A program made the position numbers and the translations under genes. This document shows, piece after piece, positions 1 through 60,363 of a DNA stretch of 60,363 nt; position 1 is the stretch's first letter, and each line of letters starts with the position of its first letter. This stretch comes from Zoogloeaceae bacterium. GTDB lineage: Bacteria > Pseudomonadota > Gammaproteobacteria > Burkholderiales > Rhodocyclaceae. Below the pieces are notes generated by a model. That model made no database searches. It saw nothing but the letters and a program-made list of their open reading frames with translations, and was not told the origin of the DNA. The stretch is from assembly GCA_031287525.1 (NCBI GenBank), contig JAITSU010000096.1:1-60363 (forward strand), read 5' to 3'.

Positions 1-60
1 AAACCAGGCAAGCATTCCTCTATTACAGCATGAATGCCAAGCCGCATCCCCAACGCTCTA

Positions 61-138
61 CGCGTCAGAAACACTTCAGAAGCACTCACACCTTATCGGT
101 TATCTACTTTTTAAAGAGCGCGCTGCGTTTTGGCAGCG
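61..138 (-). other. rRNA operon leader with boxB hairpin and boxA
   Basis: On the minus strand, an inverted repeat (CGCTGC/GCAGCG, 121-138, 6-nt loop) is followed directly by GCTCTTTAAAAAG (107-119). The latter resembles the antitermination boxA core that precedes 16S rRNA in proteobacteria. Next comes a GATAAG...GTGAGTGCTT stretch similar to betaproteobacterial pre-16S leaders. NusB/NusE binding at boxA is established for rrn leaders. Applying it here is inference, because the mature 16S lies beyond position 1. Confidence 0.65.
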
Positions 139-148
139 AAGAGGCGCG

Positions 149-177
149 ATTATGATTGGTCTGACGTTGGCTGTCAA
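149..177 (-). promoter_or_regulatory. rRNA operon promoter (sigma70-type)
   Basis: Read on the minus strand, a consensus TTGACA (172-177) is followed after exactly 17 bp by CATAAT (149-154). The transcript would run off the left edge of the window. The leader that follows has a boxB-like hairpin and a boxA-like motif, which is the layout of betaproteobacterial 16S rRNA leaders. The promoter lies only 29 bp from the purD stop codon. The identification as an rrn promoter is inferred from the leader; the 16S gene itself is outside the window. Confidence 0.75.
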
Positions 178-206
178 CAGTCTGATGGACAATTTTTACG
201 TGCCAC

Positions 207-1487
207 TCAACGCGCAATGGCTCGATAGCCAATGTCCTTGCGGTACTGCACGCCGTCCCAGGCGATGTTGGCGACCACTTCGTAAGCGCGTTTTTGCGCC
301 TGTTTAATGTTTTCGCCCAAGGCGGTAACGCAGAGTACGCGACCGCCCGCAGTGACGACTTCGCCGCCCTGCTCCACTGTTCCGGCGTGGAAAACATGGG
401 CGTCCTTGCCAAAACTGTTGTCGGCGGGCAAACCGTGGATGACATCGCCTTTTCTCGGCACATCTGGATAGTTGGCGGCGGCGAGCACCACGCCAAGCGC
501 CACGCGCCTGTCCCATTCGGCGTCCACTTTGTCCAGCGTGCCGTCGACGGCGTGTTCGAGCAAAGTCAGCAAATCGGATTTCAGCCGCATCATGATGGGC
601 TGGGTTTCCGGGTCGCCCATGCGACAGTTGAATTCCAGCGTTTTAACGCTGCCGTCCTTGCCAATCATCAGTCCTGCGTAAAGGAAGCCGGTGAAGGGAA
701 TCCCGTCGGCAGCCATGCCCTTAACCGTGGGCTGGATAATTTCGCGCATGACTTTGGCGTGGACTTCCGGCGTCACGACCGGCGCGGGGGAATATGCGCC
801 CATGCCGCCGGTGTTGGAACCGGTGTCGCCATCACCAATGCGTTTGTGGTCTTGGCTGGACGCCAGCGGCAGGATGTTCTTGCCGTCGACCATGACAATA
901 AAACTGGCTTCTTCGCCGTCGAGGAATTCTTCAATGACCACTCGCGCGCCAGCGTCGCCCAATTTGTTGCCGGAGAGCATGTCGTCAATAGCGGTATGCG
1001 CTTCGGTGAGCGTTGTGGCAACGACCACGCCCTTGCCCGCCGCCAGACCATCCGCCTTGATGACAATGGGCGCGCCCTGTTCTTCCACATAAGCGTGTGC
1101 GGCGGCAACATCGGAGAAAGTTTCAAAAGCGGCAGTCGGAATGTTGTGCCGCGCCATGAAGCGTTTGGCGAAATCCTTGGAAGATTCGAGTTGCGCGGCA
1201 GCTTTGGTGGGGCCAAAAATTTTCAGCCCACGCGCGCGGAAAATATCCACAATGCCCGCCGCCAGCGGCGCTTCGGGGCCAACGAGCGTCAACTGGATAC
1301 CGTTTTGTTCGGCAAAATCCGCCAGCGCCATCGGGTCGGTGATGGGCAGATTTTCCAGTTCATGTTCGCGTGCCGTGCCGGCATTGCCGGGAGCGACGTA
1401 AACTTTTTGCAGACCACCGGGCGTTTGCGCCAGACGCCATGCCAGCGCGTGTTCGCGCCCGCCAGAACCGATAACGAGGAGTTTCAT
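207..1487 (-). CDS. purD: phosphoribosylamine-glycine ligase
   Basis: PurD (426 aa, normal length) ligates glycine to phosphoribosylamine to give GAR, step 2 of de novo purine synthesis, in the cytoplasm. The N-terminus [17 protein letters not shown] is the family signature. The ATP-grasp region follows, with a GDPETQ motif near residue 300. The ATG overlaps the TGA of the ORF6N gene upstream (ATGA), so the two are translationally coupled. In relatives purD normally follows purH closely; here two accessory genes lie between. A degenerate copy of its first 13 codons is found at 2083-2133. The rrn promoter begins just beyond its stop. Confidence 0.97.
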
Positions 1488-2080
1488 GGTGTTTTATCCT
1501 TGACTGAAATGTTGGCGGTAAACCCGATGGAGTTTTTCCTGGGCGCAGGTGGTGTCATCAGTTGCCGAATGGCATCGAAGACCGAGCGGAATTGTTGGTT
1601 GTAGCGACCTTCCAGTTCGTCAATGCGCCGCGCCAGTTCCTGATGTTCGCTCAAAACGCGGCGCAGACGGACAAAGGCGCGCATGATTTCGATGTTCGCC
1701 TGCACCGCTTCCGGGCTGCGTAATACGCTGGAAAGCATGGCAATGCCTTGCTCGGTGAAGGCATAGGGCGCATAGCGAACGCCGCCATGTTTTGACCTGG
1801 TACTTGAGGTCACAAATTGTGACCTCAAACCAGAGGGTGGCGCGTCATTTGAAATCACAAATTGTGATTTCAAATCGCCCGCCATCAAGGTATCCCACTC
1901 TTCGGCGCTAAGCTGGAACATAAAATCTTCGGGGAAACGGTCAATGTTGCGTTTGACCGCTTGCATCAATGCTTTCGGCGCAACGCTGTACAGCTTCGCC
2001 AGTTCGTTGGACAGCAACACCCGCTGACCACGCAGGGTCAGGATGGCGAGTTCTATTTCCTGTAACGAAAAGCCGGACAT
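1484..2080 (-). CDS. ORF6N-domain protein (phage-type DNA-binding domain)
   Basis: 198 aa. The N-terminal half matches the ORF6N domain pattern ([18 protein letters not shown], later [15 protein letters not shown]). It continues with the usual [18 protein letters not shown] segment and a C-terminal helical region. ORF6N domains belong to the KilA-N/Bro group found in phage antirepressors and in scattered chromosomal genes; DNA binding is inferred from the family. The LxSQFV motif that precedes the [10 protein letters not shown] segment occurs twice (LKSQFVISN and LRSQFVTSS), each copy encoded by a near-perfect DNA palindrome. The gene lies inside the purine operon, with its stop overlapping the purD start. 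It is bounded by repeated purH/purD junction sequence, suggesting later insertion. Confidence 0.88.
1804..1875. repeat. two tandem palindromes inside the ORF6N gene
   Basis: Positions 1804-1828 have 12-bp perfect arms around one central base (core TTGAGGTCACAA). Positions 1847-1875 have 14-bp perfect arms around one central base (core ATTTGAAATCACAA). Each encodes one copy of the LxSQFV protein motif. They could be operator sites, for instance for the gene's own product; that is inference only. Confidence 0.8.
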
Positions 2081-2082
2081 GT

Positions 2083-2133
2083 TCAGCGCCGTGAGTGCTC
2101 GCGTCCGTCAGAACCGATAACGAAAAGTTTCAT
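2083..2133 (-). pseudogene. relic of the purD 5' end at the tfoX/ORF6N junction
   Basis: Seventeen codons including the stop, starting [13 protein letters not shown], match the start of PurD ([13 protein letters not shown]) in the same reading frame. Over the first 39 nt, 34 positions agree with the intact gene. The relic start overlaps the tfoX stop as ATGA, exactly as intact purD overlaps the ORF6N stop. After the purD-like part the sequence switches to CGGCGCTGAACATG, matching the purH stop/tfoX start junction (2448-2462) at 13 of 14 bases. It is a recombination scar, probably old given the divergence. Confidence 0.85.
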
Positions 2134-2450
2134 GGTTTTCTTTTTCGCTGTTTGGGTAAAGGGGTTACTGGTTCGAGGACGCGGATGATTTTTTGCGCGA
2201 AATCCGCATCGTCAATATCAAGGATGTAATGCAATTTGCTGCCAGTGTAAGGGAAACCTTTTTCCGCGTTTTGCATTTCCTGACTCAGGCAATCCAGTTG
2301 TTTGACGAAAACGGTATTGTCGCAGACCAGCAAGATGGGCTTGTCATTGACATAAACCATATATTCGCCAAACATTTTTCTGGAGCGAATGGCGCCAACA
2401 CCGGCAATCTGGTCACAGACGTATTCGATGAAGTCAGGTGTCGTCGCCAT
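2130..2450 (-). CDS. TfoX N-terminal-domain family protein
   Basis: 106 aa, consisting of a single TfoX N-terminal domain. Motifs visible are [33 protein letters not shown] in outline, [14 protein letters not shown], and a basic tail (KQRKRKP). TfoX/Sxy controls competence in gammaproteobacteria, but single-domain homologues such as this have no settled role. I therefore do not assign competence control. The gene begins directly after purH (stop at 2453) and ends overlapping the purD relic. It is the first of two accessory genes in the purine operon and is probably co-transcribed with it. Confidence 0.85.
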
Positions 2451-2452
2451 GT

Positions 2453-4045
2453 TCAGTGCCGGAAATGCCGCGCTCCGGTGAAGACCATTGCCAATCCGTG
2501 TTCGTTGGCGGCGTTAATGACTTCTTCATCGCGCATCGAGCCGCCGGGCTGGATGACGGCGACTGCGCCTGCGGCGGCGAGAACATCCACGCCATCACGG
2601 AAGGGGAAGAAAGCATCCGATGCCACCACCGAACCCACCAGCGGCAGGTCGGCGTTTTGCGCCTTGATGCTGGCGATGCGGGTGGAATCGACGCGGCTCA
2701 TCTGCCCCGCGCCAACGCCCAGGGTCATGCCGCCGCCGCAGAAGACGATGGCATTGGATTTGACGAATTTGGCGACGCGGTAGGCGAACAGCAGGTCTTC
2801 GATTTGGGTCGGGGTCGGCGCTTTTTGGGTAACGACTTTCAGGTTTTCCGGCTGGACATTGAAATTGTCCGGCGTCTGCGCGAGCAGCCCGCCGCCGACG
2901 CGCTTCAATTCCAGCGCGTGTTGTCCGGCTTGCAGGGGTACTTCCAGCACGCGCAGGTTTTGTCTGGCGGCGAGCAACGCCCTGGCAGCGGCGGAAAACG
3001 CGGGCGCAATCAGCACTTCAACGAAGTGTTTGCGATCGCTCATGGCATTCACAATGTCTTCGCCTACCTCGCCGTTGAAGGCGATGATGCCGCCAAAAGC
3101 GGAAGTGGAATCGGTCTTGAACGCTTTTTCGTAAGCTTCGAGCAGATTCGCGCCGACGGCGACGCCGCAGGGATTGGCGTGTTTGACGATGACGCAAGTC
3201 GGTTCGGGGAAAGTCTTGACGCATTCCCAAGCGGCGTCGGAGTCGGCGATGTTGTTGTAAGAGAGTTCTTTGCCCTGTAACTGGCGATAGGCGGCGATAC
3301 TGCCGGGCACGGCTTGCGGCTCGCGGTAGAAGGCGGCTTGCTGGTGCGGATTTTCGCCGTAGCGCAGGGTTTCCACCCGGTCAAATGCCAGTTGCAAGCG
3401 TTGCGGGAAGATTGATGGCGCAGGCGCGGCGGCTTCCGGCGTGGCTTCCACGCCTTCCGGTTGCCCGGTCAGCCAGTTGGCAATCATGCTGTCGTAGCGA
3501 GCGGTGTGGGTGAAAGCTTTTTTGGCAAGACCAAAGCGGGTCGCCAGCGGCAATTCGCCCGCGTTCGCCGCCAGTTCGGCAAGCAGGGGCGCGTAATCTT
3601 CCGGGTCGGTGACGATTGCCACGCCGGTGTAATTTTTAGCGGCAGAGCGCACCATCGCGGGGCCGCCGATGTCGATATTTTCGATGGCGTCCGCCAGCGT
3701 CACGTCGGGCTTGGCGACGGTGGCGGCGAACGGGTAGAGATTCACGCACACAAGGTCGATGGTGGGAATGTCATGCTTTTTGATCGTCGCCATGTGTTCG
3801 GGCAAATCTCGGCGGGCGAGGATACCGCCATGCACACGGGGATGCAGGGTCTTCACCCGACCGTCGAGCATTTCGGGGAAGCCGGTGTAATCACCGATTT
3901 CCGTCACGGCAAGACCCGCTTCCGCAAGCAATTTGGCAGTGCCACCGGTGGAAAGCAGTTTGACGCCCTGGGCGGCCAAGCCTTTGGCAAACGCCAGAAC
4001 GCCTTTTTTGTCGGAAACGGAAATCAATGCTTGCTGGATTTTCAT
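2453..4045 (-). CDS. purH: bifunctional AICAR transformylase / IMP cyclohydrolase
   Basis: 530 aa, the usual length. It performs the last two steps of IMP synthesis. The N-terminus [22 protein letters not shown] is the MGS-like cyclohydrolase domain. The C-terminal AICARFT domain contains [25 protein letters not shown] and [25 protein letters not shown]. The open frame extends upstream to 4312, but that part runs out of frame through fis, so I chose the ATG at 4045. It follows fis by 22 bp and leads into tfoX in the same operon. Confidence 0.96.
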
Positions 4046-4067
4046 GATGATATGAACAATAAAAAAA

Positions 4068-4346
4068 TCAAACCAACTGGAATTCGGCGAGTTTCTTGCG
4101 CAGGGTATTGCGGTTGATGCCCAGCATTTCCGCCGCCTGTGTCTGGTTGCCATTACTCTGGCGCAACACGATTTCGAGCATGGGACGCTCAACGCTTTTA
4201 ATGACCATATTATAAATGGTATTCGGCTTTTCGCCGTCCAGATCGCGGAAATACTGCTCCAACGCGCCACGAACACAGCGGGAAATATCTTCGTATTGAC
4301 GGATTTCCTCAATCGGGCATTTTTCCGCTTGAATAGGTTGGCTCAT
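4068..4346 (-). CDS. fis: Fis-family nucleoid-associated protein
   Basis: 92 aa. The C-terminal helix-turn-helix [34 protein letters not shown] is typical of Fis and of NtrC-type HTH_8 domains. Fis is a dimeric DNA-bending protein that activates rRNA promoters in enterobacteria. Its start overlaps the dusB stop (ATGA), which reproduces the dusB-fis operon known across proteobacteria. In many betaproteobacteria purH follows, as it does here. An rrn promoter lies 4 kb downstream, so Fis control of it is conceivable but not shown. Confidence 0.93.
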
Positions 4347-5389
4347 GCCGCCAGCGCCTCCAGAGAATGGGCGTCCGCTTGCGTATCCGGCATATCCGCA
4401 TATTCGAGACGCTCGGAACGTTGCGCCAGACGCAGAAAAAAATCATCCACCGCCTGCTGTTGCAGGGCAATGGAAGGCAAAGCGTTCATCATTTTGCGAA
4501 ACGCCGCCGAACCCGCCAGCCCTCGCGTGTACCAGGCAATATGCTTGCGGGCGATTTTCACGCCCGTATCCACGCCATAAAACGCATACAAATCCTGCAA
4601 ATGCGTGAGCAAAATCGCGTGAATCTCCGTCACCCGCGCGGGCGGCAGTTTCTCGCCGGTCAGCAAAAAATGCTCGATTTCCCGAAACAGCCAGGGTCGC
4701 CCCTGCGCCGCCCGCCCAATCATCACGCCATCGGCATGAGTCAAGTCAAGCACCGCTTTCGCCTTTTCTGGTGTTGTGATGTCGCCATTGGCGATGACCG
4801 GAATCCTGACCGCCGCCTTGACCTCGGCAATGGTGACGTACTCCGCCTCACCCGTATATTGGTCGGCGCGCGTGCGACCGTGAATCGCCAGCGCGCGAAT
4901 CCCGGCATTTTCCGCGATGCGGGCAATGGCAAGCGCGTTTTTGTGCTCACGATTCCAGCCCGTGCGGATTTTCAGCGTCACCGGCGTTTCCGGCACGGCG
5001 GCCACCACAGATTCAAGGATGCGGGCGACCAGCGCCTCGTCCTGCATCAACGCAGACCCCGCCATGACATTGCACACCTTTTTCGCCGGACAACCCATGT
5101 TGATGTCGATAATCTGCGCCCCATTTTCCACGTTATAACGCGCCGCCTGCGCCAGCATCAGCGGGTCAGCGCCGGCAATCTGCACCGAAATCGGCGCCGC
5201 CTCGCCCGCGTGATTGGCGCGGCGAATGGTCTTGGCGCTGCCGTAGAGCAGCGAATTGGACGTCACCATCTCGGACACCGCCAGCGCCGCCCCCAGACGC
5301 TTGCACAACTGGCGAAAAGGACGATCCGTCACCCCCGCCATAGGCGCGACGAAAAGATTGTTACGCAGGGAAAAACCGCAGAATTGCAT
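4343..5389 (-). CDS. dusB: tRNA-dihydrouridine synthase B
   Basis: 348 aa FMN enzyme that reduces uridine to dihydrouridine in the tRNA D-loop. It shows the TIM-barrel start NNLFVAPMAGVTDRPFR and the catalytic-cysteine motif INMGCPAKKVCN near residue 100. Also present are TLKIRTGWN, ALAIHGRTRADQYTG and VIANGDITTPEKA. Length and motifs fit DusB. It is the first gene of the dusB-fis-purH operon. About 200 bp separate it from the HD-GYP gene; the operon promoter should lie there, but I see no convincing consensus. Confidence 0.96.
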   Translation of the reverse strand: MQFCGFSLRNNLFVAPMAGVTDRPFRQLCKRLGAALAVSEMVTSNSLLYGSAKTIRRANHAGEAAPISVQIAGADPLMLAQAARYNVENGAQIIDINMGCPAKKVCNVMAGSALMQDEALVARILESVVAAVPETPVTLKIRTGWNREHKNALAIARIAENAGIRALAIHGRTRADQYTGEAEYVTIAEVKAAVRIPVIANGDITTPEKAKAVLDLTHADGVMIGRAAQGRPWLFREIEHFLLTGEKLPPARVTEIHAILLTHLQDLYAFYGVDTGVKIARKHIAWYTRGLAGSAAFRKMMNALPSIALQQQAVDDFFLRLAQRSERLEYADMPDTQADAHSLEALAA

Positions 5390-5589
5390 GGGAATAAACG
5401 ACCGGGAGAAAACCGAAAAAACGGAGGGGGGAGGGATTGTAGTCTAAAATTTGCGAAAAACGCAATTCACGACCCCGCGCCAGACGCGCGGGAAATTGCG
5501 GATTTAATTCGACAAAATAATGCTAAAAGGATATATCTGTTGCCGGGATGAAGCATCAGAGGCGCATCCATCGGAAACGCCTCCTGCCA

Positions 5590-6822
5590 TTAACGACCTT
5601 CCACGTAATAATCAATCCGTCCGCGCGGCGCCAGATATTCCACGCTTTCCAGCGGGAGGTTGGCGGGGCTGACGACGGCTTCTATTTTCAGGTCGGCGTC
5701 TGCCAAATCGAGCAGGATGGCTTCGGCGCGGGGGATGTCGGGGTCGTAGAGCATGATGAGGGGGCGCATCAGGTCGTCGGGTTTGCCTTCCACAACCAGA
5801 CCTATCGCGCCATTGTCGAGTTGTACGAAGCTGCCGGGCGGGAAGACGCCCAGGGTTTTGACGAAGGCTTGCAGGAAATCGGGGGCGAAGGATTTGCTTT
5901 CCTGTCGGAACATTTGCCCCAGCGCTTCTGCCGGTGTTTTCGCCTGTTTCAGGTCGAAGGGGTTGCAGAGGTTGTCGTAGCGGTTGGCAATCGCCACGAT
6001 GCGGGCGAGTTTGGGGATTTTTTCGCCTGCCAGATGGTTGGGAAAACCGCTGCCGTCCCAGGCTTCGTGGTGACAGGCGATGACGTTGCGCGTTGAGGTC
6101 GCCAGATTTTTCATGCCCGCCACCGCCTTGATGCCGTAGCCGACGTGGGCGCGATAAAAATCTTCTTCCGGCGGGGTGCGCGTCGCGGCGCGCAGGACGC
6201 GGGGCGGGATTTCTTCCTTGCCGACATCGTGGAACAACGCGCCCTGCCCCAATAACTTCATTTCTTCGGCGGAGAGCTTGAGCCGCCCGCCCAGGAGCAG
6301 CGAGAGCACCATCACGTTCAGGGCGTGAAACGCCAGACCGTGGTCTTTTTTCTTCATGTTGACCAGATGAATGGCAATGCTTTCGCTGCCCAACAAGGTA
6401 TCGACGATGCGCCCGACCATGGCTTGCGCGTTGTTATGCGCCTCCGTCGGGCGGGAACGAACGTCGCGCAGGATTTCGGAGGCGGTGGCGGCTTCCTGTT
6501 CAAATTCGCGTTCCCGCCGCGCCAGCATTTCGCGCCGTTCCTGCACACGCGCCACGCGCTCGCGTTTGGCGTCGAGCATCCCGGCAAGCGCCATGCCGCC
6601 GAAATCCGTTTCTTCTTCGACTTCGGCTTCCGGCAGAGGCTCGGCGACGCTGCGGTCAGGATTCCAGTCGACCTCGGCAAGCCCCATTTCGCGCAGGGCG
6701 TGTACCTGCGCTTCGCTGGTGATGCGGAATTGGCTGAGTAAAAAGGGATGATTGAGCCAGCCGATTTCCGCGAGGGAAACGAATACGCCCGGTTGCAGGC
6801 GATCGACGGGAATGCGGGGCAT
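5590..6822 (-). CDS. HD-GYP domain cyclic-di-GMP phosphodiesterase-like protein
   Basis: 410 aa. Residues 1-60 (IPVDRLQPGVFVSLAEIGWLNHPF in outline) match the DUF3391 domain that commonly precedes HD-GYP. A charged coiled-coil stretch follows at about 80-115. The HD dyad is HDVGKEEIP (H198, D199), followed by HHEAWDGSGFP (251-261). The last motif reads GFP where GYP is usual. HD-GYP proteins hydrolyse c-di-GMP using metal-binding residues, and most of these are visible here. No membrane segment is evident, so it is probably cytoplasmic. The gene ends 12 bp downstream of the metZ stop and is likely co-transcribed with metZ. Confidence 0.9.
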   Translation of the reverse strand: MPRIPVDRLQPGVFVSLAEIGWLNHPFLLSQFRITSEAQVHALREMGLAEVDWNPDRSVAEPLPEAEVEEETDFGGMALAGMLDAKRERVARVQERREMLARREREFEQEAATASEILRDVRSRPTEAHNNAQAMVGRIVDTLLGSESIAIHLVNMKKKDHGLAFHALNVMVLSLLLGGRLKLSAEEMKLLGQGALFHDVGKEEIPPRVLRAATRTPPEEDFYRAHVGYGIKAVAGMKNLATSTRNVIACHHEAWDGSGFPNHLAGEKIPKLARIVAIANRYDNLCNPFDLKQAKTPAEALGQMFRQESKSFAPDFLQAFVKTLGVFPPGSFVQLDNGAIGLVVEGKPDDLMRPLIMLYDPDIPRAEAILLDLADADLKIEAVVSPANLPLESVEYLAPRGRIDYYVEGR

Positions 6823-6834
6823 AGTCGGCTACAC

Positions 6835-8034
6835 TCAAACGAGGGATAAACCGCGTTCCAGATCGGCTTTAACATCCTGCACGGCTTCCAGTCCGGCGGA
6901 AATCCGCAGCAAGCCTTCGGAAATACCGGCGGTAACGCGAGCTTCGGGCGTCAGGCGACCATGCGTGGTGGTGGCGGGATGAGTGATGGTGGTTTTGACA
7001 TCGCCCAGATTGGCGGTGATGGAGAGCAGTTTGCAGGCGTCAATGACCTGCCATGCGGCTTCTCTGGCGCCTTTTACTTCAAAACTGACGATGCCGCCGC
7101 CCCGCGTTTGTTGGCGCGCGGCGAGGTCGTGTTGAGGGTGCGAAGCGAGGTCGGGATGCCAGACCTTGATGACTTTGGGATGCGCTTCCAGCCAGCGCGC
7201 CAGTTGCAGCGCGTTGGCGGATTGCGCCTCAATCCGCAATTTCAGGGTTTCCAGGCCTTTCAGCAGCACCCAGGCGTTGAAGGCGGAAAGGCTGGGACCG
7301 GCGGTACGCAGGTATTTGAATACTTCGTCGGTGAGTTTTTTTGCGCCGCAAACCGCGCCGCCCAGCACCCTGCCCTGCCCGTCCAGATACTTGGTGGCGG
7401 AATACACCGAGAAATCCGCGCCGAGTTGCAGCGGCTTTTGCAGAATGGGTGTGCAAAAACTGTTATCGACCGCAACCAGAATATCGCTCGCATGCGCGAG
7501 ACGGGAGAGCGCGGCGATGTCGGCAATCCGGGTGAGCGGATTGGTTGGCGTTTCCAGAAAAAACAGTTTTGTTTTGCCCGGACGAATGGCGGCAGCCCAG
7601 GCGTCCGGGTCAGTCGCGTCGACGGTGGTCGTAGCGATGCCGCAGCGGGAAAGGATGTTGTTGAACAGTTGCAGGCTCGCGCCGAACAACTCGTTGGCGG
7701 CGACGATGTGCTCGCCCGCCTGCACATGCGCGAGGCATAACGCCATAATCGCGGACATGCCGCTGGCGGTGGCAACGCAGTCTTCCGCGCCTTCCAGCGC
7801 CGAGAGCCGCGCCTCGAACATGCTCGTGGTGGGGTTGGAGAAGCGGGCGTAAACATTGCCGGCTTCTTCGCCGGAAAAACGGGCGGCGGCCTGGGCGGCG
7901 TTCTCAAAGACGAAGCTGGAAGTCAGATACAGGGCTTCGGCGTGTTCACCGAACTGGCTGCGCTCCTGCCCTGCCCGCACGGCAAGGGTTTCAGGCGCAA
8001 GCGTGTCGGGCGTGTCAGGCATCGGGAAATTCAT
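6835..8034 (-). CDS. metZ: O-succinylhomoserine sulfhydrylase
   Basis: 399 aa PLP enzyme of the Cys/Met metabolism family that forms homocysteine directly from O-succinylhomoserine and sulfide. Motifs are ALYLTSSFVFENAAQAAARF, YARFSNPTTSMFE, VDNSFCTPILQKPLQLGADFSVYSATKYLDGQGR (the PLP lysine follows SATK) and GGGIVSFEVKG. The position directly after purF, with a 3-bp gap, is standard in betaproteobacteria and supports MetZ over MetB. Substrate choice between succinyl and acetyl esters cannot be read from the sequence alone. Confidence 0.93.
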   Translation of the reverse strand: MNFPMPDTPDTLAPETLAVRAGQERSQFGEHAEALYLTSSFVFENAAQAAARFSGEEAGNVYARFSNPTTSMFEARLSALEGAEDCVATASGMSAIMALCLAHVQAGEHIVAANELFGASLQLFNNILSRCGIATTTVDATDPDAWAAAIRPGKTKLFFLETPTNPLTRIADIAALSRLAHASDILVAVDNSFCTPILQKPLQLGADFSVYSATKYLDGQGRVLGGAVCGAKKLTDEVFKYLRTAGPSLSAFNAWVLLKGLETLKLRIEAQSANALQLARWLEAHPKVIKVWHPDLASHPQHDLAARQQTRGGGIVSFEVKGAREAAWQVIDACKLLSITANLGDVKTTITHPATTTHGRLTPEARVTAGISEGLLRISAGLEAVQDVKADLERGLSLV

Positions 8035-8037
8035 TTT

Positions 8038-9570
8038 TTAATCCTGACCTTCTTCATTGGAGGACAGCCCCAGCACCATCTGGCGGGAGTCTTCGCTATC
8101 CTCATCGCCCGCCTTGCCGCTGCGGTAGGCTTCGACGGCGTTCAGATATTCCGCCGTCACATCGCCGGTAACATAGCGACCATTGAAGCAGGAGGCATCG
8201 AAGGTGGCGAGGCGCGGATTCAGGGCGCTGATGGAGGCTTCCAGCGCGTCCAAATCCTGATAAACCAGCGCGTCCGCGCCGATTTCCAGCGCGATTTCGG
8301 CGTCGCTCTTGCCGGTGGCAATCAACTCGCCGCGCGTCGGCATGTCGATGCCATAGACATTAGGGAAACGCACCGGCGGCGCGGCGGAAGCGAAATACAC
8401 TTTCAACGCCCCGGCAGCCCGCGCCATTTCGACGATTTCGCGGCTGGTGGTGCCGCGCACAATGGAATCATCGACCAGCAGCACGCGCTTGCCCTTGAAT
8501 TCCTGCCCGATGGTGTTCAGCTTCTGGCGCACGGATTTTTCCCGCATGGACTGTCCGGGCATGATGAAAGTGCGCCCCACATAGCGGTTCTTCACAAAAC
8601 CTTCGCGGTAGGGCAGTTTCAGCTTTTGCGCCAGTTGCATGGCGGCGGGACGGCTGGAATCGGGGATGGGAATCACCACGTCGATGTGGTCGAGCGGAAT
8701 ATGCTGTTTCACCTTGTCGGCAAGAAACTCACCCATCGACAGACGGGTTTCATAGACGGAAACCCCGTCCATGATGGAATCGGGGCGGGCGAGATAGACG
8801 TATTCAAAAATACAGGGCGCGAGCGTGGTTTTTTCGGCGCACTGGCGGGCGCTGAAATGGCGGTTGAGGTCGATGAACACGGCTTCGCCGGGTTCGACAT
8901 CGCGCAAAACATGAAAGCCCAAAGCATCCATGGTCACGGATTCGGAAGCGACCAGATATTCCGTGCCGCCCGGCGCTGTGTGCGTACCCACCACCAGCGG
9001 GCGAATGCCATAAGGGTCGCGGAAGGCGAGCAGCCCGTAACCGGCAATCATGGCGACCACGGCGTAAGCGCCCTTGCAGCGGCGATGCACGCCCGCCACG
9101 GCGGTGAAAATGGCGTCCAAGTCCAGCTGGTGTCCCTTGGCGGCAGCTTGCAGTTCATGCGCCAGCACATTCAAGAGCACTTCCGAATCGGAATTGGTAT
9201 TCACATGCCGCAAATCCTGCTCGAACATGGCGCGCTTCAGGGCGTCGGAATTGGTCAGATTGCCGTTGTGCGCCAGCGTGACGCCGAAGGGCGAATTCAC
9301 GTAAAAGGGCTGCGCCTCGGCAAAATTGAATGCCGAACCCGCTGTTGGATAGCGGCAATGACCGATGCCCCAATTCCCCGGCAGCGCCCGCATGTTACGG
9401 GTGCGAAACACATCCCGCACAAGCCCTGGCCCCTTGTGCAGGTGAAAGGTACGCCCCTCCGCCGTGGCGATGCCCGCCGCGTCCTGCCCACGGTGCTGGA
9501 GCACCATGAGACCGTCGTAAAGAAGTTGGTTAACCGGAGTGGTAGCGACGACGCCGAGAACACCGCACAT
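8038..9570 (-). CDS. purF: amidophosphoribosyltransferase
   Basis: 510 aa. It catalyses the first committed step of purine synthesis, from PRPP and glutamine to phosphoribosylamine. After removal of Met the N-terminus is Cys2 (MCGVLGVV), the Ntn glutaminase nucleophile, so the mature enzyme needs no long propeptide. HRGQDAAGI, the PRPP-binding motif VLLVDDSIVRGTTSREIV near residue 365, and VYGIDMPTR are present. It lies in the cvpA-purF-metZ order seen widely in beta- and gammaproteobacteria. Confidence 0.97.
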   Translation of the reverse strand: MCGVLGVVATTPVNQLLYDGLMVLQHRGQDAAGIATAEGRTFHLHKGPGLVRDVFRTRNMRALPGNWGIGHCRYPTAGSAFNFAEAQPFYVNSPFGVTLAHNGNLTNSDALKRAMFEQDLRHVNTNSDSEVLLNVLAHELQAAAKGHQLDLDAIFTAVAGVHRRCKGAYAVVAMIAGYGLLAFRDPYGIRPLVVGTHTAPGGTEYLVASESVTMDALGFHVLRDVEPGEAVFIDLNRHFSARQCAEKTTLAPCIFEYVYLARPDSIMDGVSVYETRLSMGEFLADKVKQHIPLDHIDVVIPIPDSSRPAAMQLAQKLKLPYREGFVKNRYVGRTFIMPGQSMREKSVRQKLNTIGQEFKGKRVLLVDDSIVRGTTSREIVEMARAAGALKVYFASAAPPVRFPNVYGIDMPTRGELIATGKSDAEIALEIGADALVYQDLDALEASISALNPRLATFDASCFNGRYVTGDVTAEYLNAVEAYRSGKAGDEDSEDSRQMVLGLSSNEEGQD

Positions 9571-9584
9571 GATGATTTCCTGAT

Positions 9585-10079
9585 TTATCTGAATTTAATC
9601 CGTTTGGTCATTTCTTCCGGCAACCACGGCTGCAACGCCAGCACGGCAATTTCCAGCGGCGGCGCGAGTTTCGCTTCCGCCCACCAGATTTCCCTGGGTA
9701 ACGGCGTCATGCCACCGATGATGACCAGAACAAGCACAATCAATAATCCACGCAGCGCGCCAAACAGCAGCCCCAGAAAGCGGTCGACAAAGCCCAGACC
9801 CAGCGCGCGAATCACGCCGCGAATGAGCATCTGCACCAGCGCCATCAATACGAGCGTGAGCATGAACACCAGCGCCCAACCCGCGAGGATGCGGACATTC
9901 TCGTCGCTGACGCTGCTGGCAAACAGGCTTTGCCCGATTTCCGCGCCAAAGGCGCGCGCCGCGAGAAACGCCAGCACCCAGGCCGCCAGAGCCACCACCT
10001 CGCCCACCATGCCGCGCCAAAGCCCCAGCGACAGGGACAAGCCGATGATGCCAAGCACACCGTAATCGAAAGCCGTCAT
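9585..10079 (-). CDS. cvpA: CvpA family inner-membrane protein
   Basis: 164 aa with about four hydrophobic helices: DYGVLGIIGLSLSLGLWRG, VVALAAWVLAFLAARAFG, GWALVFMLTLVLMALVQMLI and GLLIVLVLVIIGG. This matches CvpA, first named for colicin V production and later linked to envelope stress tolerance. It lies 14 bp upstream of purF, the conserved pairing, and 6 bp after the SPOR-domain gene. Confidence 0.93.
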   Translation of the reverse strand: MTAFDYGVLGIIGLSLSLGLWRGMVGEVVALAAWVLAFLAARAFGAEIGQSLFASSVSDENVRILAGWALVFMLTLVLMALVQMLIRGVIRALGLGFVDRFLGLLFGALRGLLIVLVLVIIGGMTPLPREIWWAEAKLAPPLEIAVLALQPWLPEEMTKRIKFR

Positions 10080-10085
10080 CGTCGC

Positions 10086-10871
10086 TCATTGGGGGACGAC
10101 AGAGCCGGAAACGCCAGCGCCCTGTATTTTGCCCAACGCCCGCTCCGCCGCCTCGCGGCTGACGAAGGGACCGGCGCGCACCCGCGTAATCTTGCCCTGC
10201 GGCGAATCCAGCGCCTCGGTATAAACGGGAATCCGCAACTCCGTGAGTTTCTGTTTCAGGCTCTGGACTTTCGCGGCGTCGGCAAAAGCGCCGATTTGCA
10301 CGACATGCGGAACATTGGGGACGGCGGCAGTTGTGGACGCGACGGCGGGTTTGGGCGCAGTTGGCGAGGCAGCGACAACATCCGGCGACTTGCCCGCAAG
10401 AATGGCGGCGGCGCGTTGCGCTTCAATTTCGGCGGGGGTTGGTTTTTTGGCTTCCGGTTTGGTTTCCGGTTTCGGCGTAGCGGGTTTGGCTTCCGGCTTG
10501 GGCGCAATCGTCGTCTGCGTCGCCTGCGTCGTCTGCGTCGGTTGCGGCGTGGTTTGCGTCACCGTGACCGTCGGCGTCGCCGCTGGAACTTGCGTCTGTG
10601 GTGTCGGCGCAACGGGTTCGGGCAGCGCCGCAGGTTCGGCGGGAACGGGGACAGGCACAGCGATGAGCGCCGCTTCCGGTTGCAGCGGCGCGAGCGCGGC
10701 GTCGTTCTGCCCCGGAATCCGGATTTCCACATCCTGCGCGGGCGGCGGCGGCTCGTGGTTCATCACCAGCGGCAACGCCAACGCCGCGAACGCGGCAAAG
10801 GCAATCGCGCCCACCAGTCGGCGGCGCGCCCTCTTTTTGAGTTGCAACTGAACGTCGTCAGCATCGTTCAT
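10086..10871 (-). CDS. SPOR-domain protein (peptidoglycan-binding, DedD-like)
   Basis: 261 aa. One N-terminal transmembrane helix (about residues 20-36, AIAFAAFAALALPLV) is followed by a long Pro/Thr/Ala/Lys-rich periplasmic linker. The last 75 residues form a SPOR domain (HVVQIGAFADAAKVQSLKQKL...AERALGKIQGAGVSG). SPOR domains bind denuded glycan strands at the division septum. I chose the ATG at 10871 because it overlaps the folC TGA (ATGA); an in-frame ATG 9 bp further up is possible. The position between folC and cvpA is the usual betaproteobacterial one. Confidence 0.9.
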   Translation of the reverse strand: MNDADDVQLQLKKRARRRLVGAIAFAAFAALALPLVMNHEPPPPAQDVEIRIPGQNDAALAPLQPEAALIAVPVPVPAEPAALPEPVAPTPQTQVPAATPTVTVTQTTPQPTQTTQATQTTIAPKPEAKPATPKPETKPEAKKPTPAEIEAQRAAAILAGKSPDVVAASPTAPKPAVASTTAAVPNVPHVVQIGAFADAAKVQSLKQKLTELRIPVYTEALDSPQGKITRVRAGPFVSREAAERALGKIQGAGVSGSVVPQ

Positions 10872-12265
10872 GCGTGGCATTTCCTTGCGCTTCCCTGTTT
10901 TTCCACCTCGTCAGCAGGTTCAACCGGGTACCGATTCAGTACCCGAAGAACGGCGGCGACCGTGTAGAAAGATCCAAAGGCGAGAATTCTATCATTTTCG
11001 CCCGCCTTTTCCTCTGCCGCGGCAAATGCCGTCGCCGGATTATCGTAACAACTGAAGGTGGCGTCAGGGTCAGCGACCAGTAAACGCTCCGCCAGCGCCG
11101 CCGCCGTCAGCCCGCGCGCGCCCTCCAGCGTCGCCAGAAACCAGTGATCGACTTTTCCCCGCAAGGCGGCGATGCTGCCCGCCACATCCTTGTCCGCCAA
11201 CATGCCCAGCACCGCATGGGTCTGCCCGAAAAATCCCATTCCGGCAAGATTTCCCGCCAACACCCGCGCGGCCTGCGGATTGTGCCCCACATCCAGCACA
11301 ATGGCAGGACGCCCCGGCAAAACCTGAAACCGCCCCGGCAACACAGTCTGAATCAGCCCTTCACGAATCGCCTGCATGGAAACCGGCAAGCGATCGCCCA
11401 AGGCTTCCAGCGCGGCGATGGCAAGGCTAGCGTTTTTCAGTTGCGCCGCGCCGCGTAAACCTGGATAGGCGAGATTGCGACGCCGAAGCGCCGCGCTCCC
11501 TCTCCCCTGCCCCGCTCCCACAAGGGGAGCGGAGTTCTGTGAAATCCAATAACGCCATTGCTGGCGATTCTCTTCGTCCTGCTGAAAACCAAAATCCCGC
11601 CCCATGATGAACAAAGGCGCGTTCAACTTCGCCGCATATTCGACCAGACTTTGCGGCGGCTCGGCGTCGCCGCACAAAGCGGGGCGTCCGGCGCGAAAAA
11701 TCCCCGCTTTCTCGAAGCCGATACTTTCGCGGTCATGCCCCAACCAATCCTGATGATCCAAATCCACCGTCGTCACCAACGCCACATCCGGGTCGTAAAG
11801 ATTCACCGCGTCCAGCCGCCCGCCCAACCCCACTTCCAGCGTCAGCGCCTCGCATCCGGCGGCGGCGAACACCTGCCACGCCGCCAGCGTACCGAATTCA
11901 AAATAGGTTAAAAACACATCTCCCGCCGCCCGCCGCGCCGCTTCCACCTCGGCAAAAGCCGTGCACAAGGCGGCGTCGCTGACCGGCACACCGCCAACCC
12001 GCACCCGTTCGTTGTAACGCAACAAATGCGGAGAGCTGTAACTCCCCACCCGATACCCCGCCCGCGACAGGATGGATTCCAGATACGCCACAGTAGAACC
12101 CTTGCCATTCGTCCCCGCCACGGTGATGATCGGACAAAAAGAGCGCTGCCCCAAGGCGTCGCTCACCTGCCGCGCGCGCTCCAAGCCTAATTCGATACCC
12201 GCCTGTCCTTTGGGGTGCAGGCTTTCGAGATAGGCGAGCCAGGAAGAAAGGTCGTGAGGGAGCAT
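10868..12265 (-). CDS. folC: folylpolyglutamate / dihydrofolate synthase (core folC part)
   Basis: 465 aa when started at the ATG at 12265 (MLPHDLSSWLAYLESLHPKG), which is where other FolC proteins begin. It adds glutamate to dihydropteroate and folates using ATP. The Mur-ligase motifs ITVAGTNGKGSTVAYLESI, SYSSPHLLRYNERV, LDHQDWLGHDRESIGFEKAG and VLDVGHNPQAA are intact, so the enzyme should work. Two oddities are present. The frame is open upstream through a full Hint domain (listed separately). An insert of about 18 residues (SAPLVGAGQGRGSAALR region) is encoded by a palindromic repeat at 11498-11532. No good ribosome site is visible before 12265, which favours translation from the fused upstream start. 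Confidence 0.93.
   Translation of the reverse strand: MLPHDLSSWLAYLESLHPKGQAGIELGLERARQVSDALGQRSFCPIITVAGTNGKGSTVAYLESILSRAGYRVGSYSSPHLLRYNERVRVGGVPVSDAALCTAFAEVEAARRAAGDVFLTYFEFGTLAAWQVFAAAGCEALTLEVGLGGRLDAVNLYDPDVALVTTVDLDHQDWLGHDRESIGFEKAGIFRAGRPALCGDAEPPQSLVEYAAKLNAPLFIMGRDFGFQQDEENRQQWRYWISQNSAPLVGAGQGRGSAALRRRNLAYPGLRGAAQLKNASLAIAALEALGDRLPVSMQAIREGLIQTVLPGRFQVLPGRPAIVLDVGHNPQAARVLAGNLAGMGFFGQTHAVLGMLADKDVAGSIAALRGKVDHWFLATLEGARGLTAAALAERLLVADPDATFSCYDNPATAFAAAEEKAGENDRILAFGSFYTVAAVLRVLNRYPVEPADEVEKQGSARKCHA
11498..11532. repeat. palindromic repeat inserted in the folC coding sequence
   Basis: The stretch contains CCGCTCCC and GGGAGCGG (11512-11519 and 11525-11532, 5-nt loop) preceded by CTCCCTCTCCCC. 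It resembles the intergenic palindrome at 57354-57481 (CCCTCTCCCCTTGTGGGAG). It codes in frame for a Gly/Arg/Ala-rich stretch that typical FolC sequences lack at this place. Confidence 0.6.
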
Positions 12266-12817
12266 GTCGGATATGGAATTTTCGCTTGTGATGTCACAAA
12301 AATCCGGAAGCACAACAGACTTATTGCCCTTGTTATGAACCCATACACCTAATTTTCCTACGTAGTAGGTATGAAACTCATCAACTTCAAGGTTGTAAAC
12401 ACGAGTTCTCTCTTCAGTAGGTTTCCTGTCCCTATTTGTCAATAAATTAGCAAAATTATAGCTACCCAACACATTTCCGGCACTCATTAATTGGCTCGCA
12501 GGTACCCATCCAGCGTCTTTTTCATGAATCGGGTGATTTGGTGTAACCTTGATTACCTCTTCAATGCCATTTGCCAAGTTCAGTGCAATTAATTTACACA
12601 CGATTTCATCATCGTGTACAAATGTTGCAGTTACCTTCCGATAGGTATACTCATGCTCTTCGCGTATGTGAAGTGGAGGTACTTGATCTTCAGGATACGA
12701 CAAGACCCAGTCGCCGACGCGAATACCCTCAATCGGTTTTAACCCTTCTTTGGTATGCACCAAAGTCCCTGCCGCGAAGCAAGTATTCCAGCTATCAAGC
12801 CTGTTCATCGCTTTCAC
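12266..12817 (-). CDS. Hint (intein-like) domain fused in frame to FolC
   Basis: This is the N-terminal 184 codons of a 649-aa open frame that continues into FolC. It begins with GTG at 12817, which has a consensus AGGAGG 8 nt upstream and overlaps the DUF2726 stop (GTGA). Residues 13-162 are a pretoxin-type Hint domain: block A CFAAGTLVHTKEGLKPIEG with Cys13, block B VTPNHP with Thr92 and His95, and terminal block VYNLEVDEFHTYYVG...VWVHN ending His161-Asn162. Such domains normally self-cleave and release C-terminal toxins of polymorphic toxin proteins. Here the 22-residue spacer KGNKSVV... is followed by FolC. The region is visibly AT-richer than folC, pointing to transfer. Whether cleavage happens is unknown. 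Confidence 0.85.
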
Positions 12818-13269
12818 CGCACCACCCTCCTGATTTCCTCAACACTCGGCATTTTTTTAACGTGGAATTCGACAAACGAAATCCCCGCCGCCGCGAACGC
12901 CTTGCGTTTGAATTCGTCGCTTCTGGCGCGGTCAGGGCGTTCGTGGGTGGAATCTTGCAACTCCACGACAACCCGCACGCTGGCATCGTCCGCGCAAATC
13001 ACGAAATCGGCGCTTTTTTGCAAGACCCGATTCAACGCCGCCATCCGTTCCTTGCCGCCGCCTGCTTTCAGAAAACTGCTCAGTTGCACCTGCGCCAGCA
13101 CCCGATATTCAGGCAAGGCTTGCAATAGCCGCTTATACAAAACGAGTTCGGATTTGGTCATCACCGGCTTGGACGTATAAGGGTACGGAATCCCGCGCTT
13201 CAGCCCAAACCAGAGCGCCAACAGCACGATGGCGACGATGATGATGAACAGCAGCGAGTTGGTGTCCAT
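12814..13269 (-). CDS. DUF2726 membrane-anchored protein
   Basis: About 151 aa from the ATG at 13269 (MDTNSLLFIIIV); starts at 13281 or 13299 are also possible and would overlap the upstream gene. An N-terminal transmembrane helix (LLFIIIVAIVLLALWFGL) is followed by a DUF2726 domain: SKPVMTKSELVLYKRLLQALPEYRVLAQVQLSSFL, FVICADDASVRVVVELQDSTH and an RRRKAFAAAGI-like segment. DUF2726 resembles a nuclease-like fold of the topoisomerase/restriction type, function unproven. The stop overlaps the GTG of the Hint-FolC frame, and the ribosome site for that frame lies within the last codons of this gene. Confidence 0.85.
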   Translation of the reverse strand: MDTNSLLFIIIVAIVLLALWFGLKRGIPYPYTSKPVMTKSELVLYKRLLQALPEYRVLAQVQLSSFLKAGGGKERMAALNRVLQKSADFVICADDASVRVVVELQDSTHERPDRARSDEFKRKAFAAAGISFVEFHVKKMPSVEEIRRVVR

Positions 13270-13280
13270 GTACTGCCGCA

Positions 13281-14783
13281 TCACGCCAGCACTTCCCAAG
13301 ACCCGCTTTTCCTGCCACCAACACGACGCAGCAGACCGTTTTTCTGGAGCGTCTGAAGATGTCGCTGTACCGACCGCCCAGTGATGCCAATCTGCGCGGC
13401 AAGCTCTGGAATCGTAATCGTGTTTCTTTCCCGACAGGCAGCCAGAATCTTTCCCGACACACCCTCGTGCTCTTTTCCGACGCTTTTCCGACGCTTCTCA
13501 GGTTCTTTCACGACGCTTTCACGACGCTTGTCTTCGCTTTCACGACGCACTCTAGCGTCTTTCACGACACTTTCTTCTTTCGGCGTTTCGCTTCCATATT
13601 CCGCCAAAATCAGTTCTTCCACCGGCTGCCGACGCACTGTCACGGTGAACAGGCAACCATCGTGATCGTCGGAAAATTCGATGTCCGCCCACTTTTCCAG
13701 CGCCCGTTTGATGCCTGAACCCAGACCGTGATAAGGCAGCAAGCCCTTTGCCACGTAGGAAACGAGAATGGGATTACGGATATTGGAGTTTCCGGCTCGA
13801 ATCTTGTCCACGGTCAGGTTGTTGGGCAGATGACCGGGGCTGATGATTTCGATGCGGTTATCGAATACGAACAGCCGAATCGGGGCGCTGACCAGATAAT
13901 CACGATGCGCCAGCGCATTGACCAGCAATTCCTCGAAAACCACTGCGGGAATCTCCGGCGTACCTGGCGCATTCACGCCGCGCCCGGCTTGTGTCTTGTG
14001 CAGATTACGCATGACAAAAGCCAGCGCGCCGTCAAAAATTTTCGGCAGCGCCCCGGAAAAATCTTCGGTATCCACGTAATCGCTGGCGTGAATTTCATTG
14101 CCGGGATAGCGAATCGCTTTCACCACAAATTGCGGCACAATCCACTCCGGCTGTTCGGCAAACAGCAGTACGCCCGCCAGATTCAGGTTTCCGTCTTCGA
14201 CTGCCAGATTCATGTTTTGCAGCAAGCGGGTCAATTCAGCGGGCGAATCGGGATATTCGCGCTGATAAACATCGCGCAAAAAATCGCGGAAACGCAGTTT
14301 ATCCAGCTTGTCGATACCCGCCTTGGTCGGCAGTTCGTCGGCGTGAAATTGATTGGAAAGCTGAAACAGGCGGCGCAATTCTTCCTTGGAATTCACCCGC
14401 CGCTTGTCTGCCCCCGCTTTCAACCAAATGACGCCATTTTTGTCGAAATAAGGTTTGTCAATGCCCTTGGGTACGGTCAGCACAATCACGATCCGACCAT
14501 CCGCCAACGCCACATTTTCCGTATGCACGACCAGCGGACTACGCACCAACTGGCTGGCGGCGCTGCTGATGAGTTGGTTGATGCGCGCGACATCCTGTTT
14601 TGACAAACCCGGCGTCAAGCCATCATCGGTAACGCCGATAAAAATCTCGCCGCCCTTGCTGTTGGCGAACGCCGCCATCTCGGAAGCCAGAGATTCGGCG
14701 TTTTTGACATCCACCTTGAACTGGCGCGTGGAATCTTCGCCAAGGGAGATTTGTTCAAGAATGAATTTGTCGGCAGCGGTCAT
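13281..14783 (-). CDS. AlbA_2 / Schlafen-type DNA-binding, RecG-like protein
   Basis: 500 aa. The N-terminal AlbA_2 domain contains EDSTRQFKVDVKNAESLASEMAAFANSKGGEIFIGVTDDG in outline. The middle has LLVNALAHRDYLVSAPIRLFVFDNRIEIISPGHLPN, and later GLGSGIKRAL, the pattern annotated as putative transcriptional regulator or RecG-like ATP-binding. A hydrophilic linker (about residues 400-440) is built from RRES/VVKE repeats. The C-terminus is a winged helix (ITIPELAAQIGITGRSVQRHLQTLQKNGLLRRVG). Related proteins are linked to regulation and phage defence, but the role here is unknown. It lies between accD and the DUF2726 gene, where relatives have none. Confidence 0.85.
   Translation of the reverse strand: MTAADKFILEQISLGEDSTRQFKVDVKNAESLASEMAAFANSKGGEIFIGVTDDGLTPGLSKQDVARINQLISSAASQLVRSPLVVHTENVALADGRIVIVLTVPKGIDKPYFDKNGVIWLKAGADKRRVNSKEELRRLFQLSNQFHADELPTKAGIDKLDKLRFRDFLRDVYQREYPDSPAELTRLLQNMNLAVEDGNLNLAGVLLFAEQPEWIVPQFVVKAIRYPGNEIHASDYVDTEDFSGALPKIFDGALAFVMRNLHKTQAGRGVNAPGTPEIPAVVFEELLVNALAHRDYLVSAPIRLFVFDNRIEIISPGHLPNNLTVDKIRAGNSNIRNPILVSYVAKGLLPYHGLGSGIKRALEKWADIEFSDDHDGCLFTVTVRRQPVEELILAEYGSETPKEESVVKDARVRRESEDKRRESVVKEPEKRRKSVGKEHEGVSGKILAACRERNTITIPELAAQIGITGRSVQRHLQTLQKNGLLRRVGGRKSGSWEVLA
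13450..13574. repeat. degenerate 12-13-bp repeats in the AlbA_2 gene linker
   Basis: About seven copies of a unit reading GCGTCGTGAAAG on the minus strand (variants GCGTCGGAAAAG and GTGTCGTGAAAG). Copies are read in two different reading frames, giving RRES in some and VVK in others, so the conservation is at the DNA level. Confidence 0.75.
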
Positions 14784-14822
14784 GGCGACGACGATTTCGG
14801 GAATGGGGCGATTCGATAAAAA

Positions 14823-15695
14823 TCATGCCGCCGCTGGCAATTTCTGCAACAGCGCCAGCGTTTGCGCCAGTTTGTCGCGCATTTCGCGGCGGTCGACAAT
14901 CAAGTCTATCGCGCCTTTTTCGAGCAGGAATTCTGAACGCTGAAACCCTTCCGGCAGAGTTTCGCGTACCGTCTGTTCGATGACGCGCGGCCCGGCGAAG
15001 CCAATCAGCGCGCCGGGTTCTGCCATCACAATATCGCCAACGAAGGCAAAGGAAGCGGAAACGCCGCCCATCGTCGGGTCGGTGAGGATGGAGATGAAGG
15101 GCAAGCCGCGCTCGGAAAGCCGTGTCAGCGCCGCCGTGGTTTTTGCCATTTGCATCAGCGAAAACAGCCCTTCCTGCATCCGCGCGCCGCCGGAAGCGGT
15201 GACGCAGAGGAAGGGAATGTCATCTTCCAGCGCCGCCTTGACGCCACGCACGAAACGCTCGCCCAGCACGGAACCCATTGAGCCGCCCATGAAGCTGAAT
15301 TCAAAACAGGCGGCGACCACCGGCAGGGTTTTAATCGCGCCCTGCATGACCACGAGGGAATCGGTTTCGCCCGCGCTCTCGGCGGCATCTTTCAGCCGCG
15401 CGGGATAGGCTTTGCTGTCCTTGAATTTGAGACTGTCGACGGGCAACACCTCGCTGCCGATTTCCTGACGCCCTTCCGTGTCCAGCAAAATGTCCAGACG
15501 TTGCCGCGCTTTCAGGCGATGGTGATAGCCGCACTTCGGGCAGACTTGCAGATTCGCTTCCAAATCAGTGGCATACAGCACCGCCTCGCACGCCGGACAT
15601 TTGCTCCACAAGCCTTCCGGCAGGGTGTTGCGACGCGGCGCGGCGTTGTCACGATTGATTTTGGGGGGCAACAGTTTGTTCAACCAGCTACTCAT
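14823..15695 (-). CDS. accD: acetyl-CoA carboxylase carboxyltransferase subunit beta
   Basis: 290 aa. It transfers the carboxyl group from carboxybiotin to acetyl-CoA together with AccA. The N-terminal zinc ribbon shows [23 protein letters not shown], and the crotonase-fold region contains [22 protein letters not shown] and [15 protein letters not shown]. Length is standard. In related bacteria folC follows directly; here three inserted elements intervene. Its biotin partners accB and accC are at 43.5-45.3 kb. Confidence 0.97.
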
Positions 15696-15708
15696 CTAAG
15701 ACTCCTTG

Positions 15709-16038
15709 TCAATCAATAATACAACCGCATTTGAAAATGGGGCTGTAAAGTGCTGCGGCTATGGCGACAAAACCCAACAGACTCATGAACAGGGCAAGAA
15801 CAACACGGCTTCCCGATGAACGCTTGTTCGCCCAGAACATCAACGCAATACAAAGTGCAGGCAAGCTCCACCACAATGCCCATGTATTGAGAAACAATAG
15901 TGTGTATGCGGATAGTTCAGCGCCAAACAATTGAAACATATCAGCAAAATGTCCCCGAACAGCAAGAAGCAGGATTTGCAACAGCGTCAGGAGCGCCGCC
16001 AACAGCAAAGCGAGGACAAAAGCTAATTTTTTCAGCAT
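15709..16038 (-). CDS. small membrane protein of unknown function
   Basis: 109 aa, three hydrophobic helices: LAFVLALLLAALLTLLQILLL, LSAYTLLFLNTWALWWSLPALCIALMF and VVLALFMSLLGFVAIAAAL. The tail CGCIID is cysteine-rich. No family is recognised. It sits in the same orientation between trpA (5 bp away) and accD (13 bp away), a place normally without a gene. The tight spacing and sensible start (ATG at 16038) suggest a real gene of the operon. Confidence 0.7.
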   Translation of the reverse strand: MLKKLAFVLALLLAALLTLLQILLLAVRGHFADMFQLFGAELSAYTLLFLNTWALWWSLPALCIALMFWANKRSSGSRVVLALFMSLLGFVAIAAALYSPIFKCGCIID

Positions 16039-16043
16039 CAGTT

Positions 16044-16850
16044 TTACGAACTTCCAGCGTCCACGCCCCGCCGCAATTCCCCCATCAGGGCAGCGAGCCG
16101 CGTCAGTTCTTCGCCAGCGGGCGCTTCTTCCAATGCTTCGATGATGCGGCTGCCGACCACTACGGCGTCAGCGACGGCGGCCATTTTCGCGGCGGTTGCC
16201 GCGTCGCGGATGCCGAAGCCTACGCCGACGGGTACACCGACGGCGGCGCGGATGGCGGGCAGGCGGGCGGCGACTTCGGCGGTGTTGAGTTGCGCGGAGC
16301 CGGTCACGCCTTTCAGGGAAACGTAATACACGTAACCACTCGCCTCAGCCGCCACCGCTGTGTAACGCTCCGGCGTCGAAGTCGGCGCGAGCAGGAATAT
16401 CGGGTCAAGTTCATGACGGCGCAGGGCAATCGCAAATTCAGCGATTTCTTCGGGCGGATAATCCACCACCAGCACACCATCCACGCCCGCTTCCCTGGCG
16501 GCCTGGGCGAAGATTTCCTGCCCCATCGCTTCAATGGGATTGGCGTAACCCATCAGCACTATGGGCGTTTCCCTGTCGCGCTGGCGGAATTCGGCAACGG
16601 CTGCCAACACTTTATGCAGCGTCATGCCGTTCGCCAGGGCTTTTTCGGAAGAACGCTGGATGGTAGGGCCGTCTGCCATCGGGTCGGAAAAGGGCACACC
16701 CAGCTCAATGACATCGGCGCCGGATTCCACCAGCGTGTGCATCAGCGGCACAGTCAGGTCAAGGCGCGGAAAACCGGCGGTAACGAAGGGAATCAACGCC
16801 TTGCGCTGTGCGGCGGCGAGACGTTCAAAGGTGGGTTTTATGCGCGACAT
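16044..16850 (-). CDS. trpA: tryptophan synthase alpha subunit
   Basis: 268 aa TIM barrel that cleaves indole-3-glycerol phosphate to indole, which is tunnelled to TrpB. Visible motifs are [29 protein letters not shown] (catalytic Glu), [10 protein letters not shown] and [16 protein letters not shown]. It starts one base after the trpB stop, as expected for a coupled complex. Length is normal. Confidence 0.97.
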
Positions 16851-16851
16851 A

Positions 16852-18054
16852 TCAGAATTGAATCCCGGATTTTTCGGCGACGGTGTGCATGTCCTTATCG
16901 CCCCGACCGGAGAGATTGACCAGCAACAATTTGTCCTTCGCCAGCGTGGGCGCGAGTTTCAGGGCGTAAGCCAGCGCGTGCGATGATTCCAGCGCGGGGA
17001 TAATGCCCTCAAAACGACATAAATCATGGAAGGCTTGCAGGGCTTCGCGATCGGTGACGGCGACATATTCGGCGCGACCGCTATCCTTTAACCAGGCGTG
17101 TTCGGGGCCGACGCCGGGATAATCAAGCCCTGCGGAAATGGAATGGGTTTCGATAATCTGCCCGTCAGCATCCTGCATCAGATAGGTGCGGTTGCCGTGC
17201 AATACGCCGATTTTGGCATTGGCGGTCAAGGGCGCGGCGTGGCGTCCGGTTTCGATGCCATCGCCCGCCGCCTCGACGCCAATCAGCTTGACCGCCGCAT
17301 CGGAAATGTAAGGATGAAAAATGCCGATGGCGTTAGAGCCGCCGCCCACGGCGGCAATCACCGCGTCCGGCTGGCGACCGAAGGATTCCGGCATCTGGGT
17401 TAAACATTCCTTGCCGATGATGGTCTGAAAATCGCGCACCATCATGGGGTAGGGATGCGGGCCTGCGACCGTGCCGATAATATAAAAAGTGTCCGCGATG
17501 TTCGTCACCCAATCGCGCATGGCTTCGTTCAAGGCGTCTTTCAGGGTCTTTGAGCCGGATTGCACGGGAACCACCGTCGCGCCCAGCAATTTCATGCGAT
17601 AGACATTGGCGGCCTGCCGCTTCACGTCTTCGCTGCCCATGTACACCACGCACTCGAAACCATAGCGGGCGGCGACCGTCGCGGTTGCCACGCCATGCTG
17701 CCCCGCGCCGGTTTCGGCGATCACGCGCGGCTTTTTCATGCGTTTGGCAAGAATCGCCTGCCCGATGCAGTTATTCACCTTGTGCGCGCCGGTGTGGTTC
17801 AGGTCTTCGCGCTTCAACAAAATCTGCGCCCCGCCCAGTTTGTCGGAGAGACGTTTGGCGTGATAAATGGGGCTGGGGCGACCGACGTAGTGTTTCAGTT
17901 CACGCGCGAATTCCGCCTGAAACGCCGGGTCTGCCTGCGCGGTCTGGTAGGCGGACTTCAGCTCGTCCAACGCCGCAATCAAGGTTTCCGCAACGAAAAT
18001 CCCGCCATAGCGACCGAAATGTCCCCGGTCATCGGGCAGGTCGTAATTCTGCAT
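16852..18054 (-). CDS. trpB: tryptophan synthase beta subunit
   Basis: 400 aa PLP enzyme that condenses indole with serine. It begins [25 protein letters not shown]. The PLP lysine motif is [15 protein letters not shown] and the phosphate-binding loop is [13 protein letters not shown]. The frame is open 12 codons upstream (to 18090), but the ATG at 18054 fits the family. It lies downstream of trpF with a 48-bp gap holding part of a dispersed CACCTGC/CCCCTGA repeat. Confidence 0.97.
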
Positions 18055-18102
18055 GAAAAAAACTCCAAAAATATCGGCGCGCCGCGCCAAAAATGTTACC
18101 TG

Positions 18103-18726
18103 TCACCTGCTCCCTGTCCCCTGACAGGCTGCCACGAAATCCGCCATGCGTTGAGGGTCTTTGATGCCCGCAGCGGATTCGACGCCGCTGGAAACATCCA
18201 CGGCGGCTGGACGCACACGGCGCACCGCTTCGCCAACATTTTGCGGCGTCAGCCCGCCAGAAAGAATCAGCGGCAGGGGCAGCGAGGGCGGAATCAACGA
18301 CCAGTCGAAGACTTTGCCCGCGCCGCCAAAGCCCGGAACAAAGGCATCCAGCAGCAAGGCGCGGGCGCTGGAAAAACGGGTGGCGTATTGTAGCAAATCC
18401 AGTTCCGGCGTAACCCTTGCCGCGCGGATATAAGGTCGCTGCCAACGCTGGCAATCTTCGGGCGACTCGTCGCCATGAAATTGCAGCAGATTCAAGGGCA
18501 CAACCTCCAGCGCCGCCTGAATCTCGGCAGGCGCGGCATTGACGAACAGCCCCACAGATAACACAAACGGCGGCAAACGCCGCGCCAGCGCCGCCGCCTG
18601 CTGCGCGCTGACGTAGCGGGAACTTTCGGGATAAAACACGAACCCCACGGCGTCCGCCCCCGCTGCTACGGCGGCGTCGACATCCTCTGGTCGGGTCAGA
18701 CCGCAAATCTTGATTCGGACGGACAT
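18103..18726 (-). CDS. trpF: phosphoribosylanthranilate isomerase
   Basis: 207 aa TIM barrel, third step of tryptophan synthesis. The start MSVRIKICGLTRPEDVDAA and QFHGDESPEDC, LLDAFVPGFGGAGKVFDW, LSGGLTPQNV and VDVSSGVESAAGIKD are family motifs. I chose ATG 18726 over a TTG one codon earlier. The last residues (ACQGTGSR) are encoded by a dispersed repeat also found near other genes in the window. It is the first gene of the trpFBA-accD-folC-purF run. Confidence 0.95.
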   Translation of the reverse strand: MSVRIKICGLTRPEDVDAAVAAGADAVGFVFYPESSRYVSAQQAAALARRLPPFVLSVGLFVNAAPAEIQAALEVVPLNLLQFHGDESPEDCQRWQRPYIRAARVTPELDLLQYATRFSSARALLLDAFVPGFGGAGKVFDWSLIPPSLPLPLILSGGLTPQNVGEAVRRVRPAAVDVSSGVESAAGIKDPQRMADFVAACQGTGSR

Positions 18727-18782
18727 CAATGGACTCCGTAAAAAGGCACTATTCTAACCTTGGCGCAAAGGTAAGGTAAGTT

Positions 18783-18853
18783 CAGGTAGGGCGTACTCTC
18801 CGAGCGCGCCGAATGTCACCCACGGCGGGTTCGGAGAACCCGCCCTACCTAAA
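18783..18853. repeat. imperfect palindromic intergenic repeat (GTAGGGCG family)
   Basis: An inverted repeat between AGGTAGGGCG...CTCCGAGCGCGCC and GGCGGGTTCGGAG...CGCCCTACCT. It is a diverged relative of the perfect 64-bp palindrome at 51374-51449. It lies between the trpF start and the MFS transporter stop, both minus-strand genes, and could act as a transcript-end structure. Confidence 0.75.
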
Positions 18854-18859
18854 ATCCCC

Positions 18860-20068
18860 CTACTTGGTCGCTACCGCCGGAAATTTCCGTGCCGCGTAAA
18901 TACACCACGCCAAACCCGCCAGCGCCAACACGCCGCCAACCACGCCAATCCAGGGCAATCCGGCGTGGCGCGCGGTAAAACCGCCCAACAACGCGCCCGC
19001 GCCGATGCCGATGTTGAAAATGCCGGAGAAAATGGACATGGCGACATCGGAAGCATCCCAAGCGAGGCGCAGCACACGCAATTGCTGCACCAGCGCAAAA
19101 CACATCATCGCCGCGCCCCAGGCAACGGCGAGAACAGGCAGAAAATGCGGGAAGGCGGCAAGCGGCAGCAAGAGCGTCATCACCAGCGCCAAAACGCCGA
19201 TGGCAACCGGCAGAAAAAATCGCGGGTAACGCTCGCTGTAACGCCCGAATAGAAAAGACCCCAGAATCCCCGCCCCGCCCATCGCCAGCAGCAAAATGGT
19301 AATCGCATGGGGATTCATCCGCGCGACTTCGCGGGCAAAGGGTTCGATGTAGCTGTAAGCGGTGAATTGCGCGGTCACGACGCAAACCGTAAGCACGTAA
19401 AGGGAAAGCAAGGCGGGACGCTGAAAAATCAGCGGCAAGCTACGCAGGGAACCCGCATTCTTGCTCGGCAATTCGGGCAACAGGCGGAACAGCCAGGCAA
19501 GCGTCAGACAGGCAACGCCGCCAATCACCAGAAACGTCATCCGCCAGCCAAAGGCTTCGCCAATCACCCGCCCCAATGGAATCCCCAACACCATCGCCAG
19601 CGTTGTCCCCGTCGCCAGCAGCCCAAGCGCCTTGGTCGTTTGTCCCGCCGGCGCAACCCGCACGGCAAGCGCGGCGGTAATTGACCAGAAAACCGCGTGC
19701 GCCATGGCAATCCCGACGCGGGACATGAGCAGCGCGCCGAAACTCCATGCGTAGCAGGACAAGACGTGACAGCCGATGAACAGCAAAAACAACGCCGCCA
19801 ACAACAACCGCCGCTCAACCCGCCGCGTGAGCAACATCAAGGGCAGCGACAACAAGGCGACCACCCAGGCGTAAATGGTGAGCATCAGTCCGGTTTCCGC
19901 GACCGACATGCCAAAACTCTCGCCAATGGCAGACAACAACGCCACCGGCACGAATTCCGTGGTGTTGAAGATAAAGGCAGCCAGCGCCAACGCCGCCACC
20001 GCCCACCAACTGCCAGCGGGCGTTTGCGGGGGAAGACCTGGGGATTGAGTGGGAGATGTGGATTTCAT
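18860..20068 (-). CDS. MFS transporter (sugar-efflux / AraJ-like)
   Basis: About 402 aa from the ATG at 20068 ([15 protein letters not shown]). The frame extends further, but that part lies in a repeat-rich gap. Twelve hydrophobic segments are expected, with the first two [20 protein letters not shown] and [37 protein letters not shown] matches the arabinose/sugar efflux DHA1 subfamily (SotB, AraJ). The loop [12 protein letters not shown] fits MFS motif A. The substrate cannot be told from the sequence. Confidence 0.9.
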
Positions 20069-20271
20069 GAGGGCGTGGATTGTACGCCTATGTGGAGATG
20101 AATGCGTTTCAGCATTTCGCGCGCGCGCCGCCGCCTGATACGCAGGTTGGGTAAGCCGCAGGCGCAACCCAACATTGGACGAGCGCGCAAGGAAAACCGT
20201 TTAATGTGGGGATGCGCTTCGCTTTCCCAACCTATGCTTGCTGAAATTCCTGTTCGCGCAGAATTCTGGTT
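20069..20271. other. intergenic gap with a GTTGGGT inverted repeat
   Basis: About 200 bp without a supportable gene. It contains GGTTGGGTAAGCC...GGCGCAACCCAAC (about 20142-20172) and CGCTTTCCCAACC further on. This short inverted repeat has the look of a dispersed bacterial element. No clear promoter is visible. Confidence 0.6.
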
Positions 20272-21174
20272 TCATGTTTGATCTTTTTTCAATTCATTCC
20301 CTGATTTATTTTTGATTTTTTCCTGAAGCATTGCGTATCGGGTTTTCAATACTCCAAGCGCGATGAATCCGGCAGTTTCCATGTCCTGAACAGCGTCCGA
20401 AATATTGCCACTTCTCCATTTTATTTCATACTGTTTTTTTATCTGTTCTGCCTCCGCGAATTTTAAGCCTGTGTCGTCCACCGTACCCGGTGTAACGTAA
20501 TAGTCGCCCAGAATTGACAACCCATGCCACACACTGGTCGCCCACTCATGCCAGCCATCGTCCGCTTTTTCGGCAAAGAAGGTGTCAACATAAAGAATAA
20601 TTTGCCCTACTTCCAGGAGACGATGTTCATCCGAATCCGCTGACAACCTGAACATTTCTTCAACATGATCCCGATATCCCGGCTTGATAAACCAACGCTT
20701 GTATTCTTCCCTTTCTCCATTTATCGCAACATCTCCCAGAACGCAGTCATAGTTTTCTGAAAACATGGTAAATGTTGGCCATATCACCATTTTGAAATCC
20801 GAAAGGGTAAAAACTTGTTGCCCCACGGCGAAACGCAACATATCCCGAGGTTTAATGGTGTGTCCGGTAATGACTGCGCCATAAATGATACGATAATGAT
20901 AATAAGCACTATCCTTCTGAAAGTCCGGAGAAATCACGAAGGTTTCAATAATCTGTCCATCGCGGATGTGTTCTACGTTGACCAACCTGATTTCTTCGCG
21001 GTCAAATCCCACGAAATGCGCCGAGATTAATCCATCTGGAATGGTTTCCCGTCCCTCACAGGCAAGCTTGAATTGCTGACGCTCTTCTTCTGTCCAGTGC
21101 GAGAAGAAGCAGCCGGACAAGGAAAACAGCGTCAGCATAATTATCACAAGTTTTATGCATGAAATTTTTCGCAT
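20272..21174 (-). CDS. predicted lipoprotein of unknown function
   Basis: About 300 aa. It starts at ATG 21174, preceded by AGGTGA at 5 nt; an in-frame ATG at 21195 is less likely. The signal peptide MRKISCIKLVIIMLTLFSLSGC ends in a lipobox with the lipidated Cys22. The mature part is mixed alpha/beta with many aromatic and acidic residues, and I recognise no domain. Base composition is AT-richer than the housekeeping genes. It lies beside the restriction-modification insertion, so it may belong to the same acquired region. Confidence 0.75.
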   Translation of the reverse strand: MRKISCIKLVIIMLTLFSLSGCFFSHWTEEERQQFKLACEGRETIPDGLISAHFVGFDREEIRLVNVEHIRDGQIIETFVISPDFQKDSAYYHYRIIYGAVITGHTIKPRDMLRFAVGQQVFTLSDFKMVIWPTFTMFSENYDCVLGDVAINGEREEYKRWFIKPGYRDHVEEMFRLSADSDEHRLLEVGQIILYVDTFFAEKADDGWHEWATSVWHGLSILGDYYVTPGTVDDTGLKFAEAEQIKKQYEIKWRSGNISDAVQDMETAGFIALGVLKTRYAMLQEKIKNKSGNELKKDQT

Positions 21175-21244
21175 ATCATTCACCTGGTTAAGCAAGTGTA
21201 ACGCGGACAGGCAGGATGGAAGAGCAAAGCGCCTTCCACCACAA

Positions 21245-21265
21245 CATTCAACCTACTTCTCCGAC
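21245..21265. repeat. 21-bp direct repeat, copy 1 (edge of R-M module)
   Basis: The 21 bp CATTCAACC..TTCTCCGAC are identical to 23803-23823, where they span the stop codon of the SPFH gene. The pair brackets about 2.5 kb carrying the restriction-modification genes and looks like an integration or recombination footprint. Confidence 0.85.
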
Positions 21266-21314
21266 CCGCCAAGCGTTACTTTCGAGTTACGCGCTGCCTC
21301 AAAACCCAATATGA

Positions 21315-22082
21315 CTACACATTGAATCTTTTGAAATAATCGTCAATTTCATCACGCATCTCGATACCCACGCGCTCAAAACAGTCAAGAAGTTCTTCGT
21401 AACTGCCCTCACCGCCAAGGAAGTCCCAAAACTCTTTTTCAATAAGTACATCATCGAGTTCAAGAACTCCTCGCATTTGCCAACTTTGAAAATGTTCTGG
21501 ATAAAATGGATTGTATGTAAATGCCACCAATGCCCGAACATCAACATTCGAGTTTGTGGTCATCGCAACAGCAGACCATTCAAGAATGGTACGCTTAAAT
21601 CCTTTGAATTCACCGACATTTGGTTTCGGAGATTTCATGTCAAACAGCCACTCTACACCATCATTGTCCACGAGATAAAGGTCAACTCTCGTAGGTTTGC
21701 TCTTGCGCTTTTCTCCAGATAGTGATTGGCGCAACAATTGCAGTTCGACTGATTTATCAGGAGTTGCTTTTGCCGTTTGTAAATCACTCATAATGTTTTC
21801 AATTACATCACGACAATCTGAATAAAGTTCATCACCAACGACATATTGACATTCAGCTTTTGCAAAACGCCCACGAGCAAGCGAAACGGCTACAGGTTCA
21901 AATACCGACGACCCAAATGTTGTGTTAAGCGAATGAATAAAAGAGTACAGCGCATAACGGTCACGCCCAAGCAACTTATGGTGAAATGGCATATAGTTGT
22001 CCTTTGGCTTGTAGTGACTGAATTTTTTGCGTAGGCAGTCTTTTATTGTCTTCTCTACACTTTCCCGAAGTTCATTGTCCAT
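21315..22082 (-). CDS. type II restriction endonuclease, TdeIII/MjaII-like
   Basis: 255 aa. The nuclease centre of the PD-(D/E)xK type is visible as Asp134 (TRVDLYLVDN) and Asp148-Met-Lys150 (VEWLFDMKSPKPN). Its start overlaps the last 11 bp of the methyltransferase gene, the usual arrangement for a restriction pair. The overall look suggests the TdeIII/MjaII family, which cuts GGNCC; that specificity is recalled from family knowledge and is tentative. Composition is AT-richer than the flanks. Confidence 0.7.
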   Translation of the reverse strand: MDNELRESVEKTIKDCLRKKFSHYKPKDNYMPFHHKLLGRDRYALYSFIHSLNTTFGSSVFEPVAVSLARGRFAKAECQYVVGDELYSDCRDVIENIMSDLQTAKATPDKSVELQLLRQSLSGEKRKSKPTRVDLYLVDNDGVEWLFDMKSPKPNVGEFKGFKRTILEWSAVAMTTNSNVDVRALVAFTYNPFYPEHFQSWQMRGVLELDDVLIEKEFWDFLGGEGSYEELLDCFERVGIEMRDEIDDYFKRFNV

Positions 22083-23712
22083 TTACACGCTCCCGCAGAT
22101 GAAATATGGTTTCTGAGTACGCCGCCTTATCTTTTTCGGAACGGTTCAAAACTGGACGCCGAAACGTATTGACAATCTGCATTCCTGCATTATTTGCAAT
22201 GGTCGGGTAGAGATTATGTTTATCATTCGCCACCAAGAATACATTGTAGCCTTCCGCAAGAAACCGCTTGCAGTTGAGTAGCACCTGAGAGATACCTTCA
22301 ACATAGCTACGCTGCGCTTCCTTTCCCTTGCCTTTGAACAGCGGCCCAATCTCTGATTCGTCATGCCGCTTGAAACCAAACAAATCGTAAGCGTAGGCAT
22401 GTTGCTCGTGATAATCAATCATGCCCACATATGGCGGGGACGAAAAAATACCATTTATTTTGCGTTCAGCTACCATATCGGCAAACTGCACGGCAAACTG
22501 CGAATCACGCGCACGCAGCGCAGCTATTATATCAACACTTCTGCTGTCCCCAGTAATACAATGCTGCATTGTTTGCGTCCGCAGATGATCAAATGTAATA
22601 AGCCGCGCCACTGTATCCTTAGCATATGACTCCCACCACTTTGCAATTGAAAACAATGGTTTACAAATTTTCCCATGCTTGGAGCAGTAGTATGTATTCG
22701 TCACTGGCTCAATCAGTGTTGCAAGGTCAGAGTGTGTTGTCGCCCGACAACTTCTTATCGTCCGACTTAGTACAACAGCCAGTATCTTCTTCGTTTTTTG
22801 ATTAACGATATTATTGATACGCTCAAAAACAAAATCTATCTCATCGCGCACCTGTTGAGAAAACCACTTTTCCAAGAAATTGCTCTCCCTGTCTTGCCGG
22901 AGCTTCACGCCGTATTCCTCTACAAGCGCGTTATATGTCGACATGAAATGCGCTTCCATTTCTCGACCATACGCATCTTCATTTATCTCTCCCTGTCGCA
23001 ACCGATACTTGTAGTCAGGTACGGGAAAAAATTCGTTGTTAAAGCGATTAAGTTCAGCGAGAAGCCTATTCTCAAATTCTGTAATCCGAGAATTGGCAAT
23101 AAATTCGCGCAAGGCGCATGTTATGCGGTTCATCTCGATTTTAATATCAGCAACATCATATCGAGCAACCTTGCAATTTGCAATCAGGGCATTAAACTCC
23201 GAAACATCAATGCCGATAGCGTTTATTCCACATTCGTTAGCCTGCACCATTGTTGTTCCGCTGCCGGAAAACGGGTCAAGAATTATGTCGCCAGCTTGAA
23301 AATACGCTTCCCGTTTGAAATTGTCGACATGTCCATCAATGAAATACTCAACAAGCTGGGGAATAAATTTCCCTTTGTACGGGTGCAGTCTATGAACGTG
23401 CTTCGTCGATTCAGCTTCCTTAACCTGTGAAAAAGAGAGCGTCCAGTTGATGTCCTCTCCGAGCCGTGCTTTATAGTTCATTTCTCGAACGCCATCATAT
23501 GAATCGTAATAACTTTCGAGGTCAGACACGGATACCCTTACGGAACCGCCAAGCTCAAGCTTGCGAACACGTCCATACTGAATCAAATACGAAATGTTGG
23601 ACGCGGTAACATTTCGCCCAACTCGTTGTGTCGCCCACGCAGATGCCTCAGGCACGGTTAGCAAGTCGTACATTCCCTGTTGCGCCGGTATAAATGAAAG
23701 CTGCTCCATCAT
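22072..23712 (-). CDS. type II DNA methyltransferase (N4C/N6A-type) with N-terminal HTH
   Basis: 546 aa. Residues 15-75 form a helix-turn-helix of excisionase/MerR style (LLTVPEASAWATQRVGRNVTASNISYLIQYGRVRKLELGGSVRV in outline), which could autoregulate the system. The SAM-binding motif ILDPFSGSGTTMVQANECG is at 144-162 and the catalytic motif SSPPYVGMIDYHEQHAY near residue 425. SPPY favours N4-cytosine methylation. The motif order (SAM motif first) is not the usual beta class. It protects DNA from the overlapping endonuclease gene downstream. Confidence 0.85.
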   Translation of the reverse strand: MMEQLSFIPAQQGMYDLLTVPEASAWATQRVGRNVTASNISYLIQYGRVRKLELGGSVRVSVSDLESYYDSYDGVREMNYKARLGEDINWTLSFSQVKEAESTKHVHRLHPYKGKFIPQLVEYFIDGHVDNFKREAYFQAGDIILDPFSGSGTTMVQANECGINAIGIDVSEFNALIANCKVARYDVADIKIEMNRITCALREFIANSRITEFENRLLAELNRFNNEFFPVPDYKYRLRQGEINEDAYGREMEAHFMSTYNALVEEYGVKLRQDRESNFLEKWFSQQVRDEIDFVFERINNIVNQKTKKILAVVLSRTIRSCRATTHSDLATLIEPVTNTYYCSKHGKICKPLFSIAKWWESYAKDTVARLITFDHLRTQTMQHCITGDSRSVDIIAALRARDSQFAVQFADMVAERKINGIFSSPPYVGMIDYHEQHAYAYDLFGFKRHDESEIGPLFKGKGKEAQRSYVEGISQVLLNCKRFLAEGYNVFLVANDKHNLYPTIANNAGMQIVNTFRRPVLNRSEKDKAAYSETIFHLRERVNGQ

Positions 23713-23802
23713 TGCTCAAATATCTCCCTTTACTGTTTATCCTGAGCATCCAGATACTCACATGAGGGATAAACGCACTTCAAAAGCAGCGCGGAATCCC
23801 TC

Positions 23803-23823
23803 CATTCAACCTACTTCTCCGAC
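23803..23823. repeat. 21-bp direct repeat, copy 2 (SPFH 3' end)
   Basis: Identical to 21245-21265. It spans the last 13 bp of the SPFH gene (coding for SEK-stop) plus 8 bp downstream, so the gene end serves as the likely native site. Confidence 0.85.
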
Positions 23824-24725
23824 TTCACCACCTTCAACGCCGACGCGACCAGCGAGGAAATATCCGCCAGATTGCCCGGAATAATCAGGGTGTTGCCTTG
23901 TTTGGCGATGTTGCCGAAAGCGTCAACATATTGTTGCGCGACTTTCAGGTTTACCGCTTCGATGCCGCCGGGGTCTTTGATGGCGTTGGCGACCAGACGC
24001 AGGGCGTCGGCGGTAGCTTCGGCAACGAGGCGCACGGCTTCGGCTTCGCCTTTGGCTTTGTTGATGGCGGCCGCCATCTGACCTTCGGACATGGCGATGG
24101 CGGCTTGTTTTTCGCCTTCCGCCAGATTGATTTCTTTTTGCCGTTCGCCTTCGGATTCGGCGATTTTGGCGCGTTTTTCGCGCTCGGCGGTGATTTGCAG
24201 TTGCATGGAGCGCAGCACGGAATCGGGCGGCACAATATCCTTGATTTCGTAGCGCAGCACTTTTACGCCCCAGGTCAGGCTGGCTTCGTCCAGTACCGCG
24301 ACGACGGTGCGATTGATGGTTTCGCGGTCTTCCAGCAACCTGTCCAAATCGCGCTTGCCCGCTTCGGAACGCAATGCGGTTTTGGCGAGTTGCTCAATCG
24401 CCAGTTCAAAGCTGGATGTGCCGTAGGATGCCTGTTTGGGGTCAGTGACCTGATAGTAGAGGATGCCGTCAATCTGCACCTGGGTGTTGTCGCGGGTGAT
24501 ACAGACTTGCGGGGCGACATCGTAGGGAATTTCCTTGATGGAGTGCTGGTAGGCGATACGCTCGAAAAAGGGAATCAGAAAATGGATACCGGCAGTCCAG
24601 GTGTCGTGATAGCGCCCCCAGCGTTCCACCACGTAGGCGGATTGTTGCGGCACGATCCGCACGGTTCTGAATACGGCAATGACGGCAACGACGGCAAGGA
24701 CGATAAAAAATTCAAGATTATCCAT
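23811..24725 (-). CDS. SPFH/Band 7 membrane protein (stomatin-like, QmcA family)
   Basis: 304 aa. One N-terminal membrane helix (LEFFIVLAVVAVIAVFRTV) is followed by an SPFH domain: IVPQQSAYVVERWGRYHDTWTAGIHFLIPFFERIAYQHSIKE, then DAPPQVCITRDNTQVQIDGILYYQVTDPKQASYG in outline. An Ala/Glu-rich coiled coil follows (QEINLAEGEKQAAIAMSEG). Such proteins form large rings at the inner membrane and often modulate proteases. The NfeD gene lies 36 bp upstream, the conserved SPFH-NfeD pairing. The 3' end is duplicated at 21245-21265. Confidence 0.93.
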   Translation of the reverse strand: MDNLEFFIVLAVVAVIAVFRTVRIVPQQSAYVVERWGRYHDTWTAGIHFLIPFFERIAYQHSIKEIPYDVAPQVCITRDNTQVQIDGILYYQVTDPKQASYGTSSFELAIEQLAKTALRSEAGKRDLDRLLEDRETINRTVVAVLDEASLTWGVKVLRYEIKDIVPPDSVLRSMQLQITAEREKRAKIAESEGERQKEINLAEGEKQAAIAMSEGQMAAAINKAKGEAEAVRLVAEATADALRLVANAIKDPGGIEAVNLKVAQQYVDAFGNIAKQGNTLIIPGNLADISSLVASALKVVKSEK

Positions 24726-24761
24726 GTTTGACTCCTTGGTAACTGGATGAGTTTATCTGGC

Positions 24762-25196
24762 TTATTTGGTTCGAGCGTCGACGATGAGCATCGAGCTTTC
24801 CTGCGCGACGATGGTGAGCAACATGCCGGTTTGTACGGGCAAATCCCTGTTCGCCAGTCGCGCCGCCCATTCGCTGCCGCGATAGCGCACACGCAGATGG
24901 GCTTGCGCGTCTGGCGGGGCGACGACTTCGACCTGTTGCCCGATTTCTTCAACGCTGGCATTGGGGTCGGCAGGCGCTTTGGCGCGTTGGGACTGGATGC
25001 GCCGCCACGCGATGACCGTACCCGCGATGGTGGCAAAAGCAAAAACGCTGATTTGCGCAGCGAGGCTGTCCGGCAAAACATACGCCAGCAACGCGGCGGT
25101 GAGTGCGCCAAGGCTGACAAACAACAGCGCCAGCGTCCCCGTCATCATTTCCACCGCCAACAACACGGCTGCCAGTATCAACCAGGTCCACATCAT
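24762..25196 (-). CDS. NfeD-like protein (short form, partner of SPFH)
   Basis: 144 aa. Two or three hydrophobic segments (WTWLILAAVLLAVEMMTG, LALLFVSLGALTAALLAYVL, AQISVFAFATIAGTVIAW) are followed by a C-terminal OB-fold NfeD domain (EIGQQVEVVAPPDAQAHLRVRYRGSEWAARL). It lacks the ClpP-type protease domain of long NfeD, so it is the short type that pairs with SPFH proteins. The start overlaps the exonuclease-like gene stop (ATGA). It probably forms one operon with the downstream SPFH gene. Confidence 0.9.
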   Translation of the reverse strand: MMWTWLILAAVLLAVEMMTGTLALLFVSLGALTAALLAYVLPDSLAAQISVFAFATIAGTVIAWRRIQSQRAKAPADPNASVEEIGQQVEVVAPPDAQAHLRVRYRGSEWAARLANRDLPVQTGMLLTIVAQESSMLIVDARTK

Positions 25197-26026
25197 GCTT
25201 CTCCCTCAAATTTCTGTTCCCGGTCACCTGCCCCCTGATTCCAGGCCGCCAGATATTCCCGCCAGTGGGGTTTGTCGAGCCGGGTGAGTTCGGCGCGGAC
25301 GAAGGCTTCTTCCGCCGCCGCTTCCGTCTTGTCCAACTCTCCGCGCATGAGGCGAAAACGGTTGAACACCAGATAGGTATTCACCACGTCCGTTTCGCAA
25401 TAATCGCGGATGTCATCCGCCTTGCCCGCCTGCCACGCTTCCCACACCTTGCCGCCGTCCATGCCCAGTTTGCCGGGAAAACCCATGAGCCTGGCAAGGT
25501 CGTCCAGCGGCGCGTTGGCGCGGGGCTGGTAGAGCGCCAGCAAATCCATCAAATCAAGATGGCGGGTGTGGTAGCGGCTGATGTAATTATTCCATTTGAA
25601 ATCGCGGGAATCGGCATAGTCGCCGTCGCCCAGATCCCAATAGCGGGGCGCGCTGACGCCGTGTATCAGCCCGCGATAATGCAACACTGGCAAATCGAAA
25701 CCGCCGCCGTTCCAGGAAACCATCTGCGGCGTGAATTTTTCCACGCCCTCGAAAAACCGCTGGATAATTTCCGCTTCTGAAAGCGCGGGCGCGGCAAGCG
25801 ACCAGACTTTGAAATTGCCTCTGGCGCGCAGTACGCAGGAAATGGAAACCACCCGTTGCAGATGCAAGGGCATGAAATCGCTCCCCGTTTTGGCGCGGCG
25901 CTGCTGAAACGCGAATTCGGCAATCTCGGCATCGGAGAGCGCGGCGTCAAGATGATTCAGACGCCGCAGCCCCTCGACATCGGGAATGGTTTCGATGTCG
26001 AAGACCAGAACAGGGCTGTGCGGCAT
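25193..26026 (-). CDS. predicted 3'-5' exonuclease (PolB-like)
   Basis: 277 aa from the ATG at 26026 (MPHSPVLVFDIETIPDVEG); upstream codons overlap ydbL and were rejected. FDIETIPD carries the first DEDD acidic pair. SWNGGGFDLPVLHYR is the second motif, and DIRDYCETDVVNTY holds the third. This is the single-domain PolB exonuclease-like family, probably in DNA repair; no polymerase domain follows. The last 15 residues (NQGAGDREQKFEGEA) are partly encoded by a dispersed repeat. Confidence 0.88.
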   Translation of the reverse strand: MPHSPVLVFDIETIPDVEGLRRLNHLDAALSDAEIAEFAFQQRRAKTGSDFMPLHLQRVVSISCVLRARGNFKVWSLAAPALSEAEIIQRFFEGVEKFTPQMVSWNGGGFDLPVLHYRGLIHGVSAPRYWDLGDGDYADSRDFKWNNYISRYHTRHLDLMDLLALYQPRANAPLDDLARLMGFPGKLGMDGGKVWEAWQAGKADDIRDYCETDVVNTYLVFNRFRLMRGELDKTEAAAEEAFVRAELTRLDKPHWREYLAAWNQGAGDREQKFEGEA

Positions 26027-26502
26027 CACTTGGCGGGAGTGTTCGCGTCGGTCTGGACTTGTTGCGTCCATTTGCCGGACGCGTCCTGCACCCACCAACC
26101 CGCAGGAAGGCGCGGCAACATGCTTTCCTTAAAACGCTTCTTGAAGGTGTCGGAAATCTGCTCTTCCCATTCTGGATGACCATTGGCGCGCGCAATTTCG
26201 CGGGACAGCGCGGCTTTGTCGTTGGTGTCGCCCGCAATCAGGGCGGCAACCGCCTGACGCTCGGAAAGCGGCACCGCCGCCGGGTCGCGCACCGCCAGCT
26301 TGCCTTCCTGCGTCACGCCCAGCGTGCCCGCTTCCAGCAGCGTTTTGATTTTGGGAAAACGCGCTTTCAGGGAATCCCGAATTTGCGTCACGGCAGGCGT
26401 ATTGACCTGGAGATCCGGCGCTTCCTGCGCGACGGTCTGGGTAGAAAAAACCGAAGCGGAGAGCGCCAGCGCCGTCGCGAACATCGTTAATCCTTTTTTC
26501 AT
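26026..26502 (-). CDS. ydbL: YdbL family periplasmic protein (DUF1318)
   Basis: 158 aa. A signal peptide (MKKGLTMFATALALSASVFSTQTVAQ in outline, cleavage after AQA-like residues) precedes a DUF1318 domain with EAGTLGVTQEGKLAVRD and AALIAGDTNDKAALSREIARANG. In enterobacteria ydbL is encoded with ynbE and ydbH, which build an intermembrane phospholipid-transport bridge. Here ynbE overlaps its start (ATGA) but no ydbH is nearby. The stop overlaps the start of the exonuclease-like gene. Confidence 0.85.
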   Translation of the reverse strand: MKKGLTMFATALALSASVFSTQTVAQEAPDLQVNTPAVTQIRDSLKARFPKIKTLLEAGTLGVTQEGKLAVRDPAAVPLSERQAVAALIAGDTNDKAALSREIARANGHPEWEEQISDTFKKRFKESMLPRLPAGWWVQDASGKWTQQVQTDANTPAK

Positions 26503-26687
26503 TTTTGTACCTCGCTGTTCGTGGGTTTTTGCGCGGCAGGCGCATCCGCCCCCCAGATGTCATCAAGAAGCCTGTCCGCCACCTTCTCTGCGGCAGCCGC
26601 CGGAAAATAGATATTGATGGTCACGCAAGCCGACAACAACCCGACAACCGCCAGCGCCGCCCACAACCTGAAAAAATTTGCACGCAT
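26499..26687 (-). CDS. ynbE: YnbE family outer-membrane lipoprotein
   Basis: 62 aa from the ATG at 26687 (MRANFFRLWAALAVVGLLSAC). Cys21 follows a clear lipobox. The mature N-terminus CVTINIYFPAAAAEKVADRLLDDIWG is the YnbE signature. In E. coli this lipoprotein docks the AsmA-like protein YdbH at the outer membrane. The gene is coupled to ydbL downstream. The longer open frame to 26774 has no signal peptide at its start and was rejected. Confidence 0.88.
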   Translation of the reverse strand: MRANFFRLWAALAVVGLLSACVTINIYFPAAAAEKVADRLLDDIWGADAPAAQKPTNSEVQK

Positions 26688-26786
26688 CCGAAACCTCGTT
26701 TGATGAACCAGAAAGAAGGGAGTGATTGTACTCCATGACAGGCGTGAGCTGACGATCTGGTAAATCCGTGGCAAACCCCGCCGCCC

Positions 26787-27563
26787 CTACTCCATCCAGG
26801 GGCGCAAATCCACGGTGGCGATGATGCGGTTTTCACTCTTTTTCAGCAGCACCGTCATGGAACGCACCTTGCCTTTGAGCGGTAAAAAGGCGTCTGCATC
26901 AGGATAAGCCGCCAGTTTTTCCTGCACATCGGCTTCCGGGTTAAATTTTTTCAGGTTGTCCAGAGGCTGTGCATTCTCCTGAATGATGGAGAAACCTTCC
27001 TGGAGAGGACGGTAGTATTTCGGCTGGTGGTAAATTTCAAACCCCGACAAAGAGGCAAGCGCCAGAGAAATCTCCGTTTGAATGCCCGTTGCAACATCAG
27101 TATCTTCAGGCTGGGGGGCAGAAATCCATTGTGGTCCGGTCAGGGGAGGTTGGCGATACTCCTGCGCTATCTGATCCGCCAGATCCGGGTAACGCTGGTC
27201 AATTTCTACAGGGCTGATCACATTGAACTGCCCCTCGCTCAACACAACCCACGCCGGACGCCCCGCCGCTACGGCGTTGAGTCCATAGAGAAAAGCAGCA
27301 ATCTGCACCGTGATAATGACCGTCAAATCGAGCAGCAACAGATGCCGCTTTTTCCCCGGCTTTGCCACAGCCAGCGTGAGGCAAGGCCCCAGGATCACAT
27401 CGACCGCCAGAAGCAACAGAAAAATATCCGTCACGCCCATCGCCTTGTGTAAAGGCGCGGGATACCAAATCCAGAACACCAGGGACAGCGCCAGTACGGC
27501 GAGCGTGGCGGAAGCCGAAAGATGCCACAAAAAAGCGCGGATACGTGAAGAAACGGGAGTCAT
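26787..27563 (-). CDS. TfpX/TfpZ family type IV pilin accessory protein
   Basis: 258 aa from the ATG at 27563 (MTPVSSRIRAFLWHLSASATLAV). Several membrane helices occupy the first 110 residues, with FLLLLAVDVILGPCLTLAVAKPGKK and LDLTVIITVQIAAFLYGL, typical of the TfpX/TfpZ family. A periplasmic part follows. These proteins act in pilin surface assembly in Acinetobacter and Pseudomonas and usually sit beside a pilin gene. No true pilin is adjacent here, but two pilin-head-like proteins lie at 41.9-42.9 kb. It is divergent from serS. Confidence 0.82.
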   Translation of the reverse strand: MTPVSSRIRAFLWHLSASATLAVLALSLVFWIWYPAPLHKAMGVTDIFLLLLAVDVILGPCLTLAVAKPGKKRHLLLLDLTVIITVQIAAFLYGLNAVAAGRPAWVVLSEGQFNVISPVEIDQRYPDLADQIAQEYRQPPLTGPQWISAPQPEDTDVATGIQTEISLALASLSGFEIYHQPKYYRPLQEGFSIIQENAQPLDNLKKFNPEADVQEKLAAYPDADAFLPLKGKVRSMTVLLKKSENRIIATVDLRPWME

Positions 27564-27700
27564 GACAAAACAGGATCGAAGGAAGAACACGCATATTATT
27601 CTACAGCATTCAGGCTTGAAACCATCCAGCAACCCCGCCATCCCGACTTCTCATACCTCTCCCGATAATCGCGCGCACTAGATACTCCATCCCGCTCGCG

Positions 27701-30524
<2,824 letters not shown>

Positions 30525-30536
30525 CCGCCGCCTCCC

Positions 30537-30629
30537 GGAGAGGTACCGAAGTGGCCATAACGGCGCCGACTCGAAATCGGATGGTCGGGTAAAACCGGCA
30601 CGCGGGTTCGAATCCCGCCCTCTCCGCCA
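30537..30629 (+). tRNA. tRNA-Ser(CGA)
   Basis: 93 nt. The acceptor stem is GGAGAGG (30537-30543) pairing with CCTCTCC (30619-30625), followed by G and an encoded CCA (30627-30629). The anticodon stem-loop CCGACTCGAAATCGG gives anticodon CGA (UCG codons). A long variable arm (GGTCGGGTAAAACCGGC region) marks a class II serine tRNA, and GGGTTCGAATCCC is the T arm. The start lies 12 bp from the mltF ATG on the other strand. Confidence 0.95.
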
Positions 30630-30788
30630 GCAAAACTCCGCAGCTTCCGCATCTGCCACTTCCGTTGCCTCATCTCGCGCTCCTTATTCTTGGGTGCCGC
30701 TTTTTTTCTCCCGCTACTGACGTATTCTACCCCCTGGCAAACAAAGGGCGCGCCCCTCAACTGCCACCTGCCCCCTGATTCCTGAAAA

Positions 30789-31982
30789 CTACAACCCCAT
30801 CGCCTCGCGCACGTCGCGCATGGTTTCGCGGGCGAGTTCGTGCGCTTTTTCGCTGCCGTCCGCCAGAATGTTGCGGATGAGGTTGGGGTCGGATTCGTAG
30901 TAACGGGCACGCTCCTGCATCGGCGCGAGTTCTTTCAGGATGCCGTCGATGACCGGCTGTTTGCATTCCAGACAGCCGATGCCAGCGCTTTGGCATCCGG
31001 CGTTCGCCCAGGCGCGGCAGGCGTCGTCGGAATACACCTGATGCAGTTGCCAGACCGGGCATTTCTGCGGGTCGCCGGGGTCGGTGCGGCGCACGCGGGC
31101 GGGGTCAGTGGGCATGGCGCGCACCTTCTTGACCACGGTATCGGGCGATTCCCTCAACGCGATGGTGTTGGCGTAGGACTTGCTCATTTTCTGCCCGTCC
31201 AGACCGGGCATCCGCGAGGCTTCGGTCAGGAGCGCGGCGGGTTCAGCGAGAATCATTTTGCCGGAGCCTTCCAGATAGCCGAACAGTCGTTCGCGGTCAG
31301 CAACGGAAAGATGCTGGATGTCTTCCAGCAGGGCGTGCGCTTCTTCGATGGCTTCCTTGTCGCCGTCCTGCTGGAAGCGCGTGCGGAGTTCCTCGTAGCG
31401 ACGCGCCTTCTTGCCGCCCAGTTTTTTCACCGCCTCTTTCGCTTTTTCCTCAAAGCCGGGTTCGCGCCCGTACATGTGATTGAAGCGACGGACAATTTCG
31501 CGTGAAAACTCAATATGCGGAACCTGGTCTTCGCCCACCGGCACACGGTCGGCGCGATAAATCAGGATGTCCGCCGCCATCAACAGCGGATAGCCGAGAA
31601 AGCCGTAGGTCGTTAAATCCTTGCCGGAGAGTTTTTCCTGCTGGTCTTTGTAGGTTGGCACCCGTTCCAGCCAGCCAAGCGGCGTCATCATGGACAGGAG
31701 CAGGTGCAGTTCGGCGTGTTCGGGCACATGCGATTGCCGGAAGATGACCGCCTGATTCGGGTCGATACCGGCGGCGAGCCAGTCCACCACCATGTCGGTG
31801 ACATTGTTGTGGATGTTGCGGGGGTCATCGTACTGGGTGGTTAGCGCGTGCCAGTCCGCCACGAAAAACAGGCAGGGATATTCGTGTTGCAGCTTGACCC
31901 AGTTGGTCAGCACGCCGTGATAATGACCAAGATGCAACGCTCCGGTGGGGCGCATACCGGAAACGACTCGTTCTGCGTACAT
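30789..31982 (-). CDS. trpS: tryptophanyl-tRNA synthetase
   Basis: 397 aa class I synthetase from the ATG at 31982 (MYAERVVSGMRPTGALHLGHYHGVL). The HIGH-like motif is HLGH and the KMSKS motif is KMSKSYANTI. A C-terminal extension with WANAGCQSAGIGCLECKQPVIDGIL fits the longer TrpS type. The frame is open upstream to 32276 through the M50 gene, but that part is out-of-frame overlap. It is the last gene of the PHP-YciO-M50-trpS run. Confidence 0.96.
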   Translation of the reverse strand: MYAERVVSGMRPTGALHLGHYHGVLTNWVKLQHEYPCLFFVADWHALTTQYDDPRNIHNNVTDMVVDWLAAGIDPNQAVIFRQSHVPEHAELHLLLSMMTPLGWLERVPTYKDQQEKLSGKDLTTYGFLGYPLLMAADILIYRADRVPVGEDQVPHIEFSREIVRRFNHMYGREPGFEEKAKEAVKKLGGKKARRYEELRTRFQQDGDKEAIEEAHALLEDIQHLSVADRERLFGYLEGSGKMILAEPAALLTEASRMPGLDGQKMSKSYANTIALRESPDTVVKKVRAMPTDPARVRRTDPGDPQKCPVWQLHQVYSDDACRAWANAGCQSAGIGCLECKQPVIDGILKELAPMQERARYYESDPNLIRNILADGSEKAHELARETMRDVREAMGL

Positions 31983-32005
31983 GATTTTTCTCGATTGAAC
32001 AAAAA

Positions 32006-32677
32006 CTAAAAAAGGGATTGAAGCAGCCTGATACCGCCATCCAGCAAGGGCGACAAAATGGCGGACAGCAGGCTGTTTCCAGGCAAGCCAAGCCAGTTGG
32101 CGGGGATGAACAAGAGCGCGACGATCATCAACATGCCGTAGCGTTCGAGCCGGGCATAAGGAATCGCCCATTTCATCGGCAACAGGCTCACGACGATGCG
32201 CCCGCCATCCAGCGGCGGGATGGGCAGCAGATTCAGAAGCATCAGCGTCAGGTTGATCAAAACGCCGTAAAAGCACATGGTCATGATCGCCTCGCCAAAA
32301 GGAAAAACGGGCGGATTCGGAAGATGCATGAGCAGGAACATCCAGCCTGCCGCCATGAGCAGGTTGGAGAACGGGCCTGCGGCGGCAACCCAGAACATAT
32401 CCTGCTTGGGATGGCGCAAACGCCCGAAATTCACCGGCACCGGCTTGGCGTAACCAAACGCGAACTTGCCGCCGGAAATCAGAAGCAGGAACGCCGGAAT
32501 CAATATCGTCCCCACCAGGTCAATATGCGCGACGGGATTTAAGGTAATGCGCCCCGCCTGGGCAGCCGTCGGGTCGCCAAAATAACGCGCCACGTAGCCA
32601 TGCGCCGCTTCGTGCAGGGTGATGGCAAAAATCATCGGCAACGCCGCGACCGCGATGGTGGCAATCAGTTCGTTCAT
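32006..32677 (-). CDS. site-2 protease family (M50) zinc metalloprotease
   Basis: 223 aa integral-membrane protease. The zinc motif HEAAH is at residues 22-26 (ITLHEAAHGYVARYFGDP), within a hydrophobic helix. The third metal ligand is in the LLPIPPLDGGRIV motif near residue 150. No PDZ domain is present, so it is the compact type. Substrates are unknown. The ATG at 32677 lies 2 bp downstream of the YciO stop, so the genes are coupled; trpS follows 23 bp downstream. Confidence 0.92.
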   Translation of the reverse strand: MNELIATIAVAALPMIFAITLHEAAHGYVARYFGDPTAAQAGRITLNPVAHIDLVGTILIPAFLLLISGGKFAFGYAKPVPVNFGRLRHPKQDMFWVAAAGPFSNLLMAAGWMFLLMHLPNPPVFPFGEAIMTMCFYGVLINLTLMLLNLLPIPPLDGGRIVVSLLPMKWAIPYARLERYGMLMIVALLFIPANWLGLPGNSLLSAILSPLLDGGIRLLQSLF

Positions 32678-32678
32678 A

Positions 32679-33302
32679 TCAAAACCCAAAAGGAGAAAGC
32701 GCCCCTCGACCGGCGCGCACCAACACAGGAACCGCGTCGGTCAGGTCGATGACCGTGGTGGGTTCCGTACCGCAATGACCGCCGTCCAGCACCAGTTCAA
32801 CGCGCCCTTCCAGCGCCTCCTGAATCTGCCAGCCTTCGGTCAGCGGCTCATCCTCACCCGGCAGGAGCAACGTAGACGTCAGCAACGGCTCGCCCAGTTC
32901 CGAGAGCAACGCCCGCGCGACCGGATGATCGGGTACGCGCAGCCCGATGGTTTTGCGCTTCGGATGCATCACCCGACGCGGCAGTTCCTTGGTGGCTTCG
33001 AGAATAAAAACGTAGCTGCCCGGTGTCACCGCTTTCAGCAGCCGATACTGGCTGTTATCCACGCGGGCATATTTGGCGATGTCGGAAAGGTCGCGGCACA
33101 TCAGGGTCAAGTGATGGCGCTCGTCGATTTCGCGGATAAGGCGCAACCTGTCCAGCGCCTCCTTGTCCCCCAGATGGCAACCCAGCGCGTAACAGGAATC
33201 CGTCGGAAAGGCAATCACCGCGCCATCGCGCAACAATTCCCCGGCTCGCGCCAGAGAACGCGGTTGCGGGTTTTCTGTATTCACGGTCAATAATTGCGTC
33301 AT
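32679..33302 (-). CDS. YciO/Sua5-family threonylcarbamoyl-AMP synthase-like protein
   Basis: 207 aa. The YrdC-type fold is visible in GAVIAFPTDSCYALGCHLGDKEALDRLRLIREIDERHHLTLMC (outline) and PGSYVFILEATKELPRR, KTIGLRVPDHPVARALL and TVIDLTDA. Sua5/TsaC makes threonylcarbamoyl-AMP for tRNA t6A. The STLLLPGEDEPLT segment points to the YciO branch, whose exact role is less clear. It is downstream of the PHP gene, a common neighbour of yciO. Confidence 0.88.
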   Translation of the reverse strand: MTQLLTVNTENPQPRSLARAGELLRDGAVIAFPTDSCYALGCHLGDKEALDRLRLIREIDERHHLTLMCRDLSDIAKYARVDNSQYRLLKAVTPGSYVFILEATKELPRRVMHPKRKTIGLRVPDHPVARALLSELGEPLLTSTLLLPGEDEPLTEGWQIQEALEGRVELVLDGGHCGTEPTTVIDLTDAVPVLVRAGRGALSPFGF

Positions 33303-33320
33303 CGCTACCTGATATCCCCA

Positions 33321-34160
33321 TCAATAACCCAGCAAACGCCACACTGGCTTCAAATCTTCCGGCAGCGACGCAAACGCCCCCAGGTCGGGACGCCCGGTTT
33401 CAATGCCGTGAAAATCAGAACCCTGCGAAGCGTAAAAACCAAAGCGTCGCGCCTGCTGCGCGAAATGCCGCACATGGTCAGGCGTGTGGCTGCCGCAGGA
33501 AACCTCAATCGCCGCGCCGCCCAAATCCTTGAATTCCGCAAAAAACCGTTGCGTCTGCCCGCCGGACATCCGGTAACGCCCCGGATGCGCCACCACCGCC
33601 ACGCCATCCGCCGCCCGAATCCAGCCCACCGCCTCGTCCAGACTCGCCCAGCGATGCTGCACATAACCCGGCTTGCCCGGCGTCAGATAATGCTCGAAGA
33701 CCTCGCCCTTGTCCTTGAACAAACCGAGTTCCACCAGATAACGGGCAAAGTGGGCGCGCGAAATCTGTTCCGGCGTTTCCGTATAGTTCAACGCCCCTTC
33801 CAGAACATCGGGAATTCCGATGGCGGCAAACGCGTCGCTCATTCGCCTGGCGCGCGCAAGACGCCCGCCGCGCAAGCCATCCAGCCCCGCCCGCAGCCCC
33901 GGATGAGTAACGTCAAAACCCAGCCCGACAATATGAATCGGCACGTCTTCCCAAACAATGGAAATCTCCACGCCATGAATGAAGCGCACGCCCGCCGCCT
34001 CCGCCGCCGCCCGCGCCACATCCAATCCGGCAAGCGTATCGTGATCGGTCAACGCCCAATGACTGACCCCCCGCTCCCCCGCCCGCGTCGCCACATGAGC
34101 AGGCGATAACAAGCCATCGGAAGCCGTGGAATGTGAGTGCAAATCAAAGAGAGTGGACAC
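33321..34160 (-). CDS. PHP-domain phosphoesterase (RNase AM / YciV-like)
   Basis: 279 aa, starting with GTG at 34160. PHP metal-binding motifs are FDLHSHSTASDG (His8, His10), LTDHDTLAGLDVA, HGVEIS, VAHPGRY and GSDFHG near the C-terminus. The E. coli relative YciV (RNase AM) removes 5' nucleotides from rRNA ends and also acts on 3',5'-bisphosphonucleotides. The pairing with YciO and the position upstream of trpS match that gene family. It is probably the first gene of this operon. Confidence 0.9.
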   Translation of the reverse strand: MSTLFDLHSHSTASDGLLSPAHVATRAGERGVSHWALTDHDTLAGLDVARAAAEAAGVRFIHGVEISIVWEDVPIHIVGLGFDVTHPGLRAGLDGLRGGRLARARRMSDAFAAIGIPDVLEGALNYTETPEQISRAHFARYLVELGLFKDKGEVFEHYLTPGKPGYVQHRWASLDEAVGWIRAADGVAVVAHPGRYRMSGGQTQRFFAEFKDLGGAAIEVSCGSHTPDHVRHFAQQARRFGFYASQGSDFHGIETGRPDLGAFASLPEDLKPVWRLLGY

Positions 34161-34329
34161 GGAGCGCGAAAACAGGGGAATGTGAAGCGGCGCAGTTTAA
34201 CACATCCCCATGCAACGCCATTTCGCCGCCCAATACCGGCAGGGCAACATCAAAGAAACCGCCGGACGTAACCTCCGGCATAATGTATGCCGCAAATTAC
34301 GGCTACCTGCCACCTGACATCTGATCCCT

Positions 34330-34959
34330 GTGAATCTTCATCTCTGGCTGACCTTCTGTTTCGCCAATCTGCTGACTTCCCTCAGCCCCGGCCCCGGCGC
34401 GTTGGCGGCGATGAACGCGGGGCTGGCGCAAGGCTCGCGTGGTGGCTGGCGGATGGTGTTGGGGTTGCAACTGGCGCTGCTGCTGCAACTGCTGGTCGTG
34501 GCGTTGGGCGCGGGGGCGTTGCTGGCTTCTTCCGGGCGCGCTTTTCTGGCGCTGCGCTGGGGCGGCGCGGCGTATCTCATCTTGCTGGGACTGATGCAGT
34601 TGCGCGCGGTTTTCAAACACATTCAGGCAAACGCGCCGATGGACAAGACCGGGTGGCGCATCGAAGGCATGGTCTGGCGCGGCGTCTGGGTGAATCTTTC
34701 CAATCCCAAAGCCATCCTGTTCCAGGCGGCGCTGGTGCCCCATTTCATCGACCTCACGCGCCCGCTGGCACGGCAATATCTGATCATTGCCGTGACCATG
34801 TGCCTGATCGACACCCTCATCATGGGCGCTTATGCCGCGCTCGCCGCCCGCCTCGCGCCCTGGTTTGCCTCGGAACGTCTCGCGCGCTGGCGCAATCTGG
34901 CGTTCGGGCTGCTGTTTGTCGGATTTGGCGGGGCGTTGCTGAGTTGGCAGACGGGCTGA
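34330..34959 (+). CDS. LysE/RhtB family amino-acid exporter
   Basis: 209 aa. It starts with GTG at 34330 (MNLHLWLTFCFANLLTSLSPGPGALAAMNAGLAQGSRGG), and LSPGPGALAAMN is the family signature near the first helix. Five to six hydrophobic helices follow. The WVNLSNPKAILFQAALVPHFID segment is also typical. The substrate is unknown. The 20 bp before the start contain part of a dispersed CACCTG...CTGATCCCTG repeat that may supply the leader. Confidence 0.92.
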   Translation: MNLHLWLTFCFANLLTSLSPGPGALAAMNAGLAQGSRGGWRMVLGLQLALLLQLLVVALGAGALLASSGRAFLALRWGGAAYLILLGLMQLRAVFKHIQANAPMDKTGWRIEGMVWRGVWVNLSNPKAILFQAALVPHFIDLTRPLARQYLIIAVTMCLIDTLIMGAYAALAARLAPWFASERLARWRNLAFGLLFVGFGGALLSWQTG

Positions 34960-35038
34960 CCGGCTTGAAATCTGTCGCTATCCCACACCATTCCTCACGC
35001 CGGGGGATGATTTTTTGTAAATCTTCGCGTTTGCATAT

Positions 35039-35066
35039 TTGTAAATGCGCGCTTCTGAATTATCAT
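35039..35066 (+). promoter_or_regulatory. putative promoter of the cytochrome c gene
   Basis: TTGTAA (35039-35044), a 16-bp spacer and TATCAT (35061-35066) precede the cytochrome gene. The 9-mer TTTGTAAAT occurs at 35014-35022 and again at 35038-35046, a possible activator-site pair. Confidence 0.45.
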
Positions 35067-35103
35067 TTCGGGGTTTTCAACGCCAACCACGGAGTCATAC
35101 ATA

Positions 35104-35412
35104 ATGAAAGCAATTTATATCGCCATGATGGCAGTCGCAGGTGTCGTGATGGCTGGTCAAGCCCAGGCCGCCGACGAATCCGCTTTGGCCAAGTCGAAGA
35201 ACTGCCTGACTTGCCACACGGTCGACAAGAAACTGATCGGGCCTGCCTACAAGGATATCGCCGCCAAATACAAGGCTTCTGACGCAGCCATGCTGGTCGA
35301 CAAAATCAAAAAAGGCGGCAGCGGCGTTTGGGGCGCTGTGCCCATGACGGCTAACAACGTCACCGATGACGAAGCCAAGCGTCTGGTGACCTGGATTCTG
35401 AGCCAAAAGTAA
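35104..35412 (+). CDS. cytochrome c551/c552-type monohaem protein
   Basis: 102 aa. A signal peptide (MKAIYIAMMAVAGVVMAGQAQA) directs it to the periplasm. The haem motif is CLTCH (Cys34, Cys37, His38) and Met80 in VWGAVPMTANN is the likely axial ligand. IGPAYKDIAAKY and AKRLVTWILSQK are typical of the c8/c551 group, which donates electrons to nitrite reductase or oxidases. GGAG lies about 8 nt upstream of the start. A strong terminator follows, so it is monocistronic. Confidence 0.93.
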   Translation: MKAIYIAMMAVAGVVMAGQAQAADESALAKSKNCLTCHTVDKKLIGPAYKDIAAKYKASDAAMLVDKIKKGGSGVWGAVPMTANNVTDDEAKRLVTWILSQK

Positions 35413-35438
35413 ATCCGCATCGTCTTCAGATTTGAACA

Positions 35439-35473
35439 ACGCGCCGTCCCATAGTATGGGGCGGCGCGTTTTT
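35439..35473 (+). terminator. rho-independent terminator after the cytochrome c gene
   Basis: A 12-bp stem ACGCGCCGTCCC/GGGGCGGCGCGT (one G-U pair, 35439-35450 and 35458-35469), 7-nt loop, followed by five T residues. Confidence 0.88.
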
Positions 35474-35509
35474 CGTTGACCGCGCGGGCATGGTGGCAGG
35501 CGTCGCGCT

Positions 35510-37426
35510 TCAAATCAACAACTTCTGTAATCCCGAATAAATTTCTTCCAGCGCGTCGATTTGCTGTTGCATTCCCTGTTCCAGACCGGCGAGTTCGCTG
35601 ATGCGGTCTTCCAGGGTGTCGGTCGCCTGATGGATGCGCTTGATGCTTTCCAGTCGGCGTTTGAGGTGGAGCTGGTGTTCGCGCACCTGGGTGTCCATCG
35701 GCGCCATGATGATTTTGAGCCAGTTTTCCACGTCCCAGTTGGCGCGTTCAAAGAGTTTTTGCATCTGCATGGCAATTTCTTCAAAGAACTTGTGCACGAT
35801 GTTTCTTTTTTCGTTGGTCAGCAGCGTCAGGGGCGTGTTCAGGTGGGTGTCGCACCAGTGGTGCAGATTGTTCAGTTCTTTTTCATAGACATGCAGGGAA
35901 AAGCCTGCTGGCACCGAGAGGCGGAGACCGTGTTCAACGGAAAGGCGTTTGTAGACCGCGCTCATCATGACGCGGATTTCTTCCGTTTCCTGCGCGGATT
36001 TTTTCAGGCGGGCGCGCGTTTCGATGAAAAACGCCTTGATGCCGGCTGAAATCTGTTTGGAAAAGGTGGCGTCAAGCATGGTTTTGCGACTGTCTTCCAC
36101 GAGGTCGCGCAGGGCGTCCACGCCCAGATGGGTGAGCAATTTGTTGGCCAGCGTGGTGAAGACGCTCCGCACCGCGTGATAGTGTTGCAGTCCGGTGTCG
36201 AATTCGTCTTTTTCCGCCTTGACCTTGCCCATCATGTATTCGACCATGCCCTTGTTTTTGCCGCGCAGATCCGTCAATTCGCCGAGTTGTTCGCTCAATC
36301 CGCTGCGGCGGGCATCGAGCAGGTCTTTGACATATTTGTGAATATCCTCGAATTCGCCGCGCGTGTCTTCGCGCACAATGTCGTGTTTGGCGGGAATCAA
36401 CTCGCCGGAGAGCGCCCCTTCGAGTTCCGTCAGGCGACTTTTTTCCAGCAGTTTCGGATCCTGGTTGATTTTGGCGACCAGCCCCTTCTGTGCCGACACC
36501 GGAAAAATGTGCGATTCGTCCGTGCCGAGAATTTCCGCGCAACTCTTGACCTGACCTTCGATTTCCGCCTCGATTTCCGCCTCGCTTTTCAGCTCGTCCC
36601 AAAGCCCGTCGATTTTGTTCAGAACGACCAGACGCCCGCGCTTGCCGTGGTTGTTGGCGATGTGTTCCTGCCAGATGGCCAAATCCGATTGCGTCACGCC
36701 AGTATCGGCGGCGAGGATAAACAACACGGCGTGCGCGTTGGGCAACAGGGAAAGGGTCAATTCCGGCTCGGTGCCGATGGCGTTCAGCCCCGGCGTATCC
36801 AGAATCACCAGGCCCTGTCTCAACAGCGGATGCGGGAAATTGATGATGGCGTGTCGCCAGCGGGGAATTTCCACCAGTCCGTCATCGCCCACGCGAAACG
36901 CGCTGGAAGTGTCCTCGTCCGCCATGAACCCCAGTTCCTTCGCTTGTTCCGGCTTGACGCGAATCACCTCGCTGACCTGCCGCAAGGCTGCCTGCATCGC
37001 TTCCGTCGACCGGGTATCCAGCGCCACATGCCGCCACGCTTTCGGCTGGCGCTTGTATGCGCTGACGCTGGTATTGCCGTTGCGGGTCTGGATGGGCAGC
37101 AGGTCAATGGCGGGCGACTTGCCGCTTTCGCACATCAATTCCGTCGGACACATGGTTGTGCGCCCCGCCGAAGAAGGCAGTACGCGGTCGCCATAACCGG
37201 CGAAAAAAATACTGTTGATGAGTTCCGACTTGCCGCGCGAAAACTCCGCCACAAACGCCACCCGCAACTTGTCTTCGCGGATGCGCTCCCGCAACTGCGA
37301 AAGCCGCAACTCCGCCTGCGCGTCGCTCAAATCCTGCTCAATCAGCCATTGACGAAAACGCTCGACGGCTTCGATAACTTCCAGCCGCCACTGGCTGTAA
37401 GCGGCAAATTGTTGTGCAAGGGACAT
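35510..37426 (-). CDS. bacterial dynamin-like GTPase
   Basis: About 638 aa from the ATG at 37426 (a GTG lies 4 codons earlier). The P-loop is FVAEFSRGKSELINSIFF near residue 65, switch I is the SSAGRTTMCPTEL region, G3 is LVILDTPGLN and G4 is VVLNKIDGLWD. Long helical segments follow (KIEAEIEGQ, EQLGELTDLRGKNKG, and a C-terminal coiled coil). Bacterial dynamin-like proteins remodel membranes, and some act in phage defence. The gene stands alone here rather than in the tandem pair often seen. Function is unassigned. Confidence 0.87.
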   Translation of the reverse strand: MSLAQQFAAYSQWRLEVIEAVERFRQWLIEQDLSDAQAELRLSQLRERIREDKLRVAFVAEFSRGKSELINSIFFAGYGDRVLPSSAGRTTMCPTELMCESGKSPAIDLLPIQTRNGNTSVSAYKRQPKAWRHVALDTRSTEAMQAALRQVSEVIRVKPEQAKELGFMADEDTSSAFRVGDDGLVEIPRWRHAIINFPHPLLRQGLVILDTPGLNAIGTEPELTLSLLPNAHAVLFILAADTGVTQSDLAIWQEHIANNHGKRGRLVVLNKIDGLWDELKSEAEIEAEIEGQVKSCAEILGTDESHIFPVSAQKGLVAKINQDPKLLEKSRLTELEGALSGELIPAKHDIVREDTRGEFEDIHKYVKDLLDARRSGLSEQLGELTDLRGKNKGMVEYMMGKVKAEKDEFDTGLQHYHAVRSVFTTLANKLLTHLGVDALRDLVEDSRKTMLDATFSKQISAGIKAFFIETRARLKKSAQETEEIRVMMSAVYKRLSVEHGLRLSVPAGFSLHVYEKELNNLHHWCDTHLNTPLTLLTNEKRNIVHKFFEEIAMQMQKLFERANWDVENWLKIIMAPMDTQVREHQLHLKRRLESIKRIHQATDTLEDRISELAGLEQGMQQQIDALEEIYSGLQKLLI

Positions 37427-37438
37427 GGCAGGTTTCAC

Positions 37439-37789
37439 GAGGATACAAAGTCGCTAATTTAGCATGTCGCGCGGGGCAATGGGGCGGATAACCGGGCAGG
37501 CATCGCCAGAGCAGGCGCGCCAAAATTCGTGACCCATCAGTTACCTATGCCATAGGGTTGTAAACAGTATTGCAAATCGCGTGAATGTTCTTGTCATGGC
37601 AAGCTCGTCTTGCTTACCCTCTCTCCTTGTGGAGGTACATCGTGAGTAAGGGGATATTTCGTAGGGGCAGGTTTCAAACCTGCCCGCAGTGGCATTGTCG
37701 GAGCACAGGGCGGGTTTGAAACCCGCCCCTACAAGGGGAAAGGGGAGATTCATGCTATAAACTTCCCTTTTTAATCCACCGGAAAAACA
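37439..37789. other. 351-bp gap with palindromic repeats
   Basis: No supportable gene. The gap separates the divergent dynamin-like gene and trmL. It contains a 25-bp inverted repeat (37661-37685 with 37708-37732) and a CTTACCCTCTCTCCTTGTGG element like those near 57.4 and 60.2 kb. No convincing sigma70 promoter was found, though both genes need one. Confidence 0.65.
37661..37732. repeat. palindrome of the GTAGGGGC family
   Basis: Two 25-bp arms starting GTAGGGGCAGG and ending GCCCCTAC match with two differences across a 22-bp loop. Each arm is itself near-palindromic (GGTTTCAAACC). Confidence 0.85.
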
Positions 37790-38254
37790 GTGTTCGCCAT
37801 CGTCCTTTTCGAGCCGGAAATTCCGCCCAATACCGGCAATATCATTCGCCTTTGCGCCAATACGGGGGCGGAATTGCATCTGGTGGCGCCTTTGGGTTTT
37901 CAGTGGGAAGACAAGGCGTTGCGTCGCGCGGGGCTGGATTATCACGAATATGCCGAGGTGCGCCGCCACGCGGACTGGGCGGCTTGCCGGGCGGCATTGG
38001 ACGGGCGGCGGTTTTTTGCGATGACGACCAAGGCAGCGCGTTGTTATGGCGACGCGACGTTTTTGCCCGACGATGTTTTCGTTTTTGGACCGGAATCACG
38101 TGGGCTGCCTGCGGACATTCTGGCGCAATTCCCGCCCGAACACCGCCTGCGCCTCCCCATGCGCCCCGGCAACCGCAGCCTGAATCTTTCCAACGCGGCG
38201 GCAGTGACCGTGTTTGAGGCGTGGCGGCAGCAGGGTTTTTTGGGTGGAACGTAG
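37790..38254 (+). CDS. trmL: tRNA (cytidine/uridine-2'-O-)-methyltransferase
   Basis: 154 aa SPOUT enzyme that methylates the wobble ribose of tRNA-Leu isoacceptors. It starts with GTG (MFAIVLFEPEIPPNTGNIIRLCANTG). The knotted SAM site is FVFGPESRGLPADIL and MRPGNRSLNLSNAAAVTVFEAWRQ. Length matches TrmL. The start is supported by family alignment rather than by a strong ribosome site. A perfect 22-bp inverted repeat follows the stop. Confidence 0.94.
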   Translation: MFAIVLFEPEIPPNTGNIIRLCANTGAELHLVAPLGFQWEDKALRRAGLDYHEYAEVRRHADWAACRAALDGRRFFAMTTKAARCYGDATFLPDDVFVFGPESRGLPADILAQFPPEHRLRLPMRPGNRSLNLSNAAAVTVFEAWRQQGFLGGT

Positions 38255-38263
38255 GCGATTTGC

Positions 38264-38332
38264 AAAAGTGGCGGGAGCATCTTGCTCCCGTTCATGACCT
38301 GCCGGCGGAAGCAAGATGCTCCCGCCACTTTT
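38264..38332. terminator. perfect inverted repeat between convergent genes, likely bidirectional terminator
   Basis: Arms 38264-38285 and 38311-38332 are perfect 22-bp inverted copies (AAAAGTGGCGGGAGC...), each with its own small palindrome (CGGGAGCA/TGCTCCCG), and end in T4-T5. The element lies between trmL and the FGE-like gene and touches the latter's stop codon. It may also be a dispersed repeat. Confidence 0.75.
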
Positions 38333-39123
38333 TAATCTACGGAGCGGGCAAGCCGGAAGCCGATGAGCTCGAGCCGGTCATCCGGCGTGCCGTTGCCCCG
38401 GCTCGCCAACCGCAAGCCCCTGGCGGAGTTGCCCCAACTGCCGCCCCGCAACACCCGGATAACGCCGCTAGAAGAACCCACCGGGTCGGACGAAGGGCTG
38501 CGACGGTAATAACTGCTGTCATACCCATCATTGACCCATTCCCATACATTCCCGTGTATGTCGTATAAGCCCCACGGATTGGGACTTTTTTGCCCAACGG
38601 GATGGGTCGACCCCAAGTCGGAATTTTCACCATACCATGCGTATTGTCTCAATTGACCGGCATCATCCCCGAAAGAGTACGCGCTTGTCGTCCCCGCGCG
38701 AGCGGCGTATTCCCATTCCGCCTCGGTCGGCAAGCGGTATTTATTGGTGCCCTCTTTTACGTTCAGGCGCGAGATAAAGGTCTGTACATCGTCCCACGAC
38801 ACCATTTCTACCGGGTTGTTACGACCCTTATATTTGCTCGGATTGTTCCCCATTACCGCCACCCATTCCGCTTGCGTGACTTCATACTTACCCAGGTAAA
38901 AAGGCTGGCTGAGGGTGACGCGATGCTGCGGCTTTTCATCGTCGTAGGCTTTTTTGTCGTTTTTGTCCGTGCCCATTATGAAAGAACCCGCCGGAATCAA
39001 AATGAATTCCATGCCGATACTGTTGGTGTAGGTTTGGGCAGGTTCCGCGCCAGAAGCGCCGGAAACCACCAAAAATCCGCTGATCACCAGCGCCAACAGA
39101 ATGTTACGGGAGTACATTTTCAT
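38332..39123 (-). CDS. secreted formylglycine-generating-enzyme-like (SUMF1) protein
   Basis: 263 aa with a signal peptide (MKMYSRNILLALVISGFLVVSGASG region). The SUMF1/FGE-sulfatase domain fills the rest: MEFILIPAGSFIMGTD, YLGKYEVTQAEWVAVMG, NPVEMVSWDDVQTFISRL, YRLPTEAEWEYAARAG, GNVWEWVNDGY and RVLRGGSWGNSARGLRLASR. True FGE has a conserved active cysteine pair near the C-terminus; I see none here, so it is more likely a non-catalytic or ergothioneine/effector-type relative. GAGGAA lies 6 nt before the ATG. Confidence 0.88.
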   Translation of the reverse strand: MKMYSRNILLALVISGFLVVSGASGAEPAQTYTNSIGMEFILIPAGSFIMGTDKNDKKAYDDEKPQHRVTLSQPFYLGKYEVTQAEWVAVMGNNPSKYKGRNNPVEMVSWDDVQTFISRLNVKEGTNKYRLPTEAEWEYAARAGTTSAYSFGDDAGQLRQYAWYGENSDLGSTHPVGQKSPNPWGLYDIHGNVWEWVNDGYDSSYYRRSPSSDPVGSSSGVIRVLRGGSWGNSARGLRLASRGNGTPDDRLELIGFRLARSVD

Positions 39124-39190
39124 GTTAATTCCTCATCAGGTTATTCAAAGCAAGAAGGTTGCGAACGATGCTGAAGTATATCCTGCATCA

Positions 39191-39263
39191 ACCGCCTCTC
39201 TGGGAACGCCAAGCTCCAGCTTGGCATAAAGCGCGGATGCCAGGCTAAAGCCTGACGTTCCCG
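39191..39263. repeat. GGGAACG-flanked inverted repeat element
   Basis: GGGAACGCCAAGC...GCTTGGCAT and ATGCCAGGC...GCCTGACGTTCCC form a compact imperfect palindrome in the gap between the FGE-like gene start and the mpl stop. It resembles a dispersed non-coding repeat. Confidence 0.7.
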
Positions 39264-39268
39264 GAAAT

Positions 39269-40621
39269 CTACATGCCTGACAGCCGCCGCAACAGTTTTT
39301 CGTGAATCCCGCCAAAACCGCCGTTGCTCATGACCAATATCTGGTCGCCTGTTCGGGCGTTTGTTGCGATGGCATCCACCAGCGTGTCCAAATCCGTTTC
39401 GACGCGGGCGGTGTCGCCCAAGGGGTTCAAGGCGGCGGCGGCGTCCCAGCCCAAGTCGGCGGCGTAGCAGAAAACCTCGTCGGCGTCGGCGAGGCTGTCG
39501 GCGAGGCGGTCTTTCATGATCCCCAGTTTCATGGTGTTGGAGCGCGGTTCCAGTACGGCAAGGATGCGTTTTTCCTGCCCCACTTTGCGGCGCAAGCCCG
39601 AGAGTGTCGTGGCGATGGCGGTGGGATGGTGGGCGAAGTCGTCGTAGACGGTCACGCCCGCCGCTTCGCCGCGCATTTCCAGACGACGGCGGACGTTCTG
39701 GAAACTCGCCAACGCTGCCATGCCGCGCTCCAGTGGCACGCCCGCATGTTCCGCTGCCAGTAATGCGGCGCAGGCGTTTTGGCGGTTGTGTTCGCCGGAG
39801 AGTTCCCATGTTGTTCTGGCGATTTCGCCCTCCGCGCCATGCAAAACCAGACTGCCATCGGCGTCGTCGCCGGTGATGTGGAAGCCTTGGGGATTGTTGA
39901 AGCTTTTGACCGGCGTCCAGCAGCCACGCGCCAGCACCCGTTGCAAACTGGCTTCGCCCTGATTGCTCACAATCAAACCAGAAGACGGCAGGATACGCAC
40001 TAAATGATGAAATTGCGTTTCGATGGCAGCAAGATCGGCGAAGATGTCGGCATGATCGAATTCCAGATTATTGAGCGCCAGCGTTTTGGGGCGGTAGTGC
40101 ACGAACTTGGAACGCTTGTCGCAAAAGGCGGTGTCGTATTCGTCCGCTTCAATCACGAAAAAGGGCGCATTCCCCAAGCGCGCGGAAATGCCGAAATTGA
40201 GCGGCACACCGCCAATCAGAAAACCCGGATTCAGCCCCGCTTCTTCCAGAATCCACGCCAGCATCGAGGCGGTGGTGGTTTTGCCGTGCGTACCCGCCAC
40301 GCCCAACACCCACCTGCCTTGCAGCACATGCCCGGCAAGCCATTGCGGGCCGGAAACGTAGGGCAAACCTTTGTCCAGTATGGCTTCCAGCAGGGGATTG
40401 CCGCGCGAAATGGCGTTGCCGACTACAAAAACATCGGGACGCATATTCATTTGTGACGGATCGTAACCTTCGGTAAGCGCGATTCCGGCGGCTTCCAACT
40501 GTTCGCTCATGGGCGGATAAACATTGGCGTCGCAACCGCTGACGCGATGACCAGCGGCGCGCGCCAGTTGCGCCAGACCACCCATGAATGTGCCGCAGAC
40601 GCCGAGAATGTGGAGATGCAT
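39269..40621 (-). CDS. mpl: UDP-MurNAc:L-Ala-gamma-D-Glu-meso-DAP ligase
   Basis: 450 aa peptidoglycan-recycling ligase that attaches recovered tripeptide to UDP-MurNAc. The N-terminal dinucleotide-like fold is HLHILGVCGTFMGGLAQLARAAGH. The ATP loop is VLGVAGTHGKTTTASMLAWIL, and DDFAHHPTAIATTLSGLRRK and LEPRSNTMKLGIMKDRL are Mur-ligase C-terminal motifs. The GTHGKTT P-loop is intact. It is divergent from the nucleotidyltransferase-like gene with an 84-bp gap. Confidence 0.96.
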   Translation of the reverse strand: MHLHILGVCGTFMGGLAQLARAAGHRVSGCDANVYPPMSEQLEAAGIALTEGYDPSQMNMRPDVFVVGNAISRGNPLLEAILDKGLPYVSGPQWLAGHVLQGRWVLGVAGTHGKTTTASMLAWILEEAGLNPGFLIGGVPLNFGISARLGNAPFFVIEADEYDTAFCDKRSKFVHYRPKTLALNNLEFDHADIFADLAAIETQFHHLVRILPSSGLIVSNQGEASLQRVLARGCWTPVKSFNNPQGFHITGDDADGSLVLHGAEGEIARTTWELSGEHNRQNACAALLAAEHAGVPLERGMAALASFQNVRRRLEMRGEAAGVTVYDDFAHHPTAIATTLSGLRRKVGQEKRILAVLEPRSNTMKLGIMKDRLADSLADADEVFCYAADLGWDAAAALNPLGDTARVETDLDTLVDAIATNARTGDQILVMSNGGFGGIHEKLLRRLSGM

Positions 40622-40705
40622 ATTCCTTCCTTTTATCCTTTTGTCAGGAAGCCGCTGTTAAAATCGAGCGCAATTCTACTTTATCCGCAGGATTTACTGC
40701 TCATC

Positions 40706-41311
40706 ATGTCCCGTTCATCGCACCACCACCCGCAACAAAACGGCGGTCAAATCTCACGCGCCCATATTGCCAGCGTCGCCGCAAGGCTCATGGCGCAGGA
40801 TGGCATTACGGACATGGGGCTGGCGAAGAAGAAAGCCGCCCGCCAACTGGGACAGGCGGATTCTGCCCTGCTGCCCGACAACGCCGAGGTGGAAGCCGAA
40901 TTGCGGCTCTATCAGGCGCTGTATCAGGGCGACGCGCAACCGGCGCGACTGCGTTTTTTGCGCGAAGAAGCCGCCCGCGCCATGCGCCTGCTTGCCGATT
41001 TCACGCCTTACCTCACGGGTTCGGTGCTTGATGGCACTGCCGGAGCGCATTCCGCCATTGACCTCTTGCTGTTTGCCGACAGCGCCAAGGATGTGGAAAT
41101 TTTCCTGCTCGACCACAACATCGTCTTTGACCACGCGGAACCCAGAAACGACAAGGCGGAAGCCGTGTTGCGCCTTACCCGACCGGATACCGACATTCAC
41201 CTGATTGTCTTCCCGCACCATCTGGAACGCCATCATTTCCGGCATCGGGATGGCAGGGCGCGCGAACGGCTGCGTCTGGACGGACTTGAACAACTTTTGG
41301 AAAGCGCATGA
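40706..41311 (+). CDS. nucleotidyltransferase-like protein of unknown function
   Basis: About 201 aa from the ATG at 40706 (MSRSSHHHPQQNGGQISRAHIASVAARLMAQDGITDMGLAKKKAA in outline). The central LTGSVLDGTAGAHSAIDLLLFADSAKDVEIFLLDHNIVF resembles the GS...D-x-D core of nucleotidyltransferases, although only one clear Asp pair position is visible. The C-terminus is His/Arg-rich (HHLERHHFRHRDGRARERLRLDG). No experimental role is known to me. The stop overlaps the thioredoxin-like gene start (ATGA). Confidence 0.7.
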   Translation: MSRSSHHHPQQNGGQISRAHIASVAARLMAQDGITDMGLAKKKAARQLGQADSALLPDNAEVEAELRLYQALYQGDAQPARLRFLREEAARAMRLLADFTPYLTGSVLDGTAGAHSAIDLLLFADSAKDVEIFLLDHNIVFDHAEPRNDKAEAVLRLTRPDTDIHLIVFPHHLERHHFRHRDGRARERLRLDGLEQLLESA

Positions 41312-41886
41312 TGCAGCCCCTTAACACACTAACCAGCATTTTGCTCGCCCTGCTCGTCCATACGGCTTGGGCGGCAGACCTGCCCGCAACCGCATCCGGC
41401 GAACCCGCCGCCGCGCCCGCCGCAACCACCAGCGCCGCGCAACAACTGCTCACGCTGGAATTGTCAGATGAGCGCGGCAAAAAATGGGCATTCAGTCAGT
41501 GGAAAGGGCGCGTACTGGTGGTCAATTTCTGGGCGACCTGGTGTGTACCCTGCAAAGCGGAAATACCGGAATTTTCCCGCCTGAACACGGCATGGCAAAA
41601 GAAAAACGTGCAATTTGTCGGTATCGCCATTGATAAACGCGAGAACGTGCAGGCATTTGTCGATAAAATCAAGATTTCCTATCCGCAACTCATCGACGAT
41701 GGACAGATGATGCAACAGTTACGCGCCCTGGGGAACGCCATGCAGGGCTTGCCCTTCACGCTCATCATCAACCGTCAGGGCGAAATCGTCGAACGCCGTT
41801 TGGGAAGCCTGGGGACGAAAGAACTGGAAACCTTGCTGAAAACCGTAACGGCGCAACCCCGCAAGACGACAGGCGGGAAAGGCTGA
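41308..41886 (+). CDS. TlpA-like periplasmic thioredoxin
   Basis: 192 aa. A signal peptide (MMQPLNTLTSILLALLVHTAWA) and an Ala/Pro-rich linker precede a thioredoxin fold. The redox motif is WCVPC (Cys79, Cys82) in VVNFWATWCVPCKAEIPEF, and the cis-proline loop is GLPFTLIINRQGEIVER. Such proteins reduce disulfides in the periplasm, for example in cytochrome c maturation. The gene is coupled upstream to the nucleotidyltransferase-like gene. The two pilin-head-like proteins that follow carry paired cysteines, which might make them its clients; that is inference. Confidence 0.92.
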   Translation: MMQPLNTLTSILLALLVHTAWAADLPATASGEPAAAPAATTSAAQQLLTLELSDERGKKWAFSQWKGRVLVVNFWATWCVPCKAEIPEFSRLNTAWQKKNVQFVGIAIDKRENVQAFVDKIKISYPQLIDDGQMMQQLRALGNAMQGLPFTLIINRQGEIVERRLGSLGTKELETLLKTVTAQPRKTTGGKG

Positions 41887-41906
41887 TTGGCGCGAAGGAG
41901 CAAGAC

Positions 41907-42365
41907 ATGGCGTCCGCAGACGAAACTCCCCCCGACACTCGCTATTGGCACATCCGGCTGCATAAACGGAATGCCCTGTTGGGGTTGCTGGCTTTGGGCG
42001 TTTTGCTTCTTTTTACATTCGTGGCGAAAATGGGTCTCCTGCATGAGGAATTGTTCAAACATAGATCACAAGCAGTAGTGGTTATGGTGGCGGCGCGTGA
42101 AGCGCGGCAAGCCATCAACCAGCAACTCAAAAACGATCCACATGCCAGCATAGCCGCCAGTACCGTCGACTCAATCTCTACCGAAATGACCTACAAAACC
42201 GTTGCCCACGATGGCGTGATCGTGGTTTTCAGCCAGCAGACAGGGACGCTCATCGTGTATCGCCCCCAGGTCGACGCAGACGGGGAAGTCAACTGGACAT
42301 GCTGGGGCGCGTCCGCTTACGGGAACGAAATTCTCCCGACTGAGTGCCGCATCCCGCAGCCCTGA
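41907..42365 (+). CDS. membrane protein with pilin-head-like C-terminus, paralogue 1
   Basis: 152 aa. A single membrane helix (LLGLLALGVLLLFTFVA) follows a short cytoplasmic start (MASADETPPDTRYWHIRLHKRN). The outside part ends VNWTCWGASAYGNEILPTECR. A strand-rich stretch, W-x-C, and a C-terminal Cys before Arg is the pattern of the disulfide-bonded D-region of type IV pilins. There is no prepilin GFTLIE site, so it should not be processed or assembled as a pilin. GCGAAGGAG precedes the ATG, as in the next gene. About 35-40% similar to the next gene by eye. Confidence 0.75.
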   Translation: MASADETPPDTRYWHIRLHKRNALLGLLALGVLLLFTFVAKMGLLHEELFKHRSQAVVVMVAAREARQAINQQLKNDPHASIAASTVDSISTEMTYKTVAHDGVIVVFSQQTGTLIVYRPQVDADGEVNWTCWGASAYGNEILPTECRIPQP

Positions 42366-42390
42366 AACGACAAATGCGAAGGAGTAAAAC

Positions 42391-42879
42391 ATGGCAACAC
42401 CATCTGAATCTGCCGACGACACACAATACTGGCGCATCCGCTTGCATAAAAAGAAGACCAAAAACTGGCTATTGTCTTTAGTCTGCCTGTTCTTTTTCGT
42501 CGCCTTTGCCTACCTCGCGCTCACAGCACGCCCCGATTATGTGCGTAGGGCATATACAACAGAATTGCTGTCGAGAACAGATGAGGCGCAGAAAGCCATC
42601 AGTCAGCAAATCGAAATCACCCCACAAGCAACCGTCATCATTGATGCCAGCATCGTCGACCGGATTTCCGCCGCACTTCGGGCAGGAGATTCCGTAGCCG
42701 TTGCCCGCGACGGCACCATCATGGCTTTCAGCGGACGAACAGAAACGGTTTTCGTGCTACGTCCCAAAGTTGGCGCCAACGGGAAAGTCGACTGGACATG
42801 CAGGGGAATGTCGATTCACGGACTCAGCGCCATCCCAGGTTGGTGCCTCAACCGCCAACCCTCTGAAAACGACGACTAA
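42391..42879 (+). CDS. membrane protein with pilin-head-like C-terminus, paralogue 2
   Basis: 162 aa tandem paralogue of the preceding gene. They share the start DDTQYWRIRLHKKK, one membrane helix (WLLSLVCLFFFVAFAYLAL), the AQKAISQQ helix and the end VDWTCRGMSIHGLSAIPGWC. The two Cys of the C-terminal loop are kept. The upstream sequences (GCGAAGGAG, A-rich spacer, ATGGC) are also alike, so the duplication included the ribosome site. The function is unknown; it may recognise or guard pilin or a fold partner, with the TfpZ-type gene at 26.8-27.6 kb as a possible link. Confidence 0.75.
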   Translation: MATPSESADDTQYWRIRLHKKKTKNWLLSLVCLFFFVAFAYLALTARPDYVRRAYTTELLSRTDEAQKAISQQIEITPQATVIIDASIVDRISAALRAGDSVAVARDGTIMAFSGRTETVFVLRPKVGANGKVDWTCRGMSIHGLSAIPGWCLNRQPSENDD

Positions 42880-42957
42880 GCCATTTCACCTCGCTCCAAA
42901 ACCCTCAATCCCGACCAAACTGGACAAAATGCTGCGAAATGCGGCAAACTTGCAGCC

Positions 42958-43437
42958 ATGAAGAAGCAAAAAACGACCTCCAAATCTTCCCTCCGTCCGC
43001 GTGTTCTGGTGTTGCACGGGCCTAATCTCAACCTTTTGGGTACGCGCGAGCCGCAACATTACGGTTCGATGACGCTGGAAGACATCAATCTCACCCTTGC
43101 CCGCCGCGCGGAAATCGCGGAGGTTGACCTGGAAAGTTTCCAGACCAACCACGAAGGCGCGTTGATTGAGCGCATACATGCCGCTAAAAAGCAGGAAGTG
43201 CGCTACATCATCATCAATCCCGCTGCCTGGACGCATACCAGCGTGGCGGTTCGGGACGCGCTGATGGCGGTGTCCATTCCCTTCATCGAAGTGCATCTTT
43301 CCAACATTTATGCGCGGGAAGCCTTCCGGCATCATTCTTTTTTCTCCGACCTCGCCGTGGGCGTCATCAGTGGTCTGGGTCATCAGGGCTATCAGCTCGC
43401 GCTCGAATACCTTCTCAACAAACTCAATACGGATTAA
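42958..43437 (+). CDS. aroQ: 3-dehydroquinate dehydratase, type II
   Basis: 159 aa shikimate-pathway enzyme. After a lysine-rich start come [21 protein letters not shown] (catalytic Tyr nearby), [32 protein letters not shown] and [20 protein letters not shown] (catalytic His region). It forms dodecamers in relatives. The order aroQ-accB-accC is a conserved proteobacterial block. Confidence 0.96.
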
Positions 43438-43497
43438 GCGTCGGCGCGTCACAAGCGCGTCTGCCTTGCCGTATTTACAAACTCCAGGGAGAGCCTC

Positions 43498-43953
43498 GTG
43501 GATTTACGTAAACTCAAAAAACTGATTGATCTGGTGCAGGAATCCGGCATTTCAGAGTTGGAAGTCACCGAGGGCGAAGAAAAGGTGCGAATCGCCAAGT
43601 TTGCGCCAGCGGGCGCCGCGCCCGCGCAGTATCCGCTTCCCGTCGGCGCGCCTGCGGCTTTGCCGACAGGCGGCGCGGCTTCCGCCGTCAATCTCGACGA
43701 TGAAGACGAGCCACCGGAAGGACATGAAGTGAAGTCGCCGATGGTGGGTACCTTCTACCGTTCGCCTTCGCCGGGCGCGAACGCGTTTGTGGAAGTGGGG
43801 CAAACGGTCAAGGAAGGCGAAACGCTTTGCATCATCGAGGCAATGAAGTTGTTGAACGAAATCGAGGCGGACGCTTCCGGCGTGATCAAGAGCATTCTGG
43901 TGGAAAACGGGCAGCCGGTGGAATTCGGCGAACCTTTATTCATCATCGGCTGA
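43498..43953 (+). CDS. accB: biotin carboxyl carrier protein of acetyl-CoA carboxylase
   Basis: 151 aa, GTG start at 43498 preceded by GGGAGAG. A short N-terminal helix region is followed by an Ala/Pro linker and a biotinyl domain. The biotin acceptor is Lys117 in [18 protein letters not shown]. The carrier moves carboxybiotin between AccC and the AccAD transferase; accD is at 14.8-15.7 kb. accC follows 12 bp after the stop. Confidence 0.97.
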
Positions 43954-43965
43954 TCGGTGACGACC

Positions 43966-45324
43966 ATGTTCGAGAAAATACTCATCGCCAATCGCGGAGA
44001 AATCGCCCTGCGGGTGCAACGCGCCTGTCGGGAAATGGGCATCAAGACGGTTGTCGTGCATTCGGAAGCTGACCGCGAAGCCAAGTATGTCAAGCTCGCG
44101 GACGAGTCGGTTTGCATCGGCCCCGCGCCTTCGGCGCAAAGCTATCTCAATGTCCCCGCGATTATTTCGGCGGCGGAAGTCACCGATTCCCAGGCGATTC
44201 ACCCCGGCTACGGCTTTCTTTCGGAAAACGCGGATTTCGCGGAACGGGTGGAGTCTTCCGGGTTCGTGTTCATCGGCCCAAAGGCGGAAACCATCCGTCT
44301 GATGGGCGACAAGGTTTCCGCCAAGGACGCCATGAAAGCCACTGGCGTACCCTGCGTCCCCGGCTCTGATGGGGCGCTGAACGACGACCCGAAGGAAATC
44401 AGCCGCATCGCCAAGAGCATCGGTTATCCGGTCATCATCAAGGCTTCCGGCGGCGGCGGCGGGCGCGGAATGCGCGTCGTGCATACGGAAGCGGCGCTCT
44501 TGAACGCCGTGACCATGACCCGCACGGAGGCGAGAGCGGCGTTTGGCAATCCGACGGTGTATATGGAAAAGTATCTGGAAAACCCGCGTCATGTGGAAAT
44601 CCAGATTCTTGCCGACCAGTATGGCAATGCGGTTTATCTGGGCGAGCGCGATTGCTCAATGCAACGCCGCAACCAGAAAATCATCGAGGAAGCGCCCGCC
44701 CCGCTGATTCCGGCGCGACAAATCGCCCGCATCGGCGAACGCTGCGCCGACGCCTGTCGCAAAATCGGCTATCGCGGCGCGGGGACATTTGAATTTCTCT
44801 ACGAACGCGGCGAGTTCTATTTCATCGAAATGAACACTCGCGTACAAGTCGAGCATCCGGTGACGGAACTGATTACCGGCATCGACATCGTACAGGCGCA
44901 GATTCGTGTCGCCGCCGGTGAAAAACTGGGCTTGAAGCAGCGCGACATCGTGTTTCGCGGACATGCCATCGAATGTCGCATTAACGCCGAAGATCCCTAC
45001 ACGTTCGTGCCATTTCCCGGCAAGATCAGCGTTTATCACCCGCCCGGCGGTCCCGGCATCCGGGTGGATTCGCACATCTATCAGGGCTACACCGTGCCTT
45101 CGCATTACGACTCGATGGTCGCCAAGGTCATCGCCTATGGCGACACGCGCGACCAGGCCATCCGCCGGATGCGGATCGCGCTTTCGGAAATGGGCGTGGA
45201 AGGCATCAAAACCAACATCCCCCTGCACCAGGAATTGATGCTGGACGCGCATTTCATCAAGGGCGGTTCCAGTATTCATTATCTGGAACAAAAACTCGCC
45301 GCGCAGGGCAAGGTCAAGAAGTAA
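43966..45324 (+). CDS. accC: biotin carboxylase
   Basis: 452 aa ATP-grasp enzyme that carboxylates biotin on AccB. The ATG at 43966 ([25 protein letters not shown]) is preceded by GGTGA at 6 nt; a GTG three codons up is possible. Motifs are [20 protein letters not shown] (ATP lid), [15 protein letters not shown] and [22 protein letters not shown], with catalytic residues intact. Length is standard. prmA follows 4 bp later. Confidence 0.97.
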
Positions 45325-45328
45325 GCGT

Positions 45329-46222
45329 ATGGCATGGATTAGCGCCTCTTTTCTCGCGGACGCGCATCTGGCGGAATCGCTCGCGGACGCGCTGCTGGCA
45401 TCTGGCGCGCTCTCCGCCAGCATCGAAGACGCCGACGCGGGCACACCAGAAGAAAAACCGCAATTCGCCGAACCCGGCGAGGAAACCGCGACAGTCTGGG
45501 AACACTCGCGCGTGGTGGCGCTGTTCGCGGAGCACGCGCCCGTCGGACAAATCATGCGGGACGCGGCGGCAAGCCTTGGTCTTACCGCCGTACCCGATTT
45601 CGCGCTCGCTCAGGTTGAGGAAGAAAACTGGGTGGCGCTGACGCAAGCCCAATTCGACCCCATCCGCATTTCCAGCCGTCTCTGGATTGTCCCCTCGTGG
45701 CACGAAGCCCCCGATCCCGCCGCCATCAATCTGTGGCTTGACCCCGGCATGGCGTTTGGCACGGGATCGCACCCCACCACCCGCCTCTGTCTGGAATGGC
45801 TGGAACGCGCGCAAATCTCCGGCAAAACCCTGCTCGATTACGGCTGCGGCTCCGGCATTCTGGCGATTGCCGCCGCCAAACTGGGCGCGGCAATGGTCGC
45901 GGGCGTGGACATCGACCCGCAAGCCATCATCGCCGCCGAAGCCAACGCCGAAAAAAACGGCGTCAACGCGCAATTCGACGTATCCGCCGAGGCTTTGGGC
46001 GCGCGGCAATATGATCTGGTGATGGCCAACATTCTCGCCAATCCCCTGCGTGTGCTCGCTCCGGCGCTTTGCGGGCATGTTCGCTCCGGCGGCAGTCTGG
46101 CGCTTTCCGGCATCCTCGCGGAACAGGCGGCAGAAATCATCGACCTCTACGCGCCCTGGATTCCGCTTGCCGTCGCGGATACGCAGGAAGGTTGGGTATG
46201 TCTGGCGGGAATCAAGCCATGA
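45329..46222 (+). CDS. prmA: ribosomal protein L11 methyltransferase
   Basis: 297 aa. It trimethylates ribosomal protein L11. The N-terminal substrate-recognition domain is followed by a Rossmann methyltransferase: MAFGTGSHPTTRLCLEWL, LLDYGCGSGILAIAAAKLGA and MANILANPLRVLAP (the NPxx-type motif). These are PrmA hallmarks. It is coupled to accC upstream and overlaps the DUF3426 gene (ATGA) downstream, as in many betaproteobacteria. Confidence 0.95.
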   Translation: MAWISASFLADAHLAESLADALLASGALSASIEDADAGTPEEKPQFAEPGEETATVWEHSRVVALFAEHAPVGQIMRDAAASLGLTAVPDFALAQVEEENWVALTQAQFDPIRISSRLWIVPSWHEAPDPAAINLWLDPGMAFGTGSHPTTRLCLEWLERAQISGKTLLDYGCGSGILAIAAAKLGAAMVAGVDIDPQAIIAAEANAEKNGVNAQFDVSAEALGARQYDLVMANILANPLRVLAPALCGHVRSGGSLALSGILAEQAAEIIDLYAPWIPLAVADTQEGWVCLAGIKP

Positions 46223-47313
46223 GCAAACTTCTGCCCCAAACCTGCTGCCCCCACTGCCAGACCGCTTTTCGCGTCACGCCCGAACAACTGTCCGCGCGCG
46301 ACGGCAAGGTGCGCTGCGGCGCTTGCCACAAGGTGTTCAACGCGCGGGAACATCTGCTGGACGAAGAACCAGGCGTCGCCTCGCATTTCCCGCGCATTCA
46401 GGCGGACATGGCACCGGACGGCGTGCCTTTGACCCCGCTCCGACCGCCTTTTGCCGAACCACAGATTTTTAGCGAGCCGCCTGCGCCCCTCTTGGACGAA
46501 CCGCAACTGACGGCTTTTGAAGACCCGGACACCACTCGCCCGCCCGAACCCATCATTGATCCGGTGATGGATACGGTCGAACTGATTGACGTTTCCGCGC
46601 TGAGCGACATCAGTCCCCTTTCCGTATCACCCGCCGCTGTTCCCATTGATCCCATCGACGCTGCCCTGGCAGCGCAGGAAGACACCGCGTCCCAAGCGGA
46701 AATTTCCAGACTCACGCCGGAAGATGTCAAACAACGCGGGCGGGAAGCCGGTCTGGTCGCGCCGCGCGGCTTGCGGGAAATTCCCGGCTATTCCCTGTGG
46801 TCGGATGGCGCGTCGCGCGACGCCACCCGGACTTACGCCCTGTGGCCTTTCGTCGTGGCAAGCGTCGTCCTCGCCCTGCTGCTCACCGCCCAAATCCTCC
46901 ATCGCTTTCGCGGCGACCTGGCGCTCAACAGCCCGCGCGCGCAATCGGCATACGCCGCCTTCAACATCGAAATCCCCCTGCCCCGTAACGCCGATCTCAT
47001 CAGCATCGACGCTTCCGAACTGCAAGCCGTGACGGTTGGCGACAGCGACGACCCGGCGTCTTACAGCGGGCATCTGCAACTCATCGCCACCCTGAAAAAT
47101 CAGGCGAACTACGCGCAGGACTGGCCGCATCTGGAAATCGCCCTGACCGATGCCTATGACGCCGTGCTGACGCGCAAGGTGTTCAAACCGGGCGAATACC
47201 TACCCGCCGACGCGCCACCCGCCTTCGCTGCCGGCGAAACATTGGTGACGCTGGATTTCGCCGTGGGCGAACTGAAACCCAACGGCTATCGCCTGAATCT
47301 CCTCTACCCTTGA
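46219..47313 (+). CDS. DUF3426 zinc-ribbon membrane protein
   Basis: 364 aa from the ATG at 46219. The N-terminal MJ0042-type zinc ribbon is CCPHCQTAFRVTPEQL...VRCGACHKVFNARE. A Pro/Asp/Glu-rich linker follows, then one membrane helix (ALWPFVVASVVLALLLTAQILHRF) and a DUF3426 domain at the C-terminus (ELQAVTVGDSDDPASYSGHLQLIATLKNQANYAQDWPHLEIALTDA in outline). The function is unknown. The position after prmA and before the PfkB kinase is conserved in the class. Confidence 0.9.
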   Translation: MSKLLPQTCCPHCQTAFRVTPEQLSARDGKVRCGACHKVFNAREHLLDEEPGVASHFPRIQADMAPDGVPLTPLRPPFAEPQIFSEPPAPLLDEPQLTAFEDPDTTRPPEPIIDPVMDTVELIDVSALSDISPLSVSPAAVPIDPIDAALAAQEDTASQAEISRLTPEDVKQRGREAGLVAPRGLREIPGYSLWSDGASRDATRTYALWPFVVASVVLALLLTAQILHRFRGDLALNSPRAQSAYAAFNIEIPLPRNADLISIDASELQAVTVGDSDDPASYSGHLQLIATLKNQANYAQDWPHLEIALTDAYDAVLTRKVFKPGEYLPADAPPAFAAGETLVTLDFAVGELKPNGYRLNLLYP

Positions 47314-47338
47314 TTTTGTGAATACAACCGGAATTTTT

Positions 47339-48280
47339 ATGGACGCTCACGCCCTCATCTGCGGCTCTCTCGCCTACGACAACATCATGGTTTTCCCGGA
47401 CAGGTTCAAGAACCACATCCTGCCCGACCAGATTCACATCCTCAACGTGTCTTTTCTCGTGCCGGAACTGCGCCGCGAATTCGGCGGCTGCGCGGGGAAC
47501 ATCGCCTACAATCTGAAACTGTTGGGCGGCAACCCGCTCATCATGGCGACCGTGGGCGACGATTGCGCCTCCTACCTCGACCGCCTGAAAAATCTGGGAC
47601 TCGCCGCCACCCATGTGCGTCAGGTTCCCGGCAGTTTCACGGCGCAGGCGTTCATCACCACCGACCTCGATGACAATCAAATCACCGCCTTCCACCCCGG
47701 CGCGATGAACGCTTCACACCTGAATCGGGTGAGCGCGGCAGAAAACGTCAAACTGGGCATCGTCGCGCCGGATGGACGCGACGGCATGTTGCAACACGCC
47801 CGCGACTTCGCCGCCGCCGGTATCCCCTTCATCTTCGACCCCGGTCAAGGCTTGCCGATGTTCAGCGGCGACGATTTGCTGAACCTGCTCGACATCGCCG
47901 ATTACGCCTGTTTCAACGACTACGAAGCCAAACTCACCTGCGAGCGTACCGGACACAGCGTCGAACACCTCGCCAAAAGGGTCACGGCGCTGGTCGTCAC
48001 CAAAGGCGGCGAAGGCTCCGATATTTACGTGCGCGGCGAGCGCATGGAAATCCCCTGCGTCCGCGCCGAAGCCGTCATCGACCCCACCGGCTGCGGCGAC
48101 GCCTACCGTTCCGGCTTGCTCTACGGCATCATGAACAATCTGGACTGGCTCACCACCGGCCGCCTCGCCGCCCTGATGGGCGCCCTTAAAATCGCCAGCC
48201 GAGGCCCGCAAAACCACATTTCCAGCCGCGAAGAAATCGGCGCGCGCTATTTGCGGGAATTTGGCGAACGGATTTGGTAG
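47339..48280 (+). CDS. PfkB-family carbohydrate/nucleoside kinase (adenosine kinase-like)
   Basis: 313 aa from the ATG at 47339 (MDAHALICGSLAYDNIMVFPDRF); a GTG 7 codons earlier is an alternative. PfkB signatures are REFGGCAGNIAYNLKLLGG and VIDPTGCGDAYRSGLLYG, the second holding the catalytic Asp and reading GCGD where GAGD is usual. In betaproteobacteria this gene is commonly annotated as adenosine kinase. The actual substrate needs testing. It lies 25 bp after the DUF3426 gene. Confidence 0.9.
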   Translation: MDAHALICGSLAYDNIMVFPDRFKNHILPDQIHILNVSFLVPELRREFGGCAGNIAYNLKLLGGNPLIMATVGDDCASYLDRLKNLGLAATHVRQVPGSFTAQAFITTDLDDNQITAFHPGAMNASHLNRVSAAENVKLGIVAPDGRDGMLQHARDFAAAGIPFIFDPGQGLPMFSGDDLLNLLDIADYACFNDYEAKLTCERTGHSVEHLAKRVTALVVTKGGEGSDIYVRGERMEIPCVRAEAVIDPTGCGDAYRSGLLYGIMNNLDWLTTGRLAALMGALKIASRGPQNHISSREEIGARYLREFGERIW

Positions 48281-48385
48281 GCGGAAATCAGAAGTCAGGG
48301 AGCCAGGGGATTGTTCCCTGCGACAGACGCGCCATCTCGCGTATGCGTGTATGCTTTTACCGGATTTTGTTTCCCCTCTTTTGCC

Positions 48386-49321
48386 ATGATGTTCCGTTGC
48401 CTCTCCTCTCCCGCCCTGCTTGCCCTCGTGTGCGCCGCATATGCCCTGCCCCTCGCGGCGCAGGAAAATCGCGTCTGGTGCGACGCTTTGGGCAAGCGGC
48501 TGCGAAGCGTGGATGCCGCCGCCTGCCGCAAGCTGCCGTTTGCGGCAGGCGGGATTCGCTCGGTTGAAGGGCGTCCGCTGATGTTGCGCGATGTCCCGCC
48601 GATCCACCCAAACCCGAACCCAAACCCGAACCCGAACCCAAACCCAAACCCAAACCCAAACCCGAACACCAACGCCGTCCCCGTAAAAATCAAGTCAGGC
48701 GCGCCCAGCAAACGGGCGGCGCGCATTTTTCTCATTGGCGGCATCCACGGCGACGAACTCACCTCCGTTTCCATCGTGTTCCGCTGGATGGAACTGCTGC
48801 ATGAAGCCGAACCGCGCCGCTACCACTGGCACATCGTGCCCCTCGCCAACCCGGACGGACTGCTCGCCCAACCCGCGCGCCGCACCAACGGACACGGCGT
48901 CGACCTGAACCGCAATTTTTCCACTCCCGACTGGTCACACGATGCCCTCGCCTACTGGCAAAAACGCACCGGCAAAGACCCACGCCGCTTCCCAGGCAAG
49001 ACCGCAAGCTCGGAACCGGAAACCCGCTGGCTGGAAACGGAAATCGAAAATTTCAAACCGGATGTCATCGTATCCATCCACGCGCCCTACGGCGTTCTCG
49101 ACTACGACGGTCCCCTGCAAAAACCCCGCCGCTTCGGTCGCCTGAACCTGAACCAACTCGGCGTTTACCCCGGCTCGCTCGGTAATTTCGGCGGCGTGTA
49201 CAAAAACATCCCCGTCATCACCATCGAACTCCCCCACGCCACCGCCATGCCCACTCCCCGCGAACAACGCCAAATCTGGGATGACATGCTGGCGTGGATT
49301 GGAAAGCATATTGCGCCGTAG
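48386..49321 (+). CDS. secreted M14-type metallopeptidase (MpaA/DUF2817-like)
   Basis: About 311 aa from the ATG at 48386. A signal peptide (MMFRCLSSPALLALVCAAYALPLAAQ region) and a short Cys-containing domain are followed by a linker of about eleven Asn-Pro repeats. The zinc peptidase comes next: IGGIHGDELTSVSIVFRW (His and Glu ligands), ANPDGLLAQPARRTNGHGVDLNRNFS, VSIHAPYGVLDYDGP (third ligand) and ITIELPHA (catalytic Glu). This resembles murein-peptide amidase A and carboxypeptidases, so a role in peptidoglycan peptide trimming is likely. The longer frame to 48311 lacks a signal peptide at its start. Confidence 0.88.
   Translation: MMFRCLSSPALLALVCAAYALPLAAQENRVWCDALGKRLRSVDAAACRKLPFAAGGIRSVEGRPLMLRDVPPIHPNPNPNPNPNPNPNPNPNPNTNAVPVKIKSGAPSKRAARIFLIGGIHGDELTSVSIVFRWMELLHEAEPRRYHWHIVPLANPDGLLAQPARRTNGHGVDLNRNFSTPDWSHDALAYWQKRTGKDPRRFPGKTASSEPETRWLETEIENFKPDVIVSIHAPYGVLDYDGPLQKPRRFGRLNLNQLGVYPGSLGNFGGVYKNIPVITIELPHATAMPTPREQRQIWDDMLAWIGKHIAP
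48606..48669. repeat. hexanucleotide microsatellite encoding Asn-Pro repeats
   Basis: About ten tandem copies of AACCCG or AACCCA. Because units are six bases long, copy changes would lengthen or shorten the Asn-Pro linker without shifting frame. Confidence 0.92.
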
Positions 49322-49411
49322 GGGGACATACGGCAAGGCGAGGGAGCGCGTCTGAAAGGTTTTCTGGCAGACGCCGGTCGCCCGAATGAACGATTGCATT
49401 CAAGCCGTCAT

Positions 49412-51307
49412 CTATTCCGCCCGAATCGGAACAGGGCGTTTTTGTTTGCCCAAAACCTGCATCTCACATTTTTTACAATCGAAAACGAGGGTGAATTTTT
49501 CCTTGCCATTGATGAGCGTCAGCGGGTCGGGGCGCGCGCCTTTGACCTCTTTCGGGCAGAGATTGAAGCTGTAACGCAGGCAGTGGCGGGTGGTCATCAG
49601 CGCGACTTCGCCCGTTTCTTTACCCGCCTCAAACGCGGCTTCGATGACGGCGACGCCGTGCCGGTGGTAGAAATCGCGGGCTTTCTGGTTATGCACATTG
49701 CCCAGATAAGAGAGCGCGGATTCAGGGTAGGCGGGCACATTGGCGGCGGGTGCCTTGCGCGGCGGGCGACGGTAGGCGGCGGCGCGGGCGGCGTCCAGAT
49801 TTGCCACGGCTTCCCGCCGCAGCGCGTTGATGGCGCTGACGGGCAAAAAAGGCGGGGGTTCGGCAGGGTACGCAAATGAGAGGCGAATATCGCGTACCTG
49901 ATAGCAGGTCGTCCCCAACTTGCCCAAATGTTCGCGCAGGGCGACGGCGGCGCGTTCGGGGTCGCGTGTCGGTGTTTTTTCTTTCTGGGTGAAACCAGCT
50001 TCGGCGCGGATGCCCATTTCATCCGTGAGCGTCAGGCTGAAACCCTGTGGCGTTTCGGCAAACACGAGATCGAGCGAAATTCGGCGCTCGGCGGAAGTCT
50101 TTTCCAACAGACGCTCGAACGCCTGATCGTGATTGCGGTAAAGCCGCATATCCAGCTTCAAATCGGCGGGCATTTCCTGCGGAAAACAGCGCCAAAGCGG
50201 GGTGTCGCCCATACGTTCGACCGTATTGAGCCGCATCCCGCCGGTTTCTCCCGTTGCGCCGAAATACGCCAGTCCGTCGCCGTTATGCAATTCGGCGTCG
50301 CCTGCTTCCAGTTCAAACCCGTTTGTACCGAGGCGGCGGATATGCCCCAGGGCAACGCCCACGAAAGCGGGTGTGGCGAATGCGCCGATGTCGGTCTGGC
50401 GACCATGAACAAAATAATCGGTGCTGCCCCGATGGAAGGTTTTTTCCGGGCGCGGCGTAAAAGTGTACTGGCAATGACCGGAAGACGCGCGGCAAAAGCG
50501 TTCGGGATGCGCCGTCAGAATTTCGTCCAGCAACAGGCGGTAGTGGGCGGTCATGTTTTTGACATAGGAAAGGTCTTTCAGGCGACCCTCAATCTTGAAC
50601 GCGCCAACGCCCGCTTCCGCCAGTTGGAGCAGGTTGGCGCTCTGGTCGTTATCCTTCATGGACAGCAGATGTTGGTTCATGGCGATGACATGCCCCTCGC
50701 CGTCGGCAAGGGTGTAAGGCAGGCGGCAGGCTTGCGAACATTCGCCCCGATTGGCGCTGCGCCCCGTGTGCGCGTGGCTGATGTAGCATTGACCGGAATA
50801 GGCGACGCAAATCGCGCCGTGAATGAAAAATTCCAGCGCGCAATGCGTCGCGTCCGCAATGCGCCGGATTTGCGGCAGGCTCAACTCCCGCGCCAGTACC
50901 AGTTGCGAAAACCCGACATCCTCCAGAAAACGCGCCTTTTCCGGTGTGCGAATATCGGTTTGCGTACTGGCGTGCAACTGGATGGGCGGCAAATCCAGTT
51001 CCAAAAGCCCCATATCCTGCACAATCACCGCATCGACGCCCGCCTCGTAAAGCTGCCAAATCAACTGGCGGGCGGGTTCCAGTTCCGCGTCGGTCAGGAT
51101 GGTATTCACCGCCGCAAAAACCCGCGCATCATACCGATGCGCCACCTGCGCCAGCCGATGAATGTCGGCAACACGATTTCCCGCCGAAGCCCGCGCCCCG
51201 AACGCCGGCCCGCCGATATACACCGCGTCCGCCCCATGCAAAATGGCTTCGATGCCGAAATCGGCGTTTTTGGCGGGGGCAAGCAATTCAAGCGGACGCG
51301 GGGGCAT
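49412..51307 (-). CDS. rlhA: 23S rRNA 5-hydroxycytidine synthase (U32 family)
   Basis: 631 aa, close to E. coli RlhA (YdcP). It hydroxylates C2501 of 23S rRNA. The N-terminal U32 domain has ELLAPAKNADFGIEAILHGADAVYIG and the cysteine signature EFFIHGAICVAYSGQCYIS...NRGECSQACRLPY. The C-terminal part ends MTTRHCLRYSFNLCPKE and LTLINGKEKFTLVFDCKKCEM, with four further Cys that match the YdcP tail. It is convergent with the M14 peptidase gene. A 64-bp palindrome lies upstream of its start. Confidence 0.92.
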   Translation of the reverse strand: MPPRPLELLAPAKNADFGIEAILHGADAVYIGGPAFGARASAGNRVADIHRLAQVAHRYDARVFAAVNTILTDAELEPARQLIWQLYEAGVDAVIVQDMGLLELDLPPIQLHASTQTDIRTPEKARFLEDVGFSQLVLARELSLPQIRRIADATHCALEFFIHGAICVAYSGQCYISHAHTGRSANRGECSQACRLPYTLADGEGHVIAMNQHLLSMKDNDQSANLLQLAEAGVGAFKIEGRLKDLSYVKNMTAHYRLLLDEILTAHPERFCRASSGHCQYTFTPRPEKTFHRGSTDYFVHGRQTDIGAFATPAFVGVALGHIRRLGTNGFELEAGDAELHNGDGLAYFGATGETGGMRLNTVERMGDTPLWRCFPQEMPADLKLDMRLYRNHDQAFERLLEKTSAERRISLDLVFAETPQGFSLTLTDEMGIRAEAGFTQKEKTPTRDPERAAVALREHLGKLGTTCYQVRDIRLSFAYPAEPPPFLPVSAINALRREAVANLDAARAAAYRRPPRKAPAANVPAYPESALSYLGNVHNQKARDFYHRHGVAVIEAAFEAGKETGEVALMTTRHCLRYSFNLCPKEVKGARPDPLTLINGKEKFTLVFDCKKCEMQVLGKQKRPVPIRAE

Positions 51308-51373
51308 GGGGAAGGGAAAACGCGGAAAAAAATGGGATTATGGCACGTTGGGGTGAGAGAGCCGAAGGGGTGG

Positions 51374-51449
51374 TTTTGGGTAGGGCGTGCTCTCCGAGCG
51401 CGCCGGATGTTAACGTTCGGCGCGCTCGGAGAGCACGCCCTACCCAAAA
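51374..51449. repeat. perfect 32-bp inverted repeat (TAGGGCGTGC family)
   Basis: Arms 51374-51405 and 51418-51449 are exact reverse complements (start TTTTGGGTAGGGCGTGC, end GCACGCCCTACCCAAAA) with a 12-nt loop. It lies downstream of the exported-protein gene and upstream of rlhA. A diverged copy is at 18783-18853. No transposase is nearby. Confidence 0.95.
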
Positions 51450-51481
51450 TCTGTCGACATTCCCAAATTGTCCAATCGACA

Positions 51482-52540
51482 TTATTTCAGCGGGCACGAA
51501 CCGGGGGTTACGTTGTCCGCAGCGTGTATGTTCGCCAAATCACCAATTCGTGTTTCAGGGTCGCCTGCCAGAAAGGTCACGCGCTTGCCTTGTTTGACCC
51601 GCACACCCAAACGCTTTGGCTGGTCAATCACGGTGTAGTTTGTGTCACCTATGCCAAAGCAAACGCTATTGTTTTCTGCATCAAAGGTGAGGGTGTGGTC
51701 ACGATACATTTTGCTTGGTGGCAATTTACCCTTGGCGGCAAGTTCATAACTGTATTCAACCCTATCATCTTTTCCGTTCAGCAAAGCGTAATCTACATAG
51801 GTAGCGTATTGGAAATTTTCTACTGCGCGTCTGTCATGAAGTAGCGCGACTTTTTTGTGAGGTGCCGATTGCAGTCTAAACTGAAATAAAGGTGGCAGGA
51901 TTGCCTGTGTTTTGTTTAGTGTGTATCGAATTGTTTTTTTCGCGTTTTTACCGCTGCCCTTGATGATTGTGTATTCTGAAAAGTTCAGGCTAAATCCCTC
52001 ATCTTCTGTAAGTGAGTAAATACGCCGCAGTTTGTTGCCGCCAACGACATCATACGTTTCAAATAACCAACATTGCCAACCGATTTCTACATGAACCTTG
52101 ATTGTCTTTGTTTTTGCGTCAGCATTAAAAAATCCGCAATATTCTTGCGCCAGACGGGTGAATTCAGGATTATGCGTAAACCCGCCCTTGTTGTTCGCTA
52201 AATAAACCTGATAACTTGAGCCTCCATGACATATGTATTGACTGTCCACAATCGCCAAATCATTTTTGCCATCGAAATTGAAATCTTTGTATATCAGCGG
52301 ATTGCTCGTGTGTCTAACTACACTAATTCCTATTTGCTCCACCGTTATAATTGGTTTTTTGGGACGTTTACGTTCATACACCTGGATGGTTTCATCTTCT
52401 GTTATTTTGGCGTAATAGCGTTCAGAGAACTTTAAGACATCATCGGCTTGCGCCACTATTGCCAGTAGGAAAAGGGACAGAAACAGTATCCCGCGTTTGA
52501 TTAAAGTGAGCATGTTCATCCCCTTGTGAATGTTGTTCAT
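51482..52540 (-). CDS. exported protein of unknown function with a Ca-binding-like loop
   Basis: About 352 aa from the ATG at 52540, which has AAAGGAA 6 nt upstream; ATGs at 52519 and 52513 are alternatives. A signal peptide (LIKRGILFLSLFLLAIVAQA) precedes mature residues. The loop YKDFNFDGKNDLAIVDSQ has the D-x-N-x-D-G-x-x-D pattern of FG-GAP/EF-hand-like calcium sites, and resembles XAC2610-type proteins. Composition is AT-richer than neighbours. It follows the SH3-domain gene by 35 bp and may share its transcript. Confidence 0.75.
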   Translation of the reverse strand: MNNIHKGMNMLTLIKRGILFLSLFLLAIVAQADDVLKFSERYYAKITEDETIQVYERKRPKKPIITVEQIGISVVRHTSNPLIYKDFNFDGKNDLAIVDSQYICHGGSSYQVYLANNKGGFTHNPEFTRLAQEYCGFFNADAKTKTIKVHVEIGWQCWLFETYDVVGGNKLRRIYSLTEDEGFSLNFSEYTIIKGSGKNAKKTIRYTLNKTQAILPPLFQFRLQSAPHKKVALLHDRRAVENFQYATYVDYALLNGKDDRVEYSYELAAKGKLPPSKMYRDHTLTFDAENNSVCFGIGDTNYTVIDQPKRLGVRVKQGKRVTFLAGDPETRIGDLANIHAADNVTPGSCPLK

Positions 52541-52575
52541 GATGATTCCTTTGTCAGAAAATTGATGTGATTGTT

Positions 52576-54036
52576 TCACCGCACGGCAACCGTTCCCCCC
52601 TTCCAGAGCGGGTCTTGCCAGCGGTAGAAGGCAGTTAAATTGCCGGGTTTGTCGGCGTGTTTTTCGACTTTCAGGGTGGCTCTGTTCCATAGTTCAAAGC
52701 TGGTTTTGCCGCGATTATCCACAATGGTTTCGCGGGCAGCGAGGAGTTGTTGATTGCCGGGAACCCAACCGGCGAATTCGACGTAGCCGAGTTCGGGGTT
52801 GTCTACGGACGGAGGGACGATATCAACTTGCCAGCCGTTTTCTTCCAGACGGAAAACCCACATTTCGCGCCAGTTTTCCAGCGGTTGCACGGCGAGGGTC
52901 ATGGCTTTGCCATCGGGACTGACGGTGAGCGAGGATGACCAGACTTGCCCGTAGGTGCAGTGTGAGAATTTTGATTGAATGGGTTTTGCGGAGGGACTTT
53001 TCGCGCCTTCAATAATCCGCACGCAGGTTTGTCCGGTTTCTCCGGCGGTAATCTGGATGCCGGGGCGACCCGGAGCGGGGATGGCGACGGTTTGCGGTTG
53101 CGCCGCCCAACGCGACGCGCCGACGCGGATGGCGGCTTCGTTCCAGGCGAGCAGGTCGCCGTCGACCAGGGTCTTTTTATCGACGCCCGCCAGTTCAGCT
53201 TCGGCTCTTTGCCCGGCTTTCAGTACGGCAGTCGGGTCACTTTTCGGTCTCCGCGCCAATTGGTGCGCGAGGCTTGCCCAAACGCCAGCGGCGCGGATTT
53301 TCAGGCGGTTCTTGAGGTGTTCCGGCAGGTTGCCTTCTTTGGCGGCGGCGGTTAAGGCGCGGTCGAGGATTTCCGCCCGCCAGAAGTCGGTTTCGAGCCG
53401 TTCGGTGGGCAGCAGGGTGGATTTGACGCAATCGTGGCGGGTGAGGGAGAGCGCGGCGCGCGCTTTTTGTTCCAGACTGGCGGAAAGCGCGAACACGCGC
53501 CGCCAGGCGTCGCCTTCGTAGCAAAGCGTCATTTTTTCGTTGCGTTCGACGCTATACACGGTGACACCGTAGGTGGCGGCGACTTCGAGGTGTTCGGCGA
53601 CGGTTTTTGCCGCTTTTTCGTTTGCCGCGCCGCCCAGACGCGAGGCGCGCCACGCCAGCCGGTCGACCATTTTGCCGAGCGCCTCAAACGCGTCCGCGTC
53701 GATGGCTTCGGCGGGCGCGGCTTTGAGGAAGGCGGCGGCGTGGGCGATGCCGACGGCTTCGGAGCCGGGCTGGTCTTTGAGGTAGTCGACGACCGCTTTC
53801 AAGCGCGGGGCGGATTCCGGCGTCAGGGGATACAGTCCGGCTTGAGTGGCGCGGATGAATCCGGCGCGTTCGCGGCGATGGTCGTAGACTTGCAGGTAAT
53901 CCCCCTTGACGCCGCGCACTTCCAGATTGTCGCCTTGCGAGAGGGTGGCGTGGCGGGCGGCGGTTTCGTTTGGCGCGGCGCGCAGGGGGATTTGGTCTTG
54001 CGTGACAATCGCCAGAGAAAGCAGCAGTTCAATCAT
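52576..54036 (-). CDS. exported SH3b-domain protein of unknown function
   Basis: 486 aa. AAGGAG precedes the ATG at about 7 nt. A short hydrophobic start (MIELLLSLAIVTQDQIPLRAAPNETAARHATLSQGDNLEVRGVKGDYLQVYDH in outline) leads into a bacterial SH3 domain at about residues 12-70. A long alpha-helical middle follows, then a C-terminal beta-rich part with paired Trp/Gly motifs (SSSLTVSPDGKAMTLAVQPLENW, GYVEFAGWVPGNQQLLAARE) like a WD/TolB beta-propeller. It follows the SPFH gene by 11 bp, and coupled transcription is likely. The function is unknown. Confidence 0.8.
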   Translation of the reverse strand: MIELLLSLAIVTQDQIPLRAAPNETAARHATLSQGDNLEVRGVKGDYLQVYDHRRERAGFIRATQAGLYPLTPESAPRLKAVVDYLKDQPGSEAVGIAHAAAFLKAAPAEAIDADAFEALGKMVDRLAWRASRLGGAANEKAAKTVAEHLEVAATYGVTVYSVERNEKMTLCYEGDAWRRVFALSASLEQKARAALSLTRHDCVKSTLLPTERLETDFWRAEILDRALTAAAKEGNLPEHLKNRLKIRAAGVWASLAHQLARRPKSDPTAVLKAGQRAEAELAGVDKKTLVDGDLLAWNEAAIRVGASRWAAQPQTVAIPAPGRPGIQITAGETGQTCVRIIEGAKSPSAKPIQSKFSHCTYGQVWSSSLTVSPDGKAMTLAVQPLENWREMWVFRLEENGWQVDIVPPSVDNPELGYVEFAGWVPGNQQLLAARETIVDNRGKTSFELWNRATLKVEKHADKPGNLTAFYRWQDPLWKGGTVAVR

Positions 54037-54047
54037 GATGATGCTCC

Positions 54048-55349
54048 TTAGTCTTCTTCGTTGCCGTCGTCGGCGTTGTTGGCATAGGGGGAAGCGGCGG
54101 GCGCGGGCAGGCGACCGATGATGTTTTCGGCGATAAAGCCACCGCTGGCGGAGGGCGGCGCGATGATGACGGAGATTTTGTCGGAGAGCTTGTCGGCAAG
54201 GCTCTTTTGAATCAGCAGCGGGCTTTGCGCCAGAATCGCGCCTTCACGCGCCATCTGGTCGCTGTTGACCTTGCCGATTTGTTCCAGACGGAAGACTTCG
54301 GCCTCCGCCAGTTTCTTGCGCGAATCGGCTTCGGCTTCCGCCTCAATGCGCCGCGCGTCGGCATTGGCCTGGGCGTTTTTGAGCCGTGTTACCTTGTCCG
54401 CTTCCGCTTCCAGCGCCCGTTGCTGAATCTGTTTTTCCTTGAAGGGCAGGATGTGTTTCATGGCTTCGGCCTGCGCCTTGGCAGCGATAATCTGCTCCTC
54501 GCCCGCCGCTTCTGCGGCTTTTTCGCGGCGCACCTTGTCCGCCAATGCGACGAGTTCGCTTTGCTTCACTTCCTTGTCTTTGAGTTCCAACGTGTAGCGC
54601 ATCTGCTCGGTCGCCTGTTCCGCCGCCAGTAGTCTTTCCATGCCGCGCTTGTAGTCGTCGGGCAGTTCGACCTTGCCGATGGTCAGCAGTTTCAGCTTGA
54701 TGCCCTCGCTCGCCAGACGGGTTTGCAGTTCTTTGGTGATGTGTTCCTGAATCTCCTGACGGCGGTCGGAGAAAATCTCGCGCACGGTGTAACGCGCCAG
54801 GTTTCTGTGGAAGGTATCGTGAATAATGGGCAGCACCACTTCACCGCTGATGTCATCCGGCAGAATACGCGCCATGGTCGGGATTTTTTCCGGATCAAGC
54901 GCGTAGCGGACGCTGAAATCCACGCCGAGCGCCAGCCCTTCGACGGACTGGAATTCGACGGTATTCACCGATTTGTCCGGCTGATACACCTGGTCGCGCA
55001 GGGAAAAAGTCCGCATCTCATGCACGCCGGGAATCACCAGCACCGAGCCTTCCTGAAACCGGCTGATCCCGCCCGTCCATTGATTAACCCGCAAACCCGT
55101 TTCGCCCCGTGGAACCGGCTGAAGAGGCAGATGCGTGGTCAAGACGTAAGCGACCAGCCCAAAAATGCCAAACGCAATCAGGCTGCGCTTGAACGGGCGG
55201 ATGGCGGCGGCGGTGGAACGCAGAGCGTTTTTAGCGCCATTCGCCAGCTTTTCAGTGTCGATGGATTGGGCAGCCTGATTGAGGGATTGGGCGAACTTGT
55301 CTTTGCGGGAACGCGCTTCGCCTTCGTTCGGGAGGTCAAACTCTTCCAT
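54048..55349 (-). CDS. SPFH/Band 7 family membrane protein (prohibitin-like)
   Basis: 433 aa, AAGGAG 7 nt before the ATG. A cytoplasmic N-tail of about 55 residues precedes one membrane helix (FKRSLIAFGIFGLVAYVLTTHLPL). The SPFH domain follows (VPRGETGLRVNQWTGGISRFQEGSVLVIPGVHEMRTFSLRDQVY in outline; IHDTFHRNLARYTVREIFSDRRQEIQEHI). A long Ala/Glu coiled coil comes next (KEVKQSELVALADKVRREKAAEAAGEEQII) and a Gly/Pro tail. It is unlike the QmcA-type copy at 23.8 kb, and no NfeD or protease gene is adjacent. It probably scaffolds a membrane complex with the two exported proteins downstream. Confidence 0.88.
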   Translation of the reverse strand: MEEFDLPNEGEARSRKDKFAQSLNQAAQSIDTEKLANGAKNALRSTAAAIRPFKRSLIAFGIFGLVAYVLTTHLPLQPVPRGETGLRVNQWTGGISRFQEGSVLVIPGVHEMRTFSLRDQVYQPDKSVNTVEFQSVEGLALGVDFSVRYALDPEKIPTMARILPDDISGEVVLPIIHDTFHRNLARYTVREIFSDRRQEIQEHITKELQTRLASEGIKLKLLTIGKVELPDDYKRGMERLLAAEQATEQMRYTLELKDKEVKQSELVALADKVRREKAAEAAGEEQIIAAKAQAEAMKHILPFKEKQIQQRALEAEADKVTRLKNAQANADARRIEAEAEADSRKKLAEAEVFRLEQIGKVNSDQMAREGAILAQSPLLIQKSLADKLSDKISVIIAPPSASGGFIAENIIGRLPAPAASPYANNADDGNEED

Positions 55350-55490
55350 GATGGTTCTCCTTGATAAGTGGGTTTTCCAGATGGCGCTGAAAGGGCGTCA
55401 TCCATGAAACGCATCATGCGTCTACCCGCACGGAAGTTTCCATGCCGTCGGCAACCCGCTTTCTTCGCGGAAGAAACGGTTTCTACCGGG

Positions 55491-55510
55491 TTGTGAATGA
55501 ATGTTCACAA
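55491..55510. promoter_or_regulatory. operator-like inverted repeat
   Basis: TTGTGAA (55491-55497) and TTCACAA (55504-55510) are perfect 7-bp inverted halves with a 6-bp spacer, 25 bp upstream of the -35 element. It is a plausible dimeric regulator site; the regulator is unknown. Confidence 0.5.
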
Positions 55511-55535
55511 GGGTAGCGTTGCGGGGTAAATCCGC

Positions 55536-55564
55536 TTGCTTCGTCTGGATGTATGGGTTACACT
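55536..55564 (+). promoter_or_regulatory. sigma70 promoter of the DUF3800 gene
   Basis: TTGCTT (55536-55541), a 17-bp spacer and TACACT (55559-55564). Transcription would start near 55571, giving a leader of about 95 nt before the ATG. Confidence 0.6.
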
Positions 55565-55620
55565 GTACGCAGATAGCAATCTCACGCCGAACAGGGACCA
55601 AGGTCTCGTGGCGGCAAATC

Positions 55621-55650
55621 CTAAGACCACGCAAGTGGTCTTAGTTGTTT
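55621..55650 (+). terminator. leader hairpin with terminator shape
   Basis: CTAAGACCAC-GCAA-GTGGTCTTAG (55621-55644) is a perfect 10-bp stem with a 4-nt loop, followed by TTGTTT. It ends 20 bp before the DUF3800 ATG, so it would reduce read-through into the gene or act as an attenuator. Confidence 0.72.
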
Positions 55651-55664
55651 CTGGACGCCATTTC

Positions 55665-56504
55665 ATGCACATCTGTTATCTGGACGAAGCCGGATGCACT
55701 GGCGCTTTGCCATCTGCCGACACTCAAATCCAGCCTGTTTTTGTACTCGGCGGTTTGTTTGTCGAAGCAGCGAAAGTGCAAAGCATGACGCACAAACTGC
55801 TGGCGCTTAAACGGCGATTCTTTCCCAATCTCCTGCCTGCGAATGCGCATTATCACGACTGGATGGCGGCTGAAATCAAGGGCGCTGATATTCGTCGCAA
55901 GGCGCGTAGTACGAGCCGCAATGACCGTCGTTTCGCCTGCTGCCTTATTTCGGCAGGACTCGACATATTGAAACAGCATGATGCCCGCATGGTCAGCCGT
56001 GTGTACGTCAAACCCATTGGCAATCCATTCGATGGCGCTGCGGTGTATACCTCTACGGTTCAGTCGATTTGCGCCGCGTTCCAGAATTACCTTGCCACTC
56101 ATGGTTCAAGGGGCATCGTCATTGCCGACAGTCGCAACAAAGGCAAGAATGCCAATGTGTCGCACTCGATTTTCACGCAACGCTTTCGCGCGGCGGGCGA
56201 CCCTTACCCTGCATTGTTGGAAGTCCCGACTTTCGGACATAGCGATAACCATGCAGGTTTACAAATGATGGATTTTCTCTGTTCCGCGCTGCTTTTCCCG
56301 ATTGCAGCCCAGGTATGCGCGTCGGCGCACCTGACGGACAAGACGCATGTCTCGCCCCACTATCTGACGCTGGTGGAAAAATACGGTCATGACATCAAAG
56401 ACCTTCAATACCGATACCAGGAAGAGATGACTGGTCACTGGCGCGGCGGCATCACGCTCATTGACCCTGTTAACAAATACAACGCAACCCGCCTGTTTGC
56501 GTAG
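55665..56504 (+). CDS. DUF3800 domain protein
   Basis: 279 aa from the ATG at 55665 (MHICYLDEAGCTGALP); the open frame reaches back to 55536, but that part is leader sequence. The start YLDEAG and the later VIADSRNKGKN and HSDNHAGLQMMDFLCSALLF (Asp-rich) match DUF3800, a presumed RNase H-fold family common in mobile and defence contexts. Catalytic acidic residues are inferred from this pattern. It is a single gene behind a promoter and a hairpin and is divergent from the SPFH operon. No partner gene is visible. Confidence 0.85.
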   Translation: MHICYLDEAGCTGALPSADTQIQPVFVLGGLFVEAAKVQSMTHKLLALKRRFFPNLLPANAHYHDWMAAEIKGADIRRKARSTSRNDRRFACCLISAGLDILKQHDARMVSRVYVKPIGNPFDGAAVYTSTVQSICAAFQNYLATHGSRGIVIADSRNKGKNANVSHSIFTQRFRAAGDPYPALLEVPTFGHSDNHAGLQMMDFLCSALLFPIAAQVCASAHLTDKTHVSPHYLTLVEKYGHDIKDLQYRYQEEMTGHWRGGITLIDPVNKYNATRLFA

Positions 56505-56585
56505 GCTGTCACATTTCAGCGGCAGTCGTCGGGTTGTAGTGGGCAAAGGAAAAAGCGATACTCCCCCTTTTCGCGGGCAAAGCGC

Positions 56586-57314
56586 ATGTACAAGGTTGCG
56601 ATTATTGAGGATGATGAGCCGACCAGCGGGCAAATCCGCGAATGGGCGCTTTCGGCGTCGCCGGATATTGAGGTGGCGCAGTGGTTTACCCGCGACGATG
56701 CCGAGGCGGCGGTAGACCGCGAAGCCTATGACCTTGTGGTGCTGGACATCGAACTGGGGCGTGACCGACATGCGGGCGTCGCCATTATCAACGCCATCAA
56801 CAAAAGCGGGCGCGGTACGCCGGTACTGGTGGTTTCCGCCATGCCCGCCGCCATTTATCGCGGCATCATGAAGGCGCTGGACGCCTGGGATTACCTGCAA
56901 AAAACCACGTTTGAAGAACCCGAATTCATCGACACGTTTCTGGAAATGTTGCGCGCCGCCAAAAATCGCCGCGCGGAAAAAGCGGCGACGCCACCCACGC
57001 CCGTCGGAGATGAGCTTTCCATCGACCCCTTGCATCAGGGCGCGCCTTTCTGGCGAGGGAAACGGGTGAATGTTCCCCTTACCGCGCAGCGCATCCTCGC
57101 CGTGCTGTACGAACGGCAGGGCGAAGTCGTTTCCTATGACGACCTTTTCGCCGCCGTCAAAAGCGGGCGCAACCGCGAAAATATCCGCAAGCACATCAGC
57201 ACCCTGCGCGAGGCGTTTCGAGAACTCGATGAGCATTTCGACTGCATCGAAAACGTGCCCATGCGCGGTTTTCGCTGGGTCAAATCCAATGAAAAATCGC
57301 ATGAATGCCATTAA
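56586..57314 (+). CDS. DNA-binding response regulator (OmpR/PhoB-type output)
   Basis: 242 aa. The receiver domain (residues 1-120) has acidic pair Glu8-Asp9-Asp10 and phosphoacceptor Asp54 in LVVLDIELG, followed by VVSAMP and the conserved Lys in DYLQKTTF. The C-terminal winged helix is RILAVLYERQGEVVSYDDLFAAVKSGRNRENIRKHISTLREAFRELD (outline). Its likely partner kinase is encoded at 57.9-60.1 kb. An inverted-repeat-filled gap of 253 bp and a DUF2007 gene lie between, which could lower kinase expression relative to the regulator. Confidence 0.92.
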   Translation: MYKVAIIEDDEPTSGQIREWALSASPDIEVAQWFTRDDAEAAVDREAYDLVVLDIELGRDRHAGVAIINAINKSGRGTPVLVVSAMPAAIYRGIMKALDAWDYLQKTTFEEPEFIDTFLEMLRAAKNRRAEKAATPPTPVGDELSIDPLHQGAPFWRGKRVNVPLTAQRILAVLYERQGEVVSYDDLFAAVKSGRNRENIRKHISTLREAFRELDEHFDCIENVPMRGFRWVKSNEKSHECH

Positions 57315-57353
57315 AATGATGGACGGCGCTCTGTGAGGCATGACGCCCGAACA

Positions 57354-57481
57354 CCCTCTCCCCTTGTGGGAGAGGGTTGGGGAGAGGGGGCAACGGTTCA
57401 GCGCGAAACTACGTCTCTACAGAGTGAACCATCCCCCTCTCCCGCCCCTTACGGGGCACCCTCTCCCACAAGGGGAGAGGG
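57354..57481. repeat. palindromic repeat between regulator and kinase genes (CCCTCTCCCC family)
   Basis: Perfect 24-bp arms at 57354-57377 and 57458-57481 (CCCTCTCCCCTTGTGGGAG...), with an inner pair of GGGGAGAGGG and CCCCCTCTCCC. The large foldback lies between the response regulator and DUF2007 genes. A version of the same element lies inside folC, and parts recur at 37.6 and 60.2 kb. Confidence 0.9.
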
Positions 57482-57567
57482 CGAACAGGCGCGAGACCTG
57501 GCTTTCCATGACAGAAACATTCATGCAATTGCCCTGTGAAAAACCCTGAACCTGTGAGCTTGCCGCC

Positions 57568-57903
57568 ATGCACATGATTTCAGTCTTCCGTCCAGAAAAT
57601 CCGGCTGACCTCGCGCTGGCGGAATCCCTGCTCTTTTCCAGCGACATTCCTTGTTTCGTTCACAATCGCCATGTCAGCAGTGTTCTTCCCGGTGTGCAAA
57701 TCGGGCATGTTAATGATTGCGCCATTCTGGTTCCAGAAGCGCTTGCGGACGAGGCGCGCGAGATTCTGAAAATTTTTGTACCCGACACATCCCCGCAATC
57801 AGGTTTCTGGCAAACCATTCGCGTGGTCGCCGAATTTCTCGTGTTTGGCTGGTTTGTCCCCGCGTGGCGGCGGCTTCCCAAGTCTTGCGACAAGTCACGA
57901 TGA
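57568..57903 (+). CDS. DUF2007 protein
   Basis: 111 aa. The N-terminal DUF2007 region (MHMISVFRPENPADLALAESLLFSSDIPCFVHNRHVSSVLPGV in outline) is followed by a hydrophobic C-terminal stretch (FWQTIRVVAEFLVFGWFVPAW). DUF2007 is described as a putative signal-transducing domain, with no proven role. Its stop overlaps the histidine kinase start (ATGA), so the two are co-translated. This suggests a helper of the two-component system. Confidence 0.82.
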   Translation: MHMISVFRPENPADLALAESLLFSSDIPCFVHNRHVSSVLPGVQIGHVNDCAILVPEALADEAREILKIFVPDTSPQSGFWQTIRVVAEFLVFGWFVPAWRRLPKSCDKSR

Positions 57904-60107
57904 AAAAGTTTTTCCTCTGGCTTGCGTCTTTCCGGCTGCGGATACTGTTCCGCACCGCCTTCCTGTTGCTCATCCTCGCGGTCGTGGCGTTGGCGGTGAC
58001 GGTGTTGCAGGGTGAAAAGCAGCGGAGTTACAAGAATTATCAGAGCGGGCTGACCAAAACCAAGGAGCAGATTGTTGCCCGTCTGCGCCATCCTTCCGGG
58101 CAGCTTGCGCTCTTGAATCCCACGCAGGGTTTAAGCGGAACGGGCAATCTGCATCCGGTGCTGCTGCCCTTTTCGGCGATTGATTTTGACGACCAGAACA
58201 AGGCGCGACATGCTGTGGAGATGGCGGATTGCCTGATTCGCTATGCGCGTCACGGCAGCCTGTGTGTGGGGATTGGCAATAACCCCTGGATTGGCGGGTT
58301 TATTTATGCGGCGGGTACTTTTTCCAGCGCGCCGCTGATCGCGCATGAGATTGGCGACAAATATCTGGATGGGGCGCACCGGATGCGCGTCGGTGTGCAT
58401 CTGCGGGGGCGGCATCACCGCTGGCTGGCGCCGTTTGAAGCGCTGCCCGCCCGACGGGGCGCTGCTTTTGAGGGCGTGCGCGGGCGTTTTACCGGCTACG
58501 ATGAACTGGACACGCGCGATTACACCGGCAAAATGCCGGTCAAGGATTTTCGCGGTTGGGTTTGGCAGGAGGCGCAATGCCTTGACGCGCGGCAGAATCC
58601 GGAAAATTGCGAAAAACGCGCGTTCTTTTCCCTGCGTCTGCCGGTTGATGAACTGATTACCGACTTGCTGCAAACCCGCCGCGTCGTCTGGCCGCCCGCC
58701 GACCTCGACGATATTCATGTGCGAATTGAGGTTTTGCCGCCGGTGTTGGTGGAAGACGCAACGCAGGAAGCAGAACCGGCAGCGGAGCCAGAAGGCAGGC
58801 AAGCCGCCGAGCCAAAAATCACGCCCGGAATTCCGCCCAAAATCACCGTGCTGCCCGCCCTGTTCGACAGCGAAGCGCCCGACGCGGTGACGCCGTTTTC
58901 CCTGAACGATTTGGGCGCGCTCCTGCAAGCGGGCGAAAGCTTGCGGATTCGCCGCGATAATGATGAGCGCGATTTGGCGCTGATTCGCGGTGGCAAAGAG
59001 GGGGTGGAAGAACAGATTTCGCCCCTGCTGACGCGCCTGATTCGCCGCCTGCCGGTTGCCGTGCGGGGTGAAGATGACGACGCGCCGACCGTCGTCGACC
59101 TCGAAGACAGTGTGGCAACGCCAACGGGCAATTACCGGATTTTTCTGCGCGGCGCGGCGGATAGTGTCGTGAACCAGACTTTGAGCGCCACCGCGACCCG
59201 GCTTTCCTGGTTCGTAGGCGCGGTCATGGCGGCGATTGTATTGGCGTGGATCATCATCGAAATGGGCATCGCGCGGCGCATCGCGCGGCTTACCCGCCGT
59301 TCAAGGCAACTTTCCCGTTCCGCCGCCGAGCCGGATGGCTTCATGTCCTTCGATTTCTCCGACCTCAAAGGCAACGACGAACTCGGCATCCTCGCCAACT
59401 GCCTCAACCACCTGCTGCGCCGCGTCAAGGAAGACGCCGGACGGGAGCGCATCCGCGCCGCGCAGGAAAAAGAACAATGGCACGCCGTCGGGCATGAAAT
59501 CATGTCGCCCCTGCAATCCCTGCTGGCGCTGCACGGTAACCCAAATGACCCCAGCCATCGCTACCTCGCCAGAATGCAACAGGCATTGCGGGTGCTCTAC
59601 GGCAGCGCCAGCCCCAGCGAGGCGTTTCAATCCTCAACCCTCGCCGTGGCAACGCTCGACCTTGACCTTTTTCTGGGCAACATCGCCGCCAACGCCCCGC
59701 ACATCGGCATCGACCATGTGCGCTATACGACGCGCGGCAAGCCCGTGCCAGTCTATGCCGACGAATACTCGCTCGAAGACGTGGCAGGTCATCTCCTCAA
59801 AAACGCTGACCGCTACCGCAAGCCGGACACGCCGATTACGCTCACCCTGCTGGCGGGCGGAGAGGCGGGCAGCGTCACGGTCAAAGTCCACAACACCGGC
59901 ATCGCCATCAAACCGGAATGGCTGGACAAGATTTTTGAATACGGCTTTTCCGGCGTCCGCGACCCCCTTGACGAAGGCAACCGGGGGCAGGGCTTGTTCG
60001 TGGCGAAAACCTACATGGCGAAAATGGGCGGCACGATTCGCGCCGAAAATGAAGAGGAAGGCGTCAGCTTTTATCTGGAATTGAAGCGCGCCGATGACGG
60101 AAGATAA
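57900..60107 (+). CDS. large sensor histidine kinase
   Basis: 735 aa. The N-terminal membrane helix (LRILFRTAFLLLILAVVALAVTVL) and a second at about 434-456 (WFVGAVMAAIVLAWIIIEMG) frame a periplasmic sensor region of nearly 400 residues with an acidic, Pro/Glu-rich stretch (QEAEPAAEPEGRQAAEPK). A HAMP-like linker follows. The phosphoacceptor is His532 in AVGHEIMSPLQSLLALHG. The ATPase has VAGHLLKNADRYRKPDTPITL, VHNTGIAIKP and NRGQGLFVAKTYMAKMGG. The sensor region matches nothing I recognise, so the signal is unknown. It is coupled to the DUF2007 gene and presumably phosphorylates the regulator at 56.6 kb. Confidence 0.93.
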   Translation: MKKFFLWLASFRLRILFRTAFLLLILAVVALAVTVLQGEKQRSYKNYQSGLTKTKEQIVARLRHPSGQLALLNPTQGLSGTGNLHPVLLPFSAIDFDDQNKARHAVEMADCLIRYARHGSLCVGIGNNPWIGGFIYAAGTFSSAPLIAHEIGDKYLDGAHRMRVGVHLRGRHHRWLAPFEALPARRGAAFEGVRGRFTGYDELDTRDYTGKMPVKDFRGWVWQEAQCLDARQNPENCEKRAFFSLRLPVDELITDLLQTRRVVWPPADLDDIHVRIEVLPPVLVEDATQEAEPAAEPEGRQAAEPKITPGIPPKITVLPALFDSEAPDAVTPFSLNDLGALLQAGESLRIRRDNDERDLALIRGGKEGVEEQISPLLTRLIRRLPVAVRGEDDDAPTVVDLEDSVATPTGNYRIFLRGAADSVVNQTLSATATRLSWFVGAVMAAIVLAWIIIEMGIARRIARLTRRSRQLSRSAAEPDGFMSFDFSDLKGNDELGILANCLNHLLRRVKEDAGRERIRAAQEKEQWHAVGHEIMSPLQSLLALHGNPNDPSHRYLARMQQALRVLYGSASPSEAFQSSTLAVATLDLDLFLGNIAANAPHIGIDHVRYTTRGKPVPVYADEYSLEDVAGHLLKNADRYRKPDTPITLTLLAGGEAGSVTVKVHNTGIAIKPEWLDKIFEYGFSGVRDPLDEGNRGQGLFVAKTYMAKMGGTIRAENEEEGVSFYLELKRADDGR

Positions 60108-60231
60108 CCGCTATTGCCCGCGACGCGCGGAGCGTCCATCGGAAACGCCACCGCCCTGCCTGATGCCCAACCCTCTCTCCTTGTGGGGATAACCGTCTGT
60201 ACACGGGGTCAGGTAGATACTGTTATCCAAG
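60108..60231. other. gap between kinase gene and IS110 fragment
   Basis: No gene. It holds TCCATCGGAAACGCC, shared with 5570-5584, and CAACCCTCTCTCCTTGTGGGG, a partial copy of the 57.4-kb repeat family. The sequence GGGTCAGGTAGATACTGTTATCC (60208-60230) just outside the transposase stop is probably the end of the insertion sequence. Confidence 0.55.

Positions 60232-60363
<132 letters not shown>

Follow-up and report, generated by a model that had tools for sequence, protein, structure and literature searches.

The window analysed here, a stretch of 60,363 nucleotides from an uncultured Zoogloeaceae bacterium, carries on its minus strand an open frame of 649 codons (10868..12817, from a GTG at 12817-12815 to a stop ending at 10868) in which a Hint domain and folylpolyglutamate synthase (FolC) are joined. 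A sequence-only reading of this DNA had reported the frame at these coordinates, without its strand, as a complete pretoxin-type Hint domain followed by an intact FolC, and profile searches bear out both parts. Residues 19-162 match the PT-HINT family (PF07591) at 64.4 bits, above the cut-off of 27.7, and the five motif residues Cys13, Thr92, His95, His161 and Asn162 are all present. The FolC part starts at residue 185, at the former start codon ATG 12265 (10868..12265, minus strand); residues 189-629 match the FolC equivalog model PRK10846 at 421.4 bits (cut-off 360), the FolC subfamily model TIGR01499 scores 324.4 bits (cut-off 162.65), and solved homologues are 3n2a (E 3e-105) and 1w78 (E 5e-102). 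Linking the Hint (Cys13 to Asn162; 12332..12781, minus strand) to FolC is a tail of 22 residues (163-184; 12266..12331, minus strand) with no Pfam match, presumably the start of a lost toxin domain; on the toxin side of the Hint no other Pfam or NCBIfam domain scored above cut-off, and FolC comes next. The first 217 codons hold no stop in the fusion frame, against 13 and 21 in the other two frames. The GC content is 0.43 in the inserted DNA and 0.61 in the FolC part, although the AT-richness alone is not telling, since 2.1% of 981 windows of the insert's size are equally AT-rich. Elsewhere in the window (21315-23712), an AT-rich gene pair looks, by eye, like a DNA methyltransferase and a restriction enzyme.

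Hint self-processing domains are known from toxins, hedgehog proteins and inteins (PMC4031507, PMC7664689, PMC5874633, PMC3482391, PMC4725963). The best solved relative of the folC Hint is 2lwy, a bacterial intein-like (BIL) domain, and the alignment runs from residue 13 to exactly Asn162; at E 8.9e-16 this match is not due to chance. An AlphaFold2 model of residues 1-184, folded with an alignment of 18 viral-contig relatives, has a mean pLDDT of 79.8 and a pTM of 0.78 (a combined alignment for the whole fusion set Hints onto FolC and was discarded). The domain has the features of a type A BIL: an N-terminal Cys, a block B Thr-x-x-His (Thr92 to His95), a His-Asn end, about 150 residues and no Cys, Ser or Thr at the +1 position, where Lys163 follows the WVHN motif. 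It differs from known BILs, which occupy variable regions of bacterial proteins, secreted toxins for instance (PMC5874633, PMC4725963), in standing N-terminal on a folate enzyme, and its cleavage is a prediction from sequence. With the PT-HINT domains of polymorphic toxins it shares the family score and the motifs, but no secretion part precedes it, and FolC rather than the C-terminal toxin domain of a secreted protein follows. Like an intein, it is an in-frame Hint in a housekeeping gene with predicted self-processing; unlike one, it stands right after the start codon and has no endonuclease domain within its 150 residues, and the Lys at +1, in place of the nucleophile of standard splicing, rules out a standard intein.

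Related folC genes were found at nine loci in named genomes, the closest being Zoogloeaceae MAG records and 'Betaproteobacteria bacterium MS502-89'; the MAG isolates are of termite-gut origin. MS502-89 provides an empty site. Its DNA is 84-86% identical to the window over 8010-12255 and 12814-16745, and on its side only about 10 nt separate the two aligned blocks that flank the position of the insert. There, the TGA of a DUF2726 gene overlaps the folC ATG and an AGGAGG lies just upstream. At the equivalent position of the window the stop of the DUF2726 gene (12814..13299, minus strand; PF10881, 82.2 bits) overlaps the GTG of the fusion (GTGA), followed by 549 nt, or 183 codons, and then by ATG 12265. 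By this comparison the insert (codons 2-184; 12266..12814, minus strand) is placed directly after folC codon 1; as the opening codons of folC are variable, its ends can be fixed only to within a few nt. We regard the in-frame insertion and the shared frame as real and well supported. No transposase was matched within the insert, all 549 nt of which read as Hint frame, and no direct repeat or target duplication was detected around it (the best candidate, a 13-mer, has E 1.4), so that an insertion leaving direct repeats was rejected for folC.

A third state of this junction occurs in two further relatives (L070 and L021), which are alike: about 50 nt of other sequence, at about 1996-2050 of L070, in which a 16-codon leader can be made out by eye, its stop overlapping a new folC ATG. 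Provided that MS502-89 shows the older state, the folC start has taken in added DNA at least twice. The interval between accD and folC in the window (12814-14783) holds a Schlafen/AlbA-type gene as well as the DUF2726 gene; MS502-89 has both, L070 aligns over the DUF2726 gene and accD and not over the Schlafen gene, and in several other relatives accD adjoins folC. The interval seems to be prone to insertion.

The start signal of the fusion is that of folC itself. The AGGAGG (12826..12831, minus strand) lies within the 3' end of the DUF2726 gene, 8 nt ahead of the GTG, and the same motif precedes the folC ATG of MS502-89. Its predicted duplex with the 16S tail has an energy of -10.8 kcal/mol, against -1.5 kcal/mol before the internal ATG 12265; among the 1029 minus-strand ATGs of the window, 0.6% have a site at least as strong as the former and 89% one at least as strong as the latter. 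With a strong ribosome site at the GTG and none at the internal ATG, FolC is most likely translated as a Hint fusion. The sequence-only reading had pointed to the same motif and spacing, to the lack of a clear site at ATG 12265 and to FolC being probably made as the fusion, all of which agrees with the duplex energies. Its further suggestion, that the Hint was retained for supplying translation, does not hold: both the AGGAGG and the start position belong to folC, as the empty site of MS502-89 shows, and the Hint is thereby ruled out as the source of the ribosome site.

The FolC part is under purifying selection, with a dN/dS of 0.138 against MS502-89, and no acceleration is indicated on the window's side: with L070 as outgroup, 15 changes fall on the window branch versus 27 on the MS502-89 branch (chi-square 3.4, not significant). 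In the organism's own genome, which is 94% complete, there is one FolC-type match. Within FolC, positions 11493-11543 form a short in-frame stretch resembling the palindromic repeats of this genome, CTCCCCTTGTGGGAGCGGGGCAGGGGAGAGGGAG; about 30 nt of it are missing in MS502-89, and the sequence of L070 is different there.

The Hint-FolC combination was seen in one genome only, among 60 genomes and the nine named-genome loci. The fusion query matched 57 of the 60 genomes (own included; E <= 0.001), and among the matches listed those to FolC in other genomes begin at residue 171 or later, none within the Hint; two genomes gave partial matches, G011 to a C-terminal FolC fragment alone and G021, weakly, to a portion of the ligase alone. 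Comparison with homologues had been proposed earlier as a check on how recent the Hint is. No Hint was seen in the frame upstream of folC at 38 other loci (29 from the 60-genome search and the nine named-genome loci; among the 38, three pairs look like the same record, and of eight upstream frames longer than 60 residues the last 60 were inspected). A Hint on folC shared across the genus was not seen, either in the 60 genomes or at the 38 loci. The PF07591 family itself was matched in 6 of the 20 genus genomes, in 23 of 399 genomes of the order (own included, limited to 90% completeness) and in 2 of 14 control genomes, and a Hint protein query found relatives in 5 of 150 family genomes, own included.

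The insertion at folC does not stand alone. Four other places in this genome (C38, C64, C91 and C94) carry Hint cassettes, two of them beside housekeeping genes. At C38, two tandem Hint frames lie between zipA and ligA (the latter recognised by eye), in a gap of about 1,660 nt; of 19 other loci, 9 showed both genes, with gaps of about 11 to 559 nt. At C64, one Hint follows tilS. C94 and C91 have two Hints each, those of C94 after a VanZ-family gene, and by eye RHS-like fragments lie near both, at contig ends; the RHS_repeat profile PF05593 had no match in this genome. In related genomes, cassettes are found after rlmB, after uvrB and before radA (radA by eye) in G017, and after a Trp/Tyr-tRNA synthetase gene and about 550 nt after murJ in G001. 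Several cassette starts overlap the upstream gene, in an ATGA at rlmB and over 25 nt at uvrB. In these cases cassette and neighbour point the same way, which by simple ORF calls is not so for G012 C3, G001 C55 and G017 C24.

The closest relatives of the folC Hint are the second Hints of C94 and C91, at 59 and 57% identity. The sequence immediately preceding the Hints of C64 and G002 C95 is found again ahead of a Hint that ends a 10,144-residue frame in G006, which by eye we judge to be a giant toxin-like surface protein; this open frame spans nearly the whole of contig 137 (L145-L146). The toxin-module origin suggested by the sequence-only reading is supported, and the insert is probably a displaced Hint module with its toxin part cut to 22 residues. 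Polymorphic toxins are described as varied by recombination with standalone cassettes (PMC3482391). Those 3' cassettes resemble the Hint modules in being displaced 3' modules of large toxin genes; as described there they accompany toxin genes, whereas the modules here lie in housekeeping operons, mostly without a toxin part recognisable by eye.

We infer from these observations that the fusion is translated, cleaved and tolerated. According to this model, which we consider somewhat more probable than not, a processing module from the polymorphic toxins of the lineage, made up of the Hint/BIL and a short stub of a lost toxin, would have entered folC in frame after codon 1. Ribosomes starting at folC's own signals would make Hint-FolC, the Hint would fold, and cyclisation of Asn162 would release FolC with 22 extra N-terminal residues, a number (residues 163-184) given correctly by the sequence-only reading, the cut itself being predicted. 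For the cell, the insertion would then be about as tolerable as an intein, mainly through cleavage because residue +1 is Lys. In the BIL literature, type A domains, with their His-Asn end and no +1 nucleophile, are described as able to splice, with cleavage products dominating (PMC4031507; see also PMC7664689, PMC5874633), and cleavage activity is stated for the BIL domain of a Pseudomonas syringae CdiA (PMC4725963). Should splicing take place here, the 12 residues before Cys13 would be joined to the 22-residue tail, and FolC would again be freed from the Hint.

Release of FolC need not be required, because N-terminal extensions of enzymes are often harmless. The main rival to cleavage is that the fusion is made, FolC works while attached, and the Hint is a passive remnant bound to decay. 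We hold this to be rather unlikely, although FolC evolves normally, as such a tag would allow, and other cassettes do decay: both C38 copies have lost the first Cys, the G017 copy at rlmB has lost the last Asn, and the rlmB-site cassette of G012 has an internal stop. In the folC Hint, on the other hand, every motif residue is intact. Of the motif positions, C13, T92, H95 and H161 do not vary across 11 Hints from the genus, and N162 is retained in at least 90% of them. The first Cys and the last Asn are both present in 14 of 17 Hints (the one at folC included, and one from another genus), so the intact motifs of the folC copy are consistent with cleavage without proving selection for it. A claim of constraint on the Hint since insertion was dropped, as dS against its nearest paralogs is saturated; among paralog pairs, dN/dS is 0.28 for C94-2/C91-2 and 0.30 for C38a/C38b, and the pair C94-1/C91-1 is saturated.

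Three other explanations appear highly improbable. FolC could be translated separately from ATG 12265 with the Hint as a neighbouring gene lacking its own stop, as the retention of the old ATG and the separate frames of other cassettes abutting genes might suggest, but this ATG lacks a ribosome site and no stop divides Hint from FolC. An assembly or sequence artefact, in which a Hint-bearing contig piece was joined to folC or a frameshift is hidden, is conceivable in a draft genome of 113 contigs with several Hint copies, yet it is hardly credible given that both flanks are syntenic with MS502-89, that the frame is open and shared, and that the DNA of the insert shares no more than about 60-65% identity with its nearest copies, too little for a collapsed repeat. 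A device in which Hint cleavage controls FolC activity, for all the intact motifs and the otherwise constrained folC, is scarcely to be expected from a fusion found in one genome, with no Hint upstream of 38 other folC loci and no sign of a switch in the sequence.

The more unusual lead is the set of scattered cassettes, some of them lying between long direct repeats. Such repeats, of 90-194 bp, flank 3 of the 11 cassettes tested (sequence downstream was lacking for the uvrB cassette and limited to 218 nt for C64), the one at folC not among them: C94 (L053 6998-8510; 194 bp, 94%), the radA cassette of G017 (L054 4555-7730; 90 bp, 97%) and G004 C172 (L067 746-1978; 106 bp, 86%). At radA and C94 the cassette frame opens with duplicated codons, the first 21 and 13, respectively, of the host frame downstream, whose own start persists in the other repeat; the radA gene runs on from it, and the C94 frame has only 46 codons. 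The radA cassette includes a frame of 1029 residues (L054 4582-7671) with three tandem Hints and translated repeat elements, which begins with the 21 radA codons and ends overlapping the radA start. About 2.5 kb from a Hint cassette of G004, direct repeats follow one another at a period of about 105 bp (L067 4312-5500), by eye a KWGYI-type repeat protein.

With this in mind, one may speculate that the Hint modules of this clade are a dispersing class of element of their own: short, without their own transposase, entering housekeeping operons and in some cases generating a target duplication of 90-194 bp, by which the module gains a host-frame start while the other copy stays. It would be self-cleavage that lets a needed gene such as folC survive being entered in frame, giving an intein-like life style built from toxin parts. 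We put this forward tentatively and think it doubtful as it stands.

In a literature search that lay mostly outside subscription journals, we found no report of a Hint domain on folylpolyglutamate synthase or of Hint-enzyme fusions, and no description of toxin-gene pieces spreading as scattered cassettes with long direct repeats. What seems novel is the place, a known self-processing domain where we found none reported. A folate gene under constraint that carries a Hint directly behind its start codon is a natural experiment on whether cleavage is enough for such a domain to persist in a needed gene, and the scattered cassettes with their long direct repeats point to a way of spreading pieces of toxin genes. 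The Hint-folC fusion may be a plausible step between toxin parts and inteins.
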